Shown here one piece after another: positions 1-48,023 of a stretch of DNA of 48,023 bases; the first letter of the stretch is position 1, and every line of letters starts with the position of its first letter. Below the pieces are notes generated by a model. That model had not been told where the DNA came from and ran no database searches. It worked only from the letters and a program-made list of their open reading frames with translations. The stretch lies in NCBI GenBank assembly GCA_040754375.1, contig JBFMCT010000025.1:1-48023 (forward strand), written 5' to 3'. The translations under genes and the position numbers were made by a program. This DNA comes from Actinomycetota bacterium. Lineage in GTDB: Bacteria; Actinomycetota; Acidimicrobiia; Acidimicrobiales; AC-14.

Positions 1-63
1 TGCCCGCCCCGCCTCCCGGCCGCCGGCTTTCCGGCCGCCGGCTTGCCCGCCCCGCCTCCCGGC
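1..63. repeat. Short GC-rich direct repeat at left edge
   Basis: A 20-base unit beginning TGCCCGCCCCGCC occurs at 1-20 and again at 44-63, separated by two copies of a CCGGCCGCCGGCTT-like unit. No convincing coding frame or domain is visible here; open frames that cross it on both strands look like GC-bias shadows. It may be the tail of a repeat-rich gene lying outside the window. Confidence 0.5.
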
Positions 64-132
64 TTCTTCAGCACAGCCCACCCCCGCCCGGCCTGTCGGC
101 GGTGACGGACCCCGGGCCCGGTCCCTGCCACC

Positions 133-189
133 GCGAAACCCGGCTCTGCGAAACCCGGCTCTGCGAAACCCGGCCCCGCGAAACCCGCG
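133..189. repeat. 15-bp tandem repeat, GCGAAACCCGGCTCT type
   Basis: Units at 133-147, 148-162 and 163-177, then a partial unit that runs into the palindrome starting at 184. The unit core GCGAAACCCG is the same as the flank of the palindromic repeats, so the array looks like an amplified palindrome edge. It lies downstream of the gene ending at 346; nothing else is seen between it and that stop codon. Confidence 0.75.
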
Positions 190-228
190 CGCAAATCGTG
201 GGCGTTTCGCCCACGATTCCCGCGCGGG
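184..228. repeat. REP-like palindrome, copy 1
   Basis: Two 21-base arms (184-204 and 208-228) around a TTT loop. The inner arm AATCGTGGGCG is perfect apart from the shared repeat design; two outer positions (CA against GG) are unpaired. Extragenic, 3' of the gene ending at 346, in a head-to-tail pair with copy 2. Confidence 0.85.
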
Positions 229-243
229 AACCGGGGCCCAGCG

Positions 244-294
244 AAACCCGCGCGCGAATCGTGGGCGTTTCGCCCACGATTCCCGCGCAGGTTT
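244..294. repeat. REP-like palindrome, copy 2
   Basis: Arms 244-267 and 271-294 around TTT. Outer ends are AAACC(C/T)GCGCG and the inner arm is AATCGTGGGCG. It lies 15 bases after copy 1 and about 50 bases from the stop codon of the minus-strand gene at 346-2235, where it could also act as a transcript end. Confidence 0.85.
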
Positions 295-345
295 CGGGGG
301 GTGAGGCGCGGCCGTGGGCGGCCGGTCCAATGGGGCCGGCGACGG

Positions 346-2235
346 TCACCAGGCGCGGGCCCGGGCGGGGGCCGGAGTGGAACGGCGTACAGGTGCGGCA
401 CTGGCCCGGGCAGTGGAAGGTCGGGACCGGACGTCGGAAAGGCCGGCAGCGGCCAAGGCGGCGCAGCCGACCAGTAGTACGGAACCGGCGGCCACCGGCC
501 ACCACGCGGCCGGGCCGTCGTCATCGGCCCGGACCATGGCATAGCGGGGCGCCCCCATGGCCGACTGGCTGGGGGCGCCGGCCAGGGCCCCGTTGGGGCC
601 AGCGGTGGGGGCGGCCGCAGCCGCCGGGCCGCCGGGGGCCAGGCCAGGGCCCTGGGCCGTCGCAGCTCCCTGGCTGCCCGCGACCTCCGCTCCGGAGCCG
701 GGGGCAACCCCCGCCGGCCCTGCGCCCCCGGGGTCGGCGAGGGGGGCCGGGCCCGCTCCCGGGCCACCCGAGGCGCCTGCGCCCGAGGGAGCCGTCAACG
801 CACCCCCACCTCCGGCCGGCGCAGTGAAACCCGATCCGGCACCCGCCCCGCCGCCCACGCCGCCCCCGGCGCCCTCCCCCCGACCGCCGGCGACCCCAGC
901 CCCCTCGCCCACCCCACCGCCCACTCCGCCACCCACCCCGCCCCCCGCACCCTGGCCCGCACCAGCGCCCTCTCCTGCACCTGCACCCGCTGCGCCGCCG
1001 TCGGCTCCGGGGACCGGGCCGGGGGCGGGGTCGCCAGCGGGGGCGCCGCCCGAACCCCCCCCGCCGGGGGCCTGGAGCAGGGGCACGGTGTCGGGCACCG
1101 GGTCGAGGGCCGAAGAGGTCGTGGTGGACTGGGCGGCCAGCGGGGTCACCGTCCACACATGGCAGTTGGCCAGGTAGAGCCGGGCCGGGCTGCCGCCGAA
1201 CCACAGGCCATTGGGCGACCACGCAGACGGCCGGGCCAGCAGCAGGCGCGAAGTGGTGGTGTCGCCCTTGAGGTCGACCTGGTGCACCTCGCCGCCCGTT
1301 CGCACGAACAGCATGGTGCCGGCCGGGTCGACGGCCACCTCCCGCACCCCCGCCCCGAAACCGCCGACGGCTACGGGCGGCTCTGTATCGAAGGGCGAGA
1401 CCTTGTACACCCCGGCGGCGGCGTCGGCCACATAGACGTTGCCCTCGCCGTCGACGGCCGCCGACACTGGCTGGGCCAGGCCCTCACTGGCGAACGTGTC
1501 GATGCGCCCCGACGGCCCGATCAGGCCCACCTGGCCGCTCCAGGGCTGGGGATAGAGCAGCCGGTTGCCCCAGGTGGCCAGGCCGATCTGGTGCTGGAAG
1601 GCCGTGAAGCCGCTGGCCCCGTCGGTAGCCACCGTCGTGATCTGCCACTGCGAGTCGTCGGGCCCCGGGGTCAGCCGGCGTACCAGGGTGGGCCCACCCC
1701 CCGAGACCAGCGAGTTGTCGACGATGTACACACCCCCGCTCAGGGGGTCGGCCACCATCCCGTACACGGCCAGGACCTTTTCTCTGGCCAGCCCCGGGTC
1801 GCCGTCGGGCGAGTGGTCGGGGAACTCCACGAGACCGTAGACACCGATCTGCTGGAAGTTGGCGTCGTAGCGGGGGTACTCGACCATCGTGCCCGGCGGC
1901 CCGGCGATGGTATGGATGATCCCGTTGCTGACCCGGCGGACCCAGAAGTGGTCGCTGACAAACAGGTCTCCGTTCGGCCCCCCCGCGACCTTCATGTTCT
2001 CGTGGTGAGTGAGCAGCCGGGCCTCGCCTACCGGTTGGGACTGCCTGCCGAGGTCGCTGTTGATCTCGTCCGTACAGAGGTTGTCGGGCCCTCGAGGCCA
2101 CAGCCCGATGCCGGTGCCGGTAGGGGCGGACTGGGCGCCCACCGACAGGGCCCACATGGCGGGCAGGAGGACGGCCAGGACCACAGCCGCCGCCGGAAGG
2201 CGCCGTTTCAAAGACCTCTGTGGCCTTCCGCTCAC
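346..2235 (-). CDS. Secreted NHL-like beta-propeller protein with C-terminal membrane anchor
   Basis: A 629-residue protein. Residues 1-35 form a signal peptide (basic start, then a hydrophobic stretch ending near AQS). Residues about 40-390 contain repeated short strands of the type GNVYVADAAAGVYKVSP and GGVYIVDNSLV, typical of NHL/SMP-30-like propellers. Residues about 400-560 are a Gly/Ala/Pro-rich low-complexity stalk, followed by a single hydrophobic helix and an Arg/Ala-rich tail at the C-terminus. It therefore looks like a propeller held at the cell surface on a flexible stalk. The GTG start (2233-2235) overlaps the stop of the sialidase-like gene (GTGA), so the two are translationally coupled. 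Substrate unknown. Confidence 0.8.
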   Translation of the reverse strand: MSGRPQRSLKRRLPAAAVVLAVLLPAMWALSVGAQSAPTGTGIGLWPRGPDNLCTDEINSDLGRQSQPVGEARLLTHHENMKVAGGPNGDLFVSDHFWVRRVSNGIIHTIAGPPGTMVEYPRYDANFQQIGVYGLVEFPDHSPDGDPGLAREKVLAVYGMVADPLSGGVYIVDNSLVSGGGPTLVRRLTPGPDDSQWQITTVATDGASGFTAFQHQIGLATWGNRLLYPQPWSGQVGLIGPSGRIDTFASEGLAQPVSAAVDGEGNVYVADAAAGVYKVSPFDTEPPVAVGGFGAGVREVAVDPAGTMLFVRTGGEVHQVDLKGDTTTSRLLLARPSAWSPNGLWFGGSPARLYLANCHVWTVTPLAAQSTTTSSALDPVPDTVPLLQAPGGGGSGGAPAGDPAPGPVPGADGGAAGAGAGEGAGAGQGAGGGVGGGVGGGVGEGAGVAGGRGEGAGGGVGGGAGAGSGFTAPAGGGGALTAPSGAGASGGPGAGPAPLADPGGAGPAGVAPGSGAEVAGSQGAATAQGPGLAPGGPAAAAAPTAGPNGALAGAPSQSAMGAPRYAMVRADDDGPAAWWPVAAGSVLLVGCAALAAAGLSDVRSRPSTARASAAPVRRSTPAPARARAW

Positions 2236-3764
2236 TTCGCTGATGTTACGACGGCGGGCGCCGATTGGGAACGGCGGCGGTGGACGGCGACCACGATCAT
2301 CACCAGCACGCTCGTGGCCCCGCCCGAGATAGCGCCGATCAGCAGCCAGGGCGGGCCCTCGACCTCGGGCTCGTCGATCACCCCGGGGAAGCGGGCCTCA
2401 GCCGTGAACACTGACTGGTCGGCCGACCCCAGCAGGCTGTTACGGGTATCGGGCCAGGCGGCCAAGGCGCGGGCGCGGGTGGAGACCAGGCCCAGGCGGG
2501 AGCCGATCTCGAACAAGCCGGTGGCCGAAGGCACGGCGTAGCGCTGGCCCACCCGGGTGTCCGAGGAGTGCTCGGTCAGGCGCAGGCTCGGGGCCCACGC
2601 CTGGCCCCCGTCGTCGGACCACGAGTAGTACACGTCGTTGCGCACGTTGGCCGGGTCGTTGCGCCGGTCGAAGTAGACGAGGTCGACCCGGCCGCCGGGG
2701 GCCACCGACAGGCGGGGCAGGTACTGGTCGGCCGGTTCGGGCCGGGGCGGGTCGTCGTTCACCCGCAGCGGCGGCGACCACGTCGCCCCCTGGTCGGCCG
2801 ACCGGCTGGTGAACACGTCGGCGTCGCCGTTGCGGGCGTCCGACCAGGCGGCCACCAGAGAACCGTCGTCGCCCGCCACCAGCGAGGGCGGGGCCATCGT
2901 GTAGATGAGGATGACCCGGCCGGGCGGCACCAGCCCGTCGTCGACCTCGACCCCCGGGCCCCACGAGCGTCCCCCGTCGGCCGAGGTCGTGACGACTACC
3001 GACCACGTCCCCTCCCACGCCGGGCCTTCGAGGCCCTGGTAGTCACGGAAGTCGTCCTGGAGGTCGAAGTAGGCCACGTGGGCCCGCCCGTCGGTGCCCA
3101 CGGCGATGGCCGGGGCCACGGCCCGGGGACGGTCAGCATCGGAGAGCTGGACGGGCTCGGAGAACGTGGCTCCCCCGTCGTCGGAGTAGGCGCTCATGAG
3201 GGGGTTGGGCAGCGGCGGGAGGCCGCCCAGAGGGTCGTCGTTGGCGGCCTGGAGCCACACCAGGTGAAGGCGGCCCCGGCGGCCCCGGTCGTTGTCGATG
3301 ACCATGCGCACCTGGTAGCTGCTGGGCCCCAGCACCTGGGCGGGCGGGCTGAACGTGCGGCCGTGGTCGGTCGAGGTCGTGAGGTAGACACCCACGGGGT
3401 TGTTGCCGGCGCCCGCCAGGCCGATGAACAGGTAATAGAGCCGGCCATGGCGGTCGAAGGCAACCTCGGGGCCGTAGCAGCGCTCGGCCCCTTCGGGGAG
3501 CACGGGCACGGGCTCGGCGGGCACGAAGCCCTGCCCGCCGTCGCCCGATACCTGGAGCCCGCAGCCGAACTCGGGCGCGTCCTGGCGATGGGCCAGGGCC
3601 ACGAACCGGGAGTCGGTGGGGTCGATAGCGAGCATCGGGGAGTTCTGGGCCACACCCAGGTTGGTGTAGGTGGCCGTCGCCGGCACGCTGGCACCGACCT
3701 CGGGCCGAGCCGAGGGCTGGGACGCGGTGGCCCCCGCCTGCCACGCCAGGCCGGCGAGAACCAC
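2232..3764 (-). CDS. Sialidase-like (BNR-repeat) exported protein
   Basis: About 510 residues. Several Asp-box/BNR-like motifs are visible (SGDGGQGF, STDHGRTFSPP, SDDGGATFSEP, SADGGRSWGPG, SADQGATWSPP, SDDGGQAWAP), the signature of six-bladed sialidase-type propellers. A hydrophobic helix near the C-terminus (about 470-490) followed by HRRR suggests a membrane anchor. The annotated GTG start gives a signal peptide with no basic n-region. An in-frame CTG at 3812 would add IGTERRRAFRLQVA, a much better n-region, and would overlap the upstream stop as CTGA. No catalytic sialidase Arg triad could be confirmed by eye, so enzymatic activity is uncertain. It is coupled to the propeller gene downstream. 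Confidence 0.8.
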   Translation of the reverse strand: MVLAGLAWQAGATASQPSARPEVGASVPATATYTNLGVAQNSPMLAIDPTDSRFVALAHRQDAPEFGCGLQVSGDGGQGFVPAEPVPVLPEGAERCYGPEVAFDRHGRLYYLFIGLAGAGNNPVGVYLTTSTDHGRTFSPPAQVLGPSSYQVRMVIDNDRGRRGRLHLVWLQAANDDPLGGLPPLPNPLMSAYSDDGGATFSEPVQLSDADRPRAVAPAIAVGTDGRAHVAYFDLQDDFRDYQGLEGPAWEGTWSVVVTTSADGGRSWGPGVEVDDGLVPPGRVILIYTMAPPSLVAGDDGSLVAAWSDARNGDADVFTSRSADQGATWSPPLRVNDDPPRPEPADQYLPRLSVAPGGRVDLVYFDRRNDPANVRNDVYYSWSDDGGQAWAPSLRLTEHSSDTRVGQRYAVPSATGLFEIGSRLGLVSTRARALAAWPDTRNSLLGSADQSVFTAEARFPGVIDEPEVEGPPWLLIGAISGGATSVLVMIVVAVHRRRSQSAPAVVTSAK

Positions 3765-3808
3765 CGTCGCAACCTGAAGCCGGAAGGCCCGGCGCCGCTC
3801 AGTGCCGA

Positions 3809-4246
3809 TCAGGTGACGGTAAAGGAAACCGGGATAGTCGAGGTGGCACCGCTGGGCTCACGGAAGCACACCTGCCAGACCCCGGGAGCGCTGTTGACCT
3901 GACCGGTCGTGTTGGGGATGAACCCTGAGGAGCTCGACGTGCGCAGGTTGGGGTTGAGGTTGGTCACGTTGAACATGCAGGCGTGGCCCTCGTGGCCGGG
4001 CTCGCCCTGGGCGTTGCCGGTGACCAGGTTGAACTGGCGGTTGGCCCGGGCCTGGGTGGCATAGGCCGTGATGAACGTGCCCTGGCCACCCTGCTTGGCC
4101 GTCGTGCCGTCGGAGTACCACGTGAAGCCGACGGGCACCGTGCAGGCCCACGCCACGGACCCCACGGCCAGCGCGGCCGCCATGCCCAGCGCCCCGGCCA
4201 CCGTCGCCCGCCGGGAAAGCCTCAGACCTCGCCTGCCAGTGATCAC
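3809..4246 (-). CDS. Small exported protein with WQVCFREPSG C-terminus
   Basis: 145 residues from the GTG at 4246, which is preceded at 5 bases by a good Shine-Dalgarno sequence (AAGGAGG, 4252-4258 on the complement). The N-terminus carries SRRATVAG followed by a hydrophobic stretch ending VAWAC, so export through the Tat or Sec route is likely. The mature part has three cysteines (ACTV, HACMF, QVCFRE) and ends in a beta-rich segment. I do not recognise the family. It is first in a three-gene minus-strand unit with the two propellers, which suggests a joint role at the cell surface. A second copy of its C-terminus survives at 6025-6102. Confidence 0.75.
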   Translation of the reverse strand: MITGRRGLRLSRRATVAGALGMAAALAVGSVAWACTVPVGFTWYSDGTTAKQGGQGTFITAYATQARANRQFNLVTGNAQGEPGHEGHACMFNVTNLNPNLRTSSSSGFIPNTTGQVNSAPGVWQVCFREPSGATSTIPVSFTVT

Positions 4247-4251
4247 GCCTG

Positions 4252-4258
4252 CCTCCTT
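4252..4258 (-). promoter_or_regulatory. Ribosome binding site that fixes the start at 4246
   Basis: AAGGAGG on the minus strand, 5 bases before GTG. An upstream in-frame GTG at 4276 has no such site, so the shorter protein is preferred. Confidence 0.7.
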
Positions 4259-4340
4259 GCTGCAACTGCGGCACACAACCGCCAGCCTTGATGTTGACTG
4301 CGTGTAGCAGCTTACTGCTACAAAGCAGGCCCTGCAACCC

Positions 4341-4859
4341 CTAGACCACGCGGAACTCGGCGTTCATGCCCCGGACGCCGTGGGCCACCCCGTCGGGCCC
4401 GGGCACGAAGCAGACCAGCCCGTAGCGGCCGGGCACGAGGTCGACGGCGAACGTCCCCCTCTCCCCGGGGGGGCGCCGGGGCAGCAGGGCCAGGTTGGTC
4501 ACCGGCCGCCGGGTGTCGCCCCGAAGCTGCTCGTCGAGGGGCGGGAAGTCCTCGGGCAGCACGATCAGGGTCAGGGAGTGGTCGACCGTCCCCCGGTTAT
4601 AGGCGTTGAAGACCACCCGCCCGGGCGGCACCTCGCCGGCCAGCTCGAACCGGTAGTCGGCCAGGGTCACCTCGACGACCGCGGGCGGGGGTGGCAGCGG
4701 CGGCTCGGCCTGGGGCCGGGGCACGCAGCCCGAGGCCACCAGCGCCCAGGCGGCCAAGCCGACGGCGGTTGCCCGGCCGCGACGGCGCGGCGCCGGCCCG
4801 GTCCGGGTCTGCACAGCCCGTCGCCTGCCCAGGCCCGTCCGGGCCGCCGGGGAGATCAC
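4341..4859 (-). CDS. Cupredoxin-like lipoprotein
   Basis: 172 residues. A basic n-region and hydrophobic stretch lead to a lipobox (ALVASGC, Cys45), so the protein is probably lipid-anchored. After a Pro-rich linker comes a cupredoxin fold with a plausible type 1 copper set: His94 (VDHSLTL), Cys150 (YGLVCFV), His160 (VAHGV) and Met165 (RGMNAEF). The spacing Cys-x9-His-x4-Met fits plastocyanin-like blue copper proteins. It may carry electrons or bind copper outside the membrane. It is monocistronic; the GTG start at 4857-4859 is the only one that includes the basic n-region. Redox partner not visible. Confidence 0.8.
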   Translation of the reverse strand: MISPAARTGLGRRRAVQTRTGPAPRRRGRATAVGLAAWALVASGCVPRPQAEPPLPPPPAVVEVTLADYRFELAGEVPPGRVVFNAYNRGTVDHSLTLIVLPEDFPPLDEQLRGDTRRPVTNLALLPRRPPGERGTFAVDLVPGRYGLVCFVPGPDGVAHGVRGMNAEFRVV

Positions 4860-5020
4860 GTGCGGACCGTTGGGCCGCCGCCGCGGCGCGTGGCCGAACG
4901 TCGCGAGGTACCCGCGTCGTAGGTCAAGACTACGAAGTCACCCGTCACCAGAGTCGCGCGACATCAACCCAGATGCAAGTGCCATCTTGGCCGCCGGGGT
5001 TGGTCAACCCGCGGGGTCGA
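4860..5020. other. Intergenic region between cupredoxin and TrmB genes
   Basis: It must hold the promoter of the cupredoxin gene (minus strand). A TTGACC hexamer on the minus strand inside an imperfect inverted repeat (CGTAG...CTACG, around 4915-4935) could be its -35 box; I see no clear -10. No gene is seen. Confidence 0.35.
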
Positions 5021-5890
5021 TCAGCCGTCGGCGCCGGGCCGGCCCCGGTGCTCGTCGCCCATAGGCTTGGCCGTCTCCCACAGGCGCTCGAAGGCGTCGG
5101 CTTGGAGCGAGGCGAACCCTGGGTGCTCGACCAGCAAGGTGGTCGGGAAGCCGATGTCGGGCAGCACCGGGTCGGTCATGGCCAGCAGGGCGACCTTGCG
5201 GTCGGCCAAGGCGAGCTTTATCGGCAGCTCGTCCACCAGCCGGCCGACCACACCCGCCTCGTGGTAGGCAGCCATCGCCTTGCGGAACTCGGCGGCGTCA
5301 GGGTGGTCCCACTGGGGCTCCTGGTAGAGGACCCGCGAGGCCACGCCCCGGCTCATGGCCTCGAGCACGGCCCGGTTGACCTGCTCGGGAGGCAGCGAGT
5401 ACGGCGGCCGGTTGAACACCAGCAGCTCGTCCTGCACCTCGGCCAGCAGCTTGTCGTAGATGCTGCTGACCTGCGACGCCCCCTGGATCACGTGGACGTA
5501 GGGGCCGGCGGCGTCGGGGTTCTCGGGGAAGGTACGGGCCAGCTCCTCGCGCAGCCGGGCCGTGCGGGTGCGGTACTGGCGCAGGCGCTCCTCTTGGGCG
5601 GCGTCGATGCGGTCGAAGACCTCCTCGCGCCCCGGCGAGGCCCACACCGCCGGGCCTTCCACACTCATGCGCTGGGCCAGGCCCTTGCGGTTGAGCTCCT
5701 CGAGCACCTGGTAGGTGCTGGTGCGGGGCACCGCCGAGTGGCGGGCCAGCTGGGCCGTGTTGGCCGACCCCAACCGCAGCAAGGCGAGCAGGACGCGCGC
5801 CTCGTAGGGGCTCAGGTCGAGCTGCTCGAACTCGTGCAGCAACCCCTCGGGGATCGGGCCCGACGTGATCAAAGCGTCAGGACCTGCCAT
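5021..5890 (-). CDS. TrmB-family transcriptional regulator
   Basis: 289 residues. Residues about 18-85 form a winged helix-turn-helix of TrmB type (LSPYEARVLLALLRLG, PRTSTYQVLEELNRKGL). A coiled linker follows (about 95-125, EERLRQYRTRTARLREEL) and then a phospholipase-D-like effector domain (about 130-280), which in TrmB proteins binds sugars or other small ligands. The ATG start at 5890 has a strong purine-rich site upstream (GGGAGGGA). It is monocistronic. An inverted repeat between the promoter and start suggests autoregulation. No sugar transporter lies in the window, so the target is unknown. Confidence 0.85.
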   Translation of the reverse strand: MAGPDALITSGPIPEGLLHEFEQLDLSPYEARVLLALLRLGSANTAQLARHSAVPRTSTYQVLEELNRKGLAQRMSVEGPAVWASPGREEVFDRIDAAQEERLRQYRTRTARLREELARTFPENPDAAGPYVHVIQGASQVSSIYDKLLAEVQDELLVFNRPPYSLPPEQVNRAVLEAMSRGVASRVLYQEPQWDHPDAAEFRKAMAAYHEAGVVGRLVDELPIKLALADRKVALLAMTDPVLPDIGFPTTLLVEHPGFASLQADAFERLWETAKPMGDEHRGRPGADG

Positions 5891-5914
5891 CGCTTCCCTC
5901 CCACCGTTTCAGTA

Positions 5915-5929
5915 TGCACAGTAAGTGCA
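5915..5929. promoter_or_regulatory. Inverted repeat TGCAC-N5-GTGCA, candidate TrmB operator
   Basis: A perfect 5+5 palindrome with an AGTAA spacer, 25-40 bases upstream of the regulator's start. On the minus strand it overlaps a CATACT hexamer (5911-5916) usable as a -10 box, so binding here would block its own promoter. Confidence 0.5.
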
Positions 5930-6024
5930 CCGTACATCTACCGGACGCACGCAGCATACCGTCGCTGTCAAGCAACCAAGCGGGCCCCCCCGACCGTCAG
6001 AGACCGGCCCGCCCACCCACGCCG

Positions 6025-6102
6025 TCAGACGATCGTGAAGTGGACGGGGATGGTGCCGCTCGACCCGCTCGGCTCCCGGAAGCAGACCTGCCAGGTGCCG
6101 GC
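6025..6102 (-). pseudogene. C-terminal fragment of a paralog of the exported protein at 3809-4246
   Basis: Read on the minus strand, the last 24-25 codons before the TGA at 6025 encode GTWQVCFREPSGSSGTIPVHFTIV split across this span. Of 24 aligned residues 17 match the C-terminus of the protein at 3809-4246. Upstream of about 6103 the similarity stops and the promoter of the toxin-antitoxin operon begins, so the 5' part was lost or displaced. No start codon or signal peptide belongs to this piece. Confidence 0.7.
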
Positions 6103-6129
6103 GGAGGGCTCATCCGGCCGCGGTGACGC

Positions 6130-6158
6130 TACAATCGTCGTATGGATGTAGCTACATC
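6130..6158 (+). promoter_or_regulatory. Leaderless promoter and palindromic operator of the VapBC-type pair
   Basis: TACAAT (6130-6135) sits six bases before the ATG at 6142, so transcription would begin at or next to the start codon (leaderless mRNA); no Shine-Dalgarno sequence is present. The perfect palindrome GATGTAGCTACATC (6145-6158) covers the first codons and is a natural autorepression site for the antitoxin-toxin complex. Confidence 0.6.
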
Positions 6159-6423
6159 TCGCTCGCAGGTCGGTATCCGAGACCTCAAGAACAACCTCAG
6201 CAGGTACATCGACCGCGTCCGAGCGGGCGAGGAAGTCGTGGTGACCGATCGCGGCCGGCCCGTCGCCCGGCTGTCCCCGGTGGACTCCTCGACGGACCGG
6301 CTCGGGGCGCTCGTCGCCGCCGGCGTCGTGCGAGCACCATCTCGCGCCACCCGTAGTCGGCCCCGCCCCCGCATCGTGGCCAAGGGCGCGGTCAGCGACC
6401 TGGTTGCCGACCAACGCCGGTGA
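6142..6423 (+). CDS. Phd/YefM-family antitoxin
   Basis: 93 residues. VGIRDLKNNLSRYIDRVRAG and EEVVVTDRGRPVARL are the hallmark of the Phd/YefM fold, which dimerises and binds the operator. The Arg/Pro-rich C-terminal part (about 65-93) would be the flexible toxin-binding tail. Its stop overlaps the toxin start (GTGA). Expression is probably leaderless and autoregulated through the palindrome over the start codon. Confidence 0.9.
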   Translation: MDVATSRSQVGIRDLKNNLSRYIDRVRAGEEVVVTDRGRPVARLSPVDSSTDRLGALVAAGVVRAPSRATRSRPRPRIVAKGAVSDLVADQRR

Positions 6424-6842
6424 TCACCTACGTCGACACGTCGACGCTGCTCAAGCTCGTCATCTACGAGGCGGGCTCCGATCGAGCCGAGGTCGTCTGG
6501 GACGCGGCCGACACGCTCGCGTCGGTCAGCCTGATCGTCGTCGAGGCACGCGCCGCTCTCGCGGCCGCCACCCGGGGTGGACGCCTGACCGCCGAGCAGT
6601 ACGAGCAGGCCAAGGCCGAACTGTCGGAGCTGATCGGCGACCTCCACCTGGCCAGGGTCACCGACGACCTGGTCACCCGAGCAGCCGGACTGGCCGAGAC
6701 CGAGGCTCTGCGCGGCTACGACGCCGTCCACCTGGCCGCCGCGCTCCATCTTGAGGCCGGGCTCCTGACGAGCGCCGACGAGGCTCTGTGCGAAGCCGCG
6801 GCCCACAACGGCATGCACGTCGCCAACCCGCTCGCCCGCTGA
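6420..6842 (+). CDS. VapC-like PIN-domain toxin
   Basis: 140 residues from a GTG that overlaps the antitoxin stop. PIN-domain acidic residues are all present: Asp6 (YVDTSTLLK), Glu42 (VVEARAA), Asp101 (RGYDAVHLA) and Asp120 (TSADEAL). These bind Mg2+ or Mn2+ in VapC ribonucleases. It is likely an RNase toxin neutralised by the Phd-type protein just upstream. The operon appears to have landed beside or inside a duplicated exoprotein gene, of which only the tail remains on the other strand. Confidence 0.9.
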   Translation: MITYVDTSTLLKLVIYEAGSDRAEVVWDAADTLASVSLIVVEARAALAAATRGGRLTAEQYEQAKAELSELIGDLHLARVTDDLVTRAAGLAETEALRGYDAVHLAAALHLEAGLLTSADEALCEAAAHNGMHVANPLAR

Positions 6843-7037
6843 TCCAGCCCGGTGGGAGTCGAGCCCCACCTGCCGAACCTTCATCCCGCCTCCTGACGCC
6901 GGCTCCGAGGCTCGCCCCAGGCGCTTTGGGCGGTCTGTCACTTCGTCGACCGCCTCGGAAGGGCCCAGCACGCCCACGACCCGCCGTTCACGGCCGGTCC
7001 ACCCCTCGCCAGCGCGCTCCCTGGCGCGCTGGCCCGG
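6843..7037. other. Intergenic region, convergent ends
   Basis: Between the toxin (plus strand) and the secreted protein (minus strand). It contains a GTGGG/CCCAC hairpin at about 6851-6870 that vaguely resembles a tRNA T-arm but has no acceptor or anticodon arm. No gene is supported. Confidence 0.4.
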
Positions 7038-8288
7038 TCACCACGGGACGGGGTCTCGCTGGTCCAGTTCGGCATCGCTGCCGAACAGGTCGTCGAGGCT
7101 CTGGTCGGCCCGCAGGTCGGCGGCGTCCATATCCGGGGTGGCGGCCTCGCTGGGCTTGGCCCAGTCCGTCCGCCAGGCCACCACCAGGGCGAGGGTGAGC
7201 AGGGCGAGCGCCACCCCGAGCCCGGTGGCCACCCGGCCCGACCGGTAATCGACCCCGGGCCCGCGGGCGAAGCTGATGGGCACCGCGGGCGCGGCCAAGT
7301 AGCCGTCGTTGACGACCACGCTCACGGCGCACGGCCGCCGGGGGCCGCAGAGCGAGCCCGCGGACACAGCGAGCGCGGTGCGTCCCTGGCCCCGCTCGTC
7401 GATCGTAAGGGAGGCGCCCATCCCGAGCGCCTGGCAGCGCTCGCCGTCGTACCCGCCCGGAGGCCCGCACAGCAGCGCCCGCGCGGACGTGCCCGGAGGG
7501 AAACCGCTAACAGCCACCTCGACGCTCTGGCCGTCCACCACGCCGCGCGCGGGCGTCACCCGCACCGTCCCGGGAACGAAGGGGTCCACGAGGACCACCT
7601 GAGCCACGGCCTCCCGGTCGGACTCGAGACTGCGGGCCCGGATGAGGCAGGTGGGCCGGCCCGCTCGGCAACCGCCAACGGTGACGTTGCCGGGGACGGC
7701 GAACAGGATCTCGGCCCGGCCGTCGCCGTCGGCTTGGACGGGCAACCACCCGGCGCACGCCCGTGCGCGGCCCACCTCAACCACGCACAGCTCGGCCACC
7801 GCTCGCTCGTGCCACTCGAACCCACTGATTGCCACCCGTACGGCCCCACCAGGTGACAGCCCGCCGACCCCGGGGACGGCGGCGAACGTCGCCTCGTCGC
7901 TGACGACCAGCGCCACCGACGGTAAGCCGGCCAGAGGGTCGCCGACCCGACCGGGAGGCACCGGCGCGCCGTCGTCCAACTGCCCCTGGGGCCCGGCCTG
8001 GGGCCCGGCCAGCACGTCAGGCTCCACCGGCCCAGAGCTCCTGTCGGGCCCCACCGGCCCGGCCGGTCCGGACGGCGGTGGTGACGTCTGGCCTCCGCCT
8101 CCAAGGCCGACGCCGACCACGATGAGGGCCGTGAACGCCAGCGCACCCACGAGCACGACCGGGGCCGACAGCGCCGCGGCCAGGCCGGTCCGGCGACCAC
8201 GCCGGTCCGCGCTCAGAAGGCCCACCCCGAGCAGCCCGGCGACCGCCAGGCCGGCGGCGGCCACCAGCGCGAGGAGGACAAGGAACAC
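7038..8288 (-). CDS. Membrane-anchored protein with neocarzinostatin-like beta domains
   Basis: 416 residues with three hydrophobic helices: residues 1-27 and 38-62 at the N-terminus and about 345-367 near the C-terminus. After a Pro/Gly-rich linker there are two beta-sandwich stretches, about 130-225 and 232-335. The second begins GTVRVTPARGVVDGQSVEV and contains VSGFPPGTSARALLCG, the pattern of the neocarzinostatin/macromomycin fold. Cys pairs in each domain fit the disulfides of that family. These domains are often found without any chromophore in actinobacterial exoproteins, so antibiotic binding should not be assumed. The GTG start is 7 bases after the stop of the sigma-partner gene, so it belongs to that operon. 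Confidence 0.7.
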   Translation of the reverse strand: MFLVLLALVAAAGLAVAGLLGVGLLSADRRGRRTGLAAALSAPVVLVGALAFTALIVVGVGLGGGGQTSPPPSGPAGPVGPDRSSGPVEPDVLAGPQAGPQGQLDDGAPVPPGRVGDPLAGLPSVALVVSDEATFAAVPGVGGLSPGGAVRVAISGFEWHERAVAELCVVEVGRARACAGWLPVQADGDGRAEILFAVPGNVTVGGCRAGRPTCLIRARSLESDREAVAQVVLVDPFVPGTVRVTPARGVVDGQSVEVAVSGFPPGTSARALLCGPPGGYDGERCQALGMGASLTIDERGQGRTALAVSAGSLCGPRRPCAVSVVVNDGYLAAPAVPISFARGPGVDYRSGRVATGLGVALALLTLALVVAWRTDWAKPSEAATPDMDAADLRADQSLDDLFGSDAELDQRDPVPW

Positions 8289-8295
8289 AGCGGCC

Positions 8296-8928
8296 TCAGC
8301 CGGCCTGGGGCGTCCCCGGCCCAGCCATCGGGGTCTCCTCGTCCAGCCGGCGGTTGAGCGTCAGCACCCGCCCCATGAGGGGCAGGGCGATGAGGTTCAC
8401 GCCGTGCAGGACCCCCATGATGAGCAGGATCCCGCCCACCCGGGCCGTCTCGTGCTGGAGCTGGGCACCGGTCACCGTGGCCTCCCAGCTCCCCTTGGCC
8501 TCGAAGCTGATCGTGAACAGCACGAAGGCGAAGAAGATCAGGTAGTAGGCGACGTCGGTCAGGACGATGAAGCTCTTGCCGGTACGGGGGTTGGCCCGGA
8601 ACACGTCGGCGGCGTAGCTCTTCCCGAACCGCTTGATCAGCGGTCCGAGCCAGAGGGCGACGCCGACGAGCAGGGCGTTGGTGATGAGTTCGAGGGCCCA
8701 CCAGTCCATGAGCAGCTCTCCTTGTCGGGTGTCGGTGATGGCGTAGATCAGGGCGGCCAGGGCGGTCGCGACCGAACCGCCGATCAGGGCCAGGCGGCGG
8801 CGTTGACGGCGGCGGCGGCGGTCGTCCTCGATGCTGAGGCGGACCCGGGCGAACAGGTCGGGGCTCTCGTCCACGGCCTGGGCCCCCTGCATGAGGGCCT
8901 CGTGCAAACGCTCCTCGAGGGCGCTCAC
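8296..8928 (-). CDS. Membrane protein coupled to ECF sigma factor
   Basis: 210 residues: an acidic/basic cytoplasmic N-terminus (about 1-45, ending RRRRRQRRR) and about four hydrophobic segments (46-66, 75-96, 122-145, 165-190). No zinc-binding anti-sigma motif (HxxxCxxC) is visible. Its start overlaps the sigma stop (GTGA), the usual arrangement for a sigma factor and its membrane-bound regulator, so a role as anti-sigma or signal sensor is inferred from position only. Confidence 0.65.
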   Translation of the reverse strand: MSALEERLHEALMQGAQAVDESPDLFARVRLSIEDDRRRRRQRRRLALIGGSVATALAALIYAITDTRQGELLMDWWALELITNALLVGVALWLGPLIKRFGKSYAADVFRANPRTGKSFIVLTDVAYYLIFFAFVLFTISFEAKGSWEATVTGAQLQHETARVGGILLIMGVLHGVNLIALPLMGRVLTLNRRLDEETPMAGPGTPQAG

Positions 8929-9602
8929 CGTTCACCCCCGATCCGCGACTGCATGGCGGCCAGGCCCCGCTGAAGGTGGGTCTTGACCGAGTTACGGGAG
9001 ATCCCCAGAACCGACGCGATGTCGTCGATGCCGAGCTCCTGGTAGTAGCGCAACACCAGGCAGGACCGCTGGCGGTGCGGAAGGTCGCGAAGGGCCTCGA
9101 TGACCTGGCGCTGGTCCTCCCTCAGCTCCAGCACGTCCTCCTCGCGCGACCGCCGGTCGTCGAGGGGGAGGCGGTGGCGGAGCGAGACCAGGCCACGGCG
9201 GTTGTGGTCCCGGGCCAGGTTGAGCACGATCGACCGCAGGTAGGCGGCCGCCTTGGCTTCGTCTTCGATGCGGTGGGCCGACCTGGCCAAGCGGATGAAC
9301 GCCTCCTGCACCAGGTCCTCGGCGGCGTTGCGGTCGTCCACGAAAAGGCGCGCCAGTCGTACCAGCGAAGGCCCCTCGGCGCTGAACAGAGAGACCAGCA
9401 GCCGGTCGAGGTCGGCGGCCGTCCCCGCCCACGGGACGGGCTTGGCCCGAGCCGCGGGGGCGCCGACCAGGGCCGGCAGGTCCACCATCGCGCTGATCGC
9501 GGCCAGGGTCATCGATGGGACAGACGCCGGTACCCCACCCCGCGGGCGACACGCAGCCCGCAAAGCCTCGGCGATCCGATCGCCGACGGGCTGCTGGGCC
9601 AC
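8925..9602 (-). CDS. ECF-type sigma-70 factor
   Basis: 225 residues. Region 2 is at about 75-140 (SLVRLARLFVDDRNAAEDLVQEAFIRLAR and YLRSIVLNLARDHNRR, shown in pieces), and region 4 is at about 165-222 with RYYQELGIDDIASVLGIS and SVKTHLQRGL. It would direct RNA polymerase to stress promoters under control of the coupled membrane protein. The N-terminal 60 residues before region 2 are longer than usual, so the true start may be further in, for example at the ATG of MTLAAISAM. Genes follow in the order sigma, membrane partner, secreted protein. Confidence 0.85.
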   Translation of the reverse strand: MAQQPVGDRIAEALRAACRPRGGVPASVPSMTLAAISAMVDLPALVGAPAARAKPVPWAGTAADLDRLLVSLFSAEGPSLVRLARLFVDDRNAAEDLVQEAFIRLARSAHRIEDEAKAAAYLRSIVLNLARDHNRRGLVSLRHRLPLDDRRSREEDVLELREDQRQVIEALRDLPHRQRSCLVLRYYQELGIDDIASVLGISRNSVKTHLQRGLAAMQSRIGGER

Positions 9603-9703
9603 GAGCGGGGAGCATAGGGTCAGCGGTCCTGGCCGGACTAGGGGCGGGTGTCACCCGCGGCGGCCCACCACTCGTCTGTGGGCACGAAAGCCGTTACATC
9701 GAC

Positions 9704-9710
9704 AAAGGAG
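9704..9710 (+). promoter_or_regulatory. Strong ribosome binding site for the SOD-like gene
   Basis: AAAGGAG, 7 bases before the ATG at 9718. It decides this start over longer in-frame openings to the left that have no such site and would remove the signal peptide from the N-terminus. Confidence 0.8.
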
Positions 9711-9717
9711 CGTCAGG

Positions 9718-10248
9718 ATGACGAGCAAGTTCACCGGCCGGCCGCGGCCGGCCAAGAGGGCGGTACTGGCTCTGGTGGGGCTGGCGGCCGTAACCGTGGC
9801 CCTTCCCGCCTCCCCGGCCGCGGCGGCCACCGAGGTCGGCCGGTTCCACACCCTGGCCGCGGGTGCCGACATGGGCATCGACGTCAGTGGAGTGGCCATC
9901 CTCAGCCGGACCGGTGACTCGACGTGGGGCCGGGTCGTGGTGATCGGCCTCCAGCCCGGATTGCTCTACGCCGCCCATCTCCACAACCTGCCGTGCTCGG
10001 CCCCCAACCCCGGCGGAGGCCACTACCAGGACGTCGTCGGTGGCGCCGTCACCCCGCCCAACGAGCTGTGGTTCTCCTCCACGTCCGACCCCCAGGCCGG
10101 CATCACGGCCAACGCCGGAGGGGTGGCCATCGGCCGGGGCTCGGCCGACTGGCTGGCCCGGCCCGAGGCCCAGTCGGTGGTCATACACGCCATCCCTGCC
10201 GGCGGCCACACCGGCGGCGGCCCCAAGATCGCCTGCGCCGACCTCTAA
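9718..10248 (+). CDS. Exported Cu/Zn-superoxide-dismutase-fold protein, probably Cu-only
   Basis: 176 residues with a clear signal peptide (basic start, hydrophobic 14-32, cleavage near PAAAA). The SOD_Cu fold is recognisable: His87 and His89 (AAHLHN), His102 (GGGHYQD) and His157 (VVIHA) supply four copper ligands, and Cys93/Cys173 fit the conserved disulfide. The two further zinc histidines of classic enzymes are absent (PPNELWF and STSDP in their place), while the Asp124 position is kept. The active-site Arg before the last Cys is Lys170. This resembles Cu-only SOD-like proteins. It could dismutate superoxide or simply bind copper outside the cell. Divergent from the sigma factor. Confidence 0.75.
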   Translation: MTSKFTGRPRPAKRAVLALVGLAAVTVALPASPAAAATEVGRFHTLAAGADMGIDVSGVAILSRTGDSTWGRVVVIGLQPGLLYAAHLHNLPCSAPNPGGGHYQDVVGGAVTPPNELWFSSTSDPQAGITANAGGVAIGRGSADWLARPEAQSVVIHAIPAGGHTGGGPKIACADL

Positions 10249-10279
10249 CCCGCCAGGGCCACCGCCACCCATCGGAGAC

Positions 10280-10315
10280 GCGCCCCGTGCCGCAACCAGC
10301 GACGGCACGGGGCGC
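10280..10315. terminator. Perfect 13-bp hairpin, likely bidirectional terminator
   Basis: GCGCCCCGTGCCG (10280-10292) pairs exactly with 10303-10315 around a 10-base loop. It lies between the stops of two convergent genes (10248 and 10342). There is no T-run, as is usual for actinobacterial hairpin terminators. Confidence 0.75.
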
Positions 10316-10341
10316 CCCCTCAAACCGGAGACGGCCGACCG

Positions 10342-10692
10342 TCAGATCGCTATCGCGAGGTCCCGCCACCCTTCGGGGCCCGGGCGGTCGGCCAGCAGGC
10401 GGCTGACCTTCTTGACGATGGGGCCAAGGTCGTGATGGTCGAGCGTCCAGATCAGGATGCAGCCGGCGTGATGGCGGCCTGACTCGGCCCACTCCCGCAG
10501 GATCGGTGCGAAGTCTCGCGAGTTGCGGGTGACCAGGATGCGGTGCTGCTCGGCGGCCAGCTCCAGGACCTGCGGGTCGTCCAAGGCGCCCAAGGCAGCG
10601 TCCGACGCCAGGCTCAACACGTCGTGGCCTCGTTTGGCGAGCGCCGACCCGATCCGCTTGGGCGACAGGTTGCCGTCGAGGAGGAGGCGCAA
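10342..10692 (-). CDS. DUF5615-family PIN-like toxin
   Basis: 116 residues starting at TTG (10690-10692), one codon after the antitoxin's stop. MRLLLDGNLSPKRIGSAL, then HDVLSL and ILVTRNSRDF, define DUF5615 (Mut7-C/PIN-like) proteins; Asp6 and Asp60 are candidate metal ligands. Such proteins sit next to DUF433 antitoxins and are thought to be nucleases. This pair fits that arrangement. Confidence 0.8.
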   Translation of the reverse strand: MRLLLDGNLSPKRIGSALAKRGHDVLSLASDAALGALDDPQVLELAAEQHRILVTRNSRDFAPILREWAESGRHHAGCILIWTLDHHDLGPIVKKVSRLLADRPGPEGWRDLAIAI

Positions 10693-10695
10693 TCG

Positions 10696-11109
10696 TCACG
10701 CGTCCGCGATGTCGATGAAGGGGAAGAGAACGGCGACATCAGCCAGGGGACGCCGGTTATCGGCCACCGCCGCGTCGACCTCGTCGGGGTAGGCATCCCG
10801 GTAGTTGACGGCCAGCCTCACCTGCGCCAGCGACAACGACGAGCTGGCGACGAGCGCGTCGGCCGACCCGAAGTCCTCCAGCATCTGGATGATCTCCCAC
10901 ACGTCGAGGCCCGTACCGATGACCCAGGCGCGCCGGCGAGCATCATCTCCCCGGAACGCGATCCCTGCGAACCGCCGGGTACGGGCTGTCTCCTCGGTGA
11001 ACGCCTCGACCACCGCGCTCTTCGTGCGCCGCGTCCGCCTGGCCTCTGCCTCGACCAGCTTCTGGGTCTGCTCCTCCAAGCGCACGCTGAACGGCTGGCC
11101 CTTGGCCAT
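10696..11109 (-). CDS. Fused RHH-DUF433 antitoxin
   Basis: 137 residues. The N-terminus (about 1-45, PFSVRLEEQTQKLVEAEARR and TKSAVVEAF) is a ribbon-helix-helix DNA-binding domain. Residues about 60-115 resemble DUF433 (GTGLDVWEIIQMLEDFGSAD and LSLAQVRLAVNYRDAYP). Antitoxins of this class usually have DUF433 alone, as in the 72-residue protein at 13744-13962, so this version adds a separate DNA-binding head. GAGGAGG lies upstream of the ATG. Three CTGTAG repeats precede it and could be the operator. Confidence 0.8.
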   Translation of the reverse strand: MAKGQPFSVRLEEQTQKLVEAEARRTRRTKSAVVEAFTEETARTRRFAGIAFRGDDARRRAWVIGTGLDVWEIIQMLEDFGSADALVASSSLSLAQVRLAVNYRDAYPDEVDAAVADNRRPLADVAVLFPFIDIADA

Positions 11110-11122
11110 ATCGGCCTCCTCA

Positions 11123-11148
11123 CTACAGTCCCTACAGCGTACCTACAG
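11123..11148. promoter_or_regulatory. Three CTACAG repeats upstream of RHH-DUF433 antitoxin
   Basis: CTACAG at 11123-11128, 11132-11137 and 11143-11148 (CTGTAG on the coding strand), spaced 9 and 11 bases apart. Same-direction repeats of this kind are typical sites for ribbon-helix-helix repressors. Confidence 0.55.
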
Positions 11149-11149
11149 A

Positions 11150-11263
11150 CGCACGAGGGCGGCCAGGCGTTCCTTGGGCTCGGGCGTGCTGCCTTCGCCC
11201 AGCAGGTAGCACCACGACTCCTCGGCCCCCCGGCCGACCCGTCCCCGCAGCTGGTGGAGCTGG
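11150..11263 (-). pseudogene. Displaced fragment of recG
   Basis: This 114-base stretch matches 14259-14372 inside the intact recG with six mismatches and no gaps. It encodes QLHQLRGRVGRGAEESWCYL and the following LLGEGSTPEPKERLAALVR, helicase motif VI and the segment after it, followed by a stop. It is in the same orientation as the real gene, 3.1 kb away, and is joined without a stop to the IS110 remnant upstream. No promoter or helicase core accompanies it. Confidence 0.85.
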
Positions 11264-11844
11264 CCCCAACCCACTTCAGGCCGGAAGATCGGGCAGGACG
11301 AGAAGGGACTCCTCCTCGGTGACTGCGAACGCCTCGATCGCTTCTCTGCGTTTCGAGGAGCACCTGGAGGATCGTTGGGCGCGGTGAACCCGAGGTGGCG
11401 GATCTGGTTGAGCGAGCTGATCCTCGTCGAGCGGGCCGACCGCCTCGACGTTGCCGTCGCGGGTCTTCCCCGCCCCCTGGGCTCGGCCCGACAGGGCGGC
11501 CCGTGCCGCCTCCACGGCATCCGCGGGATCGGAGTTACCGCTGCGCCGGCGTGCCTGGCGGTTGGGGCGGTCAACCTCGACCACCGCGATGTACGCGGCC
11601 CGCAGCGCCCGAGCCAGGCCCGCTCCGTACGAGCCGGTGCCCTCGACGCCGACCTGGGCGACCTCGCCGAAGGACCGCAGCCACCGCAGGAGCTTGTCGT
11701 TGCCGGCGCGAGAGGCTTCGAGCTCTCCACGCCCAGCAGTGCGCCGATGTGGTCCAGGGCGGCGGCCACGTGCACGTCGAGGTGCGTGTCGACACCGCCC
11801 GTCACGGCGCGCGCGGCCGCGGGCTCTACGATGGTCATCGCCAT
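11264..11844 (-). pseudogene. IS110-family transposase remnant
   Basis: The N-terminus reads VTGGVDTHLDVHVAAALD, containing the first Asp of the DEDD transposase, then GALLGVES. After that the reading frame changes at 11720/11721, where one T appears to be missing (AGCTCGAA where AGCTTCGAA is expected). The next frame continues EASRAGNDKLLRWLRSFGEV, VGVEGTGSYGAGLARALRA, VVEVDRPNRQARRRSGNSDP and AVEAARAALSGRAQGAGKTR. A second frame change and a small deletion precede NQIRHLGFTAPND. The catalytic C-terminal half and the element ends are absent, so it is dead. Confidence 0.85.
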
Positions 11845-12041
11845 CCCTTCTCTCTCAAACGGTCAAGGGGTGGCACGCGGCGCCCCATGTGCGCGGCGCC
11901 GGTGCGATCGTCCTGTTGGCGCAGGACGATCCGCCGCTCTCAGCGACGCCCTCGCCCGGCGCTGGGCGATGCCTCGGATGGGGTTCGCCCTTCCAGCGGG
12001 CATCGAAAGCGATGACCCGCACCTACTGGCCATGCGCCAGT
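11845..12041. other. Intergenic/remnant region without a supported gene
   Basis: Lies between the IS110 remnant start and the end of the propeller gene at 12042. A short plus-strand opening (MGFALPAGIESDDPHLLAM and onward to 12073) overlaps the stop of the propeller gene and matches nothing I know. It may include flanking DNA of the lost insertion element. Confidence 0.4.
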
Positions 12042-13097
12042 TCACCAATCGACCCCCCGAAACGCTCCGGTGATCGCCGTCGGCTGTGTGGCACCGTCGG
12101 GGCCAACCATCATCAGGATGCGGGTCGTCGTCGGAACCAGAACCCAGCCGCCCGACGCATCGGCCGAAAGACTGGTCGGTGCCCGCCCGCCGAGGTCGAT
12201 CACCTGTTGCGGGGCGCCGTTGGCAGCAACCGATCGGACGACAGGCGCCAAGCCCGGTGCCTCCTCGACAACCAGCATAGAACCGTCAGCCCGAAGCACG
12301 GGTGAACTCCAGGTACGGCCCGAGGGCACGATGACCTCCCGGGCATTGACCATGCTCGTCTCACCGGCGCCCACCAGAAAGACTCGCCCTTGTGCTCCGA
12401 CGGCCAGTTGCTGGCCGTCGGGCGACCAGCCAACCGAACTCAGTGCGCCTGAGAGGTCCGGCCGGTTCTTTATCACGTCGACCACTCCTCCATCGAGGGT
12501 TAGGAGTTTGATGCCAAGCACCGCGTCAACGATGGCGACAGTAGTCCCGTCGGGACTCACTGCTGGCGACTTGCCGTCAGCCACCAGGACAGCACCGCCG
12601 CCGCCGGTGGGCACCACACGGGTCGACCCGACAGCCGGTGAACAGCAGGTCGAGTAGAAGACCGATCGTCCATCGGGCGTTACCGCCAATCCTCCGAGTG
12701 CCGAAGCCGCTCCCTCGCTCGACGATCGGTTTGTCCCCGACATGCGTAGCAACTCGCGCTGCTCGACGCCGGTCGCGACATCAAGGACGACGAGGCGGCC
12801 GTCATCGGTGGAACCGACGGCAAGGACAGGCGGCTGAGCTGGAACAGCCAAGGTCGTCGGGCTCCGTGGTACACCGGTTGTGGCGATCGGTGGGGCCGTC
12901 GGGCTCGGCAGACGGGGTCCGGTCTGCGGTGAAGTGCTCGGCTCGGCCGCCGGACCTTGGCCACCCACGCGGACGGTGTCGCTACCGCGGTCAAGCAACA
13001 GGACGCCTCCGACCAGCAACGCCACGAGGATCACGACGGCAGATGCCCCGAGCGTTCTGAACGATCGATGCGGTTCGCCGTATTCGACACGCCTCAT
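12042..13097 (-). CDS. Membrane-anchored WD40/TolB-like propeller, probably frameshifted sigma partner
   Basis: 351 residues from the ATG at 13097: a hydrophobic helix (about 18-36), a Ser/Pro-rich stretch to about 85, then a propeller with blades such as GGLAVTPDGRSVFYS, SPAVSPDGTTVAIVD and SVGWSPDGQQLAVGA. The start shown is probably not the original. An ATG at 13183 overlaps the stop of a sigma-factor fragment and reads MTSPRDEVRLALHAEAS, after which the frame that continues into this gene reads SELQPEGWYSV. A one-base loss near 13132 would explain this. If so, it was the membrane partner of an ECF sigma factor, like the pair at 8296-9602. Confidence 0.65.
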   Translation of the reverse strand: MRRVEYGEPHRSFRTLGASAVVILVALLVGGVLLLDRGSDTVRVGGQGPAAEPSTSPQTGPRLPSPTAPPIATTGVPRSPTTLAVPAQPPVLAVGSTDDGRLVVLDVATGVEQRELLRMSGTNRSSSEGAASALGGLAVTPDGRSVFYSTCCSPAVGSTRVVPTGGGGAVLVADGKSPAVSPDGTTVAIVDAVLGIKLLTLDGGVVDVIKNRPDLSGALSSVGWSPDGQQLAVGAQGRVFLVGAGETSMVNAREVIVPSGRTWSSPVLRADGSMLVVEEAPGLAPVVRSVAANGAPQQVIDLGGRAPTSLSADASGGWVLVPTTTRILMMVGPDGATQPTAITGAFRGVDW

Positions 13098-13747
13098 AAC
13101 GCTGTACCAACCTTCCGGTTGCAGCTCGGAGCGCTCGCCTCGGCGTGCAGTGCCAACCGGACCTCGTCCCTCGGACTTGTCATCGCAACTCCTCGAGCCG
13201 TTTCGTCAGTGTTCGTCGACTTCGGTGGAGGCTGGACTTCACCGAACCGATACCCATGCCCACAACTTCGGCGATCTCCGCGGTCCTCACGAGCACGCCG
13301 CCGTGATAGCGCTAGACGTCGAAAGTGGTTCCGGCTGAGATTGACCACCGCGTCAGATCGAAAGTACCACCGGATCGGATCGGCGCCGTAAGAGTCGTCG
13401 AAGTGGATGTGGTTCTGATGGTCGACGTTGTACCACCCCGTAAGTACGATTCCGAAGAACCGCCGAAGACTCGCGGCGATAGCGAGGTACTTTCTGGTCC
13501 AGAGGACGTGGCTACAGCCCGCTGGATTCCAGTCCACATTCATTTCTACGAAGTTCCCGTTCCGGAACATGATCTGAGTCGAGTCCTTCGAGGCGATCAC
13601 GTAATCGTGCTGCCGCGCGTAATCCCAGATCGCGCGATCGGCGGCCGTGTCGAGGTCGAGCGCCGTGAGCGTGGGTGCTCCGGGGAACACATCTCGAAGT
13701 CGTTCGACAAGGCTCCTCGGAAGGTTCTGGTCGAACAGGAACCTCAC
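13094..13747 (-). pseudogene. Chimeric ORF: DUF5615 head, extensin/M15-like piece, ECF sigma piece
   Basis: One open frame of 217 codons made of unrelated parts. Residues 1-56 (MRFLFDQNLPRSLVERLRDV, HDYVIASKDS) are the first half of a DUF5615 toxin. Residues about 57-130 (NPAGCSHVLWTRKYLAIAAS, then GWYNVDHQNHIHFDDSYGAD) resemble extensin-like/M15 cell-wall proteins with an HxxHxHxDD metal motif. Residues 131-150 (AVVNLSRNHFRRLALSRR) are the end of ECF sigma region 2. The tail is out of frame with the sigma region 4 that follows. The start overlaps the DUF433 gene (ATGA). Toxin function is unlikely because the C-terminal half is missing. Confidence 0.7.
13180..13308 (-). pseudogene. ECF sigma region 4 fragment
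   Basis: In a frame different from the chimeric ORF, the minus strand reads YHGGVLVRTAEIAEVVGMGI and SVKSSLHRSRRTLTKRLEEL up to a TGA at 13180. This is a typical region 4 helix-turn-helix. It is missing the roughly 60 codons that should connect it to the AVVNLSRNHFRR piece at 13316-13354, so an internal deletion with a frame change has occurred. The stop overlaps the old start of the membrane-propeller gene (ATGA). Confidence 0.8.
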
Positions 13748-13962
13748 GCCGTGGCGAGGCGGCGTTCGCGTTGCGCTGCGAATTCGATGGCCGCACGGAC
13801 GTGCTCAAGTGTCAGCTCAGGGAACTCGGCGACGATCTCCTCGGCGGTCATCGGTGAGGCCAGGTACTCGAGCACGTCGTAGACCGCTATCCGGGTGCCT
13901 ATGAAGCAGGGCTTGCCGCTGCGAACGCCGGCTCGGGCCTCGTTGATCGTGGTCAGGTCCAC
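13744..13962 (-). CDS. DUF433 antitoxin
   Basis: 72 residues from a GTG start. GKPCFIGTRIAVYDVLEYLA and MTAEEIVAEFPELTLEHVRA are the DUF433 signature, a helical fold of antitoxins that pair with DUF5615 PIN-like proteins. It overlaps the chimeric ORF by ATGA, which keeps the head of a DUF5615 gene. The antitoxin therefore seems intact while its toxin has been broken by fusion. It is possibly leaderless: TACCGT lies a few bases upstream of GTG. Confidence 0.85.
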   Translation of the reverse strand: MDLTTINEARAGVRSGKPCFIGTRIAVYDVLEYLASPMTAEEIVAEFPELTLEHVRAAIEFAAQRERRLATA

Positions 13963-13999
13963 CCATCACGGTAGACGACGGCGCGCCGCCTCCACGGGT

Positions 14000-16105
14000 T
14001 CAGCTCTTGAACAGGAACTCGGCCTCGTCGGGGTCGATTAGGAGGCCGACCTCCTCGCGCAGCAGGGCGTGGCCGGCCAGGGTGGGGTCGTTGTCGACGA
14101 TGTCGAAGGCCACATCGCGGGCACGGGCGACCCACTCGCGGTCGCGGCGCAGCGAGGCCAGCTTGAGGTCGCTGTGGCCCTTCTGGCGGGTGCCCAGCAC
14201 GGTGCCCTCGCCCCGGATGTCGAGGTCGACCTCGGCCAGTTCGAACCCGTCGGTGGTGCGCACGAGGGCGGCCAGGCGTTCTTCGGACTCGGGCGTGCTG
14301 ACCTCGCCCAGCAGGTAGCACCACGACTCCTCGGCCCCCCGGCCGACCCGGCCCCGCAGCTGGTGGAGCTGGGCGATGCCGAACCGGTCGGCGTCCTGCA
14401 CGAGCATGACGGTGGCGTTGGGCACGTCGACGCCGACCTCGATGACGGTGGTGGCCACCAGCACGTCGAGCTGGCCGGACCGGAAAGCCGCCATGGTCGC
14501 CTCCTTCTCCTTCGACGGCATCTGCCCGTGCAGCAGCCCCAAGCGCAGTTCCGGCCAGACCTCGGCCGACAGGCGGGCGTACTCGGCCTTGGCCGAGCGG
14601 GCCGCCACCCGTTCGGACTCCTCCACCAGGGGGCAGACCACGTAGGCCTGGCGCCCGGCCGCCACCTCGTCGGCCACCCGGCCGTAGGCCTCCGACTGCT
14701 CCAGTTCGCCCCGCAGCCACCGGGTCTTGACCGGGCGGCGCCCAGGCGGTAGCTCGTCGAGCACGGTCACGTCGAGGTCGCCGTAGACGGTCATGGCGGC
14801 CGTGCGGGGGATGGGCGTGGCCGTCATCACCAGCACGTCGGGGTCGTTGCCCTTGCCCCGCAGGGCGGCCCGCTGCTCCACCCCGAACCGGTGCTGCTCG
14901 TCGATGACGACCACCCCCAGGTTGGCGAAGGCCACGTGTTCCTCCAGCAGGGCGTGGGTGCCGATGAGCAGGTCGACGCTCCCGTCGGCCAGGCCCTCGG
15001 CCATGCGGGCCCGTTCGGAGGCGGTCGTGCGGTTGGTGAGGACGGCCGTGCGCAGCGGGCGGTCGCCACTGAGGGTGCGTTCGTCAGGGACGGCCAGTTC
15101 GCCCAGCATGGCCCGCACCGCCAGCCCGTGCTGTTCGGCCAGCACCTCGGTGGGAGCCATGAGCGCCCCCTGGTAGCCCCCCTGCACGCCCATGAGCAAG
15201 GCGGTCACGGCCACCAGCGTCTTGCCCGAACCGACGTCGCCCTGGAGCAGGCGGTGCATGGGGTGGGGCCCGGCCAGGTCGGCGGCGATCTCGGTGATGG
15301 CCCGGCGCTGGGCGCCCGTGAGCTCGTAGGGCAGTGACGCGTGGAACCGCCGGACCAGCTCGCCCTCGACCCGGTGGGCCACGCCCTTGGACTCGCGTTC
15401 GATGGCCCGCTTGCGCATGACGAGGGCGAGCTGCATGCGCAGCAGCTCGTCGACCACCAGGCGGCGCCGGGCCGCCTCGGCCGCCCCCATCGACTCGGGG
15501 TTGTGGATGTGGCGGAAGGCCCACGTGCGGTCGACCACGTCGAGCCGGTCACGCCACACCTCGGGCAGGGCGTCGGCCATCTCCCCGGCCCGGGCCAGGG
15601 CCTCGTCGACCAGCTTGGCCAGCTCCCAGGTGGCCAACCCCTTCTCGGACTGGGGGTAGAGGGGCACGATGCGCCCCGTGCGGTCCCCCACCAGGTCGAC
15701 CACCGGGTTGGCCATCTGGCGCCGGCCCTGGTAGGCCTCGACCTTGCCGAAGAAGGCCGCCTCGGTCCCCACCGGGAGCTGCTTGGCCCGCCACCCCTGG
15801 TTGAAGAACACGCACCGCAGGTAGCTGGAACCGTCGAACACGTCGACGTCGACCATGGCCCGGCCCTGGCGGGTACGGCGGGACTGCACCCGCTTGACCT
15901 TGGCCAGGACCAGGGCTTCGCTGCCCACCCGCAGCTCCCGGATCGGCACCTGGCCCGTGCGGTCGAGGTAGCGCCGCGGGTAGTGGGTCAGCAGGTCGAG
16001 CACGGTCGTGATGCCCATCGACTCCAGGGCGGCCGCCTTCTTGGCCCCCGCCCCCGCGAGGGCGGTCACCGGGATATCGGCAAGCTGGGCCAGCCGGCGG
16101 GCCAT
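14000..16105 (-). CDS. recG: ATP-dependent DNA helicase RecG
   Basis: 701 residues from ATG at 16105 (MARRLAQLADIPV); longer openings upstream run into low-quality sequence and are rejected. The N-terminal wedge/OB domain spans about 1-240, with YPRRYLDRTG and an OB fold for branched DNA. The helicase core has Walker A GDVGSGKT (about 286-293), a DEQH-type box (VVIDEQHRFG, about 395-400), TATPIPRT, and motif VI QLHQLRGRVGRG. RecG reverses stalled forks and processes recombination intermediates. It lies downstream of the DAK2/YloV gene, a common actinobacterial order. Bases 14259-14372 are duplicated as a fragment at 11150-11263. Confidence 0.97.
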   Translation of the reverse strand: MARRLAQLADIPVTALAGAGAKKAAALESMGITTVLDLLTHYPRRYLDRTGQVPIRELRVGSEALVLAKVKRVQSRRTRQGRAMVDVDVFDGSSYLRCVFFNQGWRAKQLPVGTEAAFFGKVEAYQGRRQMANPVVDLVGDRTGRIVPLYPQSEKGLATWELAKLVDEALARAGEMADALPEVWRDRLDVVDRTWAFRHIHNPESMGAAEAARRRLVVDELLRMQLALVMRKRAIERESKGVAHRVEGELVRRFHASLPYELTGAQRRAITEIAADLAGPHPMHRLLQGDVGSGKTLVAVTALLMGVQGGYQGALMAPTEVLAEQHGLAVRAMLGELAVPDERTLSGDRPLRTAVLTNRTTASERARMAEGLADGSVDLLIGTHALLEEHVAFANLGVVVIDEQHRFGVEQRAALRGKGNDPDVLVMTATPIPRTAAMTVYGDLDVTVLDELPPGRRPVKTRWLRGELEQSEAYGRVADEVAAGRQAYVVCPLVEESERVAARSAKAEYARLSAEVWPELRLGLLHGQMPSKEKEATMAAFRSGQLDVLVATTVIEVGVDVPNATVMLVQDADRFGIAQLHQLRGRVGRGAEESWCYLLGEVSTPESEERLAALVRTTDGFELAEVDLDIRGEGTVLGTRQKGHSDLKLASLRRDREWVARARDVAFDIVDNDPTLAGHALLREEVGLLIDPDEAEFLFKS
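14259..14372. repeat. Parent copy of the 114-bp recG duplication
   Basis: Matches 11150-11263 in the same orientation, with 6 mismatches over 114 bases and no gaps. This copy is in frame in the intact recG; the other is embedded in transposon debris. Confidence 0.9.
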
Positions 16106-16170
16106 CGACCCCGACCGTAGCTCCCGCCGCCGCCCCGCCCCCGCCCGGGGCGGCCTCGTCCCGGTGGCGG

Positions 16171-17889
16171 CTACTCGGCGCTGAAGAGGTAGGCGGCCAG
16201 GGGCTGGTCGCCCCGCAGCACTTCGGCCTCCACGCCAGGACGGTGCTGGGCCAGCCACGCCTTGACGGCCCCGGTGGCGTCGTCGGTGGCCGCTGCCCCT
16301 TCGACGATCGTGACCAGTTCGTGGTCGTCGCCCACCAGTTGTTCGAGCAGGGCGCAGGCGCACTCGGCCAGCCCGGGGGCAACCGCCACCACGTCGTGGC
16401 CCAGGAAGGCCAGGTGGTCGCCCTCGTGTACCGGACCGGCCGGGGTGGTGGCGTCGCGCACGGCCCATGTGACCTCGCCCCAGGCCACGTCGTCGGCCGC
16501 GGCGGCCATGGCCTCGGCGTTGACCTCGGCGTCGGCCTCCGGGTCGAAGCCCATCATGGCCGCAAAGCCCTCGGCGATAGAGGTCGTCGGGACGACCTGC
16601 ACCGGACGGCTGGCCGCCTCGGCCGCCTTGTGGGCGACCGGGACGATGTTCTTGTTGTTGGGCAGCAGCACCACACCCTCGGCGTTGCTGGCCTCGATGG
16701 CGGCCAGCAGCTCGGCCGTCGACGGGTTCATCGACTGGCCCCCGGCCACCACCGACCGGGCCCCCAGCGAGGCCAGGATGCCCGTGGCCCCCTCGCCCGA
16801 CGCCACCGCCACCACCGCGGTCGTCACCGGCTCAGCCGGGGCCGGGGCCGGGGCCGGGGCTGCGGCCGCGGCCGGGGCCGTTGCAGGGCCGGCCGTTGCG
16901 GGGCCGGCAGCCGTGCCCGTGGCGGTGGCCTCCTCGGCCTCGCGCTCGCACTGCTCGTGGGCCACCTGCTCGGCCAGGTCGGTGACCCGGATGCGGGTGG
17001 GCCGGCCGGCCTCGACCCCGGCCTCGATGGCCGCGCCGATGTCGTCGGTGTGGATGTGGCAGTTCCACAGCCCGTCCCCACCCACGATGGCGATCGAGTC
17101 ACCCACGTCCATCCACGCCGCCTTGAAACCCTCGACGGCCCCGTCGTCGGCCGCCAGCAGGAACATGACCTCGTAGCGCAGGTCGCCGACCGAGCCGTGC
17201 CCGTCACCGGTGGTCATTGCGTGGGCCGCCACCGGCCCGGCGGCTGCCGCAGCCGGGGCCGCGGGCAGGGCCCGGCCGTCTACCACCTGGAGCAGGGCGT
17301 CGATGAGCAGCAGGTAACCGGCGCCCCCGGCGTCGACCACCCCGGCCTCGGCCAGCACCGGCAGCAGGGTCGGGGTGCGGTCCAAGGAGGCCGCCCCGGC
17401 GGTGGCCGCGGCCTCCAGCACCGACACCAGCGTGGCCGACCCGTCCTTGGCCTCGACCTGGGCGGCCTCGGCCGCCTCCCGGGCGACGGTGAGGATCGTG
17501 CCTTCGACGGGGCGCATTACCGCCCCGTAGGCGGCCGTCGAGGCCTGGGCCAGGGCGTCCGCCAGGGCGGCGGCGTCGACCGTCTCGCGGTCGCGCAGGC
17601 CGTCGGTGAGGCCCCGCAGCACCTGGGACAAGATGACCCCCGAGTTGCCCCGGGCCCCCATGAGCGAACCGTGGCTGATGGCCTTGCACACGGCCGCCAT
17701 CTCGCCCCCGGCCCCCATCTCGGTCACCACCGACTCCAGGGTCAGGGCCATGTTGGTGCCGGTGTCGCCGTCGGGCACGGGGTAGACGTTGAGCCGGTTC
17801 AACCGGTCTTGATGGGCACGGAGGGCGTCGCGGTAGCCGCAGACGGCGGCCCGCAGCTCGGCGGCCCCCAGGTGGTCGAGCACGGTCAT
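16171..17889 (-). CDS. DAK2-domain (YloV/FakA-like) protein
   Basis: 572 residues from the ATG at 17889. The N-terminal DhaL/DAK2 domain has the Mg-ATP motif NVYPVPDGDTGTNM (34-47) and GARGNSGVILSQV (78-90). The C-terminal half (about 380-560) is the YloV/FakA-type domain (GATGILASLGARSVVAGGQS, NPSTAELL, LLPNNKNIVP). FakA proteins phosphorylate fatty acids bound to FakB/DegV partners; no DegV gene is seen here. A Pro/Ala-rich linker of about 40 residues (about 325-370) separates the halves. It lies immediately before recG on the same strand and diverges from rpmB. Confidence 0.9.
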   Translation of the reverse strand: MTVLDHLGAAELRAAVCGYRDALRAHQDRLNRLNVYPVPDGDTGTNMALTLESVVTEMGAGGEMAAVCKAISHGSLMGARGNSGVILSQVLRGLTDGLRDRETVDAAALADALAQASTAAYGAVMRPVEGTILTVAREAAEAAQVEAKDGSATLVSVLEAAATAGAASLDRTPTLLPVLAEAGVVDAGGAGYLLLIDALLQVVDGRALPAAPAAAAAGPVAAHAMTTGDGHGSVGDLRYEVMFLLAADDGAVEGFKAAWMDVGDSIAIVGGDGLWNCHIHTDDIGAAIEAGVEAGRPTRIRVTDLAEQVAHEQCEREAEEATATGTAAGPATAGPATAPAAAAAPAPAPAPAEPVTTAVVAVASGEGATGILASLGARSVVAGGQSMNPSTAELLAAIEASNAEGVVLLPNNKNIVPVAHKAAEAASRPVQVVPTTSIAEGFAAMMGFDPEADAEVNAEAMAAAADDVAWGEVTWAVRDATTPAGPVHEGDHLAFLGHDVVAVAPGLAECACALLEQLVGDDHELVTIVEGAAATDDATGAVKAWLAQHRPGVEAEVLRGDQPLAAYLFSAE

Positions 17890-17908
17890 GGCCCCTGAAG
17901 CGTACTGG

Positions 17909-17921
17909 TACGCTCTCGGCC
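17909..17921 (+). promoter_or_regulatory. Leaderless promoter of rpmB
   Basis: TACGCT (17909-17914), preceded by TGG, lies seven bases before the ATG at 17922, which places the transcript start at the codon. There is no Shine-Dalgarno sequence. It is shared divergently with the DAK2 gene. Confidence 0.55.
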
Positions 17922-18116
17922 ATGGCATCGGTCTGCGAGGTGTGTGGCAAGTCGCCGTCGTTCGGCATGAGCATCAGCCACTCCCATCGCCGCACGCCCC
18001 GCCGCTGGAACCCAAACATCCAGCGCGTGCGGGCCATCGTGGCCGGCTCGCCCAAGAGGGTGAGCGTGTGCACCGGCTGCCTCAAGGCCGGCAAGATCGT
18101 CAAGGCTGGTGGCTGA
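17922..18116 (+). CDS. rpmB: 50S ribosomal protein L28
   Basis: 64 residues. It begins MASVCEVCGKSPSFGMSISH and continues with RTPRRWNPNIQRVRA, diagnostic of L28. Two CxxC pairs (CEVC, CTGC) make this the zinc-binding form. The position opposite the DAK2 gene is a common order in actinobacteria. The stop overlaps the next small gene by 8 bases. Confidence 0.97.
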   Translation: MASVCEVCGKSPSFGMSISHSHRRTPRRWNPNIQRVRAIVAGSPKRVSVCTGCLKAGKIVKAGG

Positions 18117-18363
18117 CCCTCAGGTCGAGAAGGCCCGCAAGAAGCTCGACGACGAGTTCGAGCAGTTCAGGCGCAGGCTCGACAAGGTGCGCAACGCCTT
18201 CGCCGACGTCGAGAAGGCCGGCCCCGAGGACGACGTCAGCGGGTTGCTCGAGGAGCTGGAGAAGGCCGTGAACGACGCTCGCACGGGCGGCCTGCTGGGC
18301 TCCGGTGCCCACGGCCACCGCCGGGCGCTCGACGCCTACCGCAAGCTCACCGAACGCTTCTGA
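18109..18363 (+). CDS. Small coiled-coil protein after rpmB
   Basis: 84 residues from a GTG that overlaps the rpmB end. The sequence is highly charged and helical (VEKARKKLDDEFEQFRRRLD, then LLEELEKAVNDAR), with a C-terminal HRRALDAYRKLTERF. No family is recognised and there is no signal peptide or membrane segment. Overlap with rpmB suggests co-translation, but ribosomal function cannot be claimed. Confidence 0.65.
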   Translation: MADPQVEKARKKLDDEFEQFRRRLDKVRNAFADVEKAGPEDDVSGLLEELEKAVNDARTGGLLGSGAHGHRRALDAYRKLTERF

Positions 18364-18401
18364 GGCCCTAGCGCGGGCCGCGAGCCGGCTGGCGGGCCCC
18401 G

Positions 18402-18605
18402 CTACCCCTCGCCGTCGCCCTCGCCCTCGCCGTCGCCGTCGAGCTTGTCGAGGGCGTCCTTGGCCTTCTCGGCGGCCGACTCGATCTTGTCGGAGTGCTT
18501 GCCGCCCGTCTTGTCGTCCACCACGTCGGCCAGCTTGTCGACCACGTCGTCCAGCTTGTCGGCGTGCCCCGAGGCCAGGTTCTTCACACGGTCAAAGATC
18601 CCCAT
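18402..18605 (-). CDS. MT0933/Rv0909-type small antitoxin-like protein
   Basis: 67 residues from the ATG at 18605 (MGIFDRVKNLASGHADKLDD); a GTG two codons earlier is possible. The pattern MGIFDxVK, HADK, DDKTGGKHSDKI is that of the MT0933_antitox family (Rv0909-like). The C-terminus is an acidic Asp/Gly/Glu repeat. No Rv0910-like toxin lies next to it, so the family label should not be taken as proof of a toxin-antitoxin system here. The 5' end faces the Uma2 genes. Confidence 0.75.
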   Translation of the reverse strand: MGIFDRVKNLASGHADKLDDVVDKLADVVDDKTGGKHSDKIESAAEKAKDALDKLDGDGEGEGDGEG

Positions 18606-18670
18606 ACCCACAAGCTACGCCTCCCGGCCACGCTCCACACGGAGATCCTGGGCCCCGGTGGAATGTAGTT

Positions 18671-18705
18671 TTCCATGGCTTTTCAGGGTGTGTTATGCTC
18701 CCGAA
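18671..18705 (+). promoter_or_regulatory. Promoter of the first Uma2 gene
   Basis: TATGCT (18694-18699) six bases before the ATG at 18706, with TTCCAT (18671-18676) at a 17-base spacing. No ribosome binding site is seen, so the transcript is probably leaderless. Confidence 0.5.
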
Positions 18706-19257
18706 ATGGCCACCCAGACGGGCCTGAGCATCGAAGAGTTCCTCGCCGGCGAATGGCCGCCCACCACGCAGCTCATCGACGGCGAGGCGGTCATGAACGA
18801 CCCTACGTTCGGCCACAACGAGATCGTCCTGCGGTTGGCGTGGGCGCTGCGCGACTGGATGCGGGCCACGTCGACCACCGGGAGGGTCGGCACCGGCGGC
18901 AACTGGACGGTGGCCGCCGGCCAGGTGTTCAAGCCCGACGTGTGGTGGGCGGCCGAGGGCGCCGTCCCCGACCTCGACGCGGTCCGCAGCGACAGCCCGC
19001 CCACGTTGGCCGTCGAGGTGCGCTCCCCGGGCACGTGGCGCTACGACGTGGGGCGCAAGCGCCAGGTCTACGAGCAGGTGGGCGTGGCCGAGCTGTGGCT
19101 GGTCGACACACCCGCCCGGTCGGTGGTCGTGCACCGCCGCTCGGTGCCGGGGGTGGCCGTGTTCGACATCACCGACGAGGCCGGCCCCGGTGAGGTGCTT
19201 ACCACTCCCCTGCTGGCCGGCTTCGCCCTGGCCGTCGACACCCTGTTCACAAGCTGA
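18706..19257 (+). CDS. Uma2-family restriction-endonuclease-fold protein, copy 1
   Basis: 183 residues. LSIEEFLAGEWPPTTQLIDG, FKPDVWWA, LAVEVRSPGT and DVGRKRQVYEQVGVAELWLV form the Uma2 (DUF820) pattern, with the PD-(D/E)xK-like set Asp (KPDV), Glu-Val-x-Ser (VEVRSP) and Lys. Family members are widespread and poorly understood. It is followed 16 bases later by a near copy of the same length. The copies differ strongly only in residues 36-62. Confidence 0.85.
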   Translation: MATQTGLSIEEFLAGEWPPTTQLIDGEAVMNDPTFGHNEIVLRLAWALRDWMRATSTTGRVGTGGNWTVAAGQVFKPDVWWAAEGAVPDLDAVRSDSPPTLAVEVRSPGTWRYDVGRKRQVYEQVGVAELWLVDTPARSVVVHRRSVPGVAVFDITDEAGPGEVLTTPLLAGFALAVDTLFTS

Positions 19258-19273
19258 CCCGGTTCACTGGCTG

Positions 19274-19825
19274 ATGGCCACCCAGACCCACTTGAGCATC
19301 GAAGAGTTCCTCGCCGGCGAATGGCCGCCTACCACGCAGCTCATCGACGGCGAGGTGGTCATGAACGACCCCACGTTCCGCCATCAGCGGATCGTCACTT
19401 GCCTGTGGCAGGCACTGGACGAGTGGTGCCGGGCCGAGCCGGCCCGGGGCATGGCGGGCATCGGCGGCAACTGGACGGTGGCCGCCGGCCAGGTGTTCAA
19501 ACCCGACGTGTGGTGGGCGGCCGAGGGCGCTGTCCCCGACCTCGACGCGGTCCGCAGCGACAGCCCGCCCACGCTGGCCGTCGAGGTGCGCTCCCCGGGC
19601 ACGTGGCGCTACGACGTGGGGCGCAAGCGCCAGGTCTACGAGCAGGTGGGCGTGGCCGAGCTGTGGCTGGTCGACACACCCGCCCGGTCGGTGGTCGTGC
19701 ACCGCCGCTCGGCGCCGGGGGTGGCCGTGTTCGACCTCACCGACGAGGCCGGCCCCGGTGAGGTGCTTACCACTCCCCTGCTGGCCGGCTTCGCCCTGGC
19801 CGTCGACACCCTGTTCACAAGCTGA
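19274..19825 (+). CDS. Uma2-family protein, copy 2 (tandem duplicate)
   Basis: 183 residues, same length as copy 1. Residues 1-35 differ at two positions and 66-183 at only two (Ser-Val to Ser-Ala in RRSxPG; Ile to Leu in FDxTDE), whereas 17 of 33 residues differ in the 35-67 window. The catalytic-type residues are kept. It converges with the Na/Pi cotransporter gene, whose stop codon lies in the repeated tail just after this gene. Duplication followed by change or replacement of one segment is likely. Confidence 0.85.
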   Translation: MATQTHLSIEEFLAGEWPPTTQLIDGEVVMNDPTFRHQRIVTCLWQALDEWCRAEPARGMAGIGGNWTVAAGQVFKPDVWWAAEGAVPDLDAVRSDSPPTLAVEVRSPGTWRYDVGRKRQVYEQVGVAELWLVDTPARSVVVHRRSAPGVAVFDLTDEAGPGEVLTTPLLAGFALAVDTLFTS

Positions 19826-19831
19826 CCGGTT

Positions 19832-21448
19832 TCACGGGCTGACGGTTCGGGCCATGCGGCGGGCGCCCTGGTGCAGCCGGCGCAGGGCGCCGACCAGCTC
19901 GATGGCCTTGGCGTAGTCGGCCGGCCCCACCTCCCGGGCCCGGCCCAGCCCGGCGGCCAGGCTCTCGGCCACACCCCTGATCTCGTCGTTCATCCGGGCC
20001 TTGGACGCGATCACGGCAGCCGCCCGTTCGGGGTCGCGGGCCACCACCGCGGCGGCCGCTTCGTCGAACCATCCGAGGGCGTGGGCGTGCAGGGCGACCA
20101 GCCCGTCGCGCGCCGTGGAGCTGACCCGCCGGGGCACGTCCTTGCCGGCCAGTTGCACGGCCACGGCGTCGCCGATCTGCTCCAGTTCGTTGACGGCCTC
20201 CAGCAGCCCGGTGAGCTCGCGGTGCTGGTCCTCGCTCAGGGGCTCCACGCTGAGGTCGCCGAGGTAGGCCACGATGGCCCCGTGAAGGGCGTCCACCTCG
20301 TCGTCGAGGGCCGCCCCCTCGGCCCGCCGGGCCGGGTCCTCGCTGAGCAGCAGGGCCACCATGTCGTGGGCCCGGCGCACCACCCGGGCCGCTTCCCGGC
20401 GGGCCATCTCCATGGCCACCACCGGCGAGCCCAGCAGGGCGGGGTCCAGGTGGCGGGGGGTGGCGAGCTGGGGGTCGGCGGGCTGGGAGCGGTCGGGCAC
20501 CAGCCGTTCCACGAACCGGGCCAGCGGCCCGGCGCCGGCCAGGAAGACGGCCGAGGTGACGACGTTGAAGAGCGTGTGGGCGTTGGCCAGTTGCTGGGCC
20601 GTGGCCAGGTCCCCCGGGGACGGCGACAGACGCTCGACCAGGGCGGCCAACTGGTCGACGAAGCCCACCCAGGCGAGCACACCCACCAGGTTGAAGACCA
20701 CGTGGACGGCCGCCGCCCGCCGGGCGTCTGTCGGCTTGCCCAGCGAGGCCAGCACGGCGGTCACGCACGTGCCGACGTTGGCCCCCAGCACGATGGCGAT
20801 GCCCATGGGCAGGCTGACCAGGCCCTGGCCGGCCAGCACCACCACCACGCCGGTGGTGGCCGAGGACGACTGCACGAGAGCGGTGAACAGCGCCCCGATG
20901 GCCAGGCCGGCCAGCAACTGGTCGTTGGCCGTCATCAGGTCGAGGAAAGGCTGGGCCGTGCGCAGGGGGGCCATCCCGTCGCTCATCACCCGCAACCCCA
21001 GCAGTACGAGCCCGAGGCCCAGCAGCGCCCCGCCGTACTCCGCCCGCCGGCTGCGGCGCGCCCCCATGCGGGCCGCGAACCCGATGGCCACCAGCACCAG
21101 GGCCTGCTCGGTGATGTCGACGGCGATGACCTGGGCGGTCACCGTCGAACCCACGTTGGCCCCCAGGATCAGCGGGATGGCCCCCCGCAGCGTCAGGAAC
21201 CCGGCGGACGTGAACCCCACCACCAGCACGGTCGTGATCGACGAGGACTGCAGGACGGCGGTGGCCGCGGCCCCGGCCAGCGCCCCCAACACCCGGTTGC
21301 GGCTCACGGCCCCCAGCACCCGCCGCAGCCCGTCGCCGGCGGCCGCCGTCAGCGACGACGTGATCATCTCCATCCCCAGCAGGAACAGGGCCAGCCCGCC
21401 CAGAAGCCCGCGCGCCAGCGCCCCGAAGTCCACCTCCACGCCGCCCAT
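19832..21448 (-). CDS. Na/Pi cotransporter family protein with PhoU-like tail
   Basis: 538 residues from the ATG at 21448 (MGGVEVDFG). The two inverted transport repeats carry QSSS motifs at 67-70 and 193-196 with GANVG sequences after each, as in NptA/YjbB Na+/phosphate carriers. About eight to ten membrane segments span 10-330. Residues about 370-530 are a cytoplasmic PhoU-like helical domain. It probably moves phosphate across the membrane with sodium. It diverges from a third Uma2 gene at 21486. Confidence 0.92.
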   Translation of the reverse strand: MGGVEVDFGALARGLLGGLALFLLGMEMITSSLTAAAGDGLRRVLGAVSRNRVLGALAGAAATAVLQSSSITTVLVVGFTSAGFLTLRGAIPLILGANVGSTVTAQVIAVDITEQALVLVAIGFAARMGARRSRRAEYGGALLGLGLVLLGLRVMSDGMAPLRTAQPFLDLMTANDQLLAGLAIGALFTALVQSSSATTGVVVVLAGQGLVSLPMGIAIVLGANVGTCVTAVLASLGKPTDARRAAAVHVVFNLVGVLAWVGFVDQLAALVERLSPSPGDLATAQQLANAHTLFNVVTSAVFLAGAGPLARFVERLVPDRSQPADPQLATPRHLDPALLGSPVVAMEMARREAARVVRRAHDMVALLLSEDPARRAEGAALDDEVDALHGAIVAYLGDLSVEPLSEDQHRELTGLLEAVNELEQIGDAVAVQLAGKDVPRRVSSTARDGLVALHAHALGWFDEAAAAVVARDPERAAAVIASKARMNDEIRGVAESLAAGLGRAREVGPADYAKAIELVGALRRLHQGARRMARTVSP

Positions 21449-21473
21449 GTTCACCCCAGTCGGCCCGGCCACG

Positions 21474-21485
21474 CATACTGGTGAG
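21474..21485 (+). promoter_or_regulatory. Candidate leaderless promoter of third Uma2 gene
   Basis: CATACT (21474-21479) lies six bases before the GTG at 21486. A GTG at 21481 is out of frame. No ribosome binding site is present. Confidence 0.4.
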
Positions 21486-22028
21486 GTGCGAGCGATCCTC
21501 GTCAACGCCGACCGGGCTCTCGCCGAGCGTCAAAGCCTCGGAATCGACAGCAAAGACGAGCGCTGGGACGGGGAGTGGCATTTCGTAAACCCCCCGAAGC
21601 GGTGGCACGCCCGGCTCAACAGTGACCTGTTCCGCGCCCTGGCGCCCGTGGCCGAGGCCCGGGGTTTGTCGCCCTATGGCGACAACACCGGGATCTTCGC
21701 CGAGCTGGAGAACGACTGGCGGGTACCCGACCAGGCCTACGCCCGGCCTGACCACGAGATCGACGAGGGGCTCACCGGGGCCGAACTGGTCGTCGAACTG
21801 CTGTCCCCGGGCGACGAGTCCCACGCCAAGCTCCCGTTCTACGCCGGCCGGGGGATCAGCGAGGTGCTGATCGTCGACGAGCAACGGCGGTTCGAGCTCT
21901 ACCGGCTGGCCAGTGGCGGTTACATACAGGTCCCCGACGGCGAGTGCGAGGCCCTGGGCGTGCGCTTCGCCACCGTCGAGGGCCCCAAGCTGCGGGCCAC
22001 CTGGGACGGCGCCTCGGCCGACGTCTGA
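21486..22028 (+). CDS. Uma2-family protein, copy 3 (divergent)
   Basis: 180 residues starting GTG (MRAILVNADRALAERQSLGI). It has the Uma2 plan: RWHARLNSDLFRAL, VPDQAYARPDHEI, ELVVELLSPGDESHAKLPFY and ISEVLIVDEQRR, with the Asp/Glu/Lys set at VPDQ, VELLSP and AKLP. It is only distantly similar to the tandem pair at 18706-19825 and probably came separately. Three Uma2 genes within 3.4 kb is unusually dense. Confidence 0.8.
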   Translation: MRAILVNADRALAERQSLGIDSKDERWDGEWHFVNPPKRWHARLNSDLFRALAPVAEARGLSPYGDNTGIFAELENDWRVPDQAYARPDHEIDEGLTGAELVVELLSPGDESHAKLPFYAGRGISEVLIVDEQRRFELYRLASGGYIQVPDGECEALGVRFATVEGPKLRATWDGASADV

Positions 22029-22182
22029 GCCTGAGCCCCCCGAGGCGGGCCCAGGAGGCTGGTGCCCTCCTCGGGCGGCTGACCGGCCCCCCGTTGTGGC
22101 TCGGCTAACTGGGCAAAGTGCTGTTCAGATGTAAGTCGGTCGCCTCGGCGCGCCGCGCCGAACGCGAACGCCACCAGCCTCC

Positions 22183-22188
22183 TAGCAT
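22183..22188 (+). promoter_or_regulatory. -10 box of CHRD gene
   Basis: TAGCAT, 8 bases before the ATG at 22197. The short distance implies a leaderless or nearly leaderless transcript. Confidence 0.45.
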
Positions 22189-22196
22189 CGCTGGCC

Positions 22197-22637
22197 ATGC
22201 GTACCCGCGTCGCCGCTCTCGTCCTGACCGTCGCCCTCGCGGCCGGCGTCCCCGCCTCACCGGCCGGGGCGCAGACCACGGTGCTGCACACCACCCTCAC
22301 CACCGAGCAGGTACCGACCGGGGGTGACCCCACGGGGTCGGGCTTCGCCGTCGTCGTCATCGATGCCAGCGCCGGGCGGCTGTGCGCCGTCGTGTACTCC
22401 CGCCAGGCCGGTCCGGCCACGGCCGTCCACATCCACGAGGGGCCGGTGGGCGACCTCGGGCCCCACGCCGTCGACCTGAACGACCCCGTCAACGGGGGCG
22501 GGGCGGCCGTGTCCAGCGGCTGCTACGGCGCGCCCGGGCCCGTCCTGGCCGACATCGCCGCCAACCCGGCCGGCTACTACGTCAACGTCCACACCGCCGC
22601 CTACCCAGCCGGCGCGGTGCGCGGCCAACTGGGCTAG
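22197..22637 (+). CDS. Exported CHRD-domain protein
   Basis: 146 residues with a signal peptide (1-26, ending AGAQ). The CHRD domain covers the rest: AVVYSRQAGPATAVHIHEGP, then GCYGAPGPVLADIAANPAGY and YVNVHTAAYPAGAVRGQLG. CHRD proteins are beta-rich and lie outside the cell; their chemistry is poorly known. The His pairs in VHIHEG and VNVHT recall the Cu/Zn SOD fold, to which CHRD is thought to be related. Confidence 0.85.
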   Translation: MRTRVAALVLTVALAAGVPASPAGAQTTVLHTTLTTEQVPTGGDPTGSGFAVVVIDASAGRLCAVVYSRQAGPATAVHIHEGPVGDLGPHAVDLNDPVNGGGAAVSSGCYGAPGPVLADIAANPAGYYVNVHTAAYPAGAVRGQLG

Positions 22638-22662
22638 CGACGCCCGCCACCCCCGCCGGCGG

Positions 22663-23490
22663 TCAGGGCGCCACCTCGCGCCCCCACCCGGGGTTGACGG
22701 GGCCCACGCCCGCCCCCAGCTCGGCGCCCGCGGCGATGGCCCGTTCCACGAACCGCTTGGCGGCCACGCAGGCATCGGCCGGCTCCATGCCCCGAGCCAG
22801 TTCGGCGCAGATGGCGGCCGAGACCACGCAGCCGGTCCCGTGGGTGTGCCGGCCGGCGATGCGGGCACCGTCCACCCACGTGAGCCGGCCTTCGGCGACC
22901 ACCAGGTCGGGTGAACGCTCGGGGTCGTCGAGGTGGCCGCCGGTGAGGAACACCACCCGGGGCCCGGCGGCCGCCAGGGCCCGGCCCGCCTCTTCGGCGC
23001 TGGCCCGGTCGGTCACGGGGAAGCCGGCCAGCGCGGCCGCCTCCTCGGTGTTGGGCGTGACGACCGTGGCCAGGGGCAGCAGGAGCGTACGGACGGCATC
23101 GACGGCGTCGGCCGCCAGCAGCGGGTCGCCGTGCTTGGACACCATCACCGGGTCGACCACCAGGGGCGCCACGGCGAAGTCGCGCACGGCCGCGGCCACG
23201 GCCTCGACCAGGGCGGTGCTGGCCAGCATGCCCGTCTTGGCCGCGTCGACCCCGATGTCGGCGCACACCGACCCGATCTGTGCGCGCACCAGGGCGGGCG
23301 AGACCTCCTCCCAGGCCTGCACGCCCAGGGTGTTCTGGGCCGTGACGGCCGTGACGGCCACCGTCCCCCACACCCCGTGAGCCTCGAAGGTCTTGAGGTC
23401 GGCCACCACCCCGGCCCCGCCCCCCGAGTCGGTGCCCGCGATGGTCAAGCCCACGGGCCGCCGGGCCCCGGCCGCCCGCCCGCTCACCAC
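22663..23490 (-). CDS. thiD: Hydroxymethylpyrimidine (phosphate) kinase
   Basis: 275 residues, GTG start at 23490. GLTIAGTDSGGGAGVVADLK is the ThiD N-terminus, with KTGMLAS and the anion-hole end HTHGTGCVVSAA. It phosphorylates HMP and HMP-phosphate to the diphosphate for thiamine synthesis. The start overlaps the end of thiL by 7 bases, so the pair forms a thiL-thiD operon. Confidence 0.95.
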   Translation of the reverse strand: MVSGRAAGARRPVGLTIAGTDSGGGAGVVADLKTFEAHGVWGTVAVTAVTAQNTLGVQAWEEVSPALVRAQIGSVCADIGVDAAKTGMLASTALVEAVAAAVRDFAVAPLVVDPVMVSKHGDPLLAADAVDAVRTLLLPLATVVTPNTEEAAALAGFPVTDRASAEEAGRALAAAGPRVVFLTGGHLDDPERSPDLVVAEGRLTWVDGARIAGRHTHGTGCVVSAAICAELARGMEPADACVAAKRFVERAIAAGAELGAGVGPVNPGWGREVAP

Positions 23491-24773
23491 GTGTGCTCCC
23501 AGCCGGTCAGTGGCAGCGGTCGGTCGCCCAGCATCAGCTCCCCAGCGTTGCCGGTGCAGCGGCCCACGGCAATGGGCGCCGGCAGGCCGGCGGCCGCGAA
23601 CCCGGCCACCACCCGGTCGGGCTCGGGGGCCGCGAACAGCAGCTCGTAGTCCTCTCCCCCACCCAGGGCCAGGGCCTCGGGGTCGTCCACCGCCCGGGCC
23701 ACGCCCACGGCCACCGGGACGTGCTCCACCACCGCCCCCACCCCCGACGCGGCCGCCAGCCGGGACAGGTCGAGGGCGAACCCGTCGGACACGTCGATCA
23801 TGGCCGTGGCCCCCGCGTCGCGAGCGGCCCGGCCCGCCTCCACCCGGGCCCGGGGCCGCCGGTGGGCGGCCACCAGGTCGGGCCCGTCCGCCGCCCGCCC
23901 GGCCCGCAACAGGGCCAGGCCGGCAGCCGACGCCCCCAGGGCGCCGGTGACGAACAACCGGTCACCGGGCCTGGCCCCCGACCGGTACACCACCCCCGGC
24001 CCATTGCCGGGCCCGCGGCCCCGCGCCCAACCGCCGCCCTCACCCACCCCCGGCCCCTCGCCGGGTGACCCCTCGCCGGGTGACCCCTCGCCGGGCGAGC
24101 CCTCGCGGGGCCCCGGCCCCTCCTCGCCGGCCCCGCGGCTCGGTGCCCAACCGCCGCCCTCGCCCGGCCCCGGCCCATTACCGGTCCCCCCCTCGCCCGG
24201 CCCCGGCCCCTCGCCGTGCGAGCCCTCGCCCGGCCCCGGCCCATTACCGGGCGCCCCCTCGCCGGGCCCCGGCCCATTGCCGGGCCCGCGGCCCGGCCCG
24301 GCCGGACCATGACGGCCCACCGGCCCAGGCCGTCCACCGGTCCCGACGGGCACGCCGATCGGTCCCGGTGTACCTACGGGGCCGTCGGGGCCGGGGTCGC
24401 ACCGGCCGATGACCGAGACGCTGACGACCAGGGCGGGGCCGCCGGTGAGGTCGCCCCCGACGATCTCGCAATCGTGGGCCGCGGCCGCGGCCAGCAGACC
24501 GTCGTAGAGCAGGTCGATGTCGTAGTCCCCGAGCGGCCCGGACAGCGTCACCAGCGCCCAGCGAGGCACACCCCCCATGGCCGCGATGTCGCTGATGCAG
24601 GCGGCCATGGCCTTCCACCCGAAGTCGTCGAGGCCGACGAGGGACAGGTCGGCGTGCACCCCGGCCACGGCCGCGTCGGCGCACAGGAGCAACCCGTCGA
24701 CCGCCGCGGCGTCGTCGCCGATGGCCGGGAGCCGCGCCCGCAGGCGCTCGATGAGACTGGCTTCGCGGACCAT
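23484..24773 (-). CDS. thiL: Thiamine-monophosphate kinase with large internal Gly/Pro insertion
   Basis: 429 residues from the ATG at 24773. Family motifs: IGDDAAAV (about 18-25), GWKAMAACISDIAAMGGVPR, CEIVGGDLTGGP (102-113), then RSGARPGDRLFVTGALG (264-280), IDVSDGFALDLSRLA and LGGGEDYELLF. ThiL adds the second phosphate to thiamine monophosphate. Residues about 125-260 are an extra segment of GPGPGEG-type repeats, absent from normal ThiL (about 310-330 residues) and placed in a loop between core strands. The frame is open throughout, so the gene is probably functional. A start at 24806 would cover the divergent promoter and is less likely. Confidence 0.92.
   Translation of the reverse strand: MVREASLIERLRARLPAIGDDAAAVDGLLLCADAAVAGVHADLSLVGLDDFGWKAMAACISDIAAMGGVPRWALVTLSGPLGDYDIDLLYDGLLAAAAAHDCEIVGGDLTGGPALVVSVSVIGRCDPGPDGPVGTPGPIGVPVGTGGRPGPVGRHGPAGPGRGPGNGPGPGEGAPGNGPGPGEGSHGEGPGPGEGGTGNGPGPGEGGGWAPSRGAGEEGPGPREGSPGEGSPGEGSPGEGPGVGEGGGWARGRGPGNGPGVVYRSGARPGDRLFVTGALGASAAGLALLRAGRAADGPDLVAAHRRPRARVEAGRAARDAGATAMIDVSDGFALDLSRLAAASGVGAVVEHVPVAVGVARAVDDPEALALGGGEDYELLFAAPEPDRVVAGFAAAGLPAPIAVGRCTGNAGELMLGDRPLPLTGWEHTW
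23994..24401. repeat. Imperfect GC-rich tandem repeat inside thiL
   Basis: Units of CCCTCGCCGGGC-type sequence (9 to 21 bases), many ending CCCGGCCCATTACC or CCCTCGCCGGGTGA, repeated about 20 times in frame. It encodes the 135-residue Gly/Pro/Glu insertion. Repeated identical pieces such as CTCGCCGGGTGACCC point to recent slippage. Confidence 0.85.
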
Positions 24774-24800
24774 CGGTGCCTCCGGTAAGGTTCGGTTGGG

Positions 24801-25034
24801 ATGCAAGGAGTCGTCAAGTCATACGATCCGGGCACGGCCGAAGGCTCCGTGATGAGAGACACAGACCGTTCCGAGTACCCGCTGGCGCCCGACGCGCTGG
24901 CCGGGTCGATCTTCCGCATGCTCCGCCAGGGCCAGCGGGTGATCTGGGACCTCGACAGCGCCGGGCGAGCCACCAAGCTACGCCTCGGCAGCGAGGTCGA
25001 CATGGGGACCCCGGGCTTTCCCGCCTCTGGTTAG
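24801..25034 (+). CDS. Small cold-shock-like (OB-fold) protein
   Basis: 77 residues. VVKSYDPGTAEGSVMRDTDR and IFRMLRQGQRVIWDLDSAGR resemble the beta strands of cold-shock domains but lack the RNP1 KGFGFI aromatic motif. It probably binds nucleic acid weakly or not at all. It diverges from thiL; TAAGGT (24786-24791) may be its -10. pckG follows 42 bases downstream. Confidence 0.65.
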   Translation: MQGVVKSYDPGTAEGSVMRDTDRSEYPLAPDALAGSIFRMLRQGQRVIWDLDSAGRATKLRLGSEVDMGTPGFPASG

Positions 25035-25076
25035 ACGGCCCCGAGGGGCCGCGCCCTCGAACAGGAAGGGGACGAA

Positions 25077-26864
25077 GTGACGGTCGCCAACCGCCGGCTC
25101 CAGCAATGGGTCGCCGAGGTGTCCTCCCTGACCAGGCCCGACCGGGTGGAGTGGTGCGACGGCTCCCCGGAGGAGTTCGAGCGGCTGTGCCGGCTGATGG
25201 TCGACAGTGGCACGCTCATGTCTGTCGACCCCGTGCGGCCGGGCAGCTTCCTGGCCCGCTCCGACCCCGGCGACGTCGCCCGCGTCGAGGACCGGACCTT
25301 CATCTGCTCGCGGGAGCAGATCGACGCCGGCCCGACCAACAACTGGTGCGACCCCGACGAGATGAAGGCCACGCTGACCGAGCTGTTCCGGGGTTCGATG
25401 CGGGGCCGCACCATGTACGTGGTGCCGTTCTCCATGGGCCCCCTCGGCTCCCCCATCGCCCACATCGGCGTGCAGGTGACCGACTCGCCCTACGTAGCCG
25501 CCAGCATGCGGATCATGACCCGGATGGGCCACAAGGTGCTCGACGTGCTGGGCGAGGACGGCCAGTTCGTCCCCTGCCTGCACTCGGTGGGCGCCCCCCT
25601 CGCCCCGGGCCAGGCCGACGTGCCGTGGCCGTGCGACGCCGACAACAAGTACATCGTCCACTTCCCCGAAGAGCGGGCCATCTGGTCCTACGGGTCGGGC
25701 TACGGCGGCAACGCCCTACTGGGCAAGAAGTGCTTCGCCCTGCGCATCGCGTCGGCCATGGCTCGTGACGAGGGCTGGCTGGCCGAGCACATGCTGATCC
25801 TCAAGATCACCTCCCCCGACGGCGAGAGCCGCTACATGGCGGCCGCCTTCCCGTCGGCCTGCGGCAAGACCAACCTGGCCATGATGGTGCCGACCGTGCC
25901 GGGGTGGACGGTCGAGACGGTGGGCGACGACATCTGCTGGATGAAGTTCGGCCCCGACGGTCGCCTCTACGCCATCAACCCCGAGGCCGGGTTCTTCGGG
26001 GTGGCCCCGGGCACGTCGGAGAAGACCAACCCCAACGCTATGAAGACGCTGACCCACGACTGCTTCTTCACCAACACGGCCCTCACCGACGACGGCGACG
26101 TGTGGTGGGAGGGAATGACCGACGAGCCCCCCGCCCACCTCGTCGACTGGAAGGGCAACGATTGGACGCCCACCTCGCCGGGGCCGGCCGCCCACCCCAA
26201 CGCCCGGTTCACCGCGCCGGCCGCCCAGTGCCCCACGATGGCCCCCGAATGGGAGGACCCGGCGGGCGTGCCCATCTCCGCCATCCTCTTCGGGGGTCGC
26301 CGGTCTTCCGTCGTCCCCCTGGTCCACGAGGCCTTCGACTGGCAGCACGGCGTGTTCCTGGGCTCGATCATGGCGTCGGAGACGACGGCCGCCCAGGCCG
26401 GGGCGGTGGGCAAGCTGCGGCGCGACCCGTTCGCCATGCTGCCCTTCTGCGGGTACAACATGGGCGACTACCTGGGCCACTGGCTGGACATCGGCCGGTC
26501 GGCCGACACCGAGAAGCTGCCCCGGCTCTACTACGTGAACTGGTTCCGCAAGAGCCCCGAGGGCCGCTGGCTGTGGCCCGGGTTCGGCGAGAACAGCCGG
26601 GTGCTCAAGTGGGTGTTCGAACGGATCACCGGCTCGGGCGAGGGGGTCAAGACGGCCATCGGTGTCCTGCCGGCCGACGGCGCCCTCGATGTCGAGGGGC
26701 TCGACGTCGCCCCCGACGACCTGGCCGAGCTGCTCCGGGTCGACGTCGCCGAGTGGCGCCGCGAGCTGCCGTCCATCGCCGAGCACTACGCCAGCTTGGG
26801 CGAGCGCCTGCCGGCGGCACTAGGCGACGAGCTGACCGCCCTCGAAACCCGCCTCACCGCCTGA
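25077..26864 (+). CDS. pckG: Phosphoenolpyruvate carboxykinase (GTP)
   Basis: 595 residues, GTG start with AGGAAGGGG upstream. The family P-loop [13 protein letters not shown] (about 259-271), the metal site segment [20 protein letters not shown], the Cys of ACGKT and the [20 protein letters not shown] segment are all present. It interconverts oxaloacetate and PEP with GTP and is the usual gluconeogenic entry in actinobacteria. ppc at 29565 does the opposite carboxylation. Confidence 0.97.
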
Positions 26865-26902
26865 CCGCCTGACCCGCCTGCACCCCGCCCGACCCGCCTG
26901 CA

Positions 26903-26945
26903 CCCCGCGAAACCTGCCCGCCCCGCGAAACCTGCCCGCCCCGCG
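26903..26945. repeat. 18-bp tandem repeat next to palindrome copy 3
   Basis: Units CCCCGCGAAACCTGCCCG at 26903-26920 and 26921-26938; the third unit flows into the palindrome. It shares the GCGAAACC core with the array at 133-189, so both arrays look derived from palindrome flanks. Confidence 0.75.
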
Positions 26946-26996
26946 AAACCTGCGCGGGAATCGTGGGCGTTTCGCCCACGATTCCCGCGCGGGTTT
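26946..26996. repeat. REP-like palindrome, copy 3
   Basis: Arms 26946-26969 and 26973-26996 with TTT loop. Only one pair in 24 is not complementary. It lies between pckG and a convergent secreted-protein gene, where it may serve as a terminator for both. Confidence 0.9.
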
Positions 26997-27010
26997 GCGG
27001 TGGGCGGCGG

Positions 27011-27838
27011 TCAGGGGCCGGGCGGGGGGCCCACGGGGGGCGGGATGGTCTCGGGGCGGACGAGGACGGTCAGCGAGACGGTGAGCGTCGTCTCGGCGCC
27101 CATGGGGGCGTACTCGCCACGGGGCGTGGGGGAACCGTCGGGCATGAACGGGATCACCTCGTGCACCAGGGGGAAGCCGGGCGGGGGCACACAGTCGACC
27201 GTGGTCACCGTGGCCGTGACCGTGTAGGTGCCGGGGGCGGCGTACAGGTGGCGGGGCCCGCCGACCACGGCCAGGTCGTAGTCCCGGGCCGGTGACCAGC
27301 AGCCCGGCCCCACCCAGGAGACGTCGTGGACCTGGCCGTCGCCGTAGTCGACCCGGACGGACTTCACCGCGCCCGTCCCCGACGCCCGCCCGGTCACGCT
27401 CAAGTGCTGGTCGAGGTATATGTCGGCCGGGTAGACCTCCAGCCGGACCGTAGTCGTGCCCGACGAGGCCGACTGCGACCAGCCCTGGTCCCCGTAGCCG
27501 TGCGTCCCCACCCCCGGGGGCGGCGAACGGCGGACGAACGTGGTCGGCGTCGTGGCCGGCGTCGCGGCCGGGGTCGTGGCCGGCACAGGCGCCGGGACGC
27601 CCACGGCGGCCACCGCTGCGGGGGAGGTGGGAACGGCGGGGACCGAGGCCGGTGCAGGCGCGGCGGCGGCCAGGTCGGGGCGGGCGGCCAGGGTGGGTGT
27701 GCCCGTGCCCGGGCCGGTGGCCAGTTCGGCGGTCCCGCCGGCCCCGGTGCCCCACCCGCTCGGGCGGGCCGGGCCGGCCACGACCAACGTTCCTGCGAAC
27801 AGGACGGCCACCAGGGCCGCCGCTGTCCGTGTACGCAC
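27011..27838 (-). CDS. Exported protein with PKD-like domain
   Basis: 275 residues. Residues 1-22 are a signal peptide and 30-105 are Ala/Pro/Thr-rich. The remainder has a PKD-type beta sandwich: VKSVRVDYGDG (the YGDG turn) and RHLYAAPGTYTVTATVTTVD. The C-terminus ends in a Pro/Gly run. PKD domains mediate binding at the cell surface; no catalytic domain is attached. GTG start at 27838. Confidence 0.75.
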   Translation of the reverse strand: MRTRTAAALVAVLFAGTLVVAGPARPSGWGTGAGGTAELATGPGTGTPTLAARPDLAAAAPAPASVPAVPTSPAAVAAVGVPAPVPATTPAATPATTPTTFVRRSPPPGVGTHGYGDQGWSQSASSGTTTVRLEVYPADIYLDQHLSVTGRASGTGAVKSVRVDYGDGQVHDVSWVGPGCWSPARDYDLAVVGGPRHLYAAPGTYTVTATVTTVDCVPPPGFPLVHEVIPFMPDGSPTPRGEYAPMGAETTLTVSLTVLVRPETIPPPVGPPPGP

Positions 27839-27906
27839 GGGCTCAGCATCGGCACCGCTGGCCCCGCCCTTGAGCCCTGCGCCGCCCGTCCAGCCGAAAA
27901 CCTGAG

Positions 27907-27956
27907 AACCCGCGCGGAAATCGTGGGCGTTTCGCCCACGATTTCCGCGCGGGTTT
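27907..27956. repeat. REP-like palindrome, copy 4
   Basis: Arms 27907-27929 and 27933-27956 with TTT loop; the variant inner sequence is GGAAATCGTGGGCG. It lies between the end of the F420/NADP-type reductase gene and the start of the PKD gene, both on the minus strand. Confidence 0.9.
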
Positions 27957-27973
27957 CGCGGGGTTCGGCCGGG

Positions 27974-28630
27974 TCAGGGGCCGGTGACGACCCTTATGTT
28001 GAGGTGGCCGGTGCCGGTGGCGGTCCACAGGCGCAGCCACAGGGGCATGAGCATCTCGGTGGCCCTGGCCCCGGCGATGTCGCCCAGGTCCATGATGTCG
28101 GACGGTGGCCAGCCGAAGCTCTCCAGTAGTTCCCGGACGACGACCTTGGCCTCGTCGTCGTTGCCGCACACGAACACCGTGTGCGACGGGCCGGCCAGCG
28201 AGGGCGTGACCATCACGTCGGCGTTGACAGTGTTCAGCGTCTTGACGACCCGGGCCCGGGGGAACTCCCGCTGGATGCGTTCGCCCAGGCTGTCGGTGTT
28301 GCAGACGCTGAGGGTGGGCGGCATGCCGGCCGAGAAGTCGAGGGGGTTGGCCACGTCGACCAGCACCTTGCCGGCCAGGCTGGCGCTCCCGGCGGCCACC
28401 AGGGCCTCCAGCGACACCGTGCCGGCGGTGGCGTTGACCACCAGTTCGCCGAAGGCGGCGGCGTCGGCGAACGAACCCTGGCTGGCCCCCACCCCGGCGG
28501 CCTCGCACCAGGCCACCGCCTTGTCGTTGCCCGCCTCCCGCGACCCCATCATGACCTCGTGGTCGAGCCGCACCAGGCGGTGACCGAGCGTCTGGCCCAC
28601 CACCCCCGTACCCAGCAGTCCGATGCGCAT
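27974..28630 (-). CDS. NADP/F420-type coenzyme-binding reductase
   Basis: 218 residues from the ATG at 28630. MRIGLLGTGVVGQTLGHRLV is the dinucleotide-binding start; MGSR and the segments LVDVANPLDFSAG and VVKTLNTVNADVM match the F420-dependent NADP oxidoreductase/NPD group. It likely reduces or oxidises a small substrate with NADP; use of F420 cannot be shown from sequence alone. Downstream of the hydrolase gene by 39 bases, same strand. Confidence 0.8.
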   Translation of the reverse strand: MRIGLLGTGVVGQTLGHRLVRLDHEVMMGSREAGNDKAVAWCEAAGVGASQGSFADAAAFGELVVNATAGTVSLEALVAAGSASLAGKVLVDVANPLDFSAGMPPTLSVCNTDSLGERIQREFPRARVVKTLNTVNADVMVTPSLAGPSHTVFVCGNDDEAKVVVRELLESFGWPPSDIMDLGDIAGARATEMLMPLWLRLWTATGTGHLNIRVVTGP

Positions 28631-28669
28631 GACCGCCGGTCTAGCCCATGGCGGCGCCGCTCGCACGGG

Positions 28670-29515
28670 TCACACGACGGCGGCCAGCACCTGCTTCCAG
28701 GCCACCAGGGGGAGGAGATGGCCGGCCCCGCTGACCACGTTGAGGGCCGACCGGGGCAGCTCCTCGTCCCACCACGCCCCGTGGACAGGGGTGACCAGCT
28801 CGTCCTGCTCGCCGTAGAAAAGCGTTACAGGCGCCTCCACCTGGGCGGGCTCGAACCCCCAGGGCGCCACGGTGGCGGCCACGATGTCCGACGCCAGCCC
28901 CACGGCCCCCTGGCGCACGGCCTCGCGCGCCATGTTGCGCAGGGCCGGGCCGCTCACCGAGCCTGTCCGCACGGCCTCGTCGGCCGGGCCCGACGACAGC
29001 ATCTCGAGGACCGACTGGTAGGACTCCGCCATCGGGGCCAGTGCAGTAGCCAAGGTCGAAGTCGCCGTGGCCAGCTCGGGCCGCAGCGACTCGACCATGG
29101 CCTTCTGCTCGGGTGGCATAGGCGAGACCTCGTCGCCCGGCGCAGGCGTGCCCACCATGGCCACGGCGCTGACCAGGTCAGGGTGGCGCACGGCCAGGGC
29201 CAGGGCCACGAGCCCGCCCGTCGACCAGCCCACCACCCCCACGGGGCCTGACCGGAGCTGTTCGAGGACGGCGGCCGCGTCGTCGGCGTACCCCAGCAGG
29301 GTCGGGACCGAGCCCTCGGGCAGGGGCGTCGACCCCCCGTAGCCGGGCCGGTCGTAGGTCAGCAGCCACGCCCGGCTGCCGGCCGTCGACCACGGGTCGG
29401 GGTCGAGCAGCCGCGAACCGGGTGCGGGGTGGAGCAGCAGGACCGGCGAACCGTAGGCCAGGCCCCGGTCCTCCATGGTCAGCGTGCGCCCGTCGTCGAG
29501 CCTTATCCGTCTCAC
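28670..29515 (-). CDS. Alpha/beta hydrolase
   Basis: 281 residues. The triad is visible: nucleophile Ser in VGWSTGGLVAL (about 97), acid in FYGEQDELVTP and His in GAGHLLPLV near the C-terminus. The oxyanion segment LLLHPAPGSR precedes it. Substrate unknown. Upstream of the reductase in the same direction, so the two may be cotranscribed. Confidence 0.85.
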   Translation of the reverse strand: MRRIRLDDGRTLTMEDRGLAYGSPVLLLHPAPGSRLLDPDPWSTAGSRAWLLTYDRPGYGGSTPLPEGSVPTLLGYADDAAAVLEQLRSGPVGVVGWSTGGLVALALAVRHPDLVSAVAMVGTPAPGDEVSPMPPEQKAMVESLRPELATATSTLATALAPMAESYQSVLEMLSSGPADEAVRTGSVSGPALRNMAREAVRQGAVGLASDIVAATVAPWGFEPAQVEAPVTLFYGEQDELVTPVHGAWWDEELPRSALNVVSGAGHLLPLVAWKQVLAAVV

Positions 29516-29564
29516 AGGACCGCATCTTCTCAGACCCGGTGACAGCGCCCGCCACCGGCCCGGG

Positions 29565-32477
29565 TCAGCCGGTGTTGCGCAGGCCGTTGGCGATGCCGTT
29601 GATGGTCAGGAGCAGGGCCCGGTCGAGCTCGGGGTCGGAACGCATGGAGTTGCGGATGCGCGACAGCAGCGAGACCTGGAGGTAGCTGATGGGGTCGAGG
29701 TAGGCGTTGCGGACCTCGAGGGTGCGCTGGAGCAGGGGATGGTTGTCGAGCAACCGGCGTTCACCGGTAAGAGCCAGCACCTCGGTGACCGTGCGCCGGT
29801 GCTCGTCGACGATCACCTCGAACAGGTCGTGCAGGGCCGGTGGGACCAGGCGCTCGACGTAGCGGCGGGCGATGGCCAGGTCGGTCTTGAACAGCACCAT
29901 CTCCACGTTGGACACGAACGTCCGGAAGAAGTGCCAGTCGCGGTACATGGCCCCCAGCCGCTCCGACCAGCCCTCGGCCCGGGCGCGGGCCAGGCCCGAG
30001 CCGACCCCGAACCACCCGGGCACGACCTGGCGGGACTGGGTCCACCCGAAGACCCAGGGGATGGCCCGCAGGGACACCAGCCCGCCCGCGCCCGCACCCT
30101 CGGCCCGGCGGATGGGACGGGAGCCGATGTTGAGGGCGGCCAGCTCCTCGACGGGGGTGGAGGCCCGGAAGTACTCGACCAGCCGGGGGTCGTCGACCAG
30201 GGCCCGGTAGGACACCAGCGCCCCCTCGGAGACGACGTCCATGACCGCGTCCCACTCGTCGATCACGCTCAGGGGGACCCTCGACTCACGGTGGAGCAGC
30301 GACGCCCGCAGGACGGCCGCGGTGGCCACCTCCAGGTTGCGGCGGGCCAGGGTGGGCAGGCCGTACTTGTCGGAGATGACCTCGCCCTGCTCGGTGATCT
30401 TGATGGCGCCGTCGAGCGTCCCGTAGGGCTGGGCCAGAATGGCGTCGCCCGTGGGGCCCCCGCCCCGGCCCACGGTGCCGCCCCGCCCGTGGAACAGGCG
30501 CAGGTGCACGCCGTGGTGGCGGGCCACGTCCCGCAGGGCCCGCTGGGCCCGGTGGATCTCCCAGATCGAAGTCGTGATGCCGACGTCCTTGTTGGAGTCC
30601 GAGTAACCGAGCATGACCTCCTGCCCGTCGCCCCGCAGGCGCACGAGCTGGCGATAGCCCGGGTCGGCGAGTAGCTCGGCCAGGATCGGTCCGGCCCGGC
30701 GTAGCTCGGTGACCGTCTCCAGCAGGGGGACGAACCCGATGCGGGCGATGCCTGCTCCCAGGTCGACCAGGCCCGCCTCCCGGGCCAGCACGCAGGCCGC
30801 CAGCACGTCGCCCGGCCCCCGGGTCATGGAGATCACATAGCTCTCGATGGACTCGTCGCCGAACACGTCGAGGGCCTCCCGCACGGCCTCGAAAAGGCGC
30901 AGCACGTCCCCGGCGTCGCCCACCAGGCGAGTGGCCGGCGACGTGAGGGGCCGCGCCCGGCGCAGCTCGGCCGACAGGACGGCCTGGCGCTCGGCCGGTG
31001 CCAAGTCCCGGTAGGCGGTCCGGTCGCCGGTGCCCTCGCCGGCGCCCTCGCCGGTGCCCTCGCCGGTGCCCTCGCCGGTCCCCTCGCCGGTGCCCTCGCC
31101 GGTGGCGGCCAAGGCCAGGCGTTCGAAGACCGACGACAGGGCCCGGTGGTGGACCTCGCTGTGTTCGCGGATGTCCATCGTGGCCAGCCCCATGCCGAAG
31201 GCGGCCGCCACCCGCAAGACCCGGTCGAGGCTGCCCCGGGCGGTCAGCTCCCCGCCGTTGTCGACCAATGACTCCCGCATGACCTCGAGATCGTCGAGCA
31301 GGGCGGCCGTGTCGGCGTACTCCAGGCCGGGCCGGGGTGGGGCACCCTCGGCCAGGCGGTGGCGGGTGTTGCGCAGCCGCTGGAGCACGTATGAGCACTT
31401 CAGCCGGTAGGGCTCCTCGGCGTTGAGGTTGCCGAACTGGGCGTAGACCTCGGGCAGCAGCGCCCGGTCGATGGCCAGGCTGGAGCGCAGCCCGGGCGAC
31501 ACCCCCACCACCCGTGTCGAACTGCTGAGGCGGGCGATCAGGTCCTCCACAGCCACGGCCAGGTTGCGCAGGGCCATCTCCCGCAGCAGGCGGAGCACGT
31601 CGAGGGTCACCTCGGGCGTGACCGACGGGTTACCGTCACGGTCACCCCCGACCCACGTGCCGAACCGGATCGGCCGCGCGCCCGGCGGTAGCTCCACGCC
31701 GGCCCGGGCCAAGTGGGCGGCCATGTCGGCCAGCAGGTCGGGCACGACCCCGGTGAAAAGCTCGTCGAGGTAGAACATCACCGAGCGGGCCTCGTCGACC
31801 GGCCCCGGACGCTCCCGGCGCAGCTCGTCTGTCTGCCAGATCAGGTCGACGACCTCGGCGATCTCCCGTTCGGCCCGGCGGCGGTCGTCCTCGGAAGCCC
31901 GGGGGTTCGACCGTTGCTCGAGGAGGCGGGCCAGGCGCCGGCGCTGGGTCAGGATCGACTGGCGCACGGCCTCGGTGGGGTGGGCGGTGAACACCAGGCG
32001 TAGCTCCAGGCGCCCCATGAGCTCTTCGAGCTCGGCGGTGGTGACCCCCGAGGCCACCATGTCGTCGACGGCCGTGCCGATGGGCCCCTCGTCCCCCCAA
32101 GGATGGGAACGCTCGTCGGCCCGGTGGACCTGCTCGGCGATATTGGCCAGGTGGAAGTACGAGGAGAAGGCCCGCACGAGCAAGGTGGCCGTGTGCAGGT
32201 CGGTCCCCGACAGGAGGGCGTCGAGCTGGGCCGCAGCCGAGGCCGACGACGGGGACGAGCGCCGGGTGGCCTTGCTCAGCCGGCGGACCCGCTCGACCAT
32301 GTCGAGCACGGCCTGGCCCTCGTGGCGGACGATGGTCTCGCCCAGCAGGCGGCCGAGCAGGCGGATGTCCCGGCGCAGGGCGGCTCCCAGCGGTGCCCGG
32401 TCGCCCCCCTGGACGGCCAGGGCCGACAGCGCGGGCGCGTCCTCGGGCGCGGAGGGGTCGGCTACCGGGTCGCTCAT
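29565..32477 (-). CDS. ppc: Phosphoenolpyruvate carboxylase
   Basis: 970 residues from ATG at 32477 (MSDPVADPSAPEDAPAL). Catalytic motifs: FTAHPTEAVRQSIL (His166), GGDRDGNPSVTPEV, LLGYSDSNKD-type segment and LFHGRGGTVGRGGGPT; the C-terminus ends RNTG as usual. It carboxylates PEP to oxaloacetate. Residues about 458-482 are a run of GTGEGTGEG made by a 12-base repeat, an expansion absent from typical enzymes. A start far upstream (32879) would add an unrelated Arg/Pro-rich stretch and is rejected. Confidence 0.97.
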   Translation of the reverse strand: MSDPVADPSAPEDAPALSALAVQGGDRAPLGAALRRDIRLLGRLLGETIVRHEGQAVLDMVERVRRLSKATRRSSPSSASAAAQLDALLSGTDLHTATLLVRAFSSYFHLANIAEQVHRADERSHPWGDEGPIGTAVDDMVASGVTTAELEELMGRLELRLVFTAHPTEAVRQSILTQRRRLARLLEQRSNPRASEDDRRRAEREIAEVVDLIWQTDELRRERPGPVDEARSVMFYLDELFTGVVPDLLADMAAHLARAGVELPPGARPIRFGTWVGGDRDGNPSVTPEVTLDVLRLLREMALRNLAVAVEDLIARLSSSTRVVGVSPGLRSSLAIDRALLPEVYAQFGNLNAEEPYRLKCSYVLQRLRNTRHRLAEGAPPRPGLEYADTAALLDDLEVMRESLVDNGGELTARGSLDRVLRVAAAFGMGLATMDIREHSEVHHRALSSVFERLALAATGEGTGEGTGEGTGEGTGEGAGEGTGDRTAYRDLAPAERQAVLSAELRRARPLTSPATRLVGDAGDVLRLFEAVREALDVFGDESIESYVISMTRGPGDVLAACVLAREAGLVDLGAGIARIGFVPLLETVTELRRAGPILAELLADPGYRQLVRLRGDGQEVMLGYSDSNKDVGITTSIWEIHRAQRALRDVARHHGVHLRLFHGRGGTVGRGGGPTGDAILAQPYGTLDGAIKITEQGEVISDKYGLPTLARRNLEVATAAVLRASLLHRESRVPLSVIDEWDAVMDVVSEGALVSYRALVDDPRLVEYFRASTPVEELAALNIGSRPIRRAEGAGAGGLVSLRAIPWVFGWTQSRQVVPGWFGVGSGLARARAEGWSERLGAMYRDWHFFRTFVSNVEMVLFKTDLAIARRYVERLVPPALHDLFEVIVDEHRRTVTEVLALTGERRLLDNHPLLQRTLEVRNAYLDPISYLQVSLLSRIRNSMRSDPELDRALLLTINGIANGLRNTG
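31033..31104. repeat. 12-bp tandem repeat inside ppc
   Basis: Six units of CCCTCGCCGGTG (one with GCG and one with GTC at the end), in frame, encoding Gly-Thr/Ala-Gly-Glu on the minus strand. Such arrays change length easily. Confidence 0.9.
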
Positions 32478-32643
32478 CGGGCCCAGGCTACGAGAGCGGA
32501 GCCAGGCCCCCCGCAATCCGGCCCGCCCCGGCGAACGGGCGCGCCCCCGGCTGACCGGCCTCCCGGCGACCCGGCCCCCGGCAGTCCGGGCTCGGCGAAC
32601 CGAGCCTGGCGAACCAGCCCCCGGCGACTCGGTCCCGGCCACC
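32478..32643. other. Intergenic region between ppc and the MBL gene
   Basis: GC-rich with loosely repeated CCCCGGCGA-type units. It contains the hairpin at 32589-32606. The ppc promoter must lie here, but no confident boxes are seen. Confidence 0.4.
32589..32606 (-). terminator. 7-bp hairpin with TTCG tetraloop
   Basis: GGCTCGG and CCGAGCC with loop CGAA on the plus strand; on the minus strand the loop is TTCG, an exceptionally stable tetraloop. It sits 38 bases past the stop of the MBL gene and so would end the dehydrogenase-MBL operon. Confidence 0.6.
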
Positions 32644-33279
32644 TCAGTGGCCCCGGGCCACCCACTCCCCCAGGTGGGGGGCCTCGGCCCCGATGGTGGT
32701 GGAGTTGCCGTGGCCGGTGTGCACGACGGTCTCGGGGGGCAGGCCCAGGAGGCGGTCACGCACCGAGGCGATGATCGTCGGGAAGTGGCTGAAGCTGCGG
32801 CTGGTATTGCCCGGCCCTCCCTCGAACAGGGTGTCGCCGCTGAAAAGGTGGCCGGCCCCGTCGTAGAAGCAGCACCCACCCGGGCTGTGGCCCGGGGTGT
32901 GGATGGCGGTCAGCTCGACGCCTCCGCCGGTGATGACCTGGCCGTCGGCCAGCCAGTGGGTGGGCATGGCCGCCGGGTAGACCTGGCGCCACAGCATCGT
33001 GTCCTCGGGGTGGAGCCAGACGGGGGGGCTGCCCACGTCCTCGGCCAGGGGCAAGGCGGCATTGATGTGGTCGTTGTGGCCGTGGGTCAGCACGATGGCG
33101 GTCACCCGGCGTCCGGCCACGGCCTCCACGATGGGCCCGACCTCGTGGGCCGCGTCGACCACGATCACCTCGTTCTCGTCGCCCACCAGCCAGACGTTGT
33201 TCTCGACCTCCCACTGCTGGCCGTCGAGGGCGAACACGCCCGAGGTGACCACCCGCTCGATCCCCGGTCCGGGAGCCAT
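32644..33279 (-). CDS. MBL-fold hydrolase, mycothiol-formaldehyde pathway partner
   Basis: 211 residues from the ATG at 33279, one base overlapping the dehydrogenase stop. The metallo-beta-lactamase metal motif is HGHNDH (66-71), with IHTPGHSPGG, FSGDTLF and VHTGHG supplying the other ligands. Mycobacteria carry an equivalent pair (Rv2259/Rv2260), where the MBL protein is thought to act after S-(hydroxymethyl)mycothiol oxidation, possibly on the thioester product. The same role is inferred here. Confidence 0.85.
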   Translation of the reverse strand: MAPGPGIERVVTSGVFALDGQQWEVENNVWLVGDENEVIVVDAAHEVGPIVEAVAGRRVTAIVLTHGHNDHINAALPLAEDVGSPPVWLHPEDTMLWRQVYPAAMPTHWLADGQVITGGGVELTAIHTPGHSPGGCCFYDGAGHLFSGDTLFEGGPGNTSRSFSHFPTIIASVRDRLLGLPPETVVHTGHGNSTTIGAEAPHLGEWVARGH

Positions 33280-34379
33280 CAGCCGGCCGCCTCGGCGAAC
33301 ACGACCACCGAGCGCAGCACCTCGCCCCGCTCCATGCGCCCGAAGGCGTCCTCGATCTCGTCGAGGCCGATGGTCTCGGTCACGAACCGGTTGAGCGGCA
33401 GCCGCCCCTGGAGGTAGAGGTCGATCATCACCGGGAAGTCGCGCGAAGGCAGGCAGTCGCCGTACCAGCTCGGCCGCAGGCGTCCGCCCCGCCCGAAGAA
33501 CTCGATCATGGGCAGGTCGATGCGCATGTCGGGGCTGGGCACGCCCACCTGTACGAGGGTGCCGGCCAGGTCGCGGGCATAGAACGCCTGCTCCATGACC
33601 TTGGGGTGGCCCACGGCCTCGATGCACACGTCGGCCCCGAACCCGCCGGTTATCTGGCGGACGGCCTCGACGGGGTCCTCCTCGTCGGCGTTGACCGTGT
33701 GGGTGGCCCCGAACCCCCGGGCCCACTCCAGCTTCTTGGCCACCCGGTCCACGGCGATGATCTTGGTGGCCCCGGCCAGGCGGGCGCCGGCGATGGCGGC
33801 GTCGCCCACCCCCCCGCAGCCGAACACGGCCACCGAGTCGCCCCGGCCCACCTCGCCGGTGAACAGGGCGGCCCCCAGGCCGGCCATGACCCCGCAGCCC
33901 AGCAGCCCGGCCACCTCGGGGGGCGCGGCGGCGTCCACGGGCGTGCACTGGCCGGCGGCCACCAAGGTGCGTTCGGCGAAGGCCCCGATGCCCAGGGCCG
34001 GCGACAGGGGCGTCCCGTCGGCCAGCGTCATCTTCTGGGTGGCGTTGTGGGTGGCGAAGCAGTACCACGGCCGGCCCCGCAGGCAGGCCCGGCACTGGCC
34101 GCACACCGCCCGCCAGTTGAGGACCACGAAGTCGCCGGGCCGGGGCGACGTGACCCCCGGGCCCACGGCCTCCACGAAGCCGGCTGCCTCGTGGCCCAGC
34201 AGGAACGGGAAGTCGTCGTTGATGGCCCCCTGGCGGTAGTGCAAGTCGGTGTGGCACACCCCGCAGGCCTGCACCCGCACCAGGGCCTCGCCCGGCCCCG
34301 GGTCGGGCACCAGCACCGTCTGCACGCCTACCGCCTCGCCCTTGGCCCTGGCCACCACGGCCCGCACCTCGTGCACCAT
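33279..34379 (-). CDS. S-(hydroxymethyl)mycothiol dehydrogenase (zinc alcohol dehydrogenase family)
   Basis: 366 residues, ATG at 34379 with AGGAGG six bases upstream. The catalytic zinc site uses Cys42 (ACGVCHTD), His63-Glu64 (GHE) and Cys in [10 protein letters not shown]. The structural zinc has Cys93, 96, 99 and 107 ([15 protein letters not shown]). The NAD(P) motif is [15 protein letters not shown]. Similarity to mycothiol-dependent formaldehyde dehydrogenases (AdhE2/MscR) and the coupled MBL gene support this assignment over a simple alcohol dehydrogenase. It would oxidise the adduct of formaldehyde with mycothiol. Confidence 0.85.
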
Positions 34380-34502
34380 GGGACACCTCCTTCTGTGGCC
34401 AGCCACCTTACGGTGACCACCCGAGACCGGGGTCGCGACAGGCGCCGCCGGGGCCGGCCCCGCACTACGCTGGCCGCCCCGGTGTCCTACGAAGGGAGCT
34501 GC

Positions 34503-34739
34503 ATGGCTGTCAGCGCGTACGTGCTCGTACAGACCGAGGTGGGCAAGGCGGCCCAGGTCGCCGACGAGGTCTCGAAGATCGACGGCGTGGTCTCGGCCGA
34601 GGACGTGACCGGTCCCTACGACGTGATCGTCCGGGCTGAGGCGGGCACGATGGACGACCTCGGGCGCCTGGTCGTGAGCCGCGTGCAGCTCATCGACGGC
34701 ATCACCCGCACCCTCACCTGCCCAGTCGTCCACCTGTAG
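34503..34739 (+). CDS. Stand-alone AsnC/Lrp ligand-binding domain protein
   Basis: 78 residues, ATG at 34503 with GAAGGGAG upstream. [20 protein letters not shown] and [20 protein letters not shown] form the RAM/ACT-like dimerisation domain of Lrp regulators, without any helix-turn-helix. Such small proteins may sense amino acids or modify full-length Lrp partners. It diverges from the dehydrogenase and overlaps the tail of ddl by 26 bases on the opposite strand. Confidence 0.85.
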
Positions 34740-35829
34740 TCCGGGGGCGGCCGGTGCGGGCCGAGCGGCGGGTGTGGCGCTCGAGGGCCAGCTCGACGAG
34801 GCGGTCGAGCAGGCGGGGGTAGGCCAAGCCCGAGGCCTCCCACATCCGGGGGTACATCGAGATGGGCGTGAAGCCGGGGATGGTGTTGACCTCGTTGACC
34901 ACCAGCCCTCGGCCCCCCTCGTCGAAGAAGAAGTCGACGCGCGCCATGCCCTCGGCCCGGACGGCCCTGAAGGCGGCCACCGACAGGCGCTGCACCTCGG
35001 CGGTGACCGCCTCGGATAGGGGCGCGGGCACCAGCAGTTCGGCCGTGCCCGCTTCGTACTTGTCCTCGTAGTCGTAGAACGGGCGGCTGGGGCGCACCTC
35101 GCCGGGCACCGAAGCCCGCGGGTCGAGGTCGCCGAGGACCCCGCACTCGATCTCCCGGCCGGTGACGGCCTCCTCCACCAGCACCCACTCGTCGTAGGCC
35201 AGGGCGGTGGCCAGGGCAGCCGCCAGTTCACCGGCGTCCCCGGCCATCGACACCCCCACCGACGACCCCAGGTTGGCGGGCTTGACGAACACCGGCCAGC
35301 CCAGGGCGGCCTCCACGTCGGCGGCCACGGCCGCGGGCGTGGTGGCCGCCAGCTCGTTCTCCCGGAAGGGCAGGTAGTGGGCCACGGCCAGCCCGGCCTC
35401 GGCCAGCAGCCGCTTGGCCACGACCTTGTCCATGGCGGCCGCCGAGCCGAGGACCCCCGAGCCCACGTAGGGCACCCCCGCCACCTCCAGCAGGCCCTGC
35501 ACGGTGCCGTCCTCGCCGAAGGGGCCGTGCAGCAGGGGCAGCACGACCGTCGGCTGGCCGCCAGGACCGGGGGCGACGGCCGCCAGCGGGTCGAGGGTGG
35601 GGCCGGCCGCCTCCAGGGCGGGGGGCAGCGGGGCGCCGGTGGCCAGCAGGCGGGCGGCCTCCTCGGCCCGTACCCACCGGCCCTCGGCGGTGATGCCCAC
35701 GGGCACGATGTCGTACCGGCCTCGGTCGAGGGCGCGCAGGGCCGAGACGGCCGACACGCAGGACACGTCGTGCTCGGCCGACCTTCCGCCGAACAGCACG
35801 ACCAGCGTGACCCGCCCGGCCCCGGCCAC
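34714..35829 (-). CDS. ddl: D-alanine-D-alanine ligase
   Basis: 371 residues from GTG at 35829, just after the stop of the upstream membrane protein. [20 protein letters not shown] is the Ddl N-terminus; [31 protein letters not shown] and the metal segment [20 protein letters not shown] followed by GFTPISMYP complete the ATP-grasp fold. It makes the D-Ala-D-Ala dipeptide of peptidoglycan. It is third in a PIG-L, membrane protein, ddl unit with overlapping junctions. Confidence 0.95.
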
Positions 35830-35830
35830 C

Positions 35831-36202
35831 TCAGACCGGCCCCAGGAGCAGGGCCCGGATCCCGAGGCCCATGACGAACAGCCCGCCCAGGCCGTAGAGG
35901 GTGTACAGCCGGTGCTGCATCTGCTGGCGGTAGGAGTAGATGATCCCCACGGCGATGATGGCCACGAACCCGTAGAACATGTGGAACTGGTCGACGACGA
36001 CACCCTGGCCCGCGACCAGGACCACGCCCAGGACCACCTGGACGAACACGGCCACCTGGGCGAAGGCGGTGAACCACCACAGGGCCCGGTGGCGCAGCGA
36101 CGGCCACTGGCCGGCCCCCAGCGCCCACAGGCCGGCCAGGCCGTTACCCACGATCATCACCCACGACCAGCCCTCGTGTACGGCCCGCAGCGAGACGGTC
36201 AA
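35831..36202 (-). CDS. Four-helix membrane protein
   Basis: 123 residues with about four membrane segments (14-32, 42-62, 70-90, 100-120), conserved HMFYGF and YSYRQQM motifs between them. Its start overlaps the end of the PIG-L gene and its stop is next to the ddl start. I recognise it only as a conserved actinobacterial integral membrane protein; function unknown. Confidence 0.7.
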
Positions 36203-36996
36203 AGCCCGGCGAACAGGTCGTTCTGGCCCGCCTGGGCGGGGTCGCCGCAGAAGATGTACTCCTCCTCGCCGAAGGCGGCCACGAACTGCTCGACGGGCAT
36301 AGCCAGGAAGAACGACTCCTCGGTGATCTGGCTGGCGTGGGCCGCCATGGCCCGGCGCTTGACGTCGATGTAGTCCCGAACGTCGACCCTGGTGGTGATG
36401 CGCTCGGCGGGGACGCCCAGGTTCAGGTCATCGAGGTTCAGGTCGCCCGGCAGGTCAGGGTCGCCCCGCTCCATGGCCTCGGCGAACAGGGCCCGGATGC
36501 GGTCCTGGTCGATGGAGCTCATGTAGACCCGGGGCGTGCCCGCCAGCTCGGCCGCCCGCACGCCCACCCGGTGGACCTGCACGTGGTCGGGGTGGCCGTA
36601 CACCCCGTTCTCGTCGTAGATCGTCAGGACATCGGCCCCCTCCTCGGTGAGGATGGAGGCGAGGCGCCCGGCGGCCTCCTCGACGTCCGCCTGCCAGAAG
36701 GACTCGGGGGCGTCGTTCTCGGGGGTACCGACCATGCCCGAGTCGACGTAACCCAGGAACTCGACCCGGGTCGCGCCCAGCACCTTGGCGGCTTCGTGGG
36801 TTTCGGCCACCCGGCGCTGCCACAGGGGCTCGCCGGGGCTCAGGTAACCCTCGGCCACCTCGCCGTGCTCGCCCCTGGTGGCCACGACCAGCACCACGCG
36901 GTGGCCGGCCTCGGCCGCCTTGGCCATGGTGCCTCCGGTGGCGATGGCCTCGTCGTCAGGATGGGCGTGGAACACCACCAGGGTCCGCGGCGTCAT
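36199..36996 (-). CDS. PIG-L/LmbE-family deacetylase (mycothiol amidase-like)
   Basis: 265 residues from the ATG at 36996. The zinc motif is VVFHAHPDDE (His12, Asp15) with GHPDHVQVHR further on; IYDENGVYGHPDH closely follows the pattern of mycothiol S-conjugate amidase (Mca) and MshB. It probably removes acetyl or amide groups from a sugar-linked substrate. Given the mycothiol-type dehydrogenase 2 kb away, a mycothiol role is plausible but unproven. It heads the unit with the membrane protein and ddl. Confidence 0.8.
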   Translation of the reverse strand: MTPRTLVVFHAHPDDEAIATGGTMAKAAEAGHRVVLVVATRGEHGEVAEGYLSPGEPLWQRRVAETHEAAKVLGATRVEFLGYVDSGMVGTPENDAPESFWQADVEEAAGRLASILTEEGADVLTIYDENGVYGHPDHVQVHRVGVRAAELAGTPRVYMSSIDQDRIRALFAEAMERGDPDLPGDLNLDDLNLGVPAERITTRVDVRDYIDVKRRAMAAHASQITEESFFLAMPVEQFVAAFGEEEYIFCGDPAQAGQNDLFAGL

Positions 36997-37047
36997 GGGC
37001 TGAACGCTACCCGGCCCGCCACGATGGGCCCTGATGGTGAGGCCTGT

Positions 37048-37081
37048 CTTGCCACGGGGGCTGCGCCCCCGGCGCGGCAAG
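37048..37081. promoter_or_regulatory. Nested inverted repeat in the divergent promoter region
   Basis: CTTGCC (37048-37053) pairs with GGCAAG (37076-37081), and inside it GGGGGC (37056-37061) pairs with GCCCCC (37065-37070). It lies just before TATCTT (37086-37091), the likely -10 of the GH1 gene at 37100. It may be a regulator site for the sugar operon. Confidence 0.45.
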
Positions 37082-37099
37082 CGCGTATCTTCTTGGGCC

Positions 37100-38554
37100 A
37101 TGGCCCTGCCGGACGGCTTCCGCTTGGGCGTAGCCATGTCGGGGGGCCAGACCGAGGGCGGGTTCAACGGCCCCGGCCAGCCGGCCAACAACTGGTGGGA
37201 CTGGGAGCAGCAGGGCCGGGTGCCCCGGGCTGGTCCCGCCCTCGAGCTGTGGTCGCGTTACGAGCACGTCCTCGACCGGGCAGTGGCCGCCGGCTGCGGC
37301 ACGGTCCGCCTGTCGGTCGAATGGGCCCGCTGCGAGCCCTACCCGGGGCGCATCGACGAGGACGCCTTCGCCCGCTACCGGGCCATCCTGGCGGCGTGCC
37401 ACGACCGCGGCCTCGAACCCGTTCTCGCCCTCCACCACTTCACCCACCCCCGGTGGCTGGGGCCGGACTTCTGGCTGCAGTTGGGCTCACCCGACCGGTT
37501 CGGGCAGTGGGCCGGCGCGGTGGCGGCCCGCCTCGGGGACCTGTGCCGGCACTGGTTCACGGTCAACGAACCCAACGTGCTCGCCTTCCAGAGCTGGTTC
37601 ACCGGGGCCATGCCCCCGGGCCGGGTGGGGCGCACGGGCGACGTCGTGCGGGCCCTGGGCCACTTGCTGGCCGGCCACGTGCTGGCCTACCGGGCGGTCC
37701 ACCACCACCAGCCCGACGCGGTCGTGACCACCAACAACCACGCCCTGTCGGTCTACGAGCTCGACCGGCTGTCGACCGACGTGCTGCTGGCCCGGTGGCG
37801 AGGGGTCGAGCGGGGCGACCTGCGGGCCTGGCTGGCCGAGCGCCGCCGGGCCTACCACGCAGCCGTACCCGCCCCCGGCCTCGTCGAGGGGGCCCAGCGG
37901 CGGGTAGCAGCCAGCATCCTGCGCCTCGACCAGGCCTTCCCCCGGGCCGTGTCCGAGGTCTACTCGGGGCCCGACCACCGGCCCCTCGACGTGGTGGCCT
38001 TCAACTTCTACGACCCGGTGGTGGGCCACCGCCTGCGCCTGCCCGGGCGGCGCACGGCCGGCGGGCGGGCATGGACGCCGTTGCGCCAGATCTGGGACGA
38101 CACCGTCGACCCCGACGCCCTGGCCCTGTACTGCCGGCTCAACCACGAGCCCGGCCTCGACCTGTGGGTGGCCGAGAACGGCCTGTGCAACCGGGTGGTC
38201 GACGGCTACGCCGTCCCCCGCACCGACGGCTGGGACCGGGTCTCGTTCCTGCGGGCCAACCTGGCGGCCGTCGAGGGGGTGGCGGCCTCGGGGGTGCCCG
38301 TGACCCGCTACTTCCACTGGTCGCTGGCCGACAACTACGAGTGGGGCAGCTACCAGCACCGCTTCGGCCTCTACCGGGTCGACCAGGTGCCCGGGGCCAG
38401 TCCCGTGTGGCACGACCTCGACGCCTTCGGCCACGACGCCGCCGGTGAGTACCGCCTCCTGGCCGGAACGGGCGGGCCGGGACCACAAAACCTGCGCGGG
38501 AACCGTGGGCGAAACGCCCACGGTTCCCGCGCAGGTTTCAGAGCGGGCCGGTGA
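37100..38554 (+). CDS. Glycoside hydrolase family 1 beta-glycosidase
   Basis: 484 residues, no signal peptide, so intracellular. The acid/base is Glu157 (FTVNEPN) and the nucleophile Glu359 (DLWVAENGL). The aglycone Trp region is YFHWSLADNYEWGSYQHRFG. It hydrolyses beta-glucosides or beta-galactosides; the coupled galT gene makes galactosides attractive. The final residues, about 463-480 (NLRGNRGRNAHGSRAGF), are encoded by a REP-like palindrome, so the natural end was probably shortened or replaced when the repeat arrived. The stop overlaps galT as GTGA. Confidence 0.93.
   Translation: MALPDGFRLGVAMSGGQTEGGFNGPGQPANNWWDWEQQGRVPRAGPALELWSRYEHVLDRAVAAGCGTVRLSVEWARCEPYPGRIDEDAFARYRAILAACHDRGLEPVLALHHFTHPRWLGPDFWLQLGSPDRFGQWAGAVAARLGDLCRHWFTVNEPNVLAFQSWFTGAMPPGRVGRTGDVVRALGHLLAGHVLAYRAVHHHQPDAVVTTNNHALSVYELDRLSTDVLLARWRGVERGDLRAWLAERRRAYHAAVPAPGLVEGAQRRVAASILRLDQAFPRAVSEVYSGPDHRPLDVVAFNFYDPVVGHRLRLPGRRTAGGRAWTPLRQIWDDTVDPDALALYCRLNHEPGLDLWVAENGLCNRVVDGYAVPRTDGWDRVSFLRANLAAVEGVAASGVPVTRYFHWSLADNYEWGSYQHRFGLYRVDQVPGASPVWHDLDAFGHDAAGEYRLLAGTGGPGPQNLRGNRGRNAHGSRAGFRAGR
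38488..38538. repeat. REP-like palindrome, copy 5, inside coding sequence
   Basis: Arms 38488-38511 and 38515-38538 (AAACCTGCGCGGGAACCGTG outward), nearly perfect. The loop is AAA, the reverse of TTT in copies 1-4, so this copy lies in opposite orientation. It is in frame with the GH1 gene and supplies its tail, twelve bases before the galT start. Confidence 0.9.
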
Positions 38555-39435
38555 ACGACCCGCTCACCGGGGCCGAGGTGTTCATCACGCCCAGCCGCCA
38601 GGACCGGCCCGAGCACGGCACCGGCGCCGACGGCGGCGACGGCGCCGGTGGGGAGGGCGGGGGTTGCCCGTTCTGCCCCGGGGGGGCCGAGGCCCCCGAG
38701 CCCTACGACGTGCGGTGGTTCGTCAACCGGTGGCCGGCCATGGACGGCGACCGGTGCGAGGTCGTCCTCTTCAGCCCCGACCACGGAGCCAGCCTGGCCG
38801 GGCTGGGACCCGAGGGGGTGCGCCGGGTCGTCGACCTGTGGGCCGAGCGCACCGTCGCCCTCGGGTCCCGACCCGACGTGGGTTACGTGCTCGTGTTCGA
38901 GAACCGGGGGGCCGAGGTCGGGGCCACCATCGACCACCCTCACGGCCAGATCTACGGGTTCGCCCACGTGCCGCCCGCGGCCCGCCGGGAGCTGGGAGCC
39001 AACCCTTGCCCCGTCTGCTACGAGCCCGCCGGGGACCGCCTGGTGGCCGAGTCGCCGGGCTGGCGGGCGTGGGTGCCCGAGGCCGCGACGTGGCCGTTCG
39101 CCATGGTGCTGGCCCCCCTGGGCCACCGGGCCGACTTGCCCTCCCTGGCCCCCTGGGAGCGCGACGCGCTGGCCGCCCTGATGGCCGATGCCCTGGGCCG
39201 GCTCGACCGGCTGTTCGGCGCGCCCATGCCTTACATGCTGTGGGTGCACCAGCGGCCGACCGACGGCGGCCAGTGGCCGGGGGCGCACCTGCACGTCGAG
39301 GTCGCGCCCCTGTACCGCTCGCCCTCCACCCCCCGGTTCGTGGCCGCCGGCGAACTGGGCAGCGGCGTCTACTTCAACCCGGTGGCCCCGGCCGACGCCG
39401 CCGCCCGCCTCCGGGGCGCAGGCGTCACTCCTTGA
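38551..39435 (+). CDS. galT: Galactose-1-phosphate uridylyltransferase
   Basis: 294 residues from GTG overlapping the GH1 stop. The HPHGQ active site is at residues 129-133 (IDHPHGQIYG); zinc-type Cys pairs CPFC (39-42) and CPVC follow, and the second HIT half has HLHVEVAPLYRS. It moves UMP from UDP-glucose to galactose-1-phosphate in the Leloir pathway. Coupling to GH1 indicates that released galactose is fed directly into it. galK and galE are not in the window. A 10-residue Gly/Asp run (about 24-38) lies near the N-terminus. Confidence 0.92.
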   Translation: MNDPLTGAEVFITPSRQDRPEHGTGADGGDGAGGEGGGCPFCPGGAEAPEPYDVRWFVNRWPAMDGDRCEVVLFSPDHGASLAGLGPEGVRRVVDLWAERTVALGSRPDVGYVLVFENRGAEVGATIDHPHGQIYGFAHVPPAARRELGANPCPVCYEPAGDRLVAESPGWRAWVPEAATWPFAMVLAPLGHRADLPSLAPWERDALAALMADALGRLDRLFGAPMPYMLWVHQRPTDGGQWPGAHLHVEVAPLYRSPSTPRFVAAGELGSGVYFNPVAPADAAARLRGAGVTP

Positions 39436-39769
39436 CCAGCCCCATGACGTTGCCGGCCGGGTCGGAGAAGAGGGCCATGGTCACCAGGCCGGGGATCTCG
39501 GTGACGGGCATGGCGATCTTGCCGCCCAGCTCCACGGCCCGGTCGAGGGCCACCTGGGGGTCGGGCACCGACACGTAGACGGTCACGTAGGTCTGGCCCA
39601 TGGGTGCCGACCCCACTCCCCCGCCGATACCGCCCTCGGCCGCATTTACCAGGCCGTAGCCCATGGGGTTGTCGGCGTTGATCTCCCACTCGAACAGGTC
39701 GGTGTAGAAACCCTGGAGACCGGCATCCTTGGGCCCCATGATCTCGAAGTGGACGACAGGACGGGCCAT
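39425..39769 (-). CDS. VOC (glyoxalase-like) family protein
   Basis: 114 residues, a single VOC half-module pair: MARPVVHFEIMGPKDAGLQG, FYTDLFEWEI, then VALDRAVELGGKIAMPVTEI and LFSDPAGNVMGLV. Proteins of this size bind metals or small ligands as dimers; substrate unknown. The 3' end overlaps that of galT by 11 bases on the other strand. Confidence 0.85.
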   Translation of the reverse strand: MARPVVHFEIMGPKDAGLQGFYTDLFEWEINADNPMGYGLVNAAEGGIGGGVGSAPMGQTYVTVYVSVPDPQVALDRAVELGGKIAMPVTEIPGLVTMALFSDPAGNVMGLVKE

Positions 39770-39833
39770 CGGCGGGCTCCTCAGGTGGGGGGGACGGTCC
39801 CCCGACGCTACTTCGCCGGCCGGGCGCCGGGCC

Positions 39834-40448
39834 CTACAGGCGGTCGAGGAGCTGGGCCTTCTTGGCCTCGAACTCGGCTTGGGAGATGACGCCCCGCTGG
39901 CGCAGCTCCTCGAGCTTCTCGATCTGTTCGAGGGGGGTCAGAGCCTGGTCGCGGCGCCCGGCGATGCGGTCGGCGTCGCGGGCCTGGGCGGCCTCGATCT
40001 CACGGTGGATCACGTTCTGCACACGCTCGGGGTGGGCGATGTGGTCGAAGCGCTGCTGGCCCCGCTCCCCGGCCGACTCGATGAGCAGGTCACCGGCGCC
40101 CAGCATGCGGTGGATGAGCGAACGGTAGAAGCTCACGTCGTTGAGCCGCTCCAAAGGGATCTCCTGGCCCCGCTTGGTGAACACCCCGTGGCGGTGGATG
40201 AGCCGATCGGTGGTGACCACGAAGTTGGTCGTGACCCACCGGGCCCAGCGGGCGAAGCACCAGCCCATGGCCACCAGAGCCAGCACGAGCAGGCCCTGGA
40301 CGATGCGGTCATTGAGGTTGCGGGCGACGATGGCCAGGCCCAGCGAGGCGGCCAGGGCGGCCGCCGGCCCCGCGAAGAACGACCAGTGGGGCCGCATGTC
40401 GAGCACGATCTGCTCGCCGTCGTTCAGGTACTTGCGGGGAAAGGCCAT
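39834..40448 (-). CDS. Membrane PH-domain (bPH2) protein with SHOCT tail
   Basis: 204 residues. Two membrane segments (about 24-42 and 50-68) precede a bacterial PH-like domain (YLNDGEQ, then VVTTDRLIHRHGVFTKRGQE and IPLERLNDVSF). The C-terminus LEQIEKLEELRQRGVISQAE followed by FEAKKAQLLDRL is a SHOCT oligomerisation motif. It probably assembles at the membrane; partner unknown. Confidence 0.85.
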   Translation of the reverse strand: MAFPRKYLNDGEQIVLDMRPHWSFFAGPAAALAASLGLAIVARNLNDRIVQGLLVLALVAMGWCFARWARWVTTNFVVTTDRLIHRHGVFTKRGQEIPLERLNDVSFYRSLIHRMLGAGDLLIESAGERGQQRFDHIAHPERVQNVIHREIEAAQARDADRIAGRRDQALTPLEQIEKLEELRQRGVISQAEFEAKKAQLLDRL

Positions 40449-40481
40449 GGACGTGCTCAGGGTACCGGGGCGGGCCGGCTT

Positions 40482-40982
40482 TCAGCGGTAGACCTTGCGG
40501 CGGAACACCGAGCCCGGCGAGGAAACCCGGTCCAAGAACAGGAGGCCGTCGAGGTGGTCGATCTCGTGGAGCAGGGCCCGGGCCTCGAAGGCGTCGGCTT
40601 CGATGACCCTCACCTCGCCCGCGGGGGTGATGCCCCGCACCACGACGGTCGTGGCCCGGGCCACGTCGCCCGTCAGGTCGGGCACGCTAAGGCAGCCCTC
40701 CCGGGCCACCACCGGCTCGCGGGCCACCACCAGCTCGGGGTCGAACAGCACCACCTCGCCGTGGCACGAGCGGGCCTTGCGGTGACCGGTCACGTCGATC
40801 ACGAAGGCCCGCAGGCTGACGCCGATCTGGGGGGCGGCCAGGCCCACGCACGCCGGCCGGGACCGCATGGTCTCGACCAGGTCGGCGGCCAGGGCCCGCT
40901 CGCGCTCGCCCACCCCTCCGACGGGCTCCGACCGGCGCTTGAGCAGCGGGTCGGGCAGCGCCACCACCGGCCTGACCGCCAC
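40482..40982 (-). CDS. def: Peptide deformylase
   Basis: 166 residues, GTG start directly after the ACT gene stop. Motif 1 is VGLAAPQIG, motif 2 EGCLSVP (Cys97) and motif 3 HEIDH (His139, Glu140, His143), so all metal ligands and the catalytic Glu are present. It removes formyl groups from new N-termini. Part of a minus-strand run HAD, ACT, def. Confidence 0.95.
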   Translation of the reverse strand: MAVRPVVALPDPLLKRRSEPVGGVGERERALAADLVETMRSRPACVGLAAPQIGVSLRAFVIDVTGHRKARSCHGEVVLFDPELVVAREPVVAREGCLSVPDLTGDVARATTVVVRGITPAGEVRVIEADAFEARALLHEIDHLDGLLFLDRVSSPGSVFRRKVYR

Positions 40983-41555
40983 TCAGAGGATGTCGGCTTC
41001 GGAGGGGTGGAGGGTGCAGTCGACGCCCAGCTCCCCGGCCAGCTCGGACAGGCGGGCCGCCAGCTCGGCCACGTCGGCCCCGGCCGGGACGCTCACGTCG
41101 AGCAACATGGCGTAGACCGGATGGGCCGGGTCGCCGATCACCCGGGTGGTCAAGTCGACGATGTTGACCCCCCGGCCGGCCAGCAGCGAGGCCACGCCAT
41201 AGACGATCCCGGGCCGGTCGGCGCCGTAGACCGACACCGTCCACGGGTCGCCCTCGGGTTCTTTGCCGGTGCCGTCGCCGGTGCCGTCGCCGGTGCCATC
41301 GCCGGTGTCATCGCCGATCTCGCGGGCCGTGACCAGCAGGTCGAGGTGGGCGGTGGCCCCGGAAAGGGCGGACTCGAGATCGGCCGGCCCCCGGCCCGCG
41401 GGCACGTCGACCACCAGCATCATGGCGAACTGGCCCCGCAGGATCGTCATCGACGTGTCCTCGAGGTTGCAGCCCTCGTCGACCAGCACCCGCGTGACGG
41501 CGGCCACGATCCCGGGCCGGTCCCGCCCCACGGCCGTGACCACCACGTGGCTCAT
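40983..41555 (-). CDS. Double ACT-domain regulatory protein (GcvR-like)
   Basis: 190 residues from the ATG at 41555. Two ACT domains: 1-80 (VVVTAVGRDRPGIVAAVTRV, NLEDTSMTILRGQFAMM) and about 105-185 (WTVSVYGADRPGIVYGVASL). The pair resembles GcvR/ACT sensors of amino acids. The linker contains a TGDGTGDGTGDGTG run made by a 12-base repeat. Overlaps the HAD gene end (ATGA). Confidence 0.85.
   Translation of the reverse strand: MSHVVVTAVGRDRPGIVAAVTRVLVDEGCNLEDTSMTILRGQFAMMLVVDVPAGRGPADLESALSGATAHLDLLVTAREIGDDTGDGTGDGTGDGTGKEPEGDPWTVSVYGADRPGIVYGVASLLAGRGVNIVDLTTRVIGDPAHPVYAMLLDVSVPAGADVAELAARLSELAGELGVDCTLHPSEADIL
41265..41312. repeat. 12-bp tandem repeat inside the ACT gene
   Basis: Four units of GCCGGTGCCGTC (the last two changed at one or two bases), in frame, encoding Gly-Asp-Gly-Thr on the minus strand. 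The unit resembles that in ppc (Gly-Thr-Gly-Glu). Confidence 0.9.
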
Positions 41556-42124
41556 GCGAACAGCCGTAGCTGGCACAGGCGGCCGACGGCGTCGTCCCAC
41601 GAACGCAGCCGTCGGGCGCGCTCCAGCCGGTAGTCGGCGTTGTAGGGCCGGTCGAGCAGCCACGACTCGCACACCTGGGCGAGCTGGTCGGCCTCGTGGG
41701 GGTTGTCCTCAACCGTGACCGACACCCCCAGCCGCTCGGCCACCGCCGACTTGGACCCGACCTGCGTGTGGTGCACCTCGTCGAGATCGAGGCCGTGGCG
41801 GGCCAGCCACACCCGGGTGACCTCGGCCAGGGGCTGGGGGCGGGCGGTGATGCCGACCACGCCCCACCCCGCCTGGCGCAGGCGGGAGACCCCCCAGGCC
41901 GCCCCGTCGGCCACCGGCGCGCAGTCGTAGAGGTCTGGGTCGGCGAACAGCTCGTCCAAGAAGGCGTGGAAGGGAGCCTGGGGGACATCGAGGCGCAGCA
42001 GGCGCAGGTCGTAGGTGCGCCAGGTGTCGGGGTGGCTGGACACGCCGAACCGGTCGGCGATGCGCCGGGCCACCCCCGGGCCCAGGTCGCATACGACCCC
42101 GTCGAGGTCCAGTCCGATGATCAT
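41552..42124 (-). CDS. HAD-superfamily phosphatase (5'-nucleotidase-like)
   Basis: 190 residues from ATG at 42124. HAD motifs: I, GLDLDGVVCDLG; II, GITARPQ; III, SKSAVAE; IV, VEDNPHEAD. The type is close to NT5C/5'(3')-deoxyribonucleotidase-like proteins. Substrate unknown. An earlier in-frame start (42475) would overlap the RNA locus and is rejected. Confidence 0.85.
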   Translation of the reverse strand: MIIGLDLDGVVCDLGPGVARRIADRFGVSSHPDTWRTYDLRLLRLDVPQAPFHAFLDELFADPDLYDCAPVADGAAWGVSRLRQAGWGVVGITARPQPLAEVTRVWLARHGLDLDEVHHTQVGSKSAVAERLGVSVTVEDNPHEADQLAQVCESWLLDRPYNADYRLERARRLRSWDDAVGRLCQLRLFA

Positions 42125-42217
42125 GCCCAGGAGCCTACCGACCGGGTGTGACAGCCATTGCGGGGCACCGGTGGTGGCCCTGCTGCCACGTCCCGTCGCA
42201 ATCTCCGCGAAATCCCC

Positions 42218-42246
42218 TTGACTTCCGGGCTGGGAAGGTTCACAGT
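42218..42246 (+). promoter_or_regulatory. Promoter TTGACT-N17-CACAGT
   Basis: TTGACT at 42218-42223, a spacer of exactly 17 bases and CACAGT at 42241-42246. It would start transcription near 42253, about 250 bases before the helicase ATG. It is the best vegetative-type promoter in the window. Confidence 0.65.
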
Positions 42247-42252
42247 GGCCAT

Positions 42253-42420
42253 TGTCGGAAGTGAGAACCCCCAAACCTGCAGAGGGGGGCGGCCCTAGGC
42301 CCCCGCCTCGAGGTGAGGAGGAGACAACAGCCGGCGAGTGCGCCCGAGCCGCCAGGCAAAGGCCACAACGGTCAGGCCCCGAGAAGTCGGAGAGCGAAAG
42401 CTCGATGGTTACTCGGGGCC
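42253..42420 (+). ncRNA. Candidate structured RNA (leader or small RNA)
   Basis: Hairpin A: GAGG...CCTC with inner GGCC-CTA-GGCC (about 42276-42304). Hairpin B: GGCCCCGAG (42375-42383) pairs exactly with CTCGGGGCC (42412-42420); inside, GAGC (42392-42395) pairs with GCTC (42400-42403) around a GAAA tetraloop; the two helices are separated by an 8-by-8 internal loop (AAGTCGGA / GATGGTTA), a layout typical of functional RNA. I compared it from memory with cobalamin, TPP, FMN, SAM, glycine, c-di-GMP, SRP, RNase P and tmRNA patterns and found no convincing match. It could be a leader of the helicase gene or an independent RNA. Confidence 0.5.
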
Positions 42421-42501
42421 GACCCGCGTCCGGGGCCAGAACGGCTGGCCGGGCGACCATCCGCGTTTGTGTCACACCCCCTCGGTACGTTCGGTCGGGT
42501 C

Positions 42502-44499
42502 ATGGACGACCAACGCTCCCTGCTCGCGGGCCTCAACCGGGCCCAGACCGAGGCGGTCACGACCGCGGCCGCCCCCCTGTGCATCCTGGCCGGGGCGGGC
42601 TCGGGCAAGACCCGGGTCCTGACGCGGCGGATCGCCTGGCGGGTGGCCCGGGGGGAGGCCGACCCCCGCCACGTCCTGGCCCTCACGTTCACCCGGCGGG
42701 CGGCGGGCGAGCTCGGGGCCCGGCTGGCCCGGCTGGGGGTCCGTGACCGCGTGGCCGCGGGCACGTTCCACGGCCTGGCCTACGCCCAGCTGCGCCGGCG
42801 GTGGTCCGATCGGGGCGAGCGGCCGCCCGCCCTGCTCGACCGCAAGGCCCGCGTCCTGGCCCCGCTACTGCCCCGCACGGCCCGGGCCACCGTGCAGCCG
42901 GCCGACGTGGCCGCCGAGATCGAGTGGGCCAAGGCCCGCATGGTCGGCCCTGACCGTTACGAGGCCGAGGCGGCGGCCGCCGAGCGGCGCGCCCCGCTCC
43001 CGTTCGCCGAGGTGGCGGCCATCTTCGAGCGCTACGAGACCGAGAAGCGGGCGCGGGGCCTGGTCGACTTCGACGACCTGCTGCTGTTGTGTGCCGCCGC
43101 CCTGGAGAGCGACGCCGAGTTCGGCGCCAGCCAGCACTGGTTGTTCCGCCACCTGTTCGTCGACGAGTTCCAAGACGTCAACCCTGTGCAGTACCGCCTG
43201 CTGGAGGCGTGGCGCGGTGGGCGCCCCGACCTGTGCGTCGTGGGCGACCCCAACCAGGCCATCTACGCCTGGAACGGGGCCGACCCCGGTTACCTGACCG
43301 GCTTCGCCCTGCACCACCCGGGCGCCGCCGTGGTCCGCCTCGACGACAACTACCGGTCGACTCCCCAGGTCTTGGCCGTGGCCAACGCCGTCATCGGAGG
43401 CAACCACCGGCTCCGGGCCCACGAGCCCGACGGGCCGCCCCCGACCGTCACCTCCTACCCGACCGACCGGGAGGAGGCGGCCGGGGTGGCCCGGGCCCTG
43501 CGCCACCGCCACGGGGCGGGCCGGCCCTGGTCCGACAACGCCGTGCTGACCCGCACCCACGCCCAGCTCGTCCTTTTCGAGGAGGCGCTGCGGGCCTCGT
43601 CGGTCCCCTTTCGGGTGCGGGGATCGGCCCGCTTCCTCAGCCAGCCCGAGGTGCGTGACGCCCTTTCCGACCTGCGCCGGCTGCCCCCGGCCACCCCCCT
43701 GGCCGAGGCCGTGGCCGACGTGGTGGCCATGGCCGACGAGGCCCGGGGCCGGCCCGGGGCCGACGCCCCCGAGCGGGCTGCCAACCTCGACAACCTGGTG
43801 CGCCTGGCCCGCGAGCACCTGGCGGCCGAGACCGCGGCCCACGTGGCCGGGTTCCTTGCGTGGCTGGTGGCCGCCCTGCGGTCGGAGGAGCCCGAGACCG
43901 GGGGCGACGCCGTCGAGCTGGCCACGTTCCACGCGGCCAAGGGCCTGGAGTGGCCGGTGGTGTTCGTAGCCGGCCTCGAGCAGGGCTTCATGCCCATCGG
44001 CCACGCCGAGTCGACCGCCGCCCGGGCCGAGGAGCGGCGCCTGCTCTATGTAGCCCTGACCCGTTCGCGGCGCGAGCTTCACTGCTCGTGGGCCGAGAAG
44101 CGCACGTTCGGCGCCCGGGCCCAGGGGCGCTCGCCCTCGCCTTACCTCCACCGCATCGAGGCCACCGTCCAGGCCCTGGCCGAGGGCCGCCCCCCGCCCG
44201 ACTGGCGCGGACAACTGGCCCGCGACCGCACCCGCCTGCGCGAGGCCCGGCCCTTCGTGCCCGAGGTGGGCCGCAATGCCGACCCGGTGGTCCTCGAAGC
44301 CCTCAAGACGTGGCGGGCGGCCACGGCCCGGGCCTCGGGGGTGCCCGCCTACCTCGTGCTGCACGACACGACCCTGGCGGCCGTGGCCGAGGCCCGCCCC
44401 CGCGACCGCGACGCCCTCCTGGCCCTGCCCGGGCTGGGCCCGGTGAAGGCCGAGCGCTACGGCGCCGATCTGCTCTCGCTGGTCGCCGGCCGTCCCTGA
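42502..44499 (+). CDS. UvrD/Rep-family DNA helicase with HRDC domain (UvrD2-like)
   Basis: 665 residues from ATG at 42502. Walker A GAGSGKT (31-37), Walker B VDEFQD, motif III GDPNQAIYAWNGA, motif IV LDDNYRS, motif V TFHAAKGLEW, motif VI VALTRSRRELH. An HRDC domain closes the protein (VLEALKTWRAATARASGVPA to ALLALPGLGPVKAERYG), as in UvrD2. It unwinds DNA in repair or replication. It is shorter than UvrD1-type enzymes. TACGTT (42486-42491) is a possible local -10. Confidence 0.93.
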   Translation: MDDQRSLLAGLNRAQTEAVTTAAAPLCILAGAGSGKTRVLTRRIAWRVARGEADPRHVLALTFTRRAAGELGARLARLGVRDRVAAGTFHGLAYAQLRRRWSDRGERPPALLDRKARVLAPLLPRTARATVQPADVAAEIEWAKARMVGPDRYEAEAAAAERRAPLPFAEVAAIFERYETEKRARGLVDFDDLLLLCAAALESDAEFGASQHWLFRHLFVDEFQDVNPVQYRLLEAWRGGRPDLCVVGDPNQAIYAWNGADPGYLTGFALHHPGAAVVRLDDNYRSTPQVLAVANAVIGGNHRLRAHEPDGPPPTVTSYPTDREEAAGVARALRHRHGAGRPWSDNAVLTRTHAQLVLFEEALRASSVPFRVRGSARFLSQPEVRDALSDLRRLPPATPLAEAVADVVAMADEARGRPGADAPERAANLDNLVRLAREHLAAETAAHVAGFLAWLVAALRSEEPETGGDAVELATFHAAKGLEWPVVFVAGLEQGFMPIGHAESTAARAEERRLLYVALTRSRRELHCSWAEKRTFGARAQGRSPSPYLHRIEATVQALAEGRPPPDWRGQLARDRTRLREARPFVPEVGRNADPVVLEALKTWRAATARASGVPAYLVLHDTTLAAVAEARPRDRDALLALPGLGPVKAERYGADLLSLVAGRP

Positions 44500-44660
44500 C
44501 GACCGTGGCCCGGGTGATCCCGACCGGGGCCGGGCCGGCGGCCCCACAGGCAGCAGTGGCCCGGGTGATCCCGACCGGGGCTAGCGGCCGGCGTTCCGGC
44601 GGGCGGCGGCCGGCCGTCCCTGACGACCGTGGCCGGGTTGACGGCCCGATGGCGGGGCTG
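44500..44660. other. Intergenic region with direct repeats
   Basis: GTGGCCCGGGTGATCCCGAC occurs near 44505 and again near 44557 (repeat about 52 bases apart), and CCGGCCGTCCCTGACGACCG near 44487 recurs near 44610. These look like small duplications at the 3' end of the helicase gene. No gene is supported. Confidence 0.55.
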
Positions 44661-45329
44661 TCAGTCCTCGTCGGGCAGGCGGGTGACGGGTGAAGCCCCT
44701 TGCTGGACCGTGTGGGCCAGCTCGTGGGCCAACAGGCGCATGCCGCCCGTGCTGGCCGTGTCGGGCATGCCGTCTCGGAAGTAGACGTCGCGGCCCACGG
44801 TGAACGCCCGGGCCGCCATGGTGTCGCTCAAGGCCGCGGCCCGGGCCCCGGTGTGGACCCGCACGGCGCTGAGGTCGGCACCGAACGCCCCGCCCAGGTC
44901 AGACTGGAGGGCGGGGGCCAGCGGACGGCCGCCGCCCTGGGAAGTGCGCAGAGCCGCCTCGGTGGCCGCCCCGAGCTCGCCCCCTTCGAGGCCCACCTCG
45001 GCCACGGTGCCCCCGTTGTCATGGTCGTGGCCCGCGGCGGCGCGCCACACCGGCAACCGGCGGACGGTGGTCGCCCGTTGCGCCCCGGGTGCCGGGGAAC
45101 GCAGGGCCCGCACCACGTCGAGGGCGGCGGCGTCGGCTTCGCGCTCGAGGGGGTCGTCGGTGTGGCCCACCCGCAACGAGCGCTGGGCCACGGCCACCAT
45201 GCGGGCCACGGCCCGGTTGCCGGCCGCCTGCTGCAGGTGCACCCCCACACCGCGGACCGCTCCCTCAGCCACACGTCGGCCTTGCCGCTCGACGCCCCGG
45301 TGGTCCCGCCCCTGCCTCGCCCGTGACAT
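44661..45329 (-). CDS. DUF4157 (eCIS core) metallopeptidase-like protein
   Basis: 222 residues from ATG at 45329. LQQAAGNRAVARM, then VGHTDDPLEREADAAA and, at 135-210, the DUF4157 domain: FGADLSAVRVHTGARAAALS, AFTVGRDVYF and the zinc-type LLAHELAHTVQQ (His202-Glu203, His206). DUF4157 is the mark of proteins associated with extracellular contractile injection systems, normally at the head of a larger cargo. Here the protein ends 16 residues after HELAH, with no cargo. No sheath, tube or baseplate gene is in the window. It could be an orphan or a protease in its own right. Confidence 0.8.
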   Translation of the reverse strand: MSRARQGRDHRGVERQGRRVAEGAVRGVGVHLQQAAGNRAVARMVAVAQRSLRVGHTDDPLEREADAAALDVVRALRSPAPGAQRATTVRRLPVWRAAAGHDHDNGGTVAEVGLEGGELGAATEAALRTSQGGGRPLAPALQSDLGGAFGADLSAVRVHTGARAAALSDTMAARAFTVGRDVYFRDGMPDTASTGGMRLLAHELAHTVQQGASPVTRLPDED

Positions 45330-45497
45330 AAGCCCTCCAGCCGGGAGCCCGGCAAAGGTCGCCCACCCCGCGGGCGGGTACACCTTCACCCTACCGCCCG
45401 GGCACCGGCCCGACAACGAACCCGAAAGTGCTGGCAACAGGGGGGATTTCTGGCCCCGGACCGTTGACGGCTGGCCCCGTAGGCGCGACAACTAACC

Positions 45498-45797
45498 ATG
45501 AGCACCTACATCTGGCCCAACGACGACGGCTGGCCCTACCCGGACGCCGCCGCCGAGGTCGCCGACCCCGCGGCCGGGGTGGACGACGACGCAATGCTGC
45601 TCAAGGCGGCCCCCGCCCACCTGTTCGATTCGCTCGAACCGCTGGAGCGCGAGGTCGTGTTCGCCCACTACGGGCTCGACGGCGCGCCGCCCCGCTCGAT
45701 GAAGGAGCTCCACCATGCCATGGGGCTGAGCCGGGCCGAACTGCGCGAGGCGCTGGGCAGCGGCCTGGCCAAGCTCAGGGCCGACCTGTCGGCCTGA
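45498..45797 (+). CDS. Small sigma-70 region 4-like DNA-binding protein
   Basis: 99 residues. LFDSLEPLEREVVFAHYGLD followed by RSMKELHHAMGLSRAELREA and LGSGLAKLRADL matches region 4 of primary-type sigma factors, with no region 2. The N-terminus is acidic. It may bind DNA or RNA polymerase beside a full sigma factor. It diverges from the DUF4157 gene and converges on xth. Confidence 0.7.
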   Translation: MSTYIWPNDDGWPYPDAAAEVADPAAGVDDDAMLLKAAPAHLFDSLEPLEREVVFAHYGLDGAPPRSMKELHHAMGLSRAELREALGSGLAKLRADLSA

Positions 45798-45800
45798 GGA

Positions 45801-46577
45801 TCACAGGTCGAAGTCGACCAGCACCGGAGCGTGGTCGGAGGGCAGCTTGCCCTTGCGGGCGAACCGGTCGATAAGAGCGAACTGAGCCCTCTCGGCCAGC
45901 GGGCGGGTGGCCAGCATGAGGTCGATACGCAGGCCCCGGCCCTGGTGGAAGTCACCGGCCCGATAGTCCCACCACGAGTAGATGCCGGGTTCGGGGCGCT
46001 TGAGGCGGAAGGTGTCGACCAGGCCCCAGTCGAGCAGGTCGGCCACGGCCTGGCGCTCGGGCGGGCTCACGTGAGTCCCCCCGTGCAGCTTGGTCACGTC
46101 CCACACGTCACGATCGTCGGGCGCCACGTTGAAGTCCCCGGCGACCACCAGGGGGGCCTGGGCGTCGCAGGCCGAGACCATGTGGCGGTGCAGGCGACCG
46201 AGCCACTCCAGCTTCTCGTCGTAGTGCGAGCTACCCACCTGGCGCCCGTTGGGCACGTACACGCTGGCCACCCGTACCCCGGCGCACGTCGCCCACAGCA
46301 GGCGGGCCTCGGTCTGTTCGTCCTCGGCCTGGTCGGTGAACCCGGCCACCACGTCGGCCAGGCCCACCCGGCTGAGGATGGCGACGCCGTTCCACTGGCC
46401 CTGGCCGTGATGGGCGGACTCGTAGCCGAGCGCCCCGAACGTCAGGGCTGGGAAGGCCCCGTCGGCCAGCTTGGTCTCCTGCATGCACAGCACGTCGGGC
46501 TGGGCGTAGGCCAGCCACTCCTCGACCCGGGGCAGGCGGGCCTTGAGGGAGTTGACGTTCCAAGTGGCGATGCGCAC
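45801..46577 (-). CDS. xth: Exodeoxyribonuclease III (AP endonuclease)
   Basis: 258 residues. MRIATWNVNSLKARLPRVEE, CMQETKL, VVAGDFNVAPDDRD, YSWWDYR, GLRIDLMLATRPL and PSDHAPVLVDF give the full EEP catalytic set (Asn, Glu, Asp, Asn, Asp, His). It cleaves DNA at abasic sites. The start is 20 bases from the divergent DsbA/FrnE-like gene. Confidence 0.95.
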   Translation of the reverse strand: MRIATWNVNSLKARLPRVEEWLAYAQPDVLCMQETKLADGAFPALTFGALGYESAHHGQGQWNGVAILSRVGLADVVAGFTDQAEDEQTEARLLWATCAGVRVASVYVPNGRQVGSSHYDEKLEWLGRLHRHMVSACDAQAPLVVAGDFNVAPDDRDVWDVTKLHGGTHVSPPERQAVADLLDWGLVDTFRLKRPEPGIYSWWDYRAGDFHQGRGLRIDLMLATRPLAERAQFALIDRFARKGKLPSDHAPVLVDFDL

Positions 46578-46597
46578 GGCCGACGAGCCTACGCTCG

Positions 46598-47209
46598 GTG
46601 ACCATCGACGCCGTCGTCTGGAGCGACTTCCTCTGACCGTGGTGCTACGTGGGCCTGGACCGGTCCGCCCTGCTGCGCGACCTCGGGGTCACGGTCGTCA
46701 GCCTCCCCCTGGAGATCCACCCCGAGATCCCCGTCGGCGGCCTGACGTTGGCCGACCGCTGGGCGAGCCGCTACGGCGAGGCCTTGGAGATGTACGAACG
46801 GATCGAGACGGCCTGCCGTGCCGCGGGGATGGCCTTCCACCGCCCGGCCCGCGTGCCCAACACCCGCCGGGCCCTGGAGACAGCCGAGTGGGTGCGGGTC
46901 AACGAACCCCACCTGTTCCTGCCCGTCGAGCGGGGCCTGTTCGAGGCCCACTTCGTCGACAACCGTCCCCTTGACGACCCTGAGGTGGTCGACGCCGTGC
47001 TGGTGGACTGCGGTGCGGGGGCGGCCGCCGCCCGCCAGGCCGTCGAGGCCGGCGAGATGCAGGCACCTCTGGCCGCGGCCGCCACCCTGGCGGGCGAGGT
47101 GGGCGTGACCGGCACGCCCGCCTGGCTCGTAGCCCGCCAGATCCTCGTCCCCGGCGCCCTGCCTCCCGGCGTCTTCCGCCAGGTCGTGAGCCAGGTCCAG
47201 TCCTCCTAA
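46598..47209 (+). CDS. DsbA/FrnE-family protein, probable selenoprotein (U-P-W-C)
   Basis: Reading from GTG at 46598, the protein begins MTIDAVVWSDFL, meets an in-frame TGA at 46634-46636, and continues PWCYVGLDRSALLRDLGVTV to the TAA at 47207. FrnE/DsbA proteins have DFxCPWCYxG at exactly this place, so the TGA replaces the first redox cysteine (residue 13), the classic sign of selenocysteine. The rest is intact: cis-Pro loop GVTGTPAWLV, and a C-terminal GALPPGVFRQVV. The length, 203 residues with U, fits the family. Bases 46651-46670 can form a GGGC/GCCC hairpin whose tip has GGTCC, 14 to 33 bases after the TGA, a plausible bacterial SECIS. A gene call starting at 46649 would lose the active site. 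Confidence 0.8.
46637..46672 (+). promoter_or_regulatory. Candidate bacterial SECIS element
   Basis: Directly after the TGA. GGGC (46651-46654) pairs with GCCC (46667-46670) and GGA (46657-46659) with TCC (46664-46666), leaving CCGG in the tip with GGT across the closing pair. Bacterial SECIS elements are short hairpins in this distance range with G residues (often GGU) near the tip. The fold is by eye only. Confidence 0.45.
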
Positions 47210-47214
47210 GACAG

Positions 47215-47266
47215 CCAACCGGCGTGCGAAACGCGCCAGTTCTGACGCTTTCTGTACACCGGTTGG
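47215..47266. terminator. Inverted repeat after the DsbA/FrnE-like gene
   Basis: CCAACCGGCGT (47215-47225) pairs with ACACCGGTTGG (47256-47266) with one G-T pair, around a 30-base interior. It lies between the convergent stops at 47209 and 47288, so it may end both transcripts. Confidence 0.5.
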
Positions 47267-47287
47267 GCAGGGATGGGCCGCCCTGGG

Positions 47288-48023
47288 CTATCCGGCCGGC
47301 TGGGCCCGTCGGCCACGGGCCGCCTTCTTGGCCGCTTTCGCCGGTGCAGGGCCCTCCTGGGCAGGGAGGCCCGCCGGCTTACGGGCTCGGCTCGTGCGCG
47401 CCGCCGGGACGGCCTCCCCGGCACCGACCACCGCGGACCTCTTGCTGGGCGGCACCGCCTTGCCCGAGCGCCGGGCCGCCTTGGCCGGTGCCTCCGGAGC
47501 CAGACCGCCGTCGTCCCCCGACGGCCCCGGCTGGGGCGGGGCGGCCTTTCGCGGCCGGGCAACCGGCACGTCGCTCGGCTCGGTCCCACCGGAGCCCGCA
47601 CCCCGAGAGGCGGGCCCCTCGGCCTTGCGGGCACGGCCCGCGCGCTTGGCCGGGGCCCCGGCGGTGGCCGTGTTCGAGGGCTCGTCGGCCGTGGCCGCCT
47701 TGGAGCGGCCCGGCGAGCGCTTGGCCGGCGGCTCATCGGTGACGGCCCCGGTACTGGCGGGAACGGTACTGGCGGGCACGGTACTGGCGGGGGTCCCGCC
47801 CACCACGGCCTCGCCGGCACGGCCCGGGCGCACGCCCGCGGCACCGGCGGCCGCGTCAGCCGGCCCGGCTGGGCCCACTTGGGCGGCCGCCTTGCGGGGC
47901 CGCTTGGCCGCAGGGCCCCCCATCACCGCCCCGGACGCGGTGGTGCCCTCCTCGGCCTGGGCCGCGGCCTTGGTGGCTCGCCGGGAGCGCTTGGCCGGCG
48001 GCCCGTCGGGCGCGGGGGTGGAG
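47288..48023 (-). CDS. Lys/Ala/Pro-rich basic protein (partial, N-terminus outside window)
   Basis: The frame is open from the stop at 47288 to the window edge, at least 245 codons; an ATG at 47926 is internal because the same composition continues upstream (PPAKRSRRATKAAAQAEEG). It consists of repeats around PAKR or PRKAA every 25-30 residues (PAAKRPRKAAAQ, PPAKRSPGRSKAA, APAKRAGRARKAEG, APAKAAKKAARGRR). This is like the basic tails of actinobacterial HU or H1-like nucleoid proteins, but no HU core is within the window, so the identity stays open. A 15-base repeat encodes PASTV units in the middle. Confidence 0.6.
   Translation of the reverse strand, partial: STPAPDGPPAKRSRRATKAAAQAEEGTTASGAVMGGPAAKRPRKAAAQVGPAGPADAAAGAAGVRPGRAGEAVVGGTPASTVPASTVPASTGAVTDEPPAKRSPGRSKAATADEPSNTATAGAPAKRAGRARKAEGPASRGAGSGGTEPSDVPVARPRKAAPPQPGPSGDDGGLAPEAPAKAARRSGKAVPPSKRSAVVGAGEAVPAARTSRARKPAGLPAQEGPAPAKAAKKAARGRRAQPAG
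47751..47791. repeat. 15-bp tandem repeat in the Lys/Ala-rich gene
   Basis: GTACTGGCGGG at 47751, 47766 and 47781, period 15, in frame, encoding Pro-Ala-Ser-Thr-Val. Confidence 0.85.

What the first reader, a model, noticed from the sequence alone, without database searches (positions are those of the whole stretch)
46598..47209. DsbA/FrnE-like gene with TGA at the first redox cysteine: a probable selenoprotein
Seen: GTG at 46598 opens a frame reading SDFL-stop-PWCYVG, then 190 further sense codons to TAA. Known: FrnE/DsbA-family oxidoreductases have DFxCPWCYxG here; in bacteria selenocysteine is encoded by TGA and most often replaces a redox Cys. The stop falls exactly on that residue and both sides keep the family pattern with no frameshift. 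A hairpin with G residues at the tip follows the TGA at a distance suitable for SelB. Inference: a UPWC thiol/selenol oxidoreductase, which implies a selenocysteine system in this genome.
Basis: partly seen in the sequence, partly recalled or inferred. Interest (0 to 1): 0.88.

Follow-up and report, generated by a model that had tools for sequence, protein, structure and literature searches.

The report
FrnE-type selenoprotein in an acidimicrobial actinobacterium
The stop codon inside this gene is very probably read as the 21st amino acid, selenocysteine, making a disulfide-handling enzyme with selenium in its active site; this kind of selenoprotein was already known from other bacteria.

Summary
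Observation and reading both hold. GTG 46598 opens a 203-residue FrnE/DsbA frame whose codon 13 is TGA, exactly at the first residue of the CPWC motif (UPWC); 190 sense codons and TAA follow. The host genome has adjacent selA and selB, selD and a tRNA-Sec, and three further genes with TGA at Sec-like sites. TGA is at the same column in 22 of 89 homolog-bearing genomes of the order and in 68 of 80 species loci from five or more lineages; the other 12 have Cys codons. The hairpin 46649-46668, loop 19 nt after the UGA, is no better than chance alone, but pairs covary in relatives, and it is more regular in TGA than in Cys genes. Fold prediction gives FrnE. DsbA-like UxxC selenoproteins (PF01323, COG2761) have been in print since 2005, so this is a new member of a known kind. 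Smaller new points: a divergent exonuclease III neighbour in most of the clade, and a sister gene with Cys that keeps the hairpin.

The parts
46598..47209 (+). FrnE/DsbA-family oxidoreductase gene, GTG start, 203 residues with Sec13, TAA stop
   Evidence: PF01323; Deinococcus FrnE, E 9.5e-12; predicted fold = FrnE
46634..46636 (+). in-frame TGA read as selenocysteine, first residue of the U-P-W-C motif
   Evidence: same column TGA in 22 order-level genomes and 68 of 80 species loci
46643..46645 (+). TGC, Cys16, the second (resolving) residue of the active-site motif; invariant in the 30 rows of alignment A3 (five homologs outside A3 have Ala here)
   Evidence: exceptions
46649..46668 (+). bacterial SECIS-like hairpin: 7-bp stem 46649-46655/46662-46668, loop UGGACC 46656-46661
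   Evidence: compensatory changes in relatives
45801..46577 (-). exodeoxyribonuclease III (xth), divergent neighbour, 20 bp between the two starts; neighbourhood conserved in most of the clade (context, not shown to be part of the mechanism)
   Evidence: (TIGR00633, 257 bits)

Best explanation
The gene encodes a FrnE-type thiol/selenol-disulfide oxidoreductase, probably cytosolic. SelB carrying GTP and Sec-tRNA(Sec) binds the hairpin that starts 12 nt after the UGA and delivers Sec at codon 13 instead of termination. Sec13 lies at the N-terminus of the first helix of a thioredoxin-like fold as the attacking residue of U-P-W-C; it attacks a substrate disulfide (or oxidised thiol), and Cys16 resolves the mixed selenenylsulfide. 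Shown by computation: reading frame, machinery, column conservation, hairpin covariation, predicted fold. Inferred: Sec incorporation itself, cytosolic location (nothing that looks like a signal peptide precedes the first strand; no predictor was run) and the redox cycle. Substrate and reductant are unknown; the conserved divergent pairing with exonuclease III suggests, weakly, a place in the oxidative-damage response.
For: selB 273 bits, selA 409 bits, selD 347 bits, all over curated cut-offs; the SelB protein has the SelB winged-helix domain; tRNA-Sec 65 bits, and ARAGORN names it tRNA-SeC, anticodon tca. Three other own-genome genes have TGA in Sec-like contexts (contexts recalled): two FdhA-like, NRT-U-HAP and ARI-U-HSS, and one AhpC/TlpA-like, APH-U-PTC. 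TGA is the ordinary stop of 8 of 9 other window frames checked, so no general reassignment is indicated. TGA in the same column: 22 of 89 homolog-bearing genomes out of 298; 68 of 80 species loci, the other 12 TGC or TGT. Hairpin: 63 of 63 cells paired in 9 close TGA genes, 2 of 7 pairs with changes on both sides, covariation score reached by 3 of 500 shuffles; in 58 distinct rows of more distant TGA genes 97.5% of 406 cells paired and 30 cells with double changes, 0 of 500 shuffles as high. Hairpin of -4 kcal/mol or better in 77 of 77 TGA genes against 12 of 21 Cys genes, median -10.4 against -4.6. Fold: pLDDT 96.9; ranks 1-6 in the PDB are FrnE of Deinococcus radiodurans (five entries) and SCO1869.
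Against: The window's own hairpin is not better than shuffled sequence and only weakly better than synonymous recodings (p 0.087); only 22 of 77 TGA genes (and 2 of 21 Cys genes) reach p 0.05 singly. On the measure 'pairs with a change on both sides' 31 of 500 and 128 of 500 shuffles did as well, and on 'further pair types' 31 and 213 of 500; the stems were read from these same sequences, which favours them. The FdhA-like genes fall below the TIGR01591 cut-off (638 and 164 bits against 666). Two of 22 TGA-bearing genomes showed no selA: G172, which has a tRNA-Sec, and G170, which shows neither selA nor a tRNA-Sec over the cut-off and is 83% complete. TGA form and selA: 8 of 9 TGA against 6 of 12 Cys genomes in the close clade, Fisher p 0.078; with the f59 group 18 of 19, p 0.007; relatedness not corrected for. 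The -4 threshold and the demand for a G in the loop were set by me. No expression or protein data.
Confidence: 0.96

Rival explanations
1. Sequencing or assembly error: the true codon is TGC/TGT (Cys) or TGG.
For: The window lies in a draft assembly of 105 contigs; one base change would give Cys. The relative G115 has TGC at this position.
Against: Other assemblies, by their titles from different projects, have TGA at the same column: 68 of 80 loci, among them named strains of Archangium, Myxococcus and Pyxidicoccus; the hairpin covaries.
Confidence: 0.01
2. Pseudogene: the TGA is a real stop that ends the protein after 12 residues, or translation restarts downstream (GTG 46649) to give a shortened protein without the motif.
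For: A 186-residue frame from GTG 46649 exists mechanically. TGA is the ordinary stop of 8 of 9 other window frames checked.
Against: No other stop or frameshift in 190 codons; the DSBA match is continuous through the TGA; the stop falls in one column in dozens of genomes, on the catalytic Cys; a restart at 46649 would lose strand 1 and both motif residues. The genome has the genes to decode UGA as Sec.
Confidence: 0.02
3. UGA is read through as another amino acid (Trp or near-cognate Cys), not Sec.
For: None found.
Against: Complete Sec machinery and three further TGA genes in Sec-like contexts; SECIS-like hairpin in TGA genes; TGA ends 8 of 9 other window frames checked, so a general reassignment is not indicated.
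Confidence: 0.01

Closest known systems
DsbA-like selenoprotein, form 1 (PF01323, UxxC; COG2761 in the Sargasso Sea paper; 'DsbA 1/2' of the GOS survey)
   Same: Same Pfam domain and same UxxC motif with Sec at the first position; the Sargasso Sea paper's figure legend names a predicted SECIS for it (PMC1088965, PMC2398784, PMC13188914; passages read). That COG2761 is the FrnE cluster is recalled.
   Different: The passages seen name no acidimicrobial members; the sequences named there were not available here, so sub-clade identity was not tested.
FrnE of Deinococcus radiodurans (PDB 5cnw, 5co3, 5cp1, 5xwh, 5coh) and SCO1869 of Streptomyces (3gl5)
   Same: Best sequence and fold matches: E 9.5e-12 and 9.3e-9, TM 0.87-0.88 over the query; CPWC aligned to UPWC.
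   Different: Cys in place of Sec; the Deinococcus protein is longer and carries a further C-terminal Cys pair (recalled; a C239S mutant entry is seen) that the window protein lacks.
DsbA-like selenoprotein, form 2 (PF01323, DxxUP)
   Same: The window's D-F-L-U-P also fits the string DxxUP (table passage, PMC13188914).
   Different: The window also has the second Cys (UxxC), the motif listed for form 1; form 2 sequences were not seen.

Membership tests
Bacterial selenoprotein | in-frame UGA at a conserved redox Cys column, with Cys homologs | tested here: met
   TGA in 68 of 80 loci, Cys codon in 12 of 80
Bacterial selenoprotein | selA, selB, selC (tRNA-Sec), selD in the genome | tested here: met
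Bacterial selenoprotein | SECIS hairpin just downstream of the UGA, G at the tip | tested here: met
   (conservation and covariation); the window's own folding energy alone is inconclusive. The hairpin criteria are recalled.
Bacterial selenoprotein | selenium present in the protein | not testable with these tools
   needs mass spectrometry or 75Se labelling
DsbA/FrnE (PF01323) | domain match over the curated cut-off | tested here: met
   75.3 bits against 25.6
DsbA/FrnE (PF01323) | C/U-P-W-C at the N-terminus of helix 1 and a conserved Pro of the cis-Pro loop | tested here: met
   positions 13, 16 and P174 invariant in 30 rows, U written as C; helix starts at residue 14; the cis geometry itself was not measured
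FrnE sensu Deinococcus | additional C-terminal Cys pair | tested here: not met
   Cys only at 16, 73 and 138 of 203; the feature itself is recalled. So it is called FrnE-type, not a full equivalent of Deinococcus FrnE.
FrnE fold | overall fold | tested here: met
   ranks 1-6 are FrnE/SCO1869, TM 0.87-0.88

The most novel reading that the evidence does not exclude
Sec is the older and prevailing state in this actinobacterial-Chloroflexota FrnE subfamily, and Cys forms such as that of G115 are derived losses that can still show fossil SECIS hairpins; the enzyme forms a functional pair with exonuclease III, tying a selenoenzyme to repair or signalling of oxidative DNA damage in Acidimicrobiia.
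Probability: 0.2. Interest if true: 0.5.

Novelty: new member of a known kind. Interest (0 to 1): 0.32.

Why it matters
A gene caller that treats TGA only as a stop would cut this protein or start it after the active site, so a redox enzyme present in many uncultured bacteria can go unnoticed. The acidimicrobial clade holds Sec and Cys forms side by side, including a Cys form with the hairpin still in place in a genome that keeps selA and tRNA-Sec, so the reason for keeping or dropping selenium could be tested with close pairs.

Tried and rejected
Folding the window stretch alone gives no support for the hairpin; support came only from relatives. Rfam has no match in the window at the gathering threshold. 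The NCBIfam scan gave only sub-threshold matches for the protein (18.4 bits against a cut-off of 190, and 15 against 215). 'FrnE' with 'selenoprotein' gave 9 papers, none on this to judge by titles and abstract starts (listing); 'selenocysteine' with 'Acidimicrobiia' gave one, a sponge microbiome paper (listing, not opened); 'COG2761' with 'selenoprotein' gave only the Sargasso Sea paper. The selA/TGA association is weak inside the close clade and is not used as main evidence. Plasmid records hold only partial matches: 12 records, none with a place covering 80% of the query.

Full report
What is in the sequence. GTG 46598 opens a frame with TGA as codon 13 (46634-46636), then 190 sense codons and TAA 47207-47209. 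With the TGA read as Sec the protein is 203 residues long and begins MTIDAVVWSDFL-U-PWCYVG. PF01323 (DSBA) matches residues 6-195 at 75 bits; the genome-level search matched the same place through the TGA. The only solved-structure sequences matched at E <= 0.001 are Deinococcus FrnE (two distinct sequences) and Streptomyces SCO1869, whose CPWC aligns with UPWC. AlphaFold2 on the 30-row alignment A3 gives mean pLDDT 96.9; residue 13 directly precedes helix 14-28; Foldseek ranks FrnE entries 1 to 5 and SCO1869 sixth.

The genome can make Sec. G000 (3,510,701 bases, 105 contigs, 97.5% complete) has selB (273 bits against a cut-off of 242) and selA (409 against 268) next to each other on contig C9, selD on C17 (347 against 125) and a tRNA-Sec on C20 (65 against 47; ARAGORN: tRNA-SeC, tca); protein-level scans confirm SelB with its winged-helix domain and SelA. 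Two FdhA-like genes (C17, C50; both below the TIGR01591 cut-off) and an AhpC/TlpA-like gene (C10, over the PF00578 cut-off) have in-frame TGA in the contexts NRT-U-HAP, ARI-U-HSS and APH-U-PTC; that these are classical Sec contexts is recalled. A ninth, sub-threshold PF00578 match with a TGA (C36) was not looked at.

Relatives. In 298 genomes of the order, 89 have a match at E <= 1e-10 and 22 of these have an in-frame TGA in a match. All 22 have it in the UPWC/UPFC column: the close group G000, G197, G172, G025, G055, G135, G091, G259, G136; ten genomes of family f59; and G191, G297, G170. A scan of the species collection with alignment A1 (built without the Sec residue) found 91 relatives and kept 80 loci; the codon is TGA in 68, TGC in 10, TGT in 2. 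Twelve of the 80 are contigs already met. The scan needs one of two peptide patterns of the query's own clade, so 68 of 80 is not a frequency for FrnE proteins at large: in the order-level search the other 67 of 89 genomes have matches without a stop, most of them more distant. Record titles of TGA loci name Acidimicrobiia/Acidimicrobiales, Chloroflexota, Dormibacterota, Deltaproteobacteria and Myxococcota (Archangium, Pyxidicoccus, Myxococcus) and Thermoleophilia. On a tree of 54 chosen rows (34 Sec, 20 Cys) the label needs five changes (4-6 in bootstraps), unrooted, so the older state is not shown. The window's nearest neighbours are Sec apart from G115 (L028), which has TGC but the same 7-bp hairpin in a genome with selA and tRNA-Sec: most simply a recent change to Cys, though the fork that joins it to its sister is weakly supported (88/24).

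The hairpin. In the window the stem is 46649-46655 with 46662-46668 and the loop UGGACC begins 19 nt after the UGA. In nine close TGA genes all 63 cells pair; pair 18-33 is C-G in seven and G-C in two (the window and G259), through synonymous changes in a Val and a Ser codon, and pair 20-31 is G-U in eight and C-G in G136. In 59 more distant TGA genes (58 distinct) a seven-pair stem in nearly the same place has 97.5% of 406 cells paired and 30 cells with changes on both sides (0 of 500 shuffles as high); slides of 1-3 columns pair at most 56% of cells. Two measures do not stand out: pairs with a change on both sides (31 and 128 of 500 shuffles as high) and further pair types (31 and 213 of 500). 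A search for the best hairpin with a G among the first two loop bases gave -4 kcal/mol or better in 77 of 77 TGA genes and 12 of 21 Cys genes; medians -10.4 and -4.6; median p against synonymous recoding 0.096 and 0.43; p <= 0.2 in 63 of 77 and 6 of 21. Against this: only 22 of 77 TGA genes reach p 0.05 singly, as do 2 of 21 Cys genes; L130 is no better than its recodings (p 0.70); the window itself stands at 0.087. Left out: 12 loci that duplicate contigs, and five TGA matches not fetched at that point.

selA and the Sec form. 185 of 298 genomes of the order have a selA match, 175 over the cut-off. Among homolog matches with 95 bits or more, 8 of 9 TGA genomes and 6 of 12 Cys genomes have selA (p 0.078); adding the ten f59 genomes gives 18 of 19 (p 0.007). 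G191 and G297 (selA present), G170 (absent) and Cys matches under 95 bits were not in that count. G172, the close TGA genome without selA, has a tRNA-Sec, so a gap in its 630-contig assembly is likely. G170 has neither over the cut-off and remains unexplained (83% complete).

Neighbourhood. The divergent neighbour is exodeoxyribonuclease III (TIGR00633, 257 bits), with 20 bp between the two starts. By my count, an xth homolog lies divergent and within about 200 bp in 18 of 24 genomes of the acidimicrobial clade (Sec and Cys forms; two partial genes, G024 and G259, were placed in the clade by similarity, not by the tree), 1.3-2.4 kb upstream in 4 (G172, G259, G007, G273), is not seen in 1 (G197) and cannot be judged in 1 (G025, contig end). 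The other loci searched gave no hit, some with short flanks. A shared role in oxidative damage is inference only.

What is known. Passages read: PMC1088965 lists nine DsbA-like UXXC selenoproteins under COG2761; PMC1794560 lists four DsbA-like selenoproteins, Anaeromyxobacter among the organisms; PMC2398784 lists DsbA 1 (63 sequences), 2 and 3; the 2022 and 2026 reviews (PMC9312934, PMC13188914) list the DsbA-like PF01323 UxxC family among predicted selenoproteins. So the kind is known. A report for Acidimicrobiia was not found in the listings, which cover open papers only; their papers were mostly not opened.

Verdict. A genuine, well supported selenoprotein gene of a known kind; ordinary as a kind, useful as a clean case with Sec/Cys neighbours and a conserved gene pair.

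Noticed in passing
window 45801-46577 (-) and 46598 (+): xth and the DsbA gene are divergent with only 20 bp between their starts, which leaves little room for two promoters; leaderless transcripts are a possibility (inference). The pairing is conserved in most of the acidimicrobial clade.
   Followed up: partly
window 44661-45491 (-): Protein with an eCIS core domain (PF13699, 92 bits), by its name linked to extracellular contractile injection systems; no such system was looked for nearby.
   Followed up: no
window 45498-45797 (+): 99-residue protein without Pfam match, conserved near this locus in 3 other genomes, G135, G172 and G091 (50-58% identity; L030/L057, L055, L067).
   Followed up: no
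window 47288-48022 (-): Ala/Lys/Arg/Pro-rich frame running off the window end, without Pfam match; histone-H1-like tail in appearance.
   Followed up: no
window 11143-14000: G+C falls to 0.64 in 12001-14000 against 0.71-0.77 elsewhere, next to a frame (11143-11844) that by eye joins a transposase-like start to a piece repeated in the helicase frame 14000-16468: possibly an insertion or rearrangement.
   Followed up: no
L028 (G115) 1531-1590: Cys (TGC) homolog in a genome that has selA and tRNA-Sec, with the same 7-bp hairpin as the Sec genes: possible fossil SECIS.
   Followed up: partly
L041, L042, L043, L044, L068: Cys homologs with CPWA in place of CPWC, without the resolving Cys.
   Followed up: no
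L148 (G000:C10:7666-7962): AhpC/TlpA-like gene with APH-TGA-PTC, a further likely selenoprotein of this genome.
   Followed up: partly
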